A stretch of DNA of 64,000 nucleotides from Phycomyces blakesleeanus NRRL 1555(-) (lineage: Eukaryota > Mucoromycota > Mucoromycetes > Mucorales > Phycomycetaceae), in the NCBI RefSeq assembly GCF_001638985.1, contig NW_017265135.1, positions 1,107,223 through 1,171,222 on the forward strand, given 5' to 3'. Of this stretch, positions 1-64,000 are shown piece by piece; position 1 is the stretch's first letter, and each line of letters begins with the position of its first letter. The translations under genes were made by a program, and so were the position numbers. The notes beneath the pieces are model-generated. The model did no database searches. It was given only the letters and a program-made list of their open reading frames with translations, and was not told the DNA's origin.

Positions 1-15
1 CTTTCCTCCCTCATC

Positions 16-2790
16 ATGGTAAAGCGCGCAGCCAAGAGAAAAAAGACTTCTCCTACGGATTCTACAACCACAAATAAAAATAGTGATAGTGATTTTGAAG
101 ACCAACCACCTACAAAACGAATCACTAGATCGCAGTTAAAGCAGGTTTCTTCCGATTCTTCTCCTCAACTCTCTAATCCAATCAAGAGCTCCAAAACAAA
201 AGCTACTCCCAAAGGCGAAGATATAGATCAACCAAAGCCAGTGACTAAAAAGCAGAAAAATACTGCAATTATTGAACCAGAAGAACCCAAGGAGTCTTCT
301 TTGTCTGCCAGTGAAACTTTCGAAGATTTACCTTCTCAGCTATCAGACAGAGAATGTGATGAAAGTGATAGTGATAGTGAAGGGGAGGGTATTGACTGGG
401 AAAATGTAGAACTCCCGGACGGTTATTTGCAGGAAAGGCTTTCTCAAGGACGTGTCTACAATGATGTTGAAGTTGTATTTGAAGCTCCGCATCCTATGCA
501 TAGGTAAGCATACAAAAAAAAGACTTTGAAATTGGAAACAAATATAATGTAATATTTTTGTATTGTAGAAAGAATGCGTGGGAGCTAGCTTATGAGCGTA
601 TGTTACGGGAGTGGATTCACAATAGTCATGTTCTCACGTTGATTGCGCACTATACGATACGTAACAGATGGTGTGCGTCTCCAGAAGTACAGGTAAAATA
701 TGTAAATATAATATCAGAGTGTATATATTGATATATCTTTATTATACACATCAAAGTCTGTTTGTCTATCAATTGTACCAAACGATGTACAGAAGCAGTG
801 CTATCAAATGACTAGTTCAAACAATGATTTTGAAAATGGTGTAAAGAGTTTATATCAATGGTGGAACAAGTACTTTAAGTTATCAGGCGATGGATTAGTT
901 ACTCGTTCTTACGAGGAGATTTCTTTTCTAGAAAATATTGATATTTTGAATCCTAAAAAAGTAGGTAAACAATCTATTGTTATGAAAAAAACAAATGACG
1001 TCTCATTGCTATGTGAAGGACGCAAAGTCTATAGAAGAGATTTTGAAAGGACGAGGCATTGACGATGGAGAAACAATCAAAAACTGCGAGGACTTTGTTA
1101 ATCATCTTTTAACTAAGACGGGAACACGCGATACATCTGCCGAATTATTTGTGGCGGTATTGAGAGCGCTTGGGTATGATGCACGTCTTGTATGCTCTCT
1201 TCAACCAGTTCCATATCGCATGCCGGCAAGACGCCCAGATATAAAAAAGATGTCATCAACAGAAAAAGCAAATCAAAAAGAAGACGAATTGGAGGCTACA
1301 AAGGAGTCATCTCAAAATAATATAAAATTCCCATATCGGATGTCCCGCCCTAAAACAACTAGCAGCCAGTATCACAACAATAAGCTTCACAAGGCAAAAC
1401 ATCCGACAGTTTGGGCTGAAGTGTACAACCCTCATAGAGCTCAATGGGTTTCCATAGATCCTATTAGAGGATTCTATGACAACCCAAGAGCCATGGAACC
1501 GCTTTTAAATGACAAGAAGAACGTAATGTCGTATGTACTTGCATTTTATGCCGATGGAGACGGCTGTGTAGATGTCACGCGGCGTTACTCTTCAAGAATT
1601 ACAAAGGCTTACAAGCTACGAGAACGCGAATTGACAAAACGTGAAAAGCAGGGTGGGTTTATACCATGGTCTTCTATTTTACTGCGCTGTATAAAGCGAC
1701 ATCGGTATGGCGAGCGTGAGATTCGCGAAGAGAAGGAGCTTGAGGAAATACAGGAAAAGGATCCTATGCCGACATCTATCCAAGGATTCCATAACCACCC
1801 ACACTATGCACTTGAACGTCACTTGAAGAAAATGGAGATACTTTATCCGAAAGAGCCAGTTATTGGCTATATTAAGGGAGAGCCCATATATCCTCGGGAT
1901 TGCGTAAAAGAGATTCATACACCCGAGACCTGGATGAAGCTCGGTCGAATCATCAAGAAAGGTGAACACCCTGTTAAACGCATCAATGCACGCGCAGCCA
2001 CTATAGAAAAGAGACGTGCCATTGAGCACGCCAAACAGGATGGAAACGAGGTTCTAGCGGATTGTTATGGAGAATGGCAAACAATTCCCTATGTACCACA
2101 GCCTGTGATTGATGCAAGTGAAAAGTACATGTGCTGTCTTAAGATATGTGTGTGTAATTTCTATGCTTTTAAATATTTAGGGTCATGTACCAAGAAATAG
2201 CTATGGTAACATTGATCTGTTTACGCCGGAAATGCTACCAGAGGGAGCTTCTCATATTCCAAGCAAGTATTTAGATTCACGCTTCTAGTATTAATCTCTA
2301 ACGTCAGCAATTGATATCGAACTTTTTTTTAGTACAGGGTATTGGGAAGATAGCCAAAAAACTTGGCATCGATTATGCCGATGCAGTTGTGAGAAGATTA
2401 ATTATATTTTCCTTTCAACAGACATCGATTTTTGATACTAGTATTAAATATTATTATTCTTTATTCTTTATTATCTTAGATTGATTTTGAATTCGCTAAA
2501 GGACGTTCTATTCCTGTCATCAAAGGGATTGTTGTTCCAGAAGAGAGCGAAGAGTTCCTATTGGAGGTAAGGCCTTTCGGGATACTTTTGTTTATGGTTA
2601 TGCATTAGTAAGCGCTGACTTTATTTTTTATTGTATTTTTAAGGCATGGCAAGAGCATCATTACAACGAGGCTACAAAGGAGCTCGAAAAGAGACGAAAG
2701 GAAGTATATGGAAATTGGCGCAAGCTAATCAAGAGCGTTCTTATCCAAGCAAGACTTGAAGAAGATTATGGGGAGAAACATTCACCTTGA
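16..2790 (+). CDS. rad4: DNA repair protein Rad4/XPC (nucleotide excision repair damage sensor)
   Basis: Eight exons: 16-503, 569-692, 757-960, 1019-2113, 2181-2262, 2333-2388, 2480-2566, 2644-2790, giving 760 aa. The start is the ATG at 16, in the context tcatcATGG. The N-terminus is Lys/Ser/Asp-rich and probably disordered. It is followed by the transglutaminase-like fold (SAELFVAVLRALGYDARLV; HPTVWAEVYNPHRAQWVSIDP) and the three beta-hairpin domains (YVPQPVID-GHVPRNSYGNIDLF; GIGKIAKKLGIDYADAV; FAKGRSIPVIKGIVVPEE). This order is the Rad4/XPC architecture. The family binds helix-distorting lesions with Rad23 and recruits TFIIH in the nucleus. The intron at 961-1018 (58 bp) is inferred from a frame change and GT-AG ends. 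Two consecutive introns, 2114-2180 and 2263-2332, fit only with GC donors. Upstream sequence is only 15 bp, so an additional 5' exon cannot be excluded. Confidence 0.93.
2114..2180 (+). other. GC-AG intron in rad4 (first of two)
   Basis: Coding sequence before the intron ends in ...PQPVID and resumes with GHVPRNSYGN, both conserved in Rad4. The only donor that keeps this frame is GCAAGT at 2114. The GT dinucleotides nearby (2118, 2125, 2131) give the wrong phase. The acceptor is TTTAG at 2176-2180. Length is 67 bp. Confidence 0.75.
2263..2332 (+). other. GC-AG intron in rad4 (second of two)
   Basis: The frame goes from ASHIP to QGIGKIAKK only if the exon ends at 2262 and the intron starts with GCAAGT. 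The overlapping GT at 2267 is out of phase with every usable acceptor. The acceptor is TTTTAG, ending at 2332. Length is 70 bp. Confidence 0.7.
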
Positions 2791-2978
2791 TCGTGCGTAT
2801 TCTATATACATTCTTAATTTTGATACAAATATTACTACTTTTGCTTTCTTTTTATGATAAAGAAGTTTTTGAGAAGAAGAAGAAAGGAAAGAGAGATAAA
2901 TATTTATTGATATTTATATTGTATACGCAATGAATGATAGAATGAGAGTGTCTTTAAGTTGAAAAATCAAATGATTAT

Positions 2979-5285
2979 TTAAACCTTGTTCATCTGTGCA
3001 TTGTAAAGAAGATCGATGAAGCCTGCGGCAACATCATCGATAATAGATTTATCGGGTATGCTGGCAGCAGTACCGTAAATAGCTGCGGTGCTACCATTTC
3101 CACTTGAGGGGTCAGCTGCGAGGGCAGCAACTACCTCTTTTAGATCTGATACAAACAGCTCAGCACTTTGAGCCCATGGTAAAGTAACCGAGATGTGAAG
3201 GGCAGCAGGGTTTTGGAGAGCATTCAGATGCCATCCACGCTCAGAAAGCTTGTCTCCTACATCATAAATGTTCATTGGCTCATTTGCACCAAAAGCGATA
3301 ACGGGTCCAATTGGCTCTCCTTTGACATGGAGTTGTGAAATTGAACGAACACTAGATTTAGCAAGAAATAAATAAATTTGTATTTGGACATGTCAGGATT
3401 ACAGTGAATATATTACCCTTTCTCGATGGTCTGACGAGCACCGACAATCTTCCTGCACGACTCTAGATAACCGTCTTTACCAACTCTCATCAAAGCAGCC
3501 CAGCAACCGGCAATCAAGGCACCAGGTCTAAACCATCCACAAAAGTTTAACATGTGTTTTAACAATAAGCGTATTAATATCATCAACGCACCTTGATCCG
3601 GCCACACCGGGAGATGCGTAAATACCACCAGTCCAATCGGCACACAAGAAGTATTGATATTTTCTGATGGTTTTGTTACGGTACATAATAATAGAGGAGC
3701 CCTTTGGTGCAAATCCGTACTATGATACACATGCAGACAGAAAGGAAATAATAAAAATAACATTAGTTTGGACCCTGAAAGGAAACAAGGTGAATAGTAT
3801 CGTTCTATTTAAGCCATAAGCAGTACCTTGTGTGTATCACACGAGATAGAAGTTACACCCGGTACACGGAAATCAAAAGATGTTGTTGGGAATCCTGCCT
3901 TATCGAGGAAAGGCATAATGAAACTTCCAAGACAACAGTCGACATGTAGACCAATGCTGTGTCTCAAAGCCAGTTTTCCGAGAGCTTCTATATCATCAGC
4001 AATACCATGAGGGAAGTTTACGGCCGAACCAGCAAGCTATATTGACAGGGTAAATGTTAAAGTGGATACACATAAACGTGGGTAATTCTGTGCCTAACCA
4101 TGATTGTGTTTCGGTTAATAGCATTAGCTACACGTTTAAGGTCGACTTTGCAAGTAACAGGGTCAATTGGAATAAGGACAAGTTTGATATTGAAATAGCC
4201 AGCAGCCTTCATAAATGCCGCATGAATAGTCTCGGGAACAATCCTAATCCACAAGAACAAGAATTGTCAGCCTATTGGTTTTCTTCTTCCCCATTTTCTT
4301 TTTACACCATCTACTTTGTCTTCCACTCTCTTTATATATGGGTGTGTATGTATGCATCAGCTCGTATTATGCCTTTTACTTACATTTCCGGGTAATTGAT
4401 TCCTTTTGTATCCTTGTACATATCACGATATGCCTTGCATGCCATAATGATACTCTCTGAGCCTCCACTTGTCATGACTCCACAGCCAGTTTCAGGAGCA
4501 TTGTACATATTTAACACCATAGAAACCGACTCAGCTTCCATACGTCTCACACCGGGGAACACTTCTGGGTGAAGAGGGTTGGCGACAGCAAACATGTGGT
4601 ATGCTCGGGCTAAAAGATCTGTAAGTTGTTGGCCACCATGATAAATGGTACCCGACACCTTTCCATTCTCCCAATCCGCTGATTTCATCTTTTTAAATCT
4701 ACCAAAAAAAAACAATATTAATATTATTATTATTATCATTATTTATGTGGAGAATTCATGCATGAAGCACAATGTATATCGTCCTCCCTAATGGTTGTAC
4801 CCTAACTAAGGGTAAAAAGAGAAGAAGAAAAACTTACTGTTCTAGGTTTGCAAGAACATATTCTTCGGATAAACCATGTTCTGGGAGTACTAATGTTTCG
4901 GTGGTATTGCCTTCTCTCTTGACCATGGATTCTTCCATGCCCTGGAGGGTCTTGCCTAGTTCGGCCTCGATTTTTGCTTGGACGGATGGGAGACGACGAA
5001 GTTGCTTGAATACGAGCTGTGATATTTATATATGGTCAGTAGCTTATTACATTATAAAAAGAAAATAAATCACAAGCTTACTTTGATAAAATATGCCTTG
5101 AAATCCTTTATAGCTCTTATGGGGCCAAGAACCAAGACTTTTGTATAAAACTTGGACCAGTAGTGAATAAGAACTAGGACGAATATGGCATTCTTTATTG
5201 TCTTTAGTCTTGGCGCATCGAGTATTTCTGTGGTCTGTCTGAGAATGACACCCAGAAATGCTGAAGGATTTTGGATGCTTGGCAT
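2979..5285 (-). CDS. dpl1: Sphingosine-1-phosphate lyase (PLP-dependent, ER membrane)
   Basis: Eight exons on the minus strand: 5082-5285, about 4838-5016, 4384-4698, 4099-4243, 3827-4036, 3592-3719, 3417-3527, 2979-3351, about 554 aa. The start is the ATG at 5285 ([10 protein letters not shown]). The N-terminus has one hydrophobic segment ([12 protein letters not shown]), as expected for an ER-anchored enzyme. Family hallmarks are the cofactor region SGTIYHGG...[27 protein letters not shown], and the PLP-lysine motif [17 protein letters not shown], followed by [17 protein letters not shown]. The enzyme cleaves sphingosine/phytosphingosine 1-phosphate to a fatty aldehyde and phosphoethanolamine, the exit step of sphingolipid breakdown. 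The 3' end faces rad4, with 188 bp between the stops. Length matches eukaryotic Dpl1. Confidence 0.94.
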
Positions 5286-7604
5286 GATGGTAATGATCAG
5301 GATAAACAAGCGAGACTTATATCGTCACACTTTTTTATTATAAAGCAACAAGTGTTTTTTTGGTGAAGATATGAAATCCCGATAGTAGAATTCCACGGCC
5401 CTTATTTTATTAGGCGTTCACCCAGTTGGGGTCAACCGATTTTTTTTGTGGTCGACCGGTTTTCATTTCCATTTATAGACAGCATTTTCATTTTAAAATG
5501 GCAGCACAGTAATGAAGTACTCACCGAGTGATTTCTCGAACGACAAAAATTACTTAAGCGACAAAGTTGCTCGATAAACCAATCTGGAAAAAGTACAAAT
5601 ACCATATATGGTCATCCGAGATAATTTGACCCTTCTATCCACCAGGGACATTTTTCTGTGGATTTTAAAGAGTATAAATATATACTTCATTTAAGCTCAG
5701 ACGGTTTCCAAATTAGTCGATCGGGTAATTTTTGCTGCTCGAACAATACTCTGTTAGCCACTTTAAAGTGAATAAAAATGAAGATGTTTTTTGGTCAATG
5801 ACCTACCAAATCTATCACACATGTGCTTCTCTTAATGTGTGGCTTTTTGCATATCACAAATGAGATCATATTACCTTCCTGTAAGAAATGAGAAAGGAAT
5901 GACACATGGTAGGTAGGCTATGTTGTGTAAATCTCCAACTCGATAACAAGAAAATGGATAAGGGGTGAAAAGTCAATCGGTCTAGATAGATCGAAGATAC
6001 TAAACAAAGATGAAGCAAAGGCCAGAATTTTAAGCTGTAGTATTGGGTTATAGTTTTTTTTTTCAAAAAAAAAAGAATCGAAATTTTGATCTTTCAAACT
6101 GATGGTAAAAAATAAAAGAGTTAAAGCGATTCTGATTGGCTAGTCTTCCAATATTGCCAATCTTATCGAGAAGAAGTATGCTCGATAGAAAAGATGGTAT
6201 TATGAGCACTTGATTTGTTTTATGCATTTGGACCAAATTTGTTTTTTTTTTTAGAAAAAACGGTGCGAACAGATAACAATAAATCCGGTCGGTTAAGCTC
6301 ATATTGACCTTTGTTTCATCTTTGGTTAATTTTTCGATCTGTCCACACCAAGTGTAGTCAAATTTCTTACCCGAGAAATTGTTGACATGTATTCCCTTGG
6401 TAGAAACGGAATTATAATCAGCTTGCATTGATCCCGCGCCGAAACCCTTCCTCTCGGTTGCTCAACAAATAAGCACTCGCTCTGTATGGACATCCTTCGT
6501 CTAGCAACACCAGCCAAAGACATCATTGATCGTTACATCCAAGACATCTGTTTTGCCTTCCAAGTCTCCGGTATCGTTTTTCATGGTATATGGGTAACAT
6601 CGAATTTTGTATATAATGGTGAAAGTAATAATGCTTGTCTTCCGTAATTCCTTGGATAACTTTATGTATCGACAACCAAGAAGAATCCATACACATAGGA
6701 GCGGGTTCTTCTCTTCGTTTTGAGACAACAGTACGATTCGGTCCAAACCGTCCATACTCCACCTTCCTCGTCTCGCATGGTCATCTATACTCTATAGCAG
6801 ATAATTGACAAGTCCCACAACAAGAATTCTAGCACAATATCACATTATTAACATGATTATTAGCCCCTTCTCATCCATTATATTCTTAATTTTGGGAAAT
6901 AAGATCACTAACCCATTCATTACAATGACAGTTACTGACATTTTCTCTTCCATACAAAGTCTGTATTATGATAAATGGCTTTCGCTAGATGCTTATCTGC
7001 AAAATGTGTTCATGTAACGGCTGTCTGCTATACATTTTGTGTGGTAGGATGGTATATGATGCGCACACAATGTGAAAAGATAAGCAAAGCGAAGAACATG
7101 CTTTATATGTTTCCATATACATTGCTTGCTATTCTCCCACGGATTTCTTTTTTCGGTCACCAATTGATTATCTTTATTTTCATATTTGATCAGCTATATT
7201 ATTTTATTGTGTGGCTTCTCGCAAATTACACCCTTCCGTCACGGGATATCTTGTGGCCCAATATTCCTACAAGCAGTGTTGAAATACGTATGGTTTTCCC
7301 GGAGCAGTATAGAGAGAATTGCTGCAATAAACAGAACAAACTGAACACTTATTTAATCATAAACATGGGCAATAAAGAAGTAGATAATATCAAGTAATGC
7401 TGCAAATACACCCACGCTGGTTTCTTGCGTTATATACACAGCAATATTGTGATGCTTTCATTTTATAGTTTTTTTTTGTTGATTTGATTTTATTGTATTA
7501 TAGTATATGTATATATGTGTATATACACATATATGAGTTAAATTTTACCTTTTTCCCTCTTTGCTTTATACTTCGGTTTAATTTTAAAGACTTGGCAAGT
7601 CTCG
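5286..7604. other. 2.3 kb without a convincing gene
   Basis: A/T-rich stretch upstream of both dpl1 and trs65. At 5430-5475 there is an imperfect direct repeat (GGTCAACCGATTTT and GGTCGACCGGTTTT). At 6063-6762 on the minus strand several overlapping open frames look protein-like in patches (for example IHVNNFSGKKFDYTWCGQ) but are broken by stops and frame changes. They could be relics of a mobile element; I could not assign a family. At 6805-7400 (+) there are hydrophobic frames without recognisable domains. Confidence 0.5.
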
Positions 7605-10245
7605 ATGGAATCCAACTTCTCATCCGAGCTTTTCTTCAATGAAGCTGACTTTCGAGTACTGATACCAAACCTACACAGTCCTGGTCCTTCACCTTCTTTT
7701 GAAACTATCGCAAAAGCCAAACAACGCGCATTTGCATTCTATGGTATTCACGTTGTGCCAACCACCATGTCCAACTCTCTAAACACACATCTACCCTCAA
7801 GATGAGCCCTTGACTGTGTACCTACTCGCCAGAATTCCCCATCAAGTTACAGGCACAGGAGATGAGGTGACTGAAGCAGTTCGTAGCTTTTATAGTCAGT
7901 TGGATGTCCACGTTGAAGCATCTATTGTTGACAGTCATTCAGCCAATGCAAGTCAACGGAATACCCAATCCAAGTATGCCTCTAGCTTACCGTCAACTCC
8001 ATCTTCTGTACCAACTTCTCCGAGAATGACTGTGACACACAAGCATGAAGGCCCCAGGAATGCAGCTTCTCCCCATCTCCCAAATGAGCCTTTACCCTTC
8101 TTTACCCACACTTACAATAGTCAAAGTAAGGATTTGGAAATGACTATGGCTGAATATGAACAGGGGCATTGTTGTATATATCCTTTAAGCATTCCGATCG
8201 GTAAGTTGACACAACAGTAACTACACATCCAAACCTAGAATCGATATATATATGTATATATATGTGTGTGTGTGCGTATATACAAGCACATGCAGGAAAA
8301 ATAAAAGGAAAGATTGATTATGATTCCACATAGTATATGTCAAGAACAGAGGTGTAAGTCCTCAGCTGCTAATCAACTTTAACGTCACATATCGCCCAAT
8401 GGCTATTACAAGACAATCGGCAAGTGATGGAGCTGAAGATGTCTCTGAGTATGACATTGATATGTTTGAGACAGTTGATCTCCTCAGTGGACTATCAGAT
8501 GGTAAATAAAAACTACTATGTAGATAATTTTTTTAGCCAATATACATGTAGAGTTTCTTATTGTGAATGTGTGTGTGTGTATGTGTTGTGTGTATTTATA
8601 TATTTATATGGGTTGTGTCGTAGGTCCTACATTCTCTTCAAGTGGAGAAAAGCCTTTGCAAAGATTTGTGATGGAAACATCACAAAGCCGTCAAACAAAC
8701 GGAAGCTTCTTACCAACAAGTCATTCAAATGCACATCTGTTGACTTTGAGACGGCACGTACGGGAAACAATACCAGTACGTTCTGGACTGATGGTTAAGA
8801 TGAAGACTACGAATGCATCCGTGACAGACAAGACTGTAATGATGTCCGTTGAACTGGAGAATCCATCGGATACTGGATCTGTATTTATGGTGGATAAGAT
8901 TGAAGTTCAGGTCTCTCACTCTGTAGTGTCAATGGCATTCGCCGAAGAGGTACAAAGAAAAACAAACAAGAAAATTGGCTATGCTTGGATGGTTGGCTTG
9001 GGATATACAATAAAACATTGTCTTTGTGTGGTAGAATGCTTACATACTGCGTGTTCTATAGATTACTTTCCCTGTAACGCTCAATACACTAGATCAGATG
9101 GTGTTTTTGTACAATGTCACTCTTCTGGAAGATGGATCGGTTAAGCCTCCTGTCCAACCGACTCGCATGTTTCCTTCGCGTCGTATCAACACCATGCCTG
9201 TCATACCTCCTCCCTCTCACTACCAAGACGAGCGACTACAGCCTCAGCGGGTATCCATCCAGGTGTATGGAGCACCTGTTATTGATGGAGTTGTGGCAGC
9301 ATCAATGCAATCCAAATGGAATACAATGCTGGATGTGACTGGGATGCGTCAGAAGCGGGAGGATCCCAATCCGCCCGATCCACGTTTCTCGTCGCTTCTT
9401 GCGTCAAATCATCCTGTACGTACCCAGAGCTCATTACCTAGTAGTGTTTCTGTGTCTCCTGGAGCTCGATCAGTTGGCAGTCCATTGCACCAGACGGTTG
9501 TTGACAACAAGAAGCGTATTGTGCTAAACTCTGGGTCAGTCAGTCAGTTTGTTACACCCGGACGTGATCACCGCTCTAACAGCTCTGGACCACTTGGCAA
9601 CGGTGGAGCCAGAAGAGCACCAGAAGTTGAGATTGCAGATGGAATTGTTGTATCATTCACTGTTCCTAGCTTTATTCAGGTCGGCAAAATTTTCCCTCTT
9701 CACATTTTTATTGTGAACCGCTCCAAACACACGCGTCGCTTTTCTGTGATGATACCCAGTCGTAAGAGACATTTACCCGAGGGATTCAGTAATGCAACAA
9801 AGACAGCACTCCCACTTCTTCCGGCCGAACAGAGGCCAATTGAGCCATTTATAGAAGAAGGAGGTAAATGGATAGATAGATATTGTGATATTATGATCGT
9901 CAACTTATTTATTTACACATTTGAAAACTTGCTTAGAATTCCTTCGACAATACTTTGAAAATGAAACTCATGAAGCAGATGTTATTTGTTTGGAAAACAA
10001 TGTTCGATTAAGGTAACAAGATAAAGAAATAAAAAGTTTTTTTTTATGAATAACAAAAAAAATTGTGTTTATTGTGTTTGTGTAGTCCTCTTGGGCCTTC
10101 TACATCTCAGACAGTCGATGTTCGCTTCATAGCTGTAAAAGAAAAGCTACACACAATTGATTTGATTCAATTAGTCGACCAGGATACCGGATTTGTTACC
10201 AATCTCAGACACGTCTTGGAGTTATTCGTAGATCCTCAAGAATAG
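7605..10245 (+). CDS. trs65: TRAPPII complex subunit Trs65-like
   Basis: Seven exons: 7605-7743, 7802-8200, 8334-8501, 8624-8949, 9062-9863, 9937-10012, 10086-10245, giving 689 aa. The short N-terminal block (ELFFNEADFRVLIP...AFAFYDEPLTVYLLARIPHQ) is followed by Ser/Pro-rich linkers. The middle and C-terminus look like Ig-like beta sandwiches (MVKMKTTNASVTDKTVMMSV; VSFTVPSFIQVGKIFPLHIF; GPSTSQTVDVRFIAVKEKLH). This pattern and the C-terminal block LIQLVDQDTGF resemble Trs65, the fungal TRAPPII subunit that helps activate Rab11/Ypt31 at the trans-Golgi. The 58 bp intron 7744-7801 is inferred from a frame change. Other trafficking proteins with similar Ig-like repeats (TRAPPC13 type) are the main alternative. 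Confidence 0.72.
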
Positions 10246-11538
10246 CAATAATAGTAACAATAAAAAAAATTATCTCGTCTTTGACACGGGTCCATGACCT
10301 TTCTTTTTCTTTCTTTCTTTTAAAAGAATAAAAAAGAAACTTTTACATTGTAAATGACAGTCACTTGAAATTAAATAATTTTTTTTGGAGGTTTTAATAT
10401 AAAAAGGCTTGCTAATCTGGCTCAAATTTTTATTTTCTTTATCGGTTCTTCCACTCAAGGTAATTATCTTATTCTACTTATTCTTCTTATTATTACTAGT
10501 CAAATAGATACCTATACCTATATATAAATATATATATATATTTTATATGATGAATGCTTGTCGCCCCAGGCGTAACAATCATGTCGAGAATACATACAGC
10601 TACCCTTTACTCTGAAAATATTATATATATATATAACTATTTTGCATTTATTGAATAATATACGTTAAAATCATATACTTACATGCTTTTATCTATATAT
10701 TAGATTTCGAAAATAAAGAGATTCGTAACACTATCCCTTTTGGCCTAAATCTTGAGTGGGATACCTGTATATATCATGTATATAATTTGTATATATGTAT
10801 ATTTATGAAAAACATTTTTTTGAAGAATAAAAAATATTTATAAAAAATATATAAGAAAAAGGTGAGAATCATTTTCCACTTTGTTATTAAAAAAATTACA
10901 AACTTGTGTGTTTTGTTGAAGAGGTTCTTTATGATGATCTTAATATTTCATGCTAACCCGGAGCTCAAATATGACCGACAAGTGATATTACTGATAAAGA
11001 ACCTTCAAACGAAACATTCATTTTTTGGAATTTGAACTTTTTTATTTGTTTGTTTTTGTGATCAATCAATTGACTTTTTGTTAATTTTTTAGGTAAGAAA
11101 TCAGAGCCTTTTACATATGTCTTCCATTGATTTAAATTAGTATCCCAAAAAAAATTAATAAAAAAAAATTTAAATTTTATTTCCGTGACTATTTTCTGTG
11201 ACTTTGAGATTCATTTATTACCTATATTGTTTTCTTGTAAATAAGAATGTGAGCATTTAATTAAAGAAGACTGTATTTGGTTGTATAAGTGCGATAAGAC
11301 TAGAAAGTCTAAATGGGAAACCCTTGTCTTTTAATTGTTTTTTGTTTCCAAGGGATAAAAACAAAAAAATTTAGCCGTTTTATATATAACAGACAATGTG
11401 AACTCAAATTGGACTGTATTCAACCCTATAGAAAAAAAAGAAAGAAAAAGAAAACTTAAATCTAAGATTAAAATAGGTTAATGTAAATATTTATCATACT
11501 TTGACAATAGCCAGTTTCTTTAATACGTTTAGCTTGAC
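10246..11538. other. 1.3 kb intergenic region, A/T-rich
   Basis: No frame with recognisable coding character. It holds TA-rich tracts (for example 10521-10550 and 10620-10637) and homopolymeric A and T runs. It presumably carries the trs65 3' UTR and the promoter of the methyltransferase gene. Confidence 0.6.
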
Positions 11539-12745
11539 ATGAATTTTACATACCCTTTGATTCTTGATGGTGGTTTCGCCACTCAGCTAGAAGAAAGCTT
11601 TCAAAAAGACTTGACAGGTAATTATAGTTTACTTTAATCAATAATAAGCCAAACATTTCCTTTTACTAGAATAATTTAAATAAATAAATAACAAAAAAAG
11701 CTGTTTGATGACTAGGTACATTGTGGTCTGCCAAATGCATTGAAGATGATCCCGATGCAATCAAAGTAATCACACAATATATTCAAACAATCATATAGTG
11801 TACTCAATTTCTATTGTGTGTATAAAATGAAACGAAATAAAAAGGCTGTTCATCTCTTGTATTATGAAGCAGGAGCCCATGTGGGTACTACGTGTAGCTA
11901 CCAAGCATCAATCCAGGGATTCTTAAACGAAGGTTATTCAAAGGAGCACGCCATCGAACTTATGCGCAAAAGTATCCGACTGGCCCGTGAAGCCCGCGAT
12001 CAATTTATAACTACTTATCCCGACACCCAACCACGATATGTTGCTTTGTCGATCGGGTGCTACGGTGCTGTACTTGCCAATGGGTCAGAATACACAGGGC
12101 AGTATGGTCCTATAACCAAAGAAGGACTTGTTGAATTCCACAACCGTCGTCTGGATGTATTCATGAAAGGTATTTCGCTTTCTTTGTGTCATATATTTAC
12201 AGTTGCATTGAACTAAAACCAAGAGGATAAAAAAATACTATAAATTGTCTTGATGTATTTTAGAGCCTGGGATTGATATGATCCTATTCGAGACTATTCC
12301 ATCAACTATCGAAGTCGAAGCTATTCGAACAATTGTCAAAAGCCGAACTGATCTCCCTCCTGTTGGTGTTAGTTTTGCCTGCAGGTCAGACGACCAGATC
12401 TCTGATGGCACTTTACTGACCACTTGTCTCGATCAACTCGATGGACTACCCAATGTGTTTGCACTCGGAATCAACTGCACCAAGCCTCGCTTCATCTCTT
12501 CTCTTTTGTCCATTGCCAATCAGCATACTTCCAAGACTGATAAGGCTATCTTGCTCTATCCTGATGCAGGCGCTGAATGGGATCCCATAGGTCGTTGCTG
12601 GCACAGCGACAAGGTAACTCCAGAAGCATTTGGAAAACAAATGGCAGAATTCACAAACCAATATGGTCCTAAAATGGTTGTGGGCGGTTGCTGTGGAACT
12701 AGTCCAGCACACATTCAATCTTACCTAAAAGCTCTCTCACAATAA
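11539..12745 (+). CDS. Homocysteine S-methyltransferase
   Basis: Four exons: 11539-11617, 11716-11765, 11845-12169, 12264-12745, giving 311 aa. It starts MNFTYPLILDGGFATQLEE, the usual beginning of this family. The core reads AVHLLYYEAGAHVGTTCSYQASIQGF, then AVLANGSEYTGQYG and DMILFETIPSTIEVEAI. Zinc ligands are visible as the Cys in GINCT and the paired Cys in VVGGCCGTSPAHI. The family (Mht1/Sam4 type) moves a methyl group from S-methylmethionine or S-adenosylmethionine to homocysteine to make methionine in the cytosol. Size is close to the yeast enzymes (about 325 aa). Confidence in family is high; the methyl donor cannot be told from sequence. Confidence 0.95.
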
Positions 12746-13086
12746 ATGCAGGCCTTGAAACCAAGTACATAAAATTGTATTCAATACTAGTACCATTAAC
12801 AATTATTACAGAAGAAAAATACAAGACTTTTGGATTAAATATATATAGTCTTTCAAATCTAGTATTGCCGTGAATTATTTTATGCTTCAGTGTATATATA
12901 TATATATTATTTCAAAAAAAAAACGATAAAGCAATGTAAACGCATTACACTGTTGAATCTCCGCAGTGTAGAACCAAAGCACCTGTTCCTATTTTGTGTT
13001 GTCCCAGAAACACACACAAAAACTCTCTCTCTCCACACACACATACACATACATACACATACAAATACACTACACAATTACACATC
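12746..13086. promoter_or_regulatory. Intergenic region / atg16 5' region with CA-repeat leader
   Basis: The 341 bp between the methyltransferase stop and the atg16 ATG contain a TA-repeat (12893-12908) and, immediately before the start codon, a CT/CA-rich pyrimidine-purine leader (13016-13080). This resembles the CT-rich leaders found before other start codons in the window, for example before the coatomer gene. Confidence 0.4.
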
Positions 13087-15765
13087 ATGACCTTTAGAGA
13101 CACATTGCTAGATCAACTTAGGAAGCGTGATAAGCGAGAAAGACAATGGAAGGAAATGATTAACGCTAGTAAGATCTCTTAACCTTCGGGACAGCCATTC
13201 ATCTCTTCCTTGAGCTGATCATTCTTTCATCTTTCAGACCAGCGGTTGTTGCATCATGCGATTGAGCTCCAAAAGAGAAACGATCAACTAATCTTATATG
13301 AGTCCAATAATAATAGCACTCACACTCAAAAGTAAAGTTCAATTATATGCCCGTATTTCCTCTTTTTTTTTGCCATTATATGTATTAGTGGATGGAAACT
13401 CTCTTTATTTCTTTATATATTAAAGCTTGAATTATATATATATATATATATATAAATATTTATGCGTGTGCTGTTTATGGCTCGGCTTTCATCATTAGTG
13501 CGCCTGCAAACCAACAGCAGATTAATGATTTGGATCGTCGGATAAGAGAGTTGCATGAAGAGAGGGCCGAAATGTACAAGTCACAGAGTGAGAATGCCCA
13601 GAGACTAGTTCATATGAATGAACAGTTGCGAGCCAAAGAAGAAACAGAAAAGCAGCAGGCAGAAGAGTTGAGTGTTGAGACTAAAGTTTGTAAACAATTA
13701 CTTACGAGTATCTTTAGAATAAAGAGTTTCTCTGAAAAAATCAATGCATTGTCAAAAGAGTGTGATTTACAAGCCCAACAGTTGCGCGAGAAGAATATTG
13801 TGATCCAAGTAGAGTATACAACCATAGCTACAGCTACACCCTCACACATCTTTGTATATATATAACAGAAAAATTTATGAATATATATATATATATGTCT
13901 TCTTCTCTCTATTTCTTTCTAGATATTACAAGATGAGCTGGCAACTCTCCATCTGGAAATTGTCACTACTGAAGACCGCAGTAAAAATCTCAGGAAGGAG
14001 AATGATCAGCTGTTGCAAAGATGGATGAATTTGAAGAACGAAGAAGCCGAAAAGATGAATGAAGCTACCCAGTTTTACGAAGAGTAAGGAATTAACTAAC
14101 GGATCGGATTTCTATGTTTCCTAATGTGTCTGTGTGTATTTACTACTATTGTTTCTAACAATACGCTTTTTCTTTAAATAATAATAATAATAATAATAAT
14201 CTACTAGACTTCGTATATTGGCACGTAATAATGGTCAGACACTACGTCAAGTTAATGGAAAATGGGTTATGGAGCCATCTCCATCTACTACTTCCAGTAA
14301 AAATAGAACACCTGCAGAAGACGATCTTAAAAGAAGCAGTCGAATACTAAGCAATATTTTATTGCCAAGTCGTGTAACAAAAAAGTTTGTAAGGAGAATG
14401 TATTATTGTCCATCTATACAATCAACTTATTGGATTTTATTGGGTACAAGACAATGCACGAAGGGGAAATCTATTGTGTTCAGGCATCTTCAACAGGATC
14501 AATGTTTGCAACTGGTGCAGCAGATAAGAAGATCAAGATCTACGATGCCAAGACAGGCAAGAAAGAAAGAAAGAAAAGGAATTAGAAAGTAAATGATAAA
14601 TTTCATATAAGCTTAATTTATTGTATGTGTAAATAGGCCGTGTGAACCAGACACTTGGTGGTGCTTTACAGACAATTACTTCAGTAGATTTTAATTCAAC
14701 CGATGAGCTGGTACTGGGTGCTTCAACTGATAACGCAACCCGTTTGTGGCAACTGAGTACAGGAAGGATAAAAGTAAGTTGTGCATCTTGTGAAACTTTG
14801 GAACTTGGCTGTTTATTTTATGTTATTTTTTTTTTCTACAGCACACCCTGACTGGGCATATTGGCAAAGTGTATTCTGCCAAATTCAATGCAGATTCTAA
14901 TAGAGTGGTAAGTATAATAAATCTATACTTTGATGGTTTCTGATGGACATGAAATCATTAGGTGTCTGGAAGTCACGACAGGACCCTCAAAGTTTGGGAC
15001 CTTCAAAAAGGAAACTGTGTGTAGAGCAAATCTTTCTGAAACCAAATACATTTCATCTAACGTATCGATATTACTGGTTTGCTTAATATAGGCATAAGAA
15101 CAATTTTTACTTTTTCAAGCTGTAATGACCTCTGTCTTGGTGATGCCGATGGGTAAAGTATATAGCTCGATGATTTGTGGTTCAAGGGAAAAAGAGGCGG
15201 TTGTAATCCCTACTGACTCATGGTCATTTATAAAAAACATATATACCTACAGACTTACATTGATAAGCGGACACATGGATAATAATATTCGAGTGTGGGA
15301 TACTCGTACTGGTAACGGTATTAAAGATATGACTGGGCTTCACACTAGCCAAATTACATCTGTATGCATGTCGCCAGGTAAGAAGACGAAAGTTATACTT
15401 CTTGATGCGCGTGTGTTTTACTTGGTAATTTAGTTATTAATTTCATTTGATTGTAACCTGCGTGTATATGTATAACATGAAAAACAAAACAAAAAACAAA
15501 AAACAGGTGGCTCAACTGTCCTAACAAACTCAAGAGATCATACACTCAAAATTATTGATTTGAGAATGTATGAAGTTGTACAATCATTTCAGTGAGTAAC
15601 CTCTTTAATTTTTATTTATCTTTATTTTATACATGTAACTAATACACTGACTTGATAGGGCTGATACTTTCCGTAACGGAATCAATTGGTCGAGGGCTTG
15701 TTTTAGGTAACAAGCAGTAATATTATGACATAACAAATACATAAAAATATATATATATAATTCAA

Positions 15766-15801
<36 letters not shown>

Positions 15802-16155
15802 CCCAGATGGACATTATGTCGCAGCTGGATCAGCGGGTAAGTTAATAGAGTTTTGGCTTGTACGCTCAAATATGCTCATTATTACTTCTTTATCCCATCG
15901 TAAGACGGAGTACTGCACATATGGAATTCTCGGTCTGGAAAGTTGGAAAAATCAATTGAAGGACACGGGTAAATATATCAAACAAAAACAAAGACAAAAA
16001 AAAATGATTAATTGTGATTTGATTGTGTCTTGATCGTCTAATATTTTAGTGCTGCTGTATGTGGACTATCATGGAATCCAAGTGGCAGCTTGTTATATTC
16101 TGCTGACAAGAGCAAGGTCGTGTGTATGTGGGATACTGCACATTCTGATTCCTAA
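13087..16155 (+). CDS. atg16: Autophagy protein Atg16 with C-terminal WD40 propeller (ATG16L1-like)
   Basis: Sixteen exons: 13087-13168, 13238-13331, 13499-13808, 13923-14083, 14208-14388, 14451-14556, 14637-14773, 14842-14907, 14962-15020, 15099-15152, 15253-15377, 15507-15591, 15659-15706, 15802-15836, 15905-15968, 16050-16155, giving 570 aa. The N-terminal helix (TFRDTLLDQLRKRDKRERQW) is the Atg5-binding motif. A coiled coil follows (IQQILQDELATLHLEIVTTEDRSKNL...LLQRWMNLKN), the dimerisation and PI3P/WIPI region. After a short linker come WD repeats (TMHEGEIYCVQ; HTLTGHIGKVYSAKFN; LISGHMDNNIRVWD; FSPDGHYVAAGS; GLSWNPSGSLLYS). The family forms the Atg12-Atg5-Atg16 E3-like complex that lipidates Atg8. 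Budding-yeast Atg16 lacks the propeller. Intron 6 (14557-14636) has a GC donor. Confidence 0.93.
14557..14636 (+). other. GC-AG intron in atg16
   Basis: The exon ends in ...YDAKTG with one base of the Gly codon. Reading through the donor GCAAGA meets a stop before any GT donor that would fit. The acceptor is AATAG at 14632-14636, and the frame resumes RVNQTLGG. Length is 80 bp. Confidence 0.75.
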
Positions 16156-16546
16156 GCTTAATATTATGCTTAAATATACCTCTAAAATGTTTCCGCGATA
16201 TTTGGAGAGGAAGGAAGCCTTTTTTTTAAAAAAATAAAAATAAAAATATATAAAAGAATTCAATATATCATAAACACAGATTTTATTTTTGTTGTTTTAC
16301 TGAAAAGAGACAGAATTTTGGCTGTTTTGGTTATTTGATTGAAAGAGTAAAAAATATGAAGCTTCACAAGCAAAAAGGTAAATGGAAGTAGAAGGGATGT
16401 TAAGATAGAGGTGAAAGTAGAGGCAGAGGGGGAAAAATCACAATATACGAAAAGGAATAGAGATAAAGAAAAAGGTAACAGTAAAAGGTAGAAAAAAAAA
16501 GAGAATAAAACCATAAAACATATATATATATATATTTAATATGGAT
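16156..16546. other. Shared 3' region of atg16 and pgi1
   Basis: About 390 bp between two converging genes. It is purine-rich on the + strand (poly-A/G between 16380 and 16500) with a TA stretch at 16522-16535. I see no gene. Confidence 0.6.
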
Positions 16547-20502
<3,956 letters not shown>

Positions 20503-21813
20503 ATGGCTACCGACCTGTGCTATACACTCGTTCATCCTGATGACGCGACTGATCAACCTACTCTTCAAGACTTCCAACATGCCTTTGAAAAGGGTTCCGA
20601 TGAAGCTCGTATTGAGACAATGAAGAAGTTGTTGGTCATCATGGTCAATGGTGATCCCATGGAGAAACTCCTCTTACACGTCATTCGTTTTGTATTGCCA
20701 TCCAAAAACAAGCAACTCAAAAAGCTCTTGCATTTCTACTGGGAAATCTGTCCCAAGAGAAAGCCAGATGGCAAGCTGAAGGAAGAGTTCATCTTGGTGT
20801 GGTATGTGATGGACGGCAGAATAAAATGACAAAACAAAAAAAAGCAATCAAATGAGCCTTGTCCAAACTGAATCTTCTGGTACTATCTATAGCAATGCTC
20901 TTCGCAATGATTTGCAACATCCCAACGAGTACATTAGAGGCGCAACTCTTCGATTCTTGTGCAAGATTAAAGAAGCTGACGTGTTGGAGCCCTTGGTGCC
21001 TTCTGTTAGAGCATGTCTGGTAAACTATTGATTGATTTATATATTGTATAAAGGGGAAATCAATAGAAATAGAAAGAAAAAGGGAAAGAATGATATATGC
21101 ATATATGTGTATATGTATGGATATTTTTTTAAAATAATAATAATAATAGAGAGAGAAAGAGATGAAAATTCTATCAATGTGTGTATGTGTTTTATGTCTT
21201 CTTACTTTTATAGCACTGCTTGTAATATTTTAGGAACATCGCCACTCATATGTGCGCAAAAATGCCGTGTTTGTTATCGGTTCTATCTATAAACACTTTG
21301 AGATGCTCTTCCCAGATGCACCAGAGGTCATTCAGAACTTCTTGATCTCGGTAAGATACACAAATGATAATTATAGCGATTGTATATATATATAACAGCA
21401 AAAGAAAGAAGCGAGGGTAATAACATCTTTGACAGGAAGCAGATATGACCTGTAGAAGAAACGCCTTTGTTGTTCTGTGCAATATCGATCAGCCTTTGGC
21501 CGTAGATTACTTGACCCAAGTTTTCAGCTTGGTTTCTACCTATGATGAGCTACTCCAACTGGCTGTTATCGAGTTGATCCGTAAAGATAGCAAAACTAAT
21601 GCAGCGAACAAGGTGAGAGTGATTATTGATAGTAAATGATTGGTTCTAATGATATTACTATTATTATTATTTTAAAATAAAAGGGTGCTTATATTAGATG
21701 CGTATCAGAACTTTTGTCAGCCACATCCCACTCTGTTAAATACGAAGCCGCAAATATTCTTATATTTTTGACATCTAACCCTGCTGCCATTAAAGGTAAG
21801 ATATTGCACACTG

Positions 21814-21845
<32 letters not shown>

Positions 21846-24713
21846 GGAGAGCCAAGAAAATTAATATATATATATTTTGGAAAATTTACTACGTAGCTGC
21901 TGCTTCTTGTTACATTGACCTTGTTGTCAAGGAGTCTGATAACAACGTCAAGCTGATTGTGTTGGATAGATTAGAAGATATTCGCTCAAAGAATGAGCGT
22001 ATTTTGGATGATTTGGTTATGGATGTCCTGCGTGTTCTGTCAAGCCCTGACATTGATGTCAGACGCAAGGCATTGCGTATTGCCATGGATATGGTCTCTT
22101 CTAGAAATGTACAGGAAGTCATACTCTTCTTAAAAAAGGAGCTCACAAAGACCCACGATCAAGAGTATGAAAAGGTACAGGACGATTTGCTTATAAATAC
22201 CTGGATTCGTTTACTGAATTCATACATATGCAGAACACCGAATACCGTCAACTATTGATCCAATCTATTCACACATGTGCCATCCGCTTCTCTGAAGTGG
22301 CTGCCAACGTAGTCCACGTACTGATGGAGTTCCTCGGCGACTCAAACAATCCTTCTGCTGTTGATGTCGTTTCATTTGTTCGTGAAGTAGTTGAGAAGTT
22401 CCCCGAGTTGCGTGCATCTATTCTCGAAAGACTTCTCGAGACATTTACGGACATGAAGTCTGGAAAGGTGTTCCGTGGTGCTCTTTGGATTATCGGTGAA
22501 TACTCCAACTCTGCAAAGGAGATTGATGAGGCATGGAAGCAGATCCGTTGTGCTCTTGGTGAGATTCCCTTGTTGGCCTCTGAGCAAAAATTGCTGGATG
22601 CTGCCGAGGCAGATGATGAGGAGTCCACCACAGATGAAGCCAAATCTGCCGTTCCTTCCGGAACTGCTGCTCCTAGACGCGTTCTTGCGGACGGAACCTA
22701 TGCCACCGAGAGTGCCTATACTTCTACCTCCAGCAATGCTGCTAGATTAGAAGCAGTTAAGCAGGCTTCCAAGCCTCCTCTGAGAGGTAAATAAGCTCAT
22801 TAAATATACCAACAACAGCAACAACAATGAGGTGAAAATGTATATGAAAGCAAGTAAATCTAACAGTACATCTATTTATTAGCTCTTATTCTCAATGGTG
22901 ATTACTTCTTGGGTACCGTATTGGCCACTACATTGACCAAACTGGCACTTCGCTACGGAAAGGTTGTCTCTGACTCCTCTCTTGCCAATGCCCGCAAAGC
23001 AGAAGTAAGTCCATAGACACAAACGCACACACAATACATGCATGTTTTTTTTTGGGGGGACTTATGTTTATTTATTTATTCATTGTTATATTAATATAAA
23101 TATCAAAGGCCATGTTGATTATGACTAGTATTATTCGTATTGGTCAGTCGCAATTTGTTGCTTTCCAGATTGATGAGGATTCGTACGATCGTATCATGCA
23201 GGACTTGCGCGTCGTCGGAAGTTATTCCCAAGACAAGGTTGTAGACCATGTTTACCTTGAGGAAACGCATGCTGTTTATGCCAAGCAGATCCAGGCAGAA
23301 GAGGTAATATATATATATGTGTGTGTGTGTGTGTGTATGGGTGTATGGGTGTATGGGTGTATTAACCTATTATATGTATATATAGAAACGTTTATTAGAT
23401 TCAAAGGCAAAAGACAAAACTAGTGTCAAAGTTCAGGTTGATGATGCTATTGTCTTTAGACAATTCTCAAAGAAGTCTGGTGATGATACCGTTGACGAGT
23501 ATGAGCAAGACCTGTCTCGCGCTACTGGGTCTCTTGATTCCAAGGACGATCTTATGTCCAAGTTGAACCGTATTGTGCAGCTCACTGGTTTCTCCGATCC
23601 TGTGTACGCCGAAGCAGTAGTTAATGTTCACCAATATGACATTCTTATGGGTAATATAAATAGTATATTGAAGGAGAAGAAGAAAAAGAAGACTATTAAC
23701 AATTTTTATATATGTTGTATTGTTGTATCTAAAAACAGATGTCTTGATTGTCAATCAAACTTCGGAAACTCTCCAGAACTTAACTGTAGAATTTGCCACC
23801 CTTGGTGATCTTAAGCTTGTAGACCGCCCTGTTACCCACAATTTGGCACCCCACTCCTTCCTTTCAATCAAGGCACCTATCAAGGTCTCTTCGACTGAGA
23901 CTGGTGTTATCTTTGGCAACATTGTCTATGATTCCCATGGTACATCAGAGGGTAACTGTGTTGTGCTCAATGATATCCATATTGATATCATGGACTACAT
24001 TAAACCCGCCACCTGCACCGAGACTCAGGTAAGAAAAAAAATTCTTAAGAGGTGGGGGGTGTATTTTTTTTTTTAAAAAAAAAAAGAGAGAGAAAGGAAG
24101 GAACCAAAAAGCTAATATTTCTTCTTCTTCTTTTTAACAGTTCCGTAGTATGTGGACAGAATTTGAATGGGAAAACAAGGTCAATGTCAACACAAATATT
24201 TCGTGAGTATCACAATTTTTTTTTAAAAAAAATATGCATGAAAACTAAGTTCTTTGCAATTGTGATAGTGACTTGAGAACCTACCTTGACCATATCATGG
24301 CCTCTACCAACATGAGTTGCCTGACACCCGAAAAGCAACTCGAGGGTGACTGTGGCTTCCTGTCAGCCAATATGTATGCCAAGAGCGTGTTCGGTAAGTC
24401 AATTGATCAGATACCACATCATAATGTATATCTCTGTCTTAATCAAACCTTTTGGCGCCCTCTTTTTTTTAGGCGAGGATGCATTGGCAAATCTGAGCAT
24501 TGAGAAAGCAGGCGAAGGTCCTATTACTGGACACATCCGTATTCGTAGCAAGACCCAAGGCATTGCATTGAGTTTGGGTAAGTGTTTGATACATAAAAAA
24601 AAATCCCGACACAACCAATTGACTGATTAACTAACTTTCAAATAAAAAACAATAATCTTTACTGCTTGTTTATAGGTGACAAAATTACTTTGGCACAAAA
24701 GGTTGCTTTGTGA
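20503..24713 (+). CDS. sec26: Coatomer subunit beta (COPI, Sec26)
   Basis: Fifteen exons: 20503-20801, 20893-21019, 21234-21350, 21436-21612, 21684-21795, 21897-22174, 22234-22786, 22883-23004, 23109-23303, 23386-23650, 23739-24028, 24141-24202, 24269-24393, 24473-24577, 24676-24713, giving 954 aa. The N-terminal two thirds is adaptin-like alpha-solenoid ([44 protein letters not shown]). The C-terminal part carries the beta-COP appendage ([22 protein letters not shown]...; [16 protein letters not shown]). Length matches Sec26 (about 970 aa). It is one of seven coatomer subunits and, with gamma/delta/zeta, forms the membrane-proximal adaptor layer of COPI vesicles that return cargo from Golgi to ER. 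All introns seen are GT-AG and short. The leader before ATG is CT-rich. Confidence 0.97.
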
Positions 24714-24932
24714 ACACAATAAAAACATAAGACGAAAAGAAAAAAAAAGAAGGGATATTATACACGTCCTTTGTACCAAACACAATTTACTCTCTTTTAG
24801 TTGACAGTTAACACAAAAAGTCTTCCTTGCTTTTATTTTATTTTTTATACTTTATATATTCAATACATTAAATACTCAATGTCTTGTGTGCGAGGTGGGA
24901 ATTTTTTCTTTCTTTTTTTTTATTACTCTGCT

Positions 24933-25874
24933 TTATTTGGTCAAGGCAGACTGGAGGGCCTCGTAGAACTCGACCTCAATCTTAGCCTCGGCCTTCTCGA
25001 CCTCGGAACCGTTACCAGCAAGGGCACGCTGGGCCTCAGCAAGACCAGCCTGGACATTCTGATTACAAGCAATAATGATAATGATAATTATAATAGTGTT
25101 TGTTTGTTTGTTTTTTTAAAAAAAAGAAAAAGAAGTCGATTATTATACATTATACATTATCAGGATTCTGTTTTTTTTTCTCTTCGAAATATGTTTCTTA
25201 CCTCGAGAGAGAAATCCTCAAGGGGAGCGGCCTCGACGGCGTTGATGTTGAGGGAGGAGTCAGGGTTGATGGTAGCGAAACCACCGGAGACTATAGAAAA
25301 TAAAGGTTCAATTGATATATCCAGACACTCGTACGAATCTAACTCTCTACGCGTCTTATATTTGTATTCGATAGTTCTACAAATTCATCAAGCCCCTTAC
25401 CAAAGAACTTCTTGGTCACTTCGGCAGACTCGACAACCTCGACAACACCGGGGTTGAGCTGCTCAATGGTGGGGACGTGGTTGGCAAGGATACCCATGTC
25501 ACCGGAAGTGGCAGCCAAGTTGACCTGCTGGACATCGGTGGCCTTGTAGATGGCCTGTAGTAAATAATATGCAGAGTAGTATTAGAAAAGTGAATGAGTT
25601 TTTTGAGTGGGATGAGGACGAAGGTCGATGTTCTTTTTTCTTTTCTTTTTTTTTCGTTAATTACCTTGTGGGGCAAGACAAAGGTCAAACGAAGCTTGTC
25701 AGTGACAGAGGCCTCGGAAGCGTAGAAGCGAGCTTAAAAAAAAACAACAATACACAATAGAAAAGTTTAACGTCTGCAATCTAATGTGTCTTGTACAATT
25801 TGATGTCAATTACCAAGACGAGCAGGCTTGGCAGCGGCAACGGCAACACGAGCAGACCGGGCAAAAACGTTCAT
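24933..25874 (-). CDS. atp16: Mitochondrial ATP synthase F1 subunit delta
   Basis: Five exons on the minus strand: 25814-25874, 25665-25732, 25401-25554, 25202-25290, 24933-25058, giving 165 aa. The N-terminus (NVFARSARVAVAAAKPARLARFYASEA) is a typical Arg/Ala-rich mitochondrial presequence. The mature part shows the epsilon-type beta sandwich (KLRLTFVLPHKAIY; VNLAATSGDMGILANHVPTI; VVEVVESAEVTKKFFVSGGFA). A C-terminal helical hairpin follows (LAEAQRALAGNGSEVEKAEAKIEVEFYEAL). It corresponds to bacterial epsilon and sits in the central stalk, coupling rotation to the F1 catalytic head. It lies divergently from atp2, whose product is in the same complex. A 20-base G run lies 117 bp upstream of the start. 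Confidence 0.95.
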
Positions 25875-26865
25875 TATGAAAAAGGACGGTTTAGGTGAGA
25901 GGAACTAAAAAAAAACTGGGCAACCTTGTAGCTAGACGACTGGATAATTTTTTTTTTGGCCTGAATTTTTTTTTTTTTTCAATAGCGCTAGGGGGGGGGG
26001 GGGGGGGGGGTGGAAGTTGATTTTTTTTATATATATATTTTATTCTTAGAATTCTTTATCCTCATTTCTTATATGATAATTATTAAGCTTTGTTATAGCT
26101 TTTATAACCTCTTTTGAAAAACAACTTCTTTATTAAGCTTATATTTTTGTAGCTGAAACTACTTTATAGCTATAGGTAGTTTTTATATGATGTACGTATC
26201 GCCAATTTAAATAATAATAAAATACACTATACAATTAATATTGAACCATAAAAAATAAAAATAAAAATTAAAGGGGAGGGGTCCAAGGCTTGCTGTGTTA
26301 TTCTTATTTCGATGACGTCGGCTATTATTGGGCCAGCCACACTTTCAACCTCACATAAATTAATTATGCTGACGGAGAATTAAAGTAATGTATATGAATT
26401 TATTTATACGCGGCTATTAAGTGAGTACGAGTGTGTGCACCAAGTGATTTATTGTATCCTATTGTGTGGATATTCAAAATGATTTATTGTCCATTGTATG
26501 TAATTTGCTTTTATTCAGATTCACACAAACATAATTGTACAATTTATAGTATGTATATATATATATATATAAGCAGCTACATCAGAAAATCATTAGGTGT
26601 GTGTCTGTATATGTGTAATTGTCTTGATTGACTTGAATAAATCAAGGTACATCAACTTGACGCGTCGTAGCAATTGTAACTTTTTTTTGGTTTTTTTTTA
26701 CTTAGTTCCCTTGCAACCAGCTACCCCTACCTTTTTGTTACCATGGAGATTTAATGTCCGTTCCCAGCCATGAGAGAATTTATTTTATTTTCTAAAAAAA
26801 AAATCTTTACTCTCCAAAATAAACTCCCCCCACCCCTTTCCCTATACTTTCGTGGTATAGACACA
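25875..26865. promoter_or_regulatory. Divergent promoter region shared by atp16 and atp2
   Basis: 991 bp between the two ATGs. Contains a run of 20 G (25991-26010), long T runs (25950-25980), a CRE-like octamer TGACGTCG at 26313-26320, and TA repeats near 26555-26571. No coding frame is supported. Confidence 0.5.
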
Positions 26866-28977
<2,112 letters not shown>

Positions 28978-29605
28978 ATCATGCGACATAATTCAGCACT
29001 GCCCACCGAGTTTCTCTCTTTCTCTGTGAGTGCATGTGTATGCACATTGTTCTTTCTTTTCTTTTACTATGAAACTGCATTTCTTGTAATAATTCCCCTC
29101 TAAAAAAACCCCCCCTCAAACTCATTTTGTGTTTTGTCTTGTACAAAAAAATAATAAAAATATAAACATCTGTTTTGTGATTAATGTAAAATAAATAATA
29201 ATAATTATAATTATAACAACAAATGTAATATTTGTATTTCGAAGCACAGCTTAACGACCTTTGTTTTTATTCGATTTTTTTTTGTTGGTTTTTGTTTGGA
29301 AAGCGTTAAAGGGCAGCAGCAAGAGTAAGAGTAAGAGAGAGAGAGAAATGAAGAATAAAGAAAATCATAAACAGAAAGAATAAAAAAAAACAATGAAAGA
29401 TCTGGCTATGTACGAATGGGAAAGATGCTCTTTCTTTCTCTCTTTCTCTATCTCTCTTTGTTTGGGAACCCTTTAAGAGCAAGCAGTCTGTAGTAGTTAC
29501 AATGGCTCAAAGGAAGAAAGACAAAGAAAATACAAAGAAAAAAAAGAGAAGAAGAACAGGTCGTCTTTTTTTTTGTTTTTGTTTTTTGTTTTATGATCAG
29601 ATAAA
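28978..29605. other. 3' regions of atp2 and the Grainyhead-like gene
   Basis: Converging genes, 628 bp. The atp2 side is CT-rich then A/T-rich; 29330-29350 holds a GA repeat. No gene seen. Confidence 0.6.
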
Positions 29606-32305
29606 TCAATAACGCAGTATGAGAGTAAGGGTTCCGTCTTCATTTTGGCTGACATCGACATCCATCGCCTGTTCTTCTTTGATGTCTTCGACTACAGAAT
29701 CATCGACACATACTACCAACTCGTCTGATTGTTGTTGCTTTGAGACGTGGCGGACTATTCGGGTTACTTGCTGGTTGATGTTCATTTTGGCTGATATTTT
29801 GCCAATAAGCTCTTGAATGGTGAGATGTTCAAGATAAATAGCCCGGTGGACTTCGTTGGCATCAAATCGTGCAAAGAAACTAAGTTCTGTTAGCCAGCAG
29901 ATAAATAAATCAGATTTTACATAAAATCATTAATAATTAATAACGAATCATGAGATATAAACCAAAGAAAGAATAAAAAAAAAAACAATTGGGATTCTTA
30001 CTTGCAATGCGGCGTCTTCGCTGGACAACATAGGTTGGGTCAATGTCGGTAGCCTGTGGTTGACTGTGGAACCAAGCAGAATGGGAGTTTGTGGAACCAT
30101 CAGGGGATCTGACATCTGGAACAAGGGTTTGGTGTGTAGGATAGTTGCTGGGATAGGCGCGTTTTAGACTATGAGGCGAGAGTTGAATATCTGTTGTCGT
30201 TGGAGGAGGGAGTGTGATGTGGTTAGAAATGCTTCTGACACTGCCGTTGCTTTTGGGACTGCCCAGACTGCCATTGGTTGAGCTGACACGTGTATGAGAC
30301 AAATGGCTATCTGTGGAGCCAACTAAGGGTGTCTCAAGTACTTCACGAAAGATTGATTGAGGTTGAGTTTGAGAATAGGTTAACCAGAGTGGGTGAGGTT
30401 CGCCATTTTTGCCTAATATTTTTTTTGATATACATGAAAAGAGGGGGGGGGGGGGTATGTTAAAAACAGACGGAGAATTCATAGTTGTTCTTTGATATCA
30501 TAATAACAAGCTTTTTTTTTTAAAAAAAAAACAAATAAATGATTGAATACAAGAACTTGCCTCGTGGTTTCTCTAATTGACGCTCGATGTGCTTTGCATC
30601 ATCTTTATTCTTGCGTTCTGCGCCCTAAAATTAAATTACACAAATCTTTAGTCTTTGCTTTTTTTTGGACTAATATGTGTATATGTTGCTTGGATACTTG
30701 TGTACCTTGTCACGGAATAGCTTAATTCTACAGTAGGCCTTTTCAATGTGCTGTTCTCCAACGACTTGGGTACCCATCTGAAGACGGAGTGGGATACCTT
30801 TGACGCCTTTGATACGTGAAAAATCCGTAGAAAGACAGTTGAATCGAATGTTGATCACGGCCCCTTTTTTTGTGTTCCACTCAAAGGCTATTCTATCAAA
30901 TGAGGAGTACTCTGCATTATGAACTCCCGAAGAACGGCTGGTGTCTAGATGATGTATATATAAATTTGCTTTTCTTCTTTAGAATAAAATAAAATCTTGC
31001 ATGCATTATTAAGATTCTTATTACTATAACTACTATCACTAGTGATATTATTATTATTATTATTATAAATATAATTTTATTTTATGTGTTCGCGTGATAC
31101 TTGCCAATGTCAATAGCTCTTGCAGACTGAGCATCTTTTTGTTGACTTAACCAGAACTTCCAGTAGCTCTGAGCCACTTTTCGATGTGACTCGTCGTTGA
31201 ACATGATGATTATTGTGCTTTTTACAATCTGATCGGCATGACTTGTTTCTGTATCCTTGAGTGTGACTGAATAGTATTGGCCTTTTTGATTTTGATCGAT
31301 CGATTAATACTAGAGATAAACAAGAATTGTGTGGTCAATTTTGATCTACCTTTGTTGAGGTAGGTCAATGGAGACTCTTCTAATTTTTGTGCTGCAGCTG
31401 TTGGTGCTTCAATTCATTAAAAATAAAAGTAAAAATCAAAAATAAAAAAGAAATGAATATTTTTTTCTTGTCACACACACACACAAAACGATGTACTTGT
31501 ATATATATCTTACCGTCAAGTCCGATATAAAATCGAAGGCTATTATTGTTACATTGAAGGAATAAGGGGTTGATAGTAATAATAATAATAGATAGAGAGA
31601 TAGAGAGATATTGAAAGAAAAAAAGAGAGAGAGGAGAAAATCAGTAAGGAATTAAAAATGTGTAGTCAACCTTGTTCGCATGGGCCAAAATATCCGAGCT
31701 CAAGCATGAACCGCATGGGTTACACACTAGTTGTGTCGGGACCCATGGCCGAATCATTAGGATTTATATATATATATATATATATCAATATGCTCATACA
31801 CGCAGAGAGAGAGAAGTATTTATATATATATATACGTGTGTGTATTATAGATAAATAATAATAATAATAATAAAAGAGTATTTTACTTTGTAGAGCAATT
31901 GACAGGAGAGCGTACGACAGGAGAGTGTATCATTGATAGAGAAGACGAATGAGAGTGAGGCGAAAATTGATCCATTGAATGGTTTACAGGAGTTGGTGGA
32001 CTACGGGCAGGACTAACAGAATTCGTTGGAGATGGTAGAAAATGTTGATGGTTGATGTAGTATGGCCTGTTGCTTTTAAATGTAGATATATAGTGTACGT
32101 ATATTGTATAGGTTAACAATAAAAAGAAAGCAAGATAATAAGTATGGTTGTTATAGTTATTGTGGAGGTATATATGGTTGCTATGGTTATTGTTGCTATG
32201 GCTATGATAGTTGGCAACTAACCTATCTGTGTAAGATAGTGTTTGATGAAAAGGAAGAGGTTCAGGCAAAGTCTGTTGTTGAGGTTGATATGAATTGACT
32301 AACAT
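29606..32305 (-). CDS. Grainyhead/CP2-family transcription factor
   Basis: Nine exons on the minus strand: 32223-32305, 31887-32066, 31514-31539, 31350-31406, 31105-31281, 30706-30944, 30561-30624, 30002-30412, 29606-29886, giving 505 aa. The N-terminus is Pro/Ser/His-rich. The DNA-binding domain is clear: LRFYIGLDAPTAAAQKLEESPLTYLNKGQYYSV, then SHRKVAQSYWKFWLSQQ, SSGVHNAEYSSFDRIAFEWN, KGAVINIRFNCLSTDFSRIKG, EKAYCRIKLFRDKGAERK. (The first block is split here by an exon boundary.) A C-terminal ubiquitin-like/dimerisation region follows (LSFFARFDANEVHRAIYLE...). In fungi this family controls cell-wall remodelling genes. A 26-nt microexon (31514-31539) codes LRFYIGLD and follows a 347 bp intron. 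Introns 30945-31104 and 30413-30560 have GC donors. The intron 32067-32222 is a multiple of 3 and open, so a longer isoform is conceivable. Confidence 0.9.
30413..30560 (-). other. GC-AG intron in the Grainyhead-like gene
   Basis: On the minus strand the exon ends CCA-CGA-G and the intron begins GCAAGT. The next exon reads (G)GC-AAA-AAT-GGC (KNGEPHPLWL). The overlapping GT donor gives the wrong phase. Length is 148 bp. Confidence 0.7.
30945..31104 (-). other. GC-AG intron in the Grainyhead-like gene
   Basis: On the minus strand the exon ends GAC-ATT-G before GCAAGT, and resumes AC-ACC-AGC, giving AIDIDTSRSSGV. This is the expected continuation in the DNA-binding domain. The GT four bases further on breaks the frame. 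Length is 160 bp. Confidence 0.75.
31655..31765. repeat. Hairpin-forming sequence inside the long intron of the Grainyhead-like gene
   Basis: Within intron 31540-31886. An inverted repeat CATGGGT / ACCCATG (around 31715-31746) encloses a near-palindrome centred on ACTAGT (ACACACTAGTTGTGT). Base composition is much more G/C-rich than the flanking TA repeats and purine runs. No tRNA A/B boxes are evident. It may be a small mobile-element relic or a structured RNA. Confidence 0.4.
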
Positions 32306-33355
32306 GGCTGAAAAATGACTTGCTTATAAATTATTATCATTATTTCAGATGATTTTGTGGGAGATTTTTTATTTTATTTTATTTTATTCTGGTTGTTGTT
32401 TCAATATTCTACCTTTGAGCAGGTTTTTGTCAAGTTAAAGATGTGCAAAGAAACAAAGAAAGATAAATTGATGCTTTTTATCACTATTGACGAGTTAAAT
32501 AAAGAATTTCATGGAATATGAAAAAGGTGGCAACAAAGAAAGTATAATTGTAATTTCCTTTTTCCAAAAAAAGAACCAAAAAAATAGCAGGGTATTGGGT
32601 AATTTAATCTTGATACTTTTATTTTAACAGTACCAACAACAACAACAACAACAACAAAACAACAAAAATTAAATATAATATATGCCTATAAAAGTCTTTC
32701 CTTTCAAAGCTAGAAGAATCTACAGCATTTCTAATAGAAAATTTTATACAACTACCCCTCTGTCCTTTTTTGTTCTGCAGTAACCACAATCTCCTTTAAA
32801 GGCGTGTCCTTGTACCCAAATTAGCACGACACTATAAAACAATTGTACTCTCAAATGCCAAAAATAATCACAAGGGTTAGAGCGTCTGAAGGAAATTTGA
32901 TATTGCCTTTCTGTTTGTGCTCACCAAATTCGTCTTGACCAGAATATAGCTCAGATAAGGATATCCAAAATACAATTGACATCGTGGATCATGACAGGAT
33001 AGCACGCTTCTTTTCTTTTGTCTCTCAAGTTACATCGTCTTGCCCCTAGTCGTACAAAGGTCCAACGTTGTTCAGATCGTGTCACCGAATGCATGTAAAT
33101 TATAATACCAGGACAAAGAGGAGATTATGGTGTAGGTGTAGGTGTAGGTGGGGGTAGTGATGGTAGTAGTGGTGGTGGTGGGTGACATCAAGTACACAGG
33201 ATCTAACCAATCTTTACAGGCGGTGTCTCATTTTTTTCTAAAAAGTCTCGAGAATCCCTGTGCACGGTGATTCAAAGGCTAGCCACAATATCCTTGTGTC
33301 TTTTTTTATGTATGTAGCTATGTATTTATTTATTTTAATGAATAAATATAAAATA

Positions 33356-33386
<31 letters not shown>

Positions 33387-34263
33387 TCAGGTCCAAAGAG
33401 AGGGCTTTTGTTTCTTTGGATCTGAATAAGTAAAGCACACGTGCTATGGCCTTTAGGATATATGGACAGTTAGTGAAGTTGTGTGAGAATAAGTAAAAAG
33501 GATATAATATCTTGATTTATGAAAAGAAAAAAAAAACAACCGATGTCGAAACCATGGAGATGATAATTTCATCGATCATATATCACAAGAATAAACATGT
33601 ATATTTATGGTTGTCCCAGCAGATCAGCCATATTTGTAAGACACTATCTTCAATATACATATATTATAAAGCTTTCTCTTATACACCTCTATCTCTGATG
33701 TTATCAAGTCTAATACTTCTTTATCAGATATTTTATTATTACTACACAAGCTGTTCCCGTTATATTCAACAATGAATAAAAAGAAGAAAAGGTAATTTTA
33801 ATGATAAATAATAAGAATAAATAATAAGAATAATAATAATAAAGCGAGTGCTCTGTACTACTTTTTAGGGTTCATGTTATGGTTAAAAGTGAACAACGTA
33901 AAAGAATATTTTCACACATCACGCCACTTGGCCCATTGTCTACCACGCGCTTTGAGGTTTCCGATTAAGCAATTTCTCTGTATTTGCTGTACTCTCTTAC
34001 ATTCATTCATTGTCTCTCTTGGCCTGTCTATTTCTTTCTTTCTTTCTATTTATCTATCTATCCATGCCCTTTTGAATCGTCTTCAGTGTTTATAATAACC
34101 GATCTCATGATTTGTGTAACAGGCCAGTCAGGTATTGATAATACACCACACGTTAAGAAGTCGACTTTTCACTTTCTTAAAAGTATGGATAATACATGTG
34201 TAATCCAGAATTCCTTAAGCCTCATCTTAAATTGGTATAGAATACCTCTACTTTATATTTATT

Positions 34264-34298
<35 letters not shown>

Positions 34299-36800
34299 AT
34301 AATAAATACAATCCAATTCAAGCCTTTGTTTCGTTGGGAGTTAAGACATTATTCAAGGGGTGGGTAACGTCCATATGTACATAAAGTATATTGCTATGAA
34401 ATTAAGATCATAAATTACTGGGGTCCTTTTTTTTTCTCTTTATCTCTTAATAAACAATTTTAACTCTAAAATATTATTACTATCAGTATTTAACATATAT
34501 TTATATACGTACGTACAGACAGACAGACATACATACATAATTTTATTTATTTAATAAGGAGAATATATCATACACCTCTTTTAGTAACAGAATTACACCA
34601 AAGCAATGATCAATTACAATGCATTTAAGAACATCTTCTATTGATTATGGCAGATTACACCATTAAATATAATATACAGTACAGTATTACTTTCTTTCAA
34701 GATGCTTTTGCGATTTTTATTGAAGAATTCCAACCAATAATATTTGCTATTCCGTGTGATGTTAAACTATTTGCGTAGTCTAAAAACAGAATATTGCGCA
34801 ATATATATATATATAAGGGGAATATTAAGGCGACTCTTTTATGTTGCTGTGGACTTTATTAGATTTAGTGTAGGTATGAAATTCAATGATAATTAGAATG
34901 TCTTTGTCCCCCCTTTTTTTCTTATATATATATTTATCGATTTATATATGTATTCCACTCCCGTGTAATAGGTGACAAGATAGACTAATTTTTTCTTAAT
35001 AGTAATAATAACTCATCTGTTTTCTGGAAAGCATCAGCTAATATGTCTTTTCTTATTGCTCAACAAGCACATGTAAAAAAAACCAGTTGAATTGGGCAGC
35101 AGACCTAATAAAGATAGTTTGACTTGAAAGAGTCAGGATTTTTTGTCATCTGTAGCAATTAAGCTATACAAGCTATTAGATAATGGTCCAAAAAAAAAAG
35201 ACTATATTATGTTTTATAAATCTGTTCTTTTAGCAAATGTTGAAAGGAATATAAGTATTAGCCAGGCCAAGCTCTTTAGTTATTATTTCGCTCTTTTTCT
35301 TTTGAAGGCTTGTTTAAATAAACAACAATGTACATATATATATATCACATCTTTTGTTTCGTATTAGAGTCTACAATTATTTATACAGAAATAGAATATG
35401 CTTTCTGGTTGATTTTAATCTTTAGTTTTTTGTAGAGTCCAGAGCTCAATTGTATTAAGAATAACTAAGCTTATATTTATCAAAAGCTATACCTGGCTTT
35501 AGAAAACATCAATGTCTCCTTTTAATTATGATTATATGTGTTTCAGCTTGAATTTTTGGATTTAGAATAATTTATAAGAATATTCAAAACAATAGAGACA
35601 ATGAAGGCGGGCTGTAGTATTACCTTAAAAGACCGTGCCATGTTACATCTGGTGCTTGAGCGCGGTGATATAAGCGTGTGTTGAGGAATCCGTCCTTTTT
35701 TTTAAAGGCGTTATTGCTGGAAACACAAAGAATGGTGCTTAAATGTGACAAAGTCAAGGCGAGCACTATTCTATTAGGCTTGTGTTGAGCTTGTATGGGT
35801 TAATATATTAGAAAAGACAAATTTTGTTGAATAAAGTACGATGATTTGTTAAACTTTTGTTGCTTGAGTAAAAGGAATTGAGAATAAAGGAAGTTGAAAA
35901 TTTGACGAAAGCCCGAAAGCAAAAAGCCAACGATATGGTTTGTTCGACAGAAAGAACTTTCGGGGGAGTTTTTTTTTTCTTTGTTGAGATCCCAAAAAAA
36001 AATCTGTGAAACTTGTCATGCTGATATTCTGTTCTTCGCTGGCTGGAGTTGTGTCTATACAAGCTTGGTCTGCTCACTGTAGATCTCTAATTCCTACAAT
36101 GTACTTGATCTCTTCTCCCAGAATCAACAAAGGTTCAAGGGTCCTGAATACTTTTGTACTGTTCTGGCGAGAAATAAGAAATACACAGAGATTCTTTCCA
36201 AGCCAATGGTGGTATCTATTCTATGTGTGGATCATTGAATAGTACCTTGAATCGGATTTAATATATATATATATAGTATCTGTAAAAGCTTCTTTGTACA
36301 CTGTTAATGAAGGTAGGTCTTGCATAGTAAGTCTAGTAGAGTAGCATGCTTGATATAAAATTATATGATATATTAGAGCAGTGATAGCTAATGGTGATGA
36401 TAAATAAATATTGATTTTTATTATAGCAACCAATAAAATAGTATTTTGTGATATGTACCTACATAATAAATAAACTCTATATACAGATAAGCTTTGATTG
36501 ATAGAATCTTGCTATAAAAGAATCCAATGTTTTTTTTTAACTTTACAAGAGGGATTGTATGATATATTATTTCATATAAATGTATATTTATAAAACATAA
36601 AGACGTATATCCCCAAGAGAGCGGGCAGACATGATCACTCATAAAATACAGGGCCATAGAGAGTAAATATTAGGAAGAGTATTTCAAGAATATTGAATGA
36701 TATAAACATACATTATTTATTCTGTATTATCTAAACATTATGTAGATCATAATCCTCTGATAATTTTTGTCAAATTTGATACTCTACGTAAATATTAATA
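32306..36800. other. Gene-poor region (first part of a 6.6 kb desert)
   Basis: A/T-rich sequence with microsatellites and no supported gene. Contents: upstream region of the Grainyhead-like gene; a G-rich tract at 33126-33182 (GGTGTA repeated, then GGT-rich); a TACA repeat at 33356-33384; TA/TG repeats at 34266-34300. A few frames at 35800-36240 look protein-like in patches but are broken and unassigned. Confidence 0.5.
33356..33384. repeat. Tetranucleotide microsatellite (TACA)n
   Basis: About seven uninterrupted copies of the 4 bp unit. Confidence 0.85.
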
Positions 36801-38570
36801 ACAACATACATGAGCATATCTTCCTTCTTGTATTATGCCCATGTCTTTTAAAATACGTGCTTCACATGACTGTTTTGTATCTTCCTTTACGGTGCCCACC
36901 AGTTTTTACTTTTGATCTTAATAATCGCACAGCTTTTATTCTTGGTATACATTTTATCCGATGTGCAAAATAAAGACCATACGGCTTACATGCTTTCTGA
37001 CTTTCACTCATATCAAATACTGCATTAAATGTGGCATCTTTGTTTTTGCGCGCTTTGTCTTGGGACTTTATAAGTTCATCCCTATTGTACCTATATATTA
37101 TCAATTTACTATACAATTTCTTTTCTTGCTGGTTGGTATTTGATGGTGGTTATTCAGATTTTTTAAAACTAAATGATACGTCAATAATTGATATAATGCA
37201 ATTGAATCCAGGTGTAGTTCAATTAATGGCAAAAAAAAAGATGCCAAAGGACATTGTGCGCAAGTAAATGTTGTATAGCGCACATATTTAAGAACGTTTG
37301 CGAAGGTACAGAAATATATTTGATACGCAATTATGGGACATTGTTTTTTTTGGAGGCAATAACATCTTCAAGATATTGCTGATCAAAGATCATACCGACT
37401 GTTCGGCTGTGGAAGTCTCAGGAGACTGATTTTTAATGTCTTTTAAGTATATGGGCGTACCATTGCTGAAAACCAAGTGTCTGGTGATAGACTTGAGTTT
37501 ATTCAACCTCCTTTCGGAGCATCCTCATCCAAAGTCTCCTCCACTTCCAGAAAATTCTGCTGTTCTTCTGCACTGTTCAGATCCTGAACAACGAACTTGT
37601 GTTCTGTGGAAGCTTTCTGACTAACATTCAGCGTTTGTCTCATTTTCTATAGTAAAACGAATCATTAGTTTTTTTTTAAGCCAATAAATGATCTTTCAAC
37701 TTTGCCTTTAAAAGTATGTTTTAAATTAGCTAGACGCTGCTTCGCTCTGTTTATTTCAGCTGTCCACTTTTCTCCTTCTGATCCGTCTGCTTTTTTCTTT
37801 TTTGTATCGACCTTCTTAGCCCTTTATTCTCTGCACGACAAACATAACGCGCAAGATTTTTCATTACTTTCTTGCCAGGTGGTTTCTGTGTTTCTGTGGT
37901 AGACATACGTTTTGACTTTCTATTGCGGGTAAGATGTTGGAGAAGTAGTACTGATACCACTTTGTCCAAAAGTTTTTTGACTATCTTTTTACCGTGCTAC
38001 ATACTCTCAAAATTGACCATTTACTTTGTTTTTACATTTTTTCGTTTTTTTTTAATTTAATCTTCAGCTTTAGTTTTCTTGACAATTCCTTCTACACGGT
38101 CTCTCATTGAAGTAAAGAAGTATTCCTCCAAGTCTTTCACTAGTCCTTGTACACAATTTCTTTTGTTGACACTTTCTTCAACAGATATATCAGATAAGGT
38201 TCATTTGGTATTACTTTGCCGAAAGTATGGTAGCGAGGTGTTCATATCTTGGTAACGACTTTCTCGGGATGTTTTTTAAGCATTTGATTGTTCTTTGCCA
38301 AATTCGCAAACATGGACTTTGTTTTTACTATTCGTTCCAGCTATTATATATCAACTCACTATGTGGATTCCTTTTATATTTATGCAGCTACTCTTACCAA
38401 CTCAGTGGATATGTGGACTGCCAAAATACTTTAAAGATATCGGTGAAAAAAAGAAGAAAAAAAGGGAAAATGAGTAAAAAAAATATGCAAGACGTAGTGC
38501 TCACGGGGTTAACGAAATCGCAGATTGCAATCAATCGATACATTCTTTCTCAAGCCGAGTATTGATCTTT
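36800..38570 (-). pseudogene. Decayed protein-like frames, possible mobile-element remnant of unknown family
   Basis: On the minus strand short open pieces in shifting frames read like one decayed protein: ESVNKRNCVQGLVKDLEEYF near 38150, KKVMKNLARYVCRAENKGLR near 37840, FDQQYLEDVIASKKNNVP near 37360, and RDELIKSQDKARKNKDATFN at about 37070. Pieces are separated by stops and frame changes. The Lys/Arg-rich character suggests a transposase or nuclease, but no diagnostic motif is visible, so no family is given. Confidence 0.3.
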
Positions 38571-38599
38571 GGCTTCAAAATCTTTATCTTCGGCTGAAC

Positions 38600-38790
38600 G
38601 AAGCTGAATATTAGATGAATATAATAATGATATGAACGTGAGTATCAATCCCATTCGGCTTATGGAAGAAGCAGTATTTAATAGTGTACGTGTATTAAAA
38701 TGTTGCCCAGATGATACGAGTGACCCTGAGAACTATGGCTTGCCTTTTTATATGAAGAAGTACTGTTGTCGCTTTGAAGAGGTAAGCGGA
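38600..38790 (+). pseudogene. Open, coding-like fragment upstream of sec24
   Basis: Reads ILDEYNNDMNVSINPIRLME...FNSVRVLKCCPDDTSDPENY...GLPFYMKKYCCRFEE, about 58 codons without a stop, ending near a GTAAGC that could be a donor. Composition is clearly less A/T-biased than its surroundings. It has no start in good context and no partner exon found. It could be a fragment of a mobile-element gene or an exon of an unrecognised short gene. Confidence 0.25.
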
Positions 38791-38956
38791 GTTTGATACA
38801 ACGCGATTTTTTTTGGAGACAGGAGATTATACGCTCTCTCTCTCTCTCTCTCTTTCGAAACCAGCCACTTTATTCCGTCACTTATTACAAGACCTCTCTT
38901 TCGTTTTATTTTATTTTATTTCCTTTACCTGCCAAATAAGCCAAGAAGGAACAATT

Positions 38957-41900
38957 ATGGCTCATCAACAGCCACAATACCCAGCGCAACATCCACATCC
39001 TCCTCAGGCTCGTCCTCCCATGGGAGATCCCAACAGAGCCCGCAGCCCTCCACTGCCGGGACAACCACCCATCAGACCAATGGGAACACCTCTCAACACA
39101 GGCGTTCCTCCCTATCGTCCCACATCTACTCCTCCTCCCCATGCAGGTTCTCCCATAAGACCGGGATTTCCGCCTCAGCGTACTGGCTCTGCCCAAGGTT
39201 ACCATTCCGGTACTCCTAATCTCGCATCCCCTCGTCCTCCATTTAACACACCTGGCGCACGGCCCATGATGCGACCCATGAACCCACCTGTCTCTGGTCC
39301 ATTCCCACCAAACCCACAGAGACCTGTCATGAGCGCTCCAGTAACACCTCCTGTGATGTCCCAGGCTTCTCCTGTTGCTACTGCTACTACCCCTACTGCT
39401 CAAACTGGTTCCCCAGTTGCTGCCTCTGCCCCTATCTCGCCTACCGTAGCATCACATCACGAACACACGCGTCGCAAGAGAATGTACCCAGAGCAGAATG
39501 TCAATAGCTACACAGAAAGCCCTGCTCCACCACCCCAATATCAAGATCCTTCCCAGTTTACACCTGCCATGACTTCTCCAGCATATAGTCAGCCTATTCA
39601 ACAAACGCAACAAGCAGGAGCAGGAGGATATGCTCAGCCAGGATATTCCCAACCTGCTTCTCCAGGTTATGCTCAACAAGGCTACTCTCAGCCAGGATAT
39701 TCTCAGCCAGGATACACCCAACCACCTCCAGCATATGGACAGAGTCCAATGCAGCAAATGACAAATCAGTTTGGAAACATGAATGTAGCAGCTGCACCAC
39801 CTGTAAGTATTGGAACTGTGTGTATGCGTGCGTGTGTTTCTGTTTATATTTGTCGCAAGATGAGGAGTGTAGAGACAGTATAATAAGAAAAAGAAAAGTG
39901 AACTTCAACTGTGGATATATACATTGTAGATGGCCGCACGTACAGTATCTTTGATGGGCGTTCCTCCCTTTATTGCTGATCTGCATGCTCCTCAGCCTCC
40001 AATCCATTTGCCTCCTCACGTAAGTAACTTAATGGATACTTGGAATTTAAAAGAGACAAGTCTAAAAAATGGTTTCTTTTTATCTAATATATATATAGGC
40101 GTCCATTACGGACTCACCTTACGCTAATGCCGACTCTTCTTACATGTGTTCTACTATAAATGCAGTCCCTTCGAGCGAAGCTCTTCTCAAGAAATCCAGA
40201 CTTCCTCTTTCTCTTGTATTAGCACCTTACAGAAGAGTTCAAGATGGAGATGTAAGACATTTTTTTTAAAATACAGATACAAAAAGCAGACTAATATTTA
40301 ATCAAACTTTCTATATATATATATATATTCTGTAAAGGACGAGGTTCCTGTAGTGACAGACTCTGTAATTTCTAGATGTCGTCGTTGCAGAACATACATC
40401 AACCCATTTGTAACCTTTGTTGAGGGTGGACAGCGGTGGAAATGTAACATGTGTTTCCTTTTGAACGACGGTACGTGGAATGATTTGTGTGGTTTAAGTT
40501 GTGATAAGACATCATGACTTATTTTGTGTGCCTGCTTTTTTTTGGGGGGGTTTTTAGTTCCTGCTGCCTTTGAGTTTGATTCTCAAACACAGCAACCGGC
40601 TGACAAGTGGAAGCGCGCCGAGCTGAACTATTCTTGTGTTGAGTTTGTTGCTCCCACCGAATATATGGTACGAATATGATACATATATGTTTTAGAGAGA
40701 AAGAGAATGAAAGAAAGAAAGAGAGAGAAAATTTATTTAAAACGGAGTACTCGGTCCAAATAGATCCGTCCTCCTCAGGCTCCTGCTTATGTATTTGTAA
40801 TTGATGTATCTTACTCTGCCGTCCAATCAGGCATGCTTGCTACTGCTGCCCGTACCATCTTGGACTCTCTTGATCGCATTCCTGATGATGAGAAACGAAC
40901 AAAGATCGCTTTCATCACAGTTGACAGCTCTTTACACTTTTACAATCTCAATGCCAACCTTACTGAACCTCAAATGCTGGTCATGTCTGACCCTGACGAT
41001 ATTTTCCTCCCTCAGCCCTCTGATCTCTTAGTAGGCTTGAGTGAAAGTAAGGCTGTTATTAGTGCCTTGTTGGAGAAATTGCCCGAAATGTTCAAAGATA
41101 CATTGGTGGTTACCAATGCATTGGGAAGTGCTCTTCAGGCTGCTCATAAGCTGGTGGTAAGCACAAAATGGCTATTATAATGCAAAGAAACTAAGAGAAG
41201 AAAATCTTAATTTCTCGGTGTTATTATTGTATATATAGTCTCCTAATGGTGGTAAGATCGTGTGCCTTCAATCTACGTTGCCTACAGTTGGCACTGGCGC
41301 ATTGAAGCCTCGTGAGGATGTGAAGCTTTTGGGAACTGCAAAGGTAATATATACAAAATACGGGAGTTTTGAGCAAACAAAAAGGAAACTAATACTGATG
41401 GGTTTGGTAATTTGCTATTGATAGGAGACGGTTTTGTTGAATGCTGCTTCACCATTTTACAAGTCGTTTGCTGTCGACTGTTCTCGTTCTCAAGTAGCCT
41501 GCGATATGTTGATTTTCGGTGGACAATATTCTGATGTAGCAACTCTTAGTAAGCTGATTATAATATGCACAACTAGAATAAGTACCAATTACCTAATCTA
41601 TACACAATATTTTTCTTTAAAAAAAAATAGGCTGTCTTCCTCATTATACTGGTGGTCAGACTTATTTCTACCCTGGATTTAATGCCAGTCGTAGTGAAGA
41701 CGCCCTCAAGTTTGCCCATGAATTCTCTGAACTCTTGGCTGAACGTATTGGTCTTGAAGCTGTCATTCGTATTCGTTCCTCGCGTGGTCTGCGTATGAGC
41801 GCATTCCATGGAAACTTCTTTATTCGCTCTACCGATTTACTTGCTCTTCCCAACGTACCCCGCGATCAGTCATACTGTGTTGAGGTCTCTATTGAAGATG

Positions 41901-43192
41901 ATATTAAGACATCGACCGTATGTTTCCAGACTGCCTTGCTTCACACCACTTGCTTTGGTGAACGTCGCATTCGTGTCGTAACTCTTTGTCTTCCGGTTAC
42001 AAGCAATATGTCCGAGCTGTACTCGAGTGTTAATCAACAAGCAGTGGCTGCTTATCTTGCTAATAAGGGTATTAATTGTTATTTTTTAAAAAAAGAGAGA
42101 GAGAGAGCATATGTTCTTATTTGTTATTATTACTCAGCAAAATACTAATATCTTTTTTTCAACAAAAAAATCTAGGTGTTGAACGTGCACTCTCTTCCAA
42201 GTTGGATGATGCGCGCGATGCCATTGTTAACAAGTTGATAGATATGATGGGTGTTTATAAGACCCATGTATTGGGTTCAGGACAGGGTGCTACACCTCAG
42301 TTGACTGCACCAGATAACATGAAGATGTTGCCTGCCCTTGCCTTTGCATTGATCAAACATGTAAATACCCAAAATATAAAAGAAGAAGAAAAGAAACTAA
42401 ACTATATTCTTCTTTTACTTTTATTTTTATAGGATGCTTTGCGTCAGACTTCGCAAATTCCAACTGACTTGCGATCAAATGCAATGAATTTGCTCCGTAC
42501 CATGCCTATACAGCTACTTCTCCCTTACATATATCCTAATTTCTACTCTCTCCACAACATGCCACCAAATGTAAGGTTAATTTTGGTGGAAATGAATTTA
42601 TATGTTAAAGTACGTAATCTAACAAGGCGTGTATGCGCACGTATTTGCTTGTTTGCATCATATTTTTTTAGGCGGGTGAAATGTCAGAAAACGGAGTGGT
42701 GTTCCCACCTACGATGAACCTGACAGCAGAGAAGCTTGAAGCTCATGGCTGTTACTTGCTTGAAACCGGACAGAATATTTATCTGTTTGTTGGGCGTGGT
42801 GTTGTTCCTCAGTTATGCGTTGACTTGTTTGATACCAAGTCTTATGAAGGATTGCGAGCAGGAAAGATCACATTACCTTCGCTTGAGACCTCGTTAAACA
42901 GAAAGGTCAACCTTCTGATTGCCAAGATCCGTGAAATGCGTCGTGGTAACTACTATCCTCAGCTCTACCTCATTAAGGAAGATGGTGACCCTGCTCTGAG
43001 AATGTGGTTTATGTCCCACCTCTTGGAGGATCGCACTGATAATGTGATGAGTTACCAACAATTCCTCCAACATGTCAAAGACAAGGTGAATTATAAACCA
43101 AACAAATAGACAATTGCTTTCTACTGAATATGTAACTACACTTTACTAAACCTGTACTGATTTTTTTTTAGGTTGGATCGAGTTCGTATTAG
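38957..43192 (+). CDS. sec24: COPII coat subunit Sec24
   Basis: Thirteen exons: 38957-39802, 39930-40019, 40099-40251, 40338-40470, 40558-40667, 40764-41156, 41239-41343, 41425-41548, 41631-42068, 42176-42360, 42433-42570, 42672-43085, 43172-43192, giving 1049 aa. The first 280 residues are Pro/Gln/Gly-rich with repeats such as [17 protein letters not shown]. Then come the zinc finger ([12 protein letters not shown]...RWKCNMC), the trunk domain ([17 protein letters not shown]...[12 protein letters not shown]), the beta barrel ([18 protein letters not shown]...[11 protein letters not shown]), the helical domain, and the gelsolin-like domain ([18 protein letters not shown]). Sec24 binds cargo at ER exit sites in complex with Sec23. 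The start ATG is [11 protein letters not shown]; an upstream in-frame ATG at 38813 is separated by a CT repeat and is less likely. The tiny last exon codes VGSSSY. Confidence 0.97.
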
Positions 43193-43327
43193 TTTAATGC
43201 CTTATTAGAGAGGAGGTTTTGTGTTTTTTTTTTCTTCTTGATCCAAGATAGCTTTCATTTGAGAATACATAAATATTTGTGATTAGATATTCGTGTGGGA
43301 TTATACTTGGATAGTGATAGCGAGGCT

Positions 43328-44358
43328 TTAAATAATGCCTTGTGGGGTAATGATGCAATCGACTTTTTTGTCAGTATGTTCAAGGGGTATTCTTCCGGTT
43401 TCTATGATTTGTTCATTCAGCGCCAATGCCACTGTAACATATTTTAGTGACAGTACATTGGTTATTATTATTTTTCAGTTTTCGTGGTGTATACCTGTTG
43501 TTGGTGAAGCATTTTTAGTCCTTTCAGCCCACTCATTGCACTTTTCAATATAACGATCATAATATCTAAACAGAATATAGTTTAGCTGTGTGATTCTTTC
43601 TTGCTTTTTTCTCTAAACATTTGCTTTTTTCTTGCTTTGGGTGTTTACCCTTTTCCGTGACCAATACGATTACGGGAATTGTCAAATGCAAGACCTGTAT
43701 ATTAAAATCGTAAGAACATGATATACGTGTATGTGTTTGAATAGGCAAGTAGCCATTTACCTGGAACTATAATAAGGTCAAGCCCATTTGTATCTAGGGC
43801 TAAATCAAATGCGTGTATTTATACATTAAAGCTTCGGAACAGTGATTAGATGGATTATTTTGTCATACCGTTCTCCAAAATAGTCGTATGAAGCGGCTCA
43901 GGAATATTCCATTTGTTGATCGGCAAACTAAGGAACTCTTCCATGTTTTTTATTTTTACCATTTCCATTGAATCACGAGAGCATCTCGGGACATATAATT
44001 CCTTTTCGCCTATGTTTTTATTAAAATAATAAACATAAAGCAATTTATTATATACATTACCAGCACGTAAAATGGAGTGAATTATGGGATAAGTGTCGAT
44101 TTCACTGCCAGGCATGCTAATGTACACACTAATGTGGCGGCTTTTTTTATATGCATCCAAATTAAACAAATGTTGATGAACAGCCTCGGCTGAATTCATG
44201 TCAGTATAAAATTTGCGATCAGGTTTGAACTCGACTCTTCTATTTGCATTTGTATTATTAATATTATTACATTGTGTCTTGATTGCTGAGGAAGAAATAG
44301 TACACAGTCTGCTCCCGACCTCTTTACGCAATGCACGCTTAAGAGTGTTAATTGACAT
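43328..44358 (-). CDS. fau1: 5-formyltetrahydrofolate cyclo-ligase
   Basis: Seven exons on the minus strand: 44271-44358, 44061-44189, 43869-44009, 43761-43799, 43649-43694, 43495-43565, 43328-43431, giving 205 aa. After splicing the protein reads SINTLKRALRKEVGSRL, AIKTQSEAVHQHLF, HISVYISMPGSEIDTYPII, YVPRCSRDSMEMVKI, NKWNIPEP, ALDTNGLDLIIVPGLAFD, NRIGHGKGYYDRYIEKC, VALALNEQI. These are the ATP- and folate-binding blocks of MTHFS. It converts 5-formyl-THF to 5,10-methenyl-THF, returning the storage folate to the one-carbon pool. Two introns (44010-44060 and 44190-44270) are open and multiples of 3, so an unspliced frame looks coding but would disrupt conserved blocks. It converges on sec24, with 135 bp between stops. 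Confidence 0.93.
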
Positions 44359-44554
44359 TTAATATTTATTTATATATTCTTTTAAGAGCAAATGGGGAAG
44401 GAAGGAAAAAGAAAAAGAAAACAGCAAAGATAGAAATAACTTTCAAAACTGTAATAGTACATTGTAGGTAATGAAAGTCACTCAAGGAGTTTTAAGCTTT
44501 AAGTTTCGAGAAACCATTAAGACTTATATAAGCCTTACACAAGCAATTCAATAC

Positions 44555-45447
44555 CTATGGGCTCTTTGGTGAAAGCAAACTTTCTAGGGTTACTGGACTT
44601 TTCGGTCTCTCGGGTATGGCATGAACAGCTGTCCAGTGGGCAGCGGTCCTGGCATAATCATCGTAGTCGCGCAAGTAGTGGGATGCAACTTGTGCGTCCT
44701 GTCAAAATTATTAAAAGAATATTAAATTGACTTAATGATACGTTGTATACTATGTACGTGTGTGTGGGTATATTACTATACCAATTACACTGTATTTACT
44801 TTACCTGAGGATCTTCTGGTACAGGAGAGGAAAGGAGGATGATAAGGGATAAAAGAGAAGCCTTGATTGTCATAATTGGCGACCAACCATCCTTAAGAAT
44901 ATCCATGCAAATAGCACCCTAAATTGGCCTTAGTAAATTATTTACTAGTAGAGAAACCTTACTGTTTGGGAACTGATGTTTGGATGATATATTGATGTAA
45001 TGAATTTAATCTTTGTAGGCTTAAAAGGAAAATCATCCTATATAATTCGCCAAAGAAGTTCAGTTAAAATCCATGACCTCTCTTTTTTTATCACTTTCTG
45101 CATAAGTATATGTATGTATATGACATATTGAAGCTTACTGCTAACTGTAAATCCACTTTGAATCTTCCGCCTAAAGAATGGTGTTATGTTCAAAGAAACT
45201 ACATTATACGAATTTAAAGGTCTGACTGGAATACCTTCATATGGTGTATCCCTTGGACCGGAGATAGTAGCAATGAAGTGACCTTGATTGTAATGATTAG
45301 GAATTATTAATGTGAACTAGTTATGCTAATAGATCCATTATACTTACCAAGTTTTTCCCCTGGCTCAATCTCAATGTCGGCAGCTTTATCATTTACGACA
45401 TCCTTGTACTCGCGTTTGATTCGTACCATCATACTGCTTAACGGCAT
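44555..45447 (-). CDS. Ubiquitin-conjugating enzyme E2 (Ubc1/E2-25K-like core, no UBA domain)
   Basis: Six exons on the minus strand: 45348-45447, 45235-45282, 45139-45170, 44963-45037, 44805-44918, 44555-44698, giving 170 aa. It starts [21 protein letters not shown]2 landmarks are [38 protein letters not shown] (HPN motif), the active-site Cys in [19 protein letters not shown], and [21 protein letters not shown]. The best match by eye is the Ubc1/UBE2K class. That class usually ends in a UBA domain at about 200-215 aa; here the protein stops after a 20-residue Pro/Ser tail ([19 protein letters not shown]). It may be a UBA-less paralogue. E2s accept ubiquitin from E1 on the Cys and pass it to substrates with an E3. 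Confidence 0.9.
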
Positions 45448-46075
45448 GGTGAAAATGTAATTGAAGAAAGAAAAACGTCAGCAATTTTTTATAGCTTAAT
45501 TTTAAAAAAATTAAGGAGTGGTCAGGCGCAGCCGTGTAAAGTAATATAAAAAAAAGTACAAATCTTAAGTCACTATAATTGAACAATAAATCATTTGTAC
45601 ATTATAAGAGTTAGTACATTCAAGCAATATATATATAGTCTCTATATAAACAAATAAAATTCAACATGTTAAATAAATACATCATTTAAAATATCCGCCT
45701 CATGTCCTATAGCGCACTTGATAATAAAATTTGCTCAGTTTTTTATTACTTCTTTTTCAAGTGCTTTCCAGAATAAAACGATATTATTATTTATGTTGGA
45801 AGAGATGTGGTTACAGTATTTCCATTTCAAATTTAGACAAATCGAAATATAAATGTAGACATTCTGCTTACCTTTTGTGAAGGAAACGAGAACAAACTCA
45901 GGCGAAGAGAGATAAGTTTTCAGATAGATTAAAGATATATAATTAAGTCTTTTACCTGTAACAGTCTAGTCGTCTCCTTGAGACAAACTGTTTTCAATAA
46001 AGCGACGGGCTTATTACTGTTGCTATTGATGCTGTTTCTTACTATTTACTTAATCGCTTTTATCAGATCTTTGGA
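45448..46075. other. Intergenic region upstream of the E2 gene
   Basis: A/T-rich; presumed E2 promoter. The left edge of the repeat island lies at its far end. No gene seen. Confidence 0.5.
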
Positions 46076-47118
46076 AAGTGGTTGGTCAATTGGCTTCTCT
46101 CTAAATTGGAAAATCAACTATCATCATATTTCTTCTAACATTAATATCTCACTGCCACAGTGTCTTGTAGGACTTACAGACCAGTACGTCGTGGTCACCA
46201 ATATGCTTTGCCGATTGTAAATTCTTTATTTGAAAATTGCTGCACACCTTTGAGGTATTTTATCCATCTATTGTAACAGCAACAGTACCTCCATCTCTCT
46301 CCCGCTTCTTCAACACTCTATGCAAAATTACCGTCACTCCACATCGGTTATTCTTTAGTTTCTCTAAGCCCTTTCCAAGCATCCCGCCCTCAAAAACAAT
46401 CAATGTGATTTTGGTTTTTGCTTCTTTTACAGAAGAGGGTATTCATTTATTTAACCTTAAAAAACAGACAAAAACGTCAATGAAAGAAAGGGAGATAAAA
46501 AGACTAATTTATCACTTTGTTGGCTTTGAAGTTTGCCGCTTTTTTTTCTCTTCTTGTTATGCTTGCTACCTCCGTTTACCAAAATTTGCGCTTTTTTTCG
46601 AGGGTTCTTTGGCACCCTCGCTATGAGCCAAAATCTGGTATTTAGATGTGTTACTACCATAGAAAAATACAACACGTTCAAGCGAGTTATTGAATTATCC
46701 GTACGTGATAAATATATATAACGTGGGAGGCAGTTTTGTTGAATGGTATATAATTTTCAATGGTCTCAATCCCATTTTGCTTTTACTTTCTATGTAGATC
46801 GGCTTATTATCCTGTTGAACCTGTCTTTTGGTAGTATTTATTAGTTGGGTACCGCAGTAAACCATAGGTTTTGGTCTATAGCCTCTCTGCTGAAGTGAAT
46901 GTAGCCTTTCCTCCAGGGTCTACAAAGATCGGCTTATAGTTATCTTGGACTTTATCAAACTCAAAATCTGACAGTCGAAGTTGTAACATGTTGTTTCTTA
47001 CTAAGATGGGGATTGATTTCATCCTTATAGAATATTCAGTTGATGGAAAATCCGTTTGATGTTATTAAACCTCCAAGCATGATTTTATTGTTGTCACTTG
47101 GTTTAAGGTTAGAACTAA
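46075..47118 (-). pseudogene. Decayed Fanzor (TnpB-like) nuclease gene, 3' part
   Basis: On the minus strand, pieces in shifting frames match the order of mucoromycete Fanzor proteins. These are LITSNGFSIN near 47050; DNYKPIFVDPGGKATFTSAE with the RuvC-I Asp (DPG codons at 46906-46923); YYQKTGS; KITLIVFEGGMLGKGLEKLK near 46400; LKKRERDGGTVAVTIDG; NTSKVCSNF (46239-46265); VLVCKSYKTLW (46150-46190); and DINVRRNM (about 46121-46149), the RuvC-III region. Several stops and frame changes are present and zinc-ribbon Cys positions are lost (SNF for SNC, KSY for KSC), so it is dead. Family knowledge: Fanzors are eukaryotic RNA-guided nucleases carried by transposons. The matching 5' part appears at 54015-54470, on the other side of the inverted-repeat unit. 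Confidence 0.6.
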
Positions 47119-48208
47119 TATATAATATGCGGTTTCGACAGTTCTGGGTGCTTGACTGTTGGATGTAACGGTAGTCTAATTCTAAAAATGATTGGCTGTA
47201 ATAAATCTTCAAAAAATGAAAGCTAAGTATCCTAGCATATAAAGAAAAAGGGTTAGATACTCTAAATGTCGAGAGTTGGCCAAAATCTACAAAATCTTGT
47301 ACTTTATGTACAATTGACGGCAAAGCTCATATAAAAGCAAAGTCGAAAATAAGACATAATCAATATATAAAAAATTAGTTATTTGAATACCAAATTATAA
47401 AAGTTGAACTTAATTGCGGAGAATTTGGGCTAGGATACTGTATTTGTGGGTGCTCTAATCAAGTGCAGTATACATATGTATTTTGACGCTATGAAAGAAA
47501 ACATACCAACCAAGAGACATTAATGGTAATCAATAGTTTATTTTTCACATTGGTTATTATTGAATGGTGTTTAAACTACCACTACATCCAACAGTCCAGC
47601 ATCCAGAACTGGTGAAACACCCTATAAGGTAAAGCTCCTTGGATTGAAAATCTAATATATTATCAGCTAACGCTATAATAGTACATGTATTATGAGAAAA
47701 GCATAGTTTTACAATCTTGAGACGGGCTGTGTTGGTTTGTGTAAAGAAGTGACCCAAACAATTAATAGAAAAAAGGAATATGTATCAATCTCCTCTAACA
47801 ACTCCTTAGCCCTAATATTGGCAACTGGCAGCTTGTTCTCTTGAGAAAGATAAAAAGAAAATAGAAGTGATGTGTAAGGATGTTCTTTATTGCTTTCATC
47901 TTTCGATGTTTATATAGATATTTCGATAATAAATAAAATAGTATAATTAGTAAGCTATTACTAAGAGGTTGGGATAAACTATGCTTTATAAAAAAAATAA
48001 GAGAGAGAAATAGAGGTAGATAGTCATTGTTGGGGTTCATTGTTACAATCCTTATGATTTTCAATTGATTGCTGCGCCAGTTGTAACAATCATGCTCTTC
48101 CCAAGATCATTACTTAATCAATTGGTTTACATAATTGATACCAAAAGGTTTAGAGATATGGGATATGTTTGGGCCAGCCGAAAATGTGAATATACACGCA
48201 ACGTGTCA
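47119..48208 (-). repeat. Left arm of a ~1.09 kb inverted repeat
   Basis: Its reverse complement matches 52926-54014. The outer ~970 bp are nearly identical (single differences seen near 47140 and 48060), while the innermost ~115 bp (48093-48208) carry many differences, roughly one in eight. The outermost ~490 bp is itself bounded by inverted ~40 bp termini (GTTTCA-CAGTTCTGG...ACTGTTGGATGTA), as in a MITE. Open frames in the arm (for example 47795-48064) are hydrophobic low-complexity and probably not genes. Confidence 0.85.
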
Positions 48209-48284
48209 ATCTGAACATATTTCACACGATTTTTGAATCATTATTCCTTACATTTGAAAAGGCGAAGACAGTATTGGTTTATAT

Positions 48285-48420
48285 GATGAAGTGGTCCAAA
48301 CGGTTAAAAGAAAAAGAGAATAGATATCGATCTTCTCTAGCATACCCTTGACTCAAATATTGGCATTTGGCAGCTTGTTCTCTCAAGAAAGATAACGATA
48401 GCAAATATATCTATTAAGAA
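48285..48420. repeat. Diverged extra copy of an arm segment
   Basis: Resembles arm segment 47745-47860 in the same orientation: GGTCCAAACGGTTAAAAGAAAA, an ...ATCTTCTCTA... block, and GGCAGCTTGTTCTCTCAAGA against GGCAGCTTGTTCTCTTGAGA. A more decayed copy is visible at 52085-52205. Confidence 0.55.
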
Positions 48421-48660
48421 GATAATGCTCATTGTCAAAGGTTTAATATTGCATAATAGTGGAAGACATATCATAATTTTGTAGTAATATTAATGCTGCC
48501 AAGTAGCCCAGATTTTAACTCTATAGAAATCTCATAAGAATATTCCACCAGAAGAGTGAAAAAGAAAAAAGAGGTTAATCTTCAAAAACTTTTAAGGAGG
48601 TGGCGGTTATTACCTATATGGAATAAAACAGCACTCGGGTTGGTGTTTGTAATGTTAAGT

Positions 48661-48741
48661 GCATGTTAATGTCTAATTGCATGTCAATTCCTAATTGCGT
48701 GGAAATGCCTAATTGCATGTGAATGCTTAATTGCATGCATG
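48661..48741 (+). repeat. 18 bp tandem repeat, about 4.5 copies
   Basis: Units of the form GCATGTSAATKCCTAATT, each ending in CTAATT or TTAATT, followed by a partial unit GCATGCATG. Confidence 0.85.
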
Positions 48742-49072
48742 AGATGAAAAAGTTAATTAAACGTCATCAAACTATTGATTTTTTTAAAAGAAAAACTATA
48801 CCTTTGTATTTACATGTTTTCAGACATGAGCTGTCAAGTGAAAGACGATCGGCTAAACCAAGAATGCTAAAGAAGTTGTATTATTGATTTATCAAAAGTT
48901 AATATGGTGACTATTGTTGGTACGAGTCTATATATATATATACATACCTTGCTTGTAAGAAAAAAAAATCTAACAGATCTCAGTACTGAATATTGTATTA
49001 AAATATTCGTTCGTCTGTTTTTAAAGTGTATCCGATTTATCCCAAAAAGTATAAAAATAAAGATTTTTTTGT

Positions 49073-50275
49073 CAAGACCTGCGCTTGAAGGCCGATCCAC
49101 TCAAGTTTACACCCAAGCTTCTCAACAACCCTCATTCCTGCCTACTCGGCATGGCATCAAATTTACCATGACGGCAAAGTATCGGTGAAATGCTTTAATG
49201 CCAAACTGCTCGGGACAGGTGTCTGAGACACCCAAGTGAACAGCATAGCATTTACTTAGGCACCTTAACTTTGCTTCGGGTTCGTCCCTCATGTCCAGTT
49301 CTGTTTACCAGAGCGTGGGTTACAAGTATCAAAGTCTAAGCAATGAGGGACTTGAAAAGCACAGGGATCATTTCAACAGGAAGCAGTAAAATACAGGCGA
49401 TTGTACTGGGTAATCTGTCGATTCTGCTGGGAATCTACCTGTATTACCTCACGTCCAGGTGCTCAACGAATTTAAAAAACTCTACGCATCCAGGTGATAC
49501 ACCCTTATACTTGCACCTTTCTGTGACAATCTTGACATGCCCCAAAGGACAAAATCTGGAGAGCCAATATCCAACGTCCTAAGAAAATAGCATAAAGCTA
49601 CCTCTGCGTTCCTCAGTCTTCTCCATGTTATGTGCCGCACAACACAGAAAAAACTGACGTGGATTTCATCCGGCTTTCGCCTTCATATGAGTGGCTCAGG
49701 AAGGTCTTTAACGTCCAGTATGCTCTACACTAAGAGCTACTTTCCCTTACGGTACTTGTGTTCAGTTGGTTTTTTATAAGTATATTTAGCCTTCGATGAA
49801 ACTTTTCACCAGGATTAGGGAGTTTGTAAAACAACCCGACTCATCGGAAGCTACTTAACACAAAGACAAGAACTCAAGACAAGGTGAGGGGATTGCACCC
49901 TCCAGTAACCTTTTCCAGGGAGTGAAGGCTACTGACTTGTTGGTATGTCTGGAAAAGCAGTTCACTAGTTCACAATCCAGAGCAGTCAAAAGACTACTCC
50001 GGTTCAAACATTGGAGCTTCTCCATCTCAAACAATAAAGTCCAAGACGGAATCCCTTTTGGTTTCTTTTCCACTGCAGTAAATGCAGGTAGAATCGCTCA
50101 AAGTACGGACCAATTTTAGGCCATGGTACCTTGAGCGAACTCAATGACTAGACGCCAAAGAGTGCAGTGCGTTCAATAAAAAAACCAGAATCTCATATTA
50201 AGACAAGCCTTATAAATAAGGCGTCTACAATGAGCGAGTTGGAAAAGAGCCCGGAGACTCACTGTTAAAGACCAT
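49073..50275 (-). rRNA. Highly diverged 5.8S-28S rRNA copy, lacking most of ITS2, truncated at the 3' end
   Basis: Read on the minus strand, this carries universally conserved rRNA blocks in the correct order. The 5.8S part (about 50275-50120) has TTGAACGCAC (50167-50176) and CACTCTTTGG (50155-50164). The 28S part starts with GGAAAAGAAACC (50060-50071) and AGGGATTCC (50048-50056). It continues with AAGTACCGTAAGGGAAAG (49740-49757), AGTTAAGGTGCC (49259-49270), GATGCCATGCC (49148-49158), GAGTAGGCAGG (49137-49147) and CAGGTCTTG (49073-49081). Sequence between the blocks is strongly diverged and shortened: about 1.2 kb covers what takes about 2 kb in yeast. Between the 5.8S-like and 28S-like parts only some tens of bases remain, so ITS2 is nearly absent. 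The match stops after the yeast ~1650 region of 28S. No 18S sequence is seen. It may be a pseudogene or a diverged structured RNA. Matches were recognised by eye. Confidence 0.75.
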
Positions 50276-50359
50276 GATATACACATTTTGCATGAAAATG
50301 TTTACGTATATTCCTTTTGATATATCGTGACCGATAGAATACGAGGTACTCAGTGACCA

Positions 50360-51341
50360 CTCCAAGAGTAGAGATATAAATAAAAATCGAGTATAAGGTT
50401 AATATACTTATTGTGTCAAAGTGTGTGCGCGTGTGCGCGTTTACTTACCTAGCTATTAACTGCGAAGGGTGTAAAAATACTGAGCTGGTTCTCGGTACAC
50501 CTCTCCATAGGCATACCTTTGAACACTATCAAGAGAATAAAGTAATATAAAAGTATAAAGTGAGTATGTTAATTGAGTCAAAGTATGTATATATTGACTT
50601 ACCACTCAGTGGACCATACATGGTATGAAGGCACCATAAAAAGAATGGTGGTTAACAGCTAAACAGAACTAGAAATTGCAATAGAAAAAAAGAAAACATC
50701 AAATCATAGTTAGCGTGTTGATCGTGTCAAAGTATGTGTGTATGTACGCGTTTACTTACCTAGTAAACAGCAGCGGAAGGCTTGAAAAGTACTTGTGCTA
50801 AAAAGCAAGACGGGACGGGACACTGGACACTGTGATAAAATAAAAGAAATATCGAATCATAGTTAGTGTATTGATCGTGTCAAAGCGTGTGTGTGTTTGC
50901 TTACCTAGCAGATAACTGCGTAGGGTTTAAAAAGTACTTGTGCTTAAAAGCAAAACGGCACTGGACACTGGACACTGTGATGAAAGAAAGAAAACATCAA
51001 ATCATAGTTAGTGTGGTGATCGTGTCAAAGCATCTGTGTGTGTGTATTTACTTACCTGGTACATGAACTTGACGTGAAGGGCCTCTCCGTGGCTACAGTG
51101 GAATGGAAGCTGGGCATAGAAGACAAAAAAAAAACATGCGCAAGAAAACACTGTGCTGTAGTTAGTATATTGACCGTGTCAAAATTTGTATGTGTCTGTA
51201 TAATACTTTACCTGCTATTAGACTGGACATCATTTTTGGAACTTAGCTAGAAACCGCGTCTGGGGTGCGTTTTCATAATAAATATCAGTATGGGCCTTAT
51301 ACGGATAGAAAGATATAGGCATTTAAAGACAATTTTCTTAC
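50360..51341 (-). ncRNA. Array of homologous spliceosomal-type introns between short non-coding exons, upstream of the rRNA-like sequence
   Basis: On the minus strand six intervals have ideal intron anatomy: 51110-51211, 50975-51055, 50830-50904, 50669-50759, 50526-50602, 50360-50448 (75-102 bp). Four start GTAAGTAAA or GTAAGCAAA, one GTAAGTCAA and one GTAAAGTAT. Most share a TG/CA tract, a block CTTTGACACGATCA, the branch-like CTAACTATG, a pyrimidine tract and an AG. A seventh, less similar candidate is 51260-51341. Intervening exons are 48, 54, 70, 70, 66 and 77 nt. The two 70-nt exons (50905-50974, 50760-50829) are copies of each other; the others are not. Exons carry stops and are not frame-compatible, so the product would be RNA. 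The last exon runs into the 5.8S-like sequence. This looks like one spliced non-coding transcript. Confidence 0.55.
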
Positions 51342-52925
51342 CGTGTCGGAAACCAAGGACCACCGAAAGGAAACCAGGAGGAAGAGGAGGAATAACAGGA
51401 AATTGGGAATTGTATCGATTCTTATATGAAAAAAAATGGGGATGGCGCAGCACGGAAGGCGTAAAATGCCTATTTTGGATAAATCAAAACAAATTCATAT
51501 GAAAATTAAATAGTTTCATGTTTTCAGTAAAAGCTCTATATTTTTTTAATCGCATATTACTATCAAGAACCTCTTGGTGTTGCCTAATAGATACATTGAA
51601 TAGTACCGATACTAAATATATTTGAGTATTACTTTGCTTTAGATATCATTTATATGTCTGGGGAATACATTTATATATCTTTATGCTCACACTACTGATA
51701 AGCATTATAATTTCTAAAAAACCGCCAAATAAATAAAGAAGGCCCCCTTAACATTATAACCACACTTTGTTTACTTTCACTTCACAGAGTATCTTAAAAG
51801 GCATGTAAGAAGAGAGGTACCACTATTAAAAATATAATAGCATGTATTATTAAAGCAGTTAGTATTTTATCAGTTTTCAAAGATATTTTGTTTTAAAAAA
51901 AATGGCTATTCAATTTTATATATGCAATATCTCTTTAGAACTAGAAACATAATATTCTTTCTTAATCTTGATTGATCAAAATACTATTATTATAATGTGT
52001 ACTCGCACATCTTAGTTTGTATGGCTCATTCTTTACAGAGTTATGTTCAAAGGCAAAGAATTAGTTATATAAATTTTATGGCAAGAAAGGCTTGAATCGT
52101 TAAGAAGAAAAGAGAATATATATTGATCTACTCTAATAGCCTCTTAGCTTATATATTGTCAATAGCAGTCTATTCTTTTAAAAGTGATAGAATAAAATAA
52201 AAAGAGGAATGTGTTGAAATAGTCTATATTACTTTTATTTTTTGATGCTTAAACATATATATATCAGCAGCTAATAGAATAAGACAGTCAGTAAGATCAA
52301 CTCCAGAAGTTTACTGAAATATTTACATTTAAAGTTATTTTAAGATATTAAGACTTGGAGCATACTATTTGCATCTTAACAATATTTCAAGGCTTGTAGA
52401 GATTATTTCCTTTACATTAACTTTAGATTCTATACTGGTACAGCCTAAGTATACATAGACAAGCTGGTGGCACAGTTGGTTTCGGATAAGAACTCATATT
52501 CAATTACTAATACAGTTATTATTATCCAAACTATCCAATTTCTCAATAACCTGCTATCAGCTTAACTCAGAAAAATTACATAATCCCTAACAAATCAATT
52601 CAACAAAGAACAACTTTTACACACTTATATTTTCTTTTCCTTTCTTTTCTCTGGGCCTTTAAATAAAGAGTATTGCTATTTGCTACAAAAGCTGCAAATG
52701 TTTATCTTATATCTCTCTTTTTCTTTTTCTAAATACTTTTTTTTACAAACCCCTTACACCACACCAACAAACACAGCACGTCTAACAACTCTCATACCAG
52801 CTTATCTAAAATCATTTAACATTATATTTCTGAGTCCTACATTTCTTGCCAGATATTGACTACTATCATGTCTTTAATGGTGTTCTTTCTGCTGTTCAAA
52901 AGCCTTACTGGGGGGAAATTTCCAG
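51342..52925. other. A/T-rich spacer between the intron array and the right arm
   Basis: No supported gene. If the minus-strand transcript is real its promoter should lie at the left end of this stretch. A minus-strand frame at 51247-51453 has no recognisable domain. A decayed copy of an arm segment is at 52085-52205. Confidence 0.5.
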
Positions 52926-54014
52926 TGACACGTTGCGTGTATATTCACATTTTCGGCTGCCCCAAGCATATCCTATATCTCTAAATATTTTGTATCAATT
53001 ATGTAAACCAATCGGTTAAGTCATAACCTTGGGAAGAGCATGATTGTTACAACTGGCGCAGCAATCAATTGAAAAGCATAAGGATTGTAACAATGAACCC
53101 CAACAATGACTATCTACCTCTATTTCTCTCTCTTATTTTTTTTATAAAGCATAGTTTATCCCAACCTCTTAGTAATAGCTTACTAATTATACTATTTTAT
53201 TTATTATCGAAATATCTATATAAACATCGAAAGATGAAAGCAATAAAGAACATCCTTACACATCACTTCTATTTTCTTTTTATCTTTCTCAAGAGAACAA
53301 GCTGCCAATTGCCAATATTAGGGCTAAGGAGTTGTTAGAGGAGATTGATACATATTCCTTTTTTCTATTAATTGTTTGGGTCACTTCTTTACACAAACCA
53401 ACACAGCCCGTCTCAAGATTGTAAAACTATGCTTTTCTCATAATACATGTACTATTATAGCGTTAGCTGATAATATATTAGATTTTCAATCCAAGGAGCT
53501 TTACCTTATAGGGTGTTTCACCAGTTCTGGATGCTGGACTGTTGGATGTAGTGGTAGTTTAAACACCATTCAATAATAACCAATGTGAAAAATAAACTAT
53601 TGATTACCATTAATGTCTCTTGGTTGATATGTTTTCTTTCATAGCGTCAAAATACATATGTATACTGCACTTGATTAGAGCACCCACAAATACAGTATCC
53701 TAGCCCAAATTCTCCGCAATTAAGTTCAACTTTTATAATTTGGTATTCAAATAACTAATTTTTTATATATTGATTATGTCTTATTTTCGACTTTGCTTTT
53801 ATATGAGCTTTGCCGTCAATTGTACATAAAGTACAAGATTTTGTAGATTTTGGCCAACTCTCGACATTTAGAGTATCTAACCCTTTTTCTTTATATGCTA
53901 GGATACTTAGCTTTCATTTTTTGAAGATTTATTACAGCCAATCATTTTTAGAATTAGACTACCGTTACATCCAACAGTCAAGCACCCAGAACTGTTGAAA
54001 CCGCATATTATATA
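52926..54014 (+). repeat. Right arm of the ~1.09 kb inverted repeat
   Basis: Reverse complement of 47119-48208. The outer boundary is at ...GCATATTATATA (about 54014), beyond which left and right flanks differ. The ~490 bp at 53514-54003 has inverted termini (left CCAGTTCTGGATGCTGGACT, right the complement of CAGTTCTGGGTGCTTGACTG), so a MITE-like element forms the outer half of the arm. Confidence 0.85.
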
Positions 54015-54470
54015 CAACATTTGTGATCGAGGCTCTAAAAGTATCCAAAAATTGTACGAGATTCAGTGGTATTTTAGCGTTATTCGCTAAATTTTTGTTG
54101 CTGATAAGTATGCGCACCAAGTACCAGAATTGCTGCTTGTAAATGCCGTTAGGTATTGAATCATGAGATAATGCCAGACAGTGACTGATTGTGAATATCA
54201 TTGCCCTGGATATGATTTTACTGGGCTCGTTTGAAGTAGTAATAATCTTATTTTTAAGTGGCCATTTGTATGTACTATTGACAGTAGCATTCAATGGGAG
54301 TTTTTTAGGAAATAGAAGTATAATTGGGAATTGAAACATGTACCATTATCAAATGAAGCTTTTTCTTTATAAAATGTGCATTTACAATGCTTTTTTCTTG
54401 CATGTCCTCTTTCTCCACAATTCTCACACACAAATATCTTAAAAAAAATAATACAATTATGATTGAATTA
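54015..54470 (-). pseudogene. Decayed Fanzor-like gene, 5' part with zinc knuckle
   Basis: On the minus strand the piece VCENCGERGHARKKHCKC (zinc-knuckle-like, codons around 54401-54430) is followed by TFYKEKASFDNG and a possible GTACAT donor. A long open frame then reads LNATVNSTYKWPLKNKI...ISRAMIFTISHCLALS...FWYLVRILISNKN and runs into the inverted-repeat arm at 54014. An N-terminal zinc knuckle before a helical region is typical of mucoromycete Fanzor-element proteins. Its strand and truncation point fit the 3' remnant at 46075-47118. Confidence 0.45.
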
Positions 54471-55234
54471 CATAAAGCTACTTGAAGTACTTAAATTATT
54501 TATTTGTTACCTTTAAAAGTATCATCTACGTTTCCTTCAGACTTTCTTTTATTGAAAATTTATCTTTTTTTTTCGAGAATAAGACTTTAAAACATGCCAA
54601 AGTAAGAATAGGTTGGAAAAAAGATACGCATTAATATCAAGATGTGGTCATCAATTTATACTGTATTGTGATAGATTGATGATTAATGAATCTGTATATT
54701 TATGTAGAAATTAAAATACAAAATTCATTAGTCCAGCCGCTTTCCAAAGGTCTGAAAAAATCAAGCAAGCAGCAGAAACAACTTCATCGATGTATTGTAA
54801 ACAGCATATTTCTCTTGAAATATTCAGATAATTAAACATAAAGACGTCTGAAAATTGATTTCTCTTTGTATACATTTTATTTCGTCTAAAAAGAAGCCCT
54901 AATTTGTCTCAATCCCAAGTAGAAACACTGTGAAATAATATTACTAGTCTAACCCTATTTATATACATATATGCTCTTTACGGTCTTATATCTATATATT
55001 TATTCATTTATTATTTTTATATTTCAAACACTTGATTTTTCTTTATCTCCTTGTAAGATTAGAGGGAGAGGGGGGTTTATACTTTATCTTGCAAGGATTC
55101 AAAGATTATGGCGGGAGTGCAAAAAAGGTGCATATAGAGAATCTCGAAAGACAATTCAATATTCCTAGCCTATTGTACTTCGACTTTTCAGTCAAAAGAA
55201 CTAAAGTGCCAAAAAAGAAAGTCTGAATATATAT

Positions 55235-55265
<31 letters not shown>

Positions 55266-55497
55266 GTAAAGCCAGTTCACGCGTACACAGATTTTCATCG
55301 TGCCCGAATCATAACTTCATCAAAACGAGAGCCTCATCAATCTCATCTATTTTATATTAAGCGTTTGTTTGATTTTTCAGACTACTCTTTATACAAAAGA
55401 AAAATAAAATAAAATAAACATCAATCCCGGATAATCTGTAGACATCAGAGGTACGTCATTCCATAATGGAGCGCGTTTCTTACTGAATCCCTCAGTA
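54471..55497. other. Right flank of the repeat island and tup1 upstream region
   Basis: A/T-rich; no gene. A TA/CATA microsatellite lies at 55228-55264. The last 200 bp before the tup1 ATG is the presumed promoter and leader. Confidence 0.5.
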
Positions 55498-58256
55498 ATG
55501 TCTGTCTACAATCACCGGTCAATGGTCCCCACGCCCCAAAACCGCATCATCGAGGTTTTGGACGCAATTCGAGGAGAGTTTGAGAAGATTACCCAAGACA
55601 TTTATCTTTACAAAAGCGAAAAAGATGACTTTGAACATAAAAGTAAAGTTTACACAAGTAACCAGAAGAAGATGGCAAATCAAGCTGGATGTTTGTAGCT
55701 CAAATCAAATTAACTTGGCTGAATCATTATCTTCTTCTCTTTTTTTGTTTTTAGTGGCTCAGCAGACGCAGGAGATGAGCAATTTCCAACAAAGCTTGTC
55801 TGAACTGGAACGGTCGCAGCAGACTTTAAAGAAGCAGTATGTAGGAGTGGTGTTGATGAAAGAGATGGTTTGGCCAACGCGTGTTTGTGTTTGTTTGTTG
55901 TTAGGTACGAAGATGAGATCGCTAGACTGCGTCAACAGTTGGAACAGGCACAGGCTCGTACTGGTGGTGGGAATGGGAACAACAATGGCAGTGTTTCTAA
56001 CGGTCATCCTGAACTTACCCCTGGTCCTTTCTCCACCTCTTCTGCTGGCCTTCACTCCCACCAGCCACCACCGCCAAACATTGGTCCTGGCTCAAATTAC
56101 TTTGGCGGCATAATGAATGCTCATGGCCAAGGTCCGCTCGGTCTGGTTGCGCCCCCGCAGATGAATGAACCAAGCTATCCTATTCAAGCAGCACCTTTAC
56201 CTACAGCCCCCAGCAGCTATATAGGCTCAAACAGTCCTGGATTGTACCAAACTCCAGCAAAGGCTATATCTCAACCCCCACCCCCACCTCCTCCAGCACC
56301 TTCTGGGCCGTACCATACAAAGGACGAATGGCCTTGTAAGTTGTTTCTTCTTCGTTATTGTTTGTGTGTATACAGATAGGACAAATCATACTTTGTGATT
56401 ACATAGCTTTTTTTTGGTTATTGGTTTTTGCTCTTATATTTTTTTACTGTAATTATAATTTATATTTTGTTTGTTTGTTTGTAGCTGGATACGGGTTTCC
56501 TCAGCGTGTGAGTAACCCTCCTGCTGTTCAGAATCAAATGGATATGAATTCTGGACAGAAACGTAAATCTGGATCCATTCCTCCTGGACCTCCTGCTGGC
56601 CAGATGATTATGCCTACTGGACGCCCTGCTCCAAAACCCCAGGCAGCAACAGGGATTACGGGAAATCTCGCTGATGTGGACCCTGATAGTGTCCCTGCCA
56701 ATATGAAAATCGAAGGAAAAGATTGGTTTGCACTGTGAGTAATTGAGTTGTGAGCTCGTAATGTCGTTTAAGACTTACTAAAAGAGAACCCTCCCAACAA
56801 AAACGACAATTACTACCAGATTCAACCCCAAGGCAGCTCGCTCTCTCAAGGTTAATCTGATGAGCACGTTAGAGCACGATAGTGTTGTTTGTTGTGTCAA
56901 GTTTAGTGCAGATGGACGACTTCTTGCAGCAGGATGCAATAGATCTACCTATATTTACGATGCAATTACTTCCCAAAAGATCTGGTAAGTTTTTTGCTTT
57001 TTTTTTGTCCTTATTTATACTTATAAAAATATGACGTATTCTTGGTTAGTGTTCTTCAAGATGATAATGTCCAAAAGGATGGCGATCTTTACATTCGTGC
57101 AGTCTGCTTTAGTCCAGATGGAGTTTATCTTGCTACTGGTGCAGAAGATAAGCAGATCAGAGTAAGTTTATGGTGTATATTGTAATATCAGAAAGCAAGA
57201 AAAAGTATAGTATTGCTTGTTTTATTATTAGTATTAGTATTATTAGTTATTCTTCATCAAAAAAAATATCAACATACTCACAAGTAAATAGATCTGGGAT
57301 ATTGCAAAGAGAAGAATCCGCAATATATTACCAGGACATGAGCAAGACATCTATTCACTTGATTTTAGCCGTGATGGACGAATCATTGTTTCTGGCTCAG
57401 GCGATCGGACAGCACGGATATGGAGTATGGCAGATGGTCAGTGCTTACATGTTCTCCGTATCAAAGATGTCGATCAAAAGGATCCTGGAATTACCAGTGT
57501 TGCTGTTTCGCCTGACAGCCGCCTTGTAGCTGCCGGCAGCCTTGACAAGATGGTCCGTGTCTGGGATACGCACACTGGTAATCTTTTGGAGAAACTTGAG
57601 GGCCACAAAGACAGTGTTTACTCGGTTGCTTTTATGCCTGATGGAAAGACTCTTGTGAGTGGTAGTCTTGACAAGACATTAAAATTATGGCAATTGGGTA
57701 CACATGAGGGGCGTGGACATGGTATTGACAGAGACCGATCCAAGGGACCGTGCAAGATGACTTTTTCAGGTCACAAGGTAAGATGATATTACTATGATGA
57801 TAATTAATTATCACTATTATTATTATTATTATTATTATTATGTTGTTGTTGTTATGTATATTATGTTCTTTGTACTCTTTAATTTCAAATTATTGTTCAA
57901 GAGAGGAAATATGACGGCTAATATTCAATATGACTCTTTACAGGACTTTGTACTCTCTGTGGCGTGTACTCCCGATGGAAATTGGGTCGTATCAGGTTCA
58001 AAAGATCGTGGTGTACAGTTCTGGGACCCCCGAACAGGTCAAACTCAGTTTATGTTGCAAGGCCATAAGAATTCGGGTAAGTTTCAATTAAATTATTAAA
58101 CACTTAATTTACTCAAACAATTTATTTATTTATTTGCTTTCCTTATTGTCAATAGTCATTTCAGTGGCTATCAGTCCAGCCGGAAGACCCATGTTCGCTA
58201 CTGGCTCAGGTGATAATCTTGCTCGTATCTGGAGCTACGAACCATATGGCCCTTAA
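55498..58256 (+). CDS. tup1: General transcriptional corepressor Tup1
   Basis: Nine exons: 55498-55642, 55755-55836, 55905-56335, 56485-56734, 56820-56984, 57050-57161, 57292-57777, 57944-58076, 58156-58256, giving 634 aa. The N-terminal helix ([21 protein letters not shown]...[21 protein letters not shown]) is the Tup1 tetramerisation and Ssn6-binding region. A Pro/Gly/Gln-rich linker follows ([13 protein letters not shown]). After [19 protein letters not shown] come seven WD repeats: [138 protein letters not shown]. It ends [10 protein letters not shown]. With Cyc8/Ssn6 it is recruited by DNA-bound repressors to silence many regulated genes. Confidence 0.97.
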
Positions 58257-58726
58257 AACTCTACAAACTAAAACACAAGCCCCCACCCACCCACACACGC
58301 ACACACACACGCACACACATTCTTTCTATTTCGCATGTCTTTTTTTTTCCTTTTATGCAAAGATAAATAAAAATAATATAATAATCAAGAATAACAAAGG
58401 TAATATTGCTCTTTTTATTTTATTGTCTTTTTATCTGGTCTGGTCTGGTCTGATCTGGTCTGGTTTTGTTTGGCTTTGTTTGGCTTGTTTTGGTCTGTTT
58501 TGTATAATTATTTATTATATATGTATATGTGTATGTATATTATTTTATTTTGAAGAATACAAATCAAAAGAAAAGTAGAAGAAGAGAAAATAGGTATTGT
58601 GTGACTATATAGATTACATTTTGTGTGAGTGGGTGTGTTATGTGCATTTTGGAATGAAGAGAAAAAGAACAAAAAAGGAAAAGGAAAGAAGGGATTAGGG
58701 GCAATTACTATATATCAAATATAGTA
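58257..58726. other. 3' regions of tup1 and the tetraspanin-like gene
   Basis: 470 bp between converging genes. It holds a CA-rich tract (58285-58320), a stretch of imperfect TCTGG/TTTGG repeats (58436-58500) and TG-rich sequence. No gene seen. Confidence 0.6.
58436..58500 (+). repeat. Imperfect 5-10 bp tandem repeat (TCTGG / TTTGG)
   Basis: Repeated units of CTGGT then TTTGGC over about 65 bp in the 3' flank of tup1. Confidence 0.8.
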
Positions 58727-59876
58727 TTATAGCGGTGGTAAATTTGGGTGTGGTGTGCTGCTCTCAGGTGGGATTACAGAATAGCCATGGGGTACACCTT
58801 GGACTTCATATTTGATTGACTTCTCTTGTACCTCTGGTGCTTCCAAATCTCGGACCGGCGTACCGGTGCGTTCAAGTTTAAAGTAGAATGAATAGCATAT
58901 CAATAGTCCTGTTACCTAAGAATGCTCTTAATTGTTAGAACATTTTCGGGCTTATATAACTGATGCATAATCTATTTATTTCATTATAATTTTATTACTT
59001 ACTTGGACCACATTAATTGACCAAAGTTTCATTCCCCAAGAATAAATATCTGCTCCAAATGAAGCCACAAGATATGAGAAACATGGCTGTGTAAACTCTG
59101 TTCCTGGTGCAGGTCGATCTTCAGGTGTTCGATAACCCTGGCACTTCCACTGTTTCTGAAGAAGATAGAGAACCGAGCTACTGTTGCTCTCTTGGGAAAA
59201 TGCACGTTCCCAAGTATCACTCAGCTGGTCCTTTACATACTCCTCTCGATCCATCAGAACCCACGAGGATCTTAAAAGCTGAAAAAAGGCAAGCAGTGCT
59301 AAGGGTAGAAAGTACTATGCAAGACATTAGGTGTGCTTTCCATTTACCCCTTTTGGGGTATCTAAAATTGGTCTTTAGACTGACTACTAATTTGCTTATA
59401 TTATATAATTTTATTTTATTTTCTTACCCAGTGAATATGTTTACCCAAAGACAGCCAATGGAGACCAGAGAGGTATACAAACACTGCACCTACAGGTAAC
59501 CATTCGACGCGAAATCCAAACGACGGTAACAAAGAAATGTCGTCTCTAGTAATAGGAGCGCCTCTGATGGTATCATAAGATAATGGGCGATTGAGGTAAC
59601 TGGAAGCGTATAATACAAAGGAAGATCCAATACACTACGACCACAATGGAAAAAGAAGTCAGTAAATCAATCCAATACAATTAGATTTAATTCAATTCAA
59701 TTTAATTCAATTCAATACAGTAAAGTATATCAAGTGTATATAAAGAAGAAGAAAATAGATATATGTAATATATATCTTACGATTATTGCTAATAAACCGA
59801 TGGCTAATGACCATCGATACTGTTTTGCCCGACGTTTCTCTTCATTTTGAATAAGTAAGTGAACAAAACTGTACAT
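58727..59876 (-). CDS. Tetraspanin-like four-pass membrane protein
   Basis: Four exons on the minus strand: 59781-59876, 59428-59634, 59003-59278, 58727-58915, giving 255 aa. It starts MYSFVHLLIQNEEKRRAKQY. Hydrophobic segments are WSLAIGLLAIICIGSSFVLY, WLPVGAVFVYLSGLHWL, FSYLVASFGADIYSWGMKLW and INVVQVTGLLICYSFYF. Between segments 2 and 3/4 lies a hydrophilic loop of about 70 residues with Cys pairs (QKQWKCQGYR; FTQPCFSYL). The cytosolic tail is Pro-rich (PESSTPHPNLPPL). The layout and the loop Cys are tetraspanin-like; no textbook CCG motif is present, so the family call is tentative. Such proteins organise membrane microdomains. Confidence 0.62.
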
Positions 59877-60930
59877 GATGAAGAAAGGTGAAATAAATGC
59901 TTTTCTTTTTTTGGTTGTTTATATATATATATTTATTCATTTATTTATTTATTTGTTTAATGATTTTAATGATTTAATTATTTATTGTGTGTCTATGCAC
60001 CAATGTTCCATTTTAATCAAGATTTCATTCACCAAAATTGCCATATTTATATAAATACTAATCATTAACAGCGTACACTCTTTTCGGTAATTATTCGCCA
60101 ACTTTTGTAGAATATTTGCTGATCTTAAAAAAAATGGTCTTCTTCAGCGTCCCAAGTGTGGTGGAGCAAAGTATGAGTACAGTTACGCCACAGGAGTTCA
60201 TGTCCCGTGACTCGATGAAACTGTATAAACTTAAGAATATTGCGCTTTAATACTAAAAAAAGAGTCTTTCCTCTCGGAAAAAGTACATATATATTTTCTT
60301 TGATATTTATGAGTTTTCTATGGTTAACCAGAAGTAGTTTCAGAAACAGATATCAGTCATATATCCATACGTAGCAATATCGATCCCCAACACAGGTCAA
60401 ATATCTGGCTAAATCAATATGAAATTTAACCTAGTGCGCTGAAGAGGACTATTTTTCTTATAAAAAAAATCTAGGCTTTTTGACATATTTGAACTGATTA
60501 TCTAAATGCTTTGTATGGAAGTTAAGAAATTAATTCTTTTGTCAAACTTCATTCTAGCAATTTTTTTTTCACTTTTAGGTTAAGCTTTTCACTTGTACAG
60601 GCCAATCCCATACTCTCTTATCGTGCATGTCTTGTCAGGTACTTTCCGGCTCATTTTATTTCATTTATTCTTCGGCTCTCATCGGGTCCCTTACATATTA
60701 CAGTGCGCAAGATCTAGAAAAAAAAGCTCCAATAAAATATTCTTACTTGCCTACCGCTATTTTATTCCTCGTAGACCGCACGGATAAAAGTCGTGGGCCT
60801 TTAAAAAGAAAAAGGGTGTCCCATATAATAATTGTTTTTCGCGCCATCAAAAAATATTTTAGGGGCCCAGCACACACTACAATTATTCTGTCATCTGATA
60901 TTTTTTTATTCAAGCAATCAGCAAATGTTA
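59877..60930. other. 1 kb without a supported gene
   Basis: A/T-rich; promoter side of the tetraspanin-like gene. Around 60100-60200 (+) a short frame reads ADLKKNGLLQRPKCGGAKYEY, vaguely like the N-terminal zinc region of ISXO2/Merlin transposases, but too short and broken to assign. Confidence 0.5.
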
Positions 60931-60959
60931 CTATAGACTATCTACAAGAACATTAAGGT

Positions 60960-61320
60960 CACTTTGAAGAATATATTACAAGAATCGCATATTCTTAAAG
61001 ATCGTGTTTTCTCTTCCAAGTGCTGTTCTTGTTTCATTTTGCTTTTGCAAACAGACCAGAACTGCTTAATTGGATTCAGTTTAAGAGAATATGATGTTTA
61101 CACATAGCCGTAACCTCGCCTATATTGATATATTTCTCAACATCACCATTCTTGTGGTTAGGTGCATTAGCTATCACAATATAGTTTTACTTAAATTACT
61201 CATATTTGTCCAAAACATACATCGTATCATATATAAAGCTGAAGTAATGTCTTGTCCCAGTACCCACTTCTACTTGGATTCTAAGTTTTTCCTTCATGAA
61301 ATCGTATAATAAATAAAGTA
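60960..61320 (-). pseudogene. Decayed mariner-like (DDE) transposase fragment
   Basis: On the minus strand: ANAPNHKNGDVEKYINI (around 61172 and below), then SLKLNPIKQFWSVCKSKMKQ (61079 downwards), then LEEKTRSLRICDSCNIFFKV. Intact family members read DNAPIH-K...YSPELNPIEQFW, so the order and spacing fit the second catalytic half of a Tc1/mariner transposase. The catalytic Asp of DNAP is replaced (ANAP) and frameshifts and stops are present, so it is inactive. Flanking terminal repeats were not identified. Confidence 0.75.
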
Positions 61321-61659
61321 AATGAAGATGTTATAAATCATGGCCAATCTAAACCCTTCAAGCATGGTTGGATCTGTTTGTTTTTTAAAAGACCGTCCTC
61401 TTTCCAATATCTAATAAAAAAAATCAGTAGATTGGCTTATCTATCATTTTCAAAGTTAGCCATTTTGTTCGCTTGAATTTGGTGAATGATTTCTGAAAAA
61501 GAGTGTATTGGTACAGTCATTTGAAAACTTGGTTTATTTTAATCACAAAAAATTCTTGCCACAATTGCAGCCATAGTTTTTTTTTAAAAAAAAAGGAAAG
61601 AAAAACAGTATTATTATTATTGTTACTATTAAAACTAAAGAGCTAATAATATTTCTGAT

Positions 61660-62317
61660 TTACTCTTCAGCAGAGAAGTTAACCTTGGGGTTGAAGAAGA
61701 GAGAGTTCTTGCCCCAGAAAAAGTCCTAAGAGAACCAAATAAACATTACACACATTCTCATTATTAGTCACCCAATATACGTATATAAAAACGAGTATTA
61801 TATACTATACACAATAAATTACCTTTGCACGGAAGTTGATATAGGGGTACTTGATGTACTGGGGAGGGTGGTGAGCAAGGTGCTCGACGTGGTGGCTATA
61901 CAAGTTGTAAGCGTTGAAACCAGCAGCGGCAAGACTGAATTAAAAATAAAATAAAGTAAAAAGTTAATATTTTTTGGTTTTTGGTTTTTGGTTTATTTTA
62001 TATGTATACACAAAGTTAATGGAAACTTACGCAGGAATGCAGACGAAGATGGAAATCTTCAACCAGGTACCGGCAGCATCTACATTATTATGGATGACAT
62101 TATCAATATCTCGTCCCACTTTTTTCTTTCTTTCTTTCTTTTTCTTGATTCTCTTTATTACACGTCTTTTTATTATTATGTACGCACCAGCAGCATGGTG
62201 CTTAACCGCCTCGCGCTCGGCAAGGAATTCGGTAGCAGCGAGGGAAGACTGGGAACGGGCACCGGCACGCTTGACAGTGTTGATGAGCTGGGTGTTGAAG
62301 AGAGCACGGGAAGCCAT
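61660..62317 (-). CDS. cox13: Cytochrome c oxidase subunit 6A (Cox13-type), mitochondrial
   Basis: Four exons on the minus strand: 62188-62317, 62031-62079, 61823-61934, 61660-61725, giving 118 aa. It starts MASRALFNTQLINTVKRAGARSQSS, a mitochondrial presequence. The core reads AAGTWLKISIFVCIPALAAAGFNAYNLYSHHVEHLAHHPP, the single transmembrane helix and loop of subunit VIa. It then reads IKYPYINFRAKDFFWGKNSLFFNPKVN, the conserved C-terminal intermembrane-space part. It is a nuclear-encoded regulatory subunit of complex IV. It lies head to head with the complex I subunit gene to the right, with 186 bp between start codons. Confidence 0.96.
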
Positions 62318-62503
62318 TGTAAGGAAGTCTGGGAAAGAAACAAACAAGACAAGCGAAAAGCTAGCCAAAAATTGTTTTTTTTTGCCACGGTGGGTGGAAG
62401 AAGTCACGTGATATGGAGGGCCTGTCTGTTTTTTTTTCTAGTCGCTGACGTGGGTCCGTATTTTGTTTCTTTGCCGTCCGACCATCACTTTATACTCTAC
62501 ATC
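62318..62503. promoter_or_regulatory. Compact bidirectional promoter between cox13 and ndufb7
   Basis: 186 bp serve both genes. Visible motifs are GTCACGTGAT (62403-62412), which fits the Cbf1/USF E-box GTCACGTG, and TGACGTGG (62446-62453), a CRE-like site. Function is inferred from the motifs. Confidence 0.55.
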
Positions 62504-62972
62504 ATGGCCGACGCACCTGGTAAAGGAAGAAATAAAAAAAAGAGGGATAGAGAGAAAATAGAGAAGGATTGGAAAGATTCTTTTAATGTAGCGATACCTT
62601 GGATTCAAATACACGCGAACGATTATTGAGAAAGAAAAACAAAAAAAAACACCATGTAGAAATGAAGGCTACTCAGCAAGAGTTAAAGAAGGCTCGCATT
62701 CCTATTGAATACCGCGACTATTGTGCACATCTCTTGATCCCGCTCAACAAGTGCAGAGGCGAAACATTCTACCTCCCCTGGAAGTGTGAGAACGAGCGTC
62801 ACGAATATGAGAAGTGCCAATACGATGAGTAAGTGCTAAAATGAAAGCAATTTGGTCATAATCTCATGTAATGCGTGTTTATGCTTCTGTGCATCGATGG
62901 AATTTTTTTTCTGTGATTAGTTATAAGCGTCGTATGGTTGCCCTCAAGAAGGCAAAAGAAGACGAAGAATAA
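62504..62972 (+). CDS. ndufb7: NADH dehydrogenase (complex I) B18 subunit, NDUFB7-type
   Basis: Three exons: 62504-62519, 62660-62828, 62921-62972, giving 78 aa. The first exon is only 16 nt (MADAP plus one base). Joining it to the acceptor at 62659 gives MADAPEMKATQQELKKARIP. An alternative start is the ATG at 62662. The body reads YRDYCAHLLIPLNKCRG and LPWKCENERHEYEKCQ, a twin CX9C (CHCH) domain with both nine-residue spacings intact. This is the B18 signature. It is an accessory subunit of the complex I membrane arm on the intermembrane-space side, imported through Mia40. The reading frame continuing past 62519 into 62629 is intron. Confidence 0.92.
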
Positions 62973-64000
62973 AAAAAGGGAGAAGACGATAAAAATACCA
63001 GTCGATTTACTTTACTTATAGAGGATGCGCACCGTTGATTTTCATATTATATGTATGTATATATTTATATATATATATGGGTGTGTATGTGTGTTGCATA
63101 TATCCATACACTGTACAAAAGACAGATGAAATCAAAGTCGAAAAGAGAGATATAATTGGAAATTTATTTGAGAAATACGGTGTATATGTATGTATGTATC
63201 TGTCTGTACTTGTGTTTGTGTTTGTTTCTGGGCTTGTGTTTGTGTGCTATTTCGAATGGAAATAAACCAACTTTGCGGTGTATTATATATATGTTCGTGT
63301 GTATTGGATACAAATATACTGTTTCCAAATACAAGAATGATAAAGCTGCTTTTGATAAAGTAGATACAATCAACTTTTGTTAAGAAATATATTTCTTAAA
63401 GGTCAATTACCAATGGGATTGATTAACTTGCTTCATAATAATTATTATTAGATAAAGTGTAATAGAATATGTATATTTCTTACACTTTAATTTTTATTTT
63501 CTTCTTTTTTCTTTGTTGACATGATCAATATTAAGTTTCCTAATTAACAGATATTGGGTACAGAAATGCTGTAAAGAGATTAAAAATGTAAACATATGCA
63601 GATAGTATGACTTTAATTTTTATTTTTTCTATAAACGGCTTAAGTTTACTGGTTACACAATGAATGTTGCACGGGCACCTTTCATCTCATTTATGTAAAC
63701 TACTTTCACTAATATTTCGCACATAAAAAAAACAATACATCTGAGACAAATATAAAAAACTACAGAAGACTAATAGGGAATTTCACGCATTGCTATTGCT
63801 TTTGACTCTTGTTACTGATCTTAATGAAGCTCAAACAAGTGCTTATTTTGAAATAATACAAGATTTTAAGTGCGAAGTAGTGGCTTTTTTTTAATATAGT
63901 ATCATTCTCATATTAATTTAGGCACGCCCCCAAGTCGATTTATTTGGTGCTACTTGCAATCGTAATTTAAATTATAAAGAATACAAAAAGTAATATTAAC
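62973..64000. other. Downstream region without a supported gene
   Basis: A/T-rich to the end of the window. TA/TG microsatellites at 63050-63095 and a TGTTTG-rich stretch at 63205-63245. Frames here are low complexity. Confidence 0.55.

Follow-up and report, generated by a model that had tools for sequence, protein, structure and literature searches.

Dispersed repeats with LSU rRNA sequence are exemplified by the 28S-derived SINEs, short pieces that closely resemble the rRNA of the host, and separate RNAs covering part of the LSU are known from the fragmented LSU rRNAs of euglenozoans and apicomplexan mitochondria. Among fungi, lichen-forming ascomycetes have spliceosomal introns in their rDNA (Bhattacharya et al. 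2000, cited in PMC8527467), and Glomeromycotina have dispersed rRNA operons (PMC10386755). Introners are introns that insert into many genes (PMC9860276).

The gene described here lies on the minus strand of a 64,000-nt window (the whole stretch of DNA that was analysed, in whose coordinates all positions are given unless another locus is named) within the 3,709,157-base contig NW_017265135.1 of Phycomyces blakesleeanus NRRL 1555(-); the genome searched comprised 53.5 Mb. The unspliced translation of a neighbouring gene matches PHYBLDRAFT_105884 of this laboratory fungus with 83% identity over 67% of the query, and a second P. blakesleeanus record with 98%. Similarly to the 28S-derived SINEs, it belongs to a dispersed repeat with LSU rRNA sequence; unlike them, it contains a 1.0-kb, strongly diverged half of the LSU in which most consensus pairs are kept, has an intron-rich leader and, in the window copy, is accompanied by inverted repeats. 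As in the fragmented LSU rRNAs, a separate RNA covers part of the LSU; however, motif searches revealed no counterparts for the remainder of the LSU, and canonical 18S and 5.8S genes are present in the host. The lichen introns are likewise short, of the spliceosomal type and located in an rRNA-related fungal transcript, but are described as lying within functional 18S and 25S genes in the rDNA array, whereas in Phycomyces a run of predicted sister introns occupies the leader of a diverged LSU half outside the rDNA. Glomeromycotina also carry scattered rRNA-type genes, theirs being operons, whereas the Phycomyces gene consists only of an LSU half and a leader of its own. Introners, too, are present as several near-identical introns per genome, but all motif matches of the Phycomyces introns fall in one gene family.

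We interpret the gene as a noncoding leader with splice-signalled introns, followed by a last exon that corresponds to LSU domains I-II; we predict splicing of the transcript and regard an off-ribosome role of the RNA, as a protein-binding scaffold or decoy, as likely. We put the probability of this reading at about 0.45. Its extension to the family, under which some 30 spliced RNA genes with sister introns of their own would supply structure-conserving free LSU domains I-II as an off-ribosome decoy or scaffold for 60S assembly proteins, is possible and more doubtful. No spliced, free-standing LSU-half RNA was found in the literature searched, mostly outside subscription journals, and we rate the combination of a predicted spliced leader with a free LSU half as a new kind, with the function as a prediction only.

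Table 1 Features of the LSU rRNA-like gene and its surroundings in the window
Feature	Position	Strand	Remarks
Left inverted repeat	47119..48208	+	98.6% identical to 54014-52926, inverted
LSU rRNA-like RNA	49073..50111	-	Rfam RF02543 model positions 1-1453; most conserved part of the family
Hairpin, 13 + 4 pairs	50094..50138	-	In minimum-free-energy and centroid structures; positions counted by hand
Structured stretch at the 5.8S place	50112..50359	-	Sequence not recognisable as 5.8S
Intron 6 (predicted)	50360..50448	-	89 bp; ends in GCAG in the older copies L022, L024, L025
Exon 6 (predicted)	50449..50525	-	77 nt
Intron 5 (predicted)	50526..50602	-	77 bp; copies L022-L026 without aligned counterpart
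Exon 5 (predicted)	50603..50668	-	66 nt; no detectable kinship to other exons
Intron 4 (predicted)	50669..50759	-	91 bp; copies L022-L026 without aligned counterpart
Exon 4 (predicted)	50760..50829	-	70 nt
Intron 3 (predicted)	50830..50904	-	75 bp; splice signals and conservation
Exon 3 (predicted)	50905..50974	-	70 nt; kin to exons 4 and 6
Intron 2 (predicted)	50975..51055	-	81 bp; splice signals and conservation
Exon 2 (predicted)	51056..51109	-	54 nt; gap-free in 25 of 26 copies (one of the 25 reads N here)
Intron 1 (predicted)	51110..51211	-	102 bp; GT-AG, ACTAAC branch-like site, pyrimidine tract; retained in diverged copies
Exon 1 (predicted) and start of the conserved unit	51212..51520	-	5' end approximate, from the rise of inter-copy identity near 51520
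Right inverted repeat	52926..54014	-	Partner of 47119..48208

An LSU rRNA-like RNA and its dispersed copies

The eukaryotic LSU covariance model (RF02543) matches the last predicted exon with 161 bits (E 4e-41; gathering score 50), which upholds the initial annotation in placing the introns ahead of an rRNA-type RNA. The match was obtained only on a short stretch (1361 bases) with laxer filters; Rfam scans of 14 kb and of the full window returned no rRNA match. The 3' part (49420-49073) by itself yields 89.3 bits (E 1.3e-21). In a first LSU scan, a nominal end at 1899 was flagged as truncated by the end of the stretch; with 373 further downstream bases allowed, the match nevertheless stops at 49073, which is model position 1453 of 3401. 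We take this position to be approximately the end of domain II, and the match to represent domains I-II; the catalytic half (domains IV-VI) is absent. Model positions 1219-1322, presumably the GTPase-associated centre by yeast numbering, correspond to 34 nt in the LSU-like RNA.

Among the 131 consensus pairs that are readable for 50111-49719 and 49339-49073, 112 are standard, and 38 of these are changed in both partners. When partners were shuffled, the best of 2000 trials reached 50 of 79 pairs (66 observed) and 32 of 52 (46 observed), which is supportive and falls short of proof because the covariance alignment is fitted to structure and favours paired cells. The paired changes could also have arisen within the ribosome of another organism, prior to transfer. 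Downstream of the RNA, at 48656-48737, there is an 18-bp tandem repeat, TAATTGCATGTTAATGCC, in 4.6 copies.

The rRNA-like stretch has at least 38 matches in the genome; 30 of the 38 listed, the window copy included, span at least 1492 of 1560 bases with 91-100% identity, and the same 38 include 12 head-to-head neighbour pairs. The leader and the RNA recur together as a family of about 30 scattered copies, often paired head-to-head, a fact that the initial annotation overlooked. The copy in the window is unpaired and is flanked by inverted repeats of 1090 bp (Table 1). Each of these repeats consists of two modules of approximately 500 bp that are separately present elsewhere (at least 77 genome matches), and the outer module has its own 48-bp inverted ends. 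Another copy, at locus L019 (4516-6360; C13:720515-722359), contains an internal partial tandem duplication of the rRNA-like gene. The centre of one pair (L026, 5302-8906) is occupied by a nested insert with a gene that, by eye, resembles a transposase and has two in-frame stops; three pieces of this gene gave no Pfam match. It was rejected as part of the family unit, given that the flanks of the insert join in other copies, with an overlap of about 4 bp.

Conservation across copies

For comparison, we aligned 26 copies from 19 of the 20 fetched loci, drawn from the 38 matches listed; L027, from which no copy was obtained, and one partial match of L019 were omitted. Divergence from the window was computed for group A (8 copies), group B (4) and group C (4 old copies), that is, 16 of the 26 copies, leaving aside seven second pair arms, L019, L024 and L026. 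Conservation within the family is highest in the LSU-like RNA. In 18 of the 26 aligned copies, identity of the RNA part with the window rounds to 100% wherever it is covered, and the same copies show 76-92% on the promoter side (17 copies, the eighteenth being N) and 79-96% in the 3' flank (15 copies with data). In group A, 7 of 8308 sites are changed in the LSU-like part (0.08%), 194 of 1645 in the 3' flank (11.8%) and 497 of 3176 on the promoter side (15.7%), and identity rises from 90% at 51560-51521 to 100% at 51520-51481. Group B differs by 0.70% in the LSU-like part and by 22.7% in the 3' flank. In the old copies of group C, the LSU-like part has diverged by 3.8%, the 5.8S place by 8.8%, the inner exons by 11.2%, the introns by 13.0% and the promoter side by 24.0%, so that the LSU-like part changes 3.4 times more slowly than the introns and 6 times more slowly than the promoter side.

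The 3' limit of conservation is sharp in groups A and B, where identity drops between 49080 and 49040, coinciding with the end of the LSU match. No drop is seen at 49073 in group C, the 3' flank of which is close to that of the window (8.6% divergence, below the introns and near the 5.8S place). The predicted splice sites are conserved as well. Across 145 intron copies, after setting aside those shorter than 45 nt or containing N, the donor GT is retained in 143 and the acceptor AG in 142, every loss being in L026, a copy with a minisatellite where the alignment is unsure; in six old copies, both splice ends are intact in all 28 introns.

These data bear on the possibility that the copies are silent relics, namely, old LSU rRNA pseudogenes in a repeated DNA element that are alike through recent spread and gene conversion and have no product. 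The inverted pairs and the position of the window copy amid repeat modules are in line with such an origin, as are the near identity of the arms of each pair and the divergence of the group A introns, which is just 1.5%. Because of this low intron divergence, homogenisation between copies apparently acts beside constraint, and the near-zero divergence of group A is partly homogenisation. However, the slow change of the LSU-like part in the old copies speaks against a silent relic. So do the conservation limit of groups A and B, which falls where the LSU match stops, and the intact splice ends of the old introns. Altogether, we consider silent relics unlikely.

Host rDNA, other ribosomal pieces and a possible role

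The host rDNA is found elsewhere: canonical 18S and 5.8S lie on contig C17 (L032, 3544-5723), apart from the LSU-like gene, and the 28S at the canonical rDNA reads N in the assembly. The LSU-like gene is outside an rDNA unit, with no Rfam match to SSU in the window and none to 5.8S in 50085-50365 at E<=10. The place where 5.8S would be expected is nevertheless structured: the fold of 50359-50085 has a z-score of -5.2 and was equalled in stability by none of 200 shuffles. A 5.8S identity was rejected given the lack of an Rfam match and the score against the host 5.8S, which was reached by 120 of 2000 shuffles. A predicted hairpin joins the 5.8S place (3' arm) to the 5' end of the LSU-like RNA, with a 7-nt loop at the position of ITS2. 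The leader shows a weak similarity to the host 18S, with a score of 35 that 5 of 200 shuffles also attained.

A second, divergent and fragmented rRNA inside a special ribosome, with its other pieces encoded elsewhere, would account for an LSU match that covers domains I-II and, like fragmented rRNAs, stops cleanly at the 3' end. The pieces that this explanation calls for did not emerge from motif searches of the genome. The sarcin-ricin motif (up to one mismatch) gave 12 scattered single matches compared to 43 for the reversed control, and the SSU motif 3 exact matches and 2 single inexact ones, the exact occurrences of this universal 18S motif being on C15 (once) and C17 (twice). For the peptidyl-transferase motif (up to three mismatches), there were 24 matches vs 3 in the control, 14 of the 24 being one identical string; these recurring matches were rejected as an LSU partner since, at the two loci checked, the string lies in a coding repeat. 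Furthermore, model positions 1219-1322 are replaced by the 34 nt mentioned above. No recurring partner for the catalytic LSU half or for the SSU was found by motif, a search that more diverged pieces would escape, and a special ribosome appears improbable. The coding repeat itself, 97.9% alike between L035 and L036 over 1.9 kb, carries the string CAGGGTTACCTGGCTTGTA, which occurs at 14 places in the genome, and is likely a transposon.

Because the catalytic half is missing and no recurring partners were found by motif, it is unlikely that the LSU-like RNA functions as an rRNA. Early 60S proteins bind the LSU at domains I-II and, for this reason, a decoy or scaffold would be the simplest use of a free RNA of this kind. 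Under this off-ribosome reading, a promoter, likely one of polymerase II, since splicing normally requires this polymerase, would drive transcription of the leader together with the LSU-like RNA, and up to six introns would be excised by the spliceosome. In the cell, the last exon would adopt the fold of LSU domains I-II and might then bind those ribosomal proteins and assembly factors that are the first to contact these domains. Competition for these proteins could tune 60S assembly or favour the persistence of the gene's own DNA repeat.

If this is the case, a domain-sized piece of rRNA can exit the ribosome, gain introns and a leader, and spread genome-wide while retaining its fold. The family would then be a natural test of the solo capacity of LSU domains I-II and would represent a new mode of ribosome assembly control as well as a clear example of sister introns multiplying within one noncoding gene.

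The predicted introns of the leader

Six intron-like intervals of 75-102 bp are present on the minus strand where the initial annotation had placed them. All six have GT...AG ends, a T-rich tract ahead of the acceptor and a CTAAC-type or related site; the pyrimidine tract was judged by eye alone. Their signals are somewhat less uniform than originally described. The donors, reported as near-identical, are GTAAGT or GTAAGC in five of the six introns, but GTAAAG in intron 1, and the shared block CTTTGACACGATCA with the branch-like site CTAACTATG occurs without mismatch in introns 2, 3 and 4, whereas introns 1, 5 and 6 contain degenerate versions. All six introns are visible in 20 of the 26 aligned copies, and in one further copy the first is masked by N. 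L022-L025 lack two exon-intron units and keep four introns (read directly in L022, L024 and L025), and L026 has lost splice sites and has a 54-bp minisatellite in its leader.

Among the best 150 of 191 matches, there is no intron-free (processed) copy, so that we infer splicing from the signals. Two matches on C35 (73% identity, query 118-326) that cross two joins were rejected as processed copies because their 230-bp span fits an exon-intron-exon unit. A protein-coding reading was also rejected: the predicted spliced product, including 1.3 kb after intron 6, contains no ATG frame longer than 56 codons.

The introns resemble one another more than the exons do. Compared with shuffles, all 15 intron pairs are more alike (z 3.7 to 13.3), whereas this is the case for 3 of the 10 exon pairs, namely, exons 3-4 (z 13.4), 3-6 (5.6) and 4-6 (3.5), the other seven having z of 0.1 to 1.7. 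The contrast between introns and exons noted earlier is thus real but incomplete. The same applies to the suggestion that the array is not a simple tandem duplication, which is borne out by exons 2 and 5, neither detectably a repeat, and is at odds with the kinship of exons 3, 4 and 6 and with an exon-plus-intron unit of 145 bp present in about 2.5 tandem copies. Given this kinship and the tandem unit, part of the intron array is ordinary exon-intron duplication.

If the whole leader were an ordinary tandem satellite preceding a repeat, and its splice-like strings were due to chance, the 145-bp unit would be expected, as would the long minisatellites in the leaders of L026, L016 and L027. However, the splice sites evolve more slowly than the remainder of the introns: in eight diverged copies, the change rate is 4.4% at the donor, 2.4% at the branch site and 3.2% at the acceptor, compared to 8.6% in the rest of the intron, in agreement with the proposal of the initial annotation that splice signals are under selection. 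Indels point the same way in group C, with 6.5 per kb in inner exons vs 20.3 in introns, the two being little different in group B (5.2 vs 6.4) and reversed in group A (9.0 vs 2.2). With exons 2 and 5 also outside any detectable repeat, a mere satellite is very improbable.

The intron relationships were followed through the whole genome with a 27-base motif derived from introns 2-4 (up to three mismatches, reversed pattern as control). There were 94 matches vs none for the control, and each of the 94 precedes a copy of the rRNA-like gene on the same strand, at a distance of 195-825 nt. Within the reach of this motif, the shared consensus thus recurs only in the leaders of one gene family, which gives no support to the view of these introns as a mobile class. 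Distant relatives of the introns could be missed because, of the six introns in the window, 1-4 are recognised by the motif and 5-6 are not. The least probable explanation, that introner-like elements, mobile introns entering many genes, here invaded an rRNA leader, draws on the likeness of all intron pairs and on the unrelated exons 2 and 5 and is contradicted, for close copies (up to 3 mismatches in 27 bases), by the confinement of the motif to one family, by the related exons 3, 4 and 6, and by changes in unit number that involve whole exon-intron units.

This variation by whole units among copies fits local duplication or loss. Most likely, introns and exons multiplied together within the gene through local duplication and loss, aided by conversion between copies; since no relationship of exons 2 and 5 to the remaining exons was detected, intragenic copying or conversion that involved only the introns is possible too.

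Several further features of the leader were observed. Minisatellites occupy the leaders at L026 (915-3292), L027 (7-2304) and L016 (6620-9787); those of L026 and L027 have a unit of 54 bp (2 x 27) in 44 and 43 copies, respectively, and that of L016 was seen as repetitive open frames. By eye, these minisatellites resemble the end of exon 2, and they are open in several frames across 600-1000 codons. Exon 1 is, overall, conserved in an exon-like manner, and by eye TATATAAA is present upstream of it, near 51677. A GTAAGA...TTTCTAG string within exon 1 (51340-51247, by eye) could be an extra intron, unrelated in sequence. Each of introns 2, 3 and 4 contains the string TTGACA-16 nt-TATGAT (near 51028, 50883 and 50730, minus strand), which matches a bacterial-type promoter at 11 of 12 positions, probably by chance, the host being a fungus.
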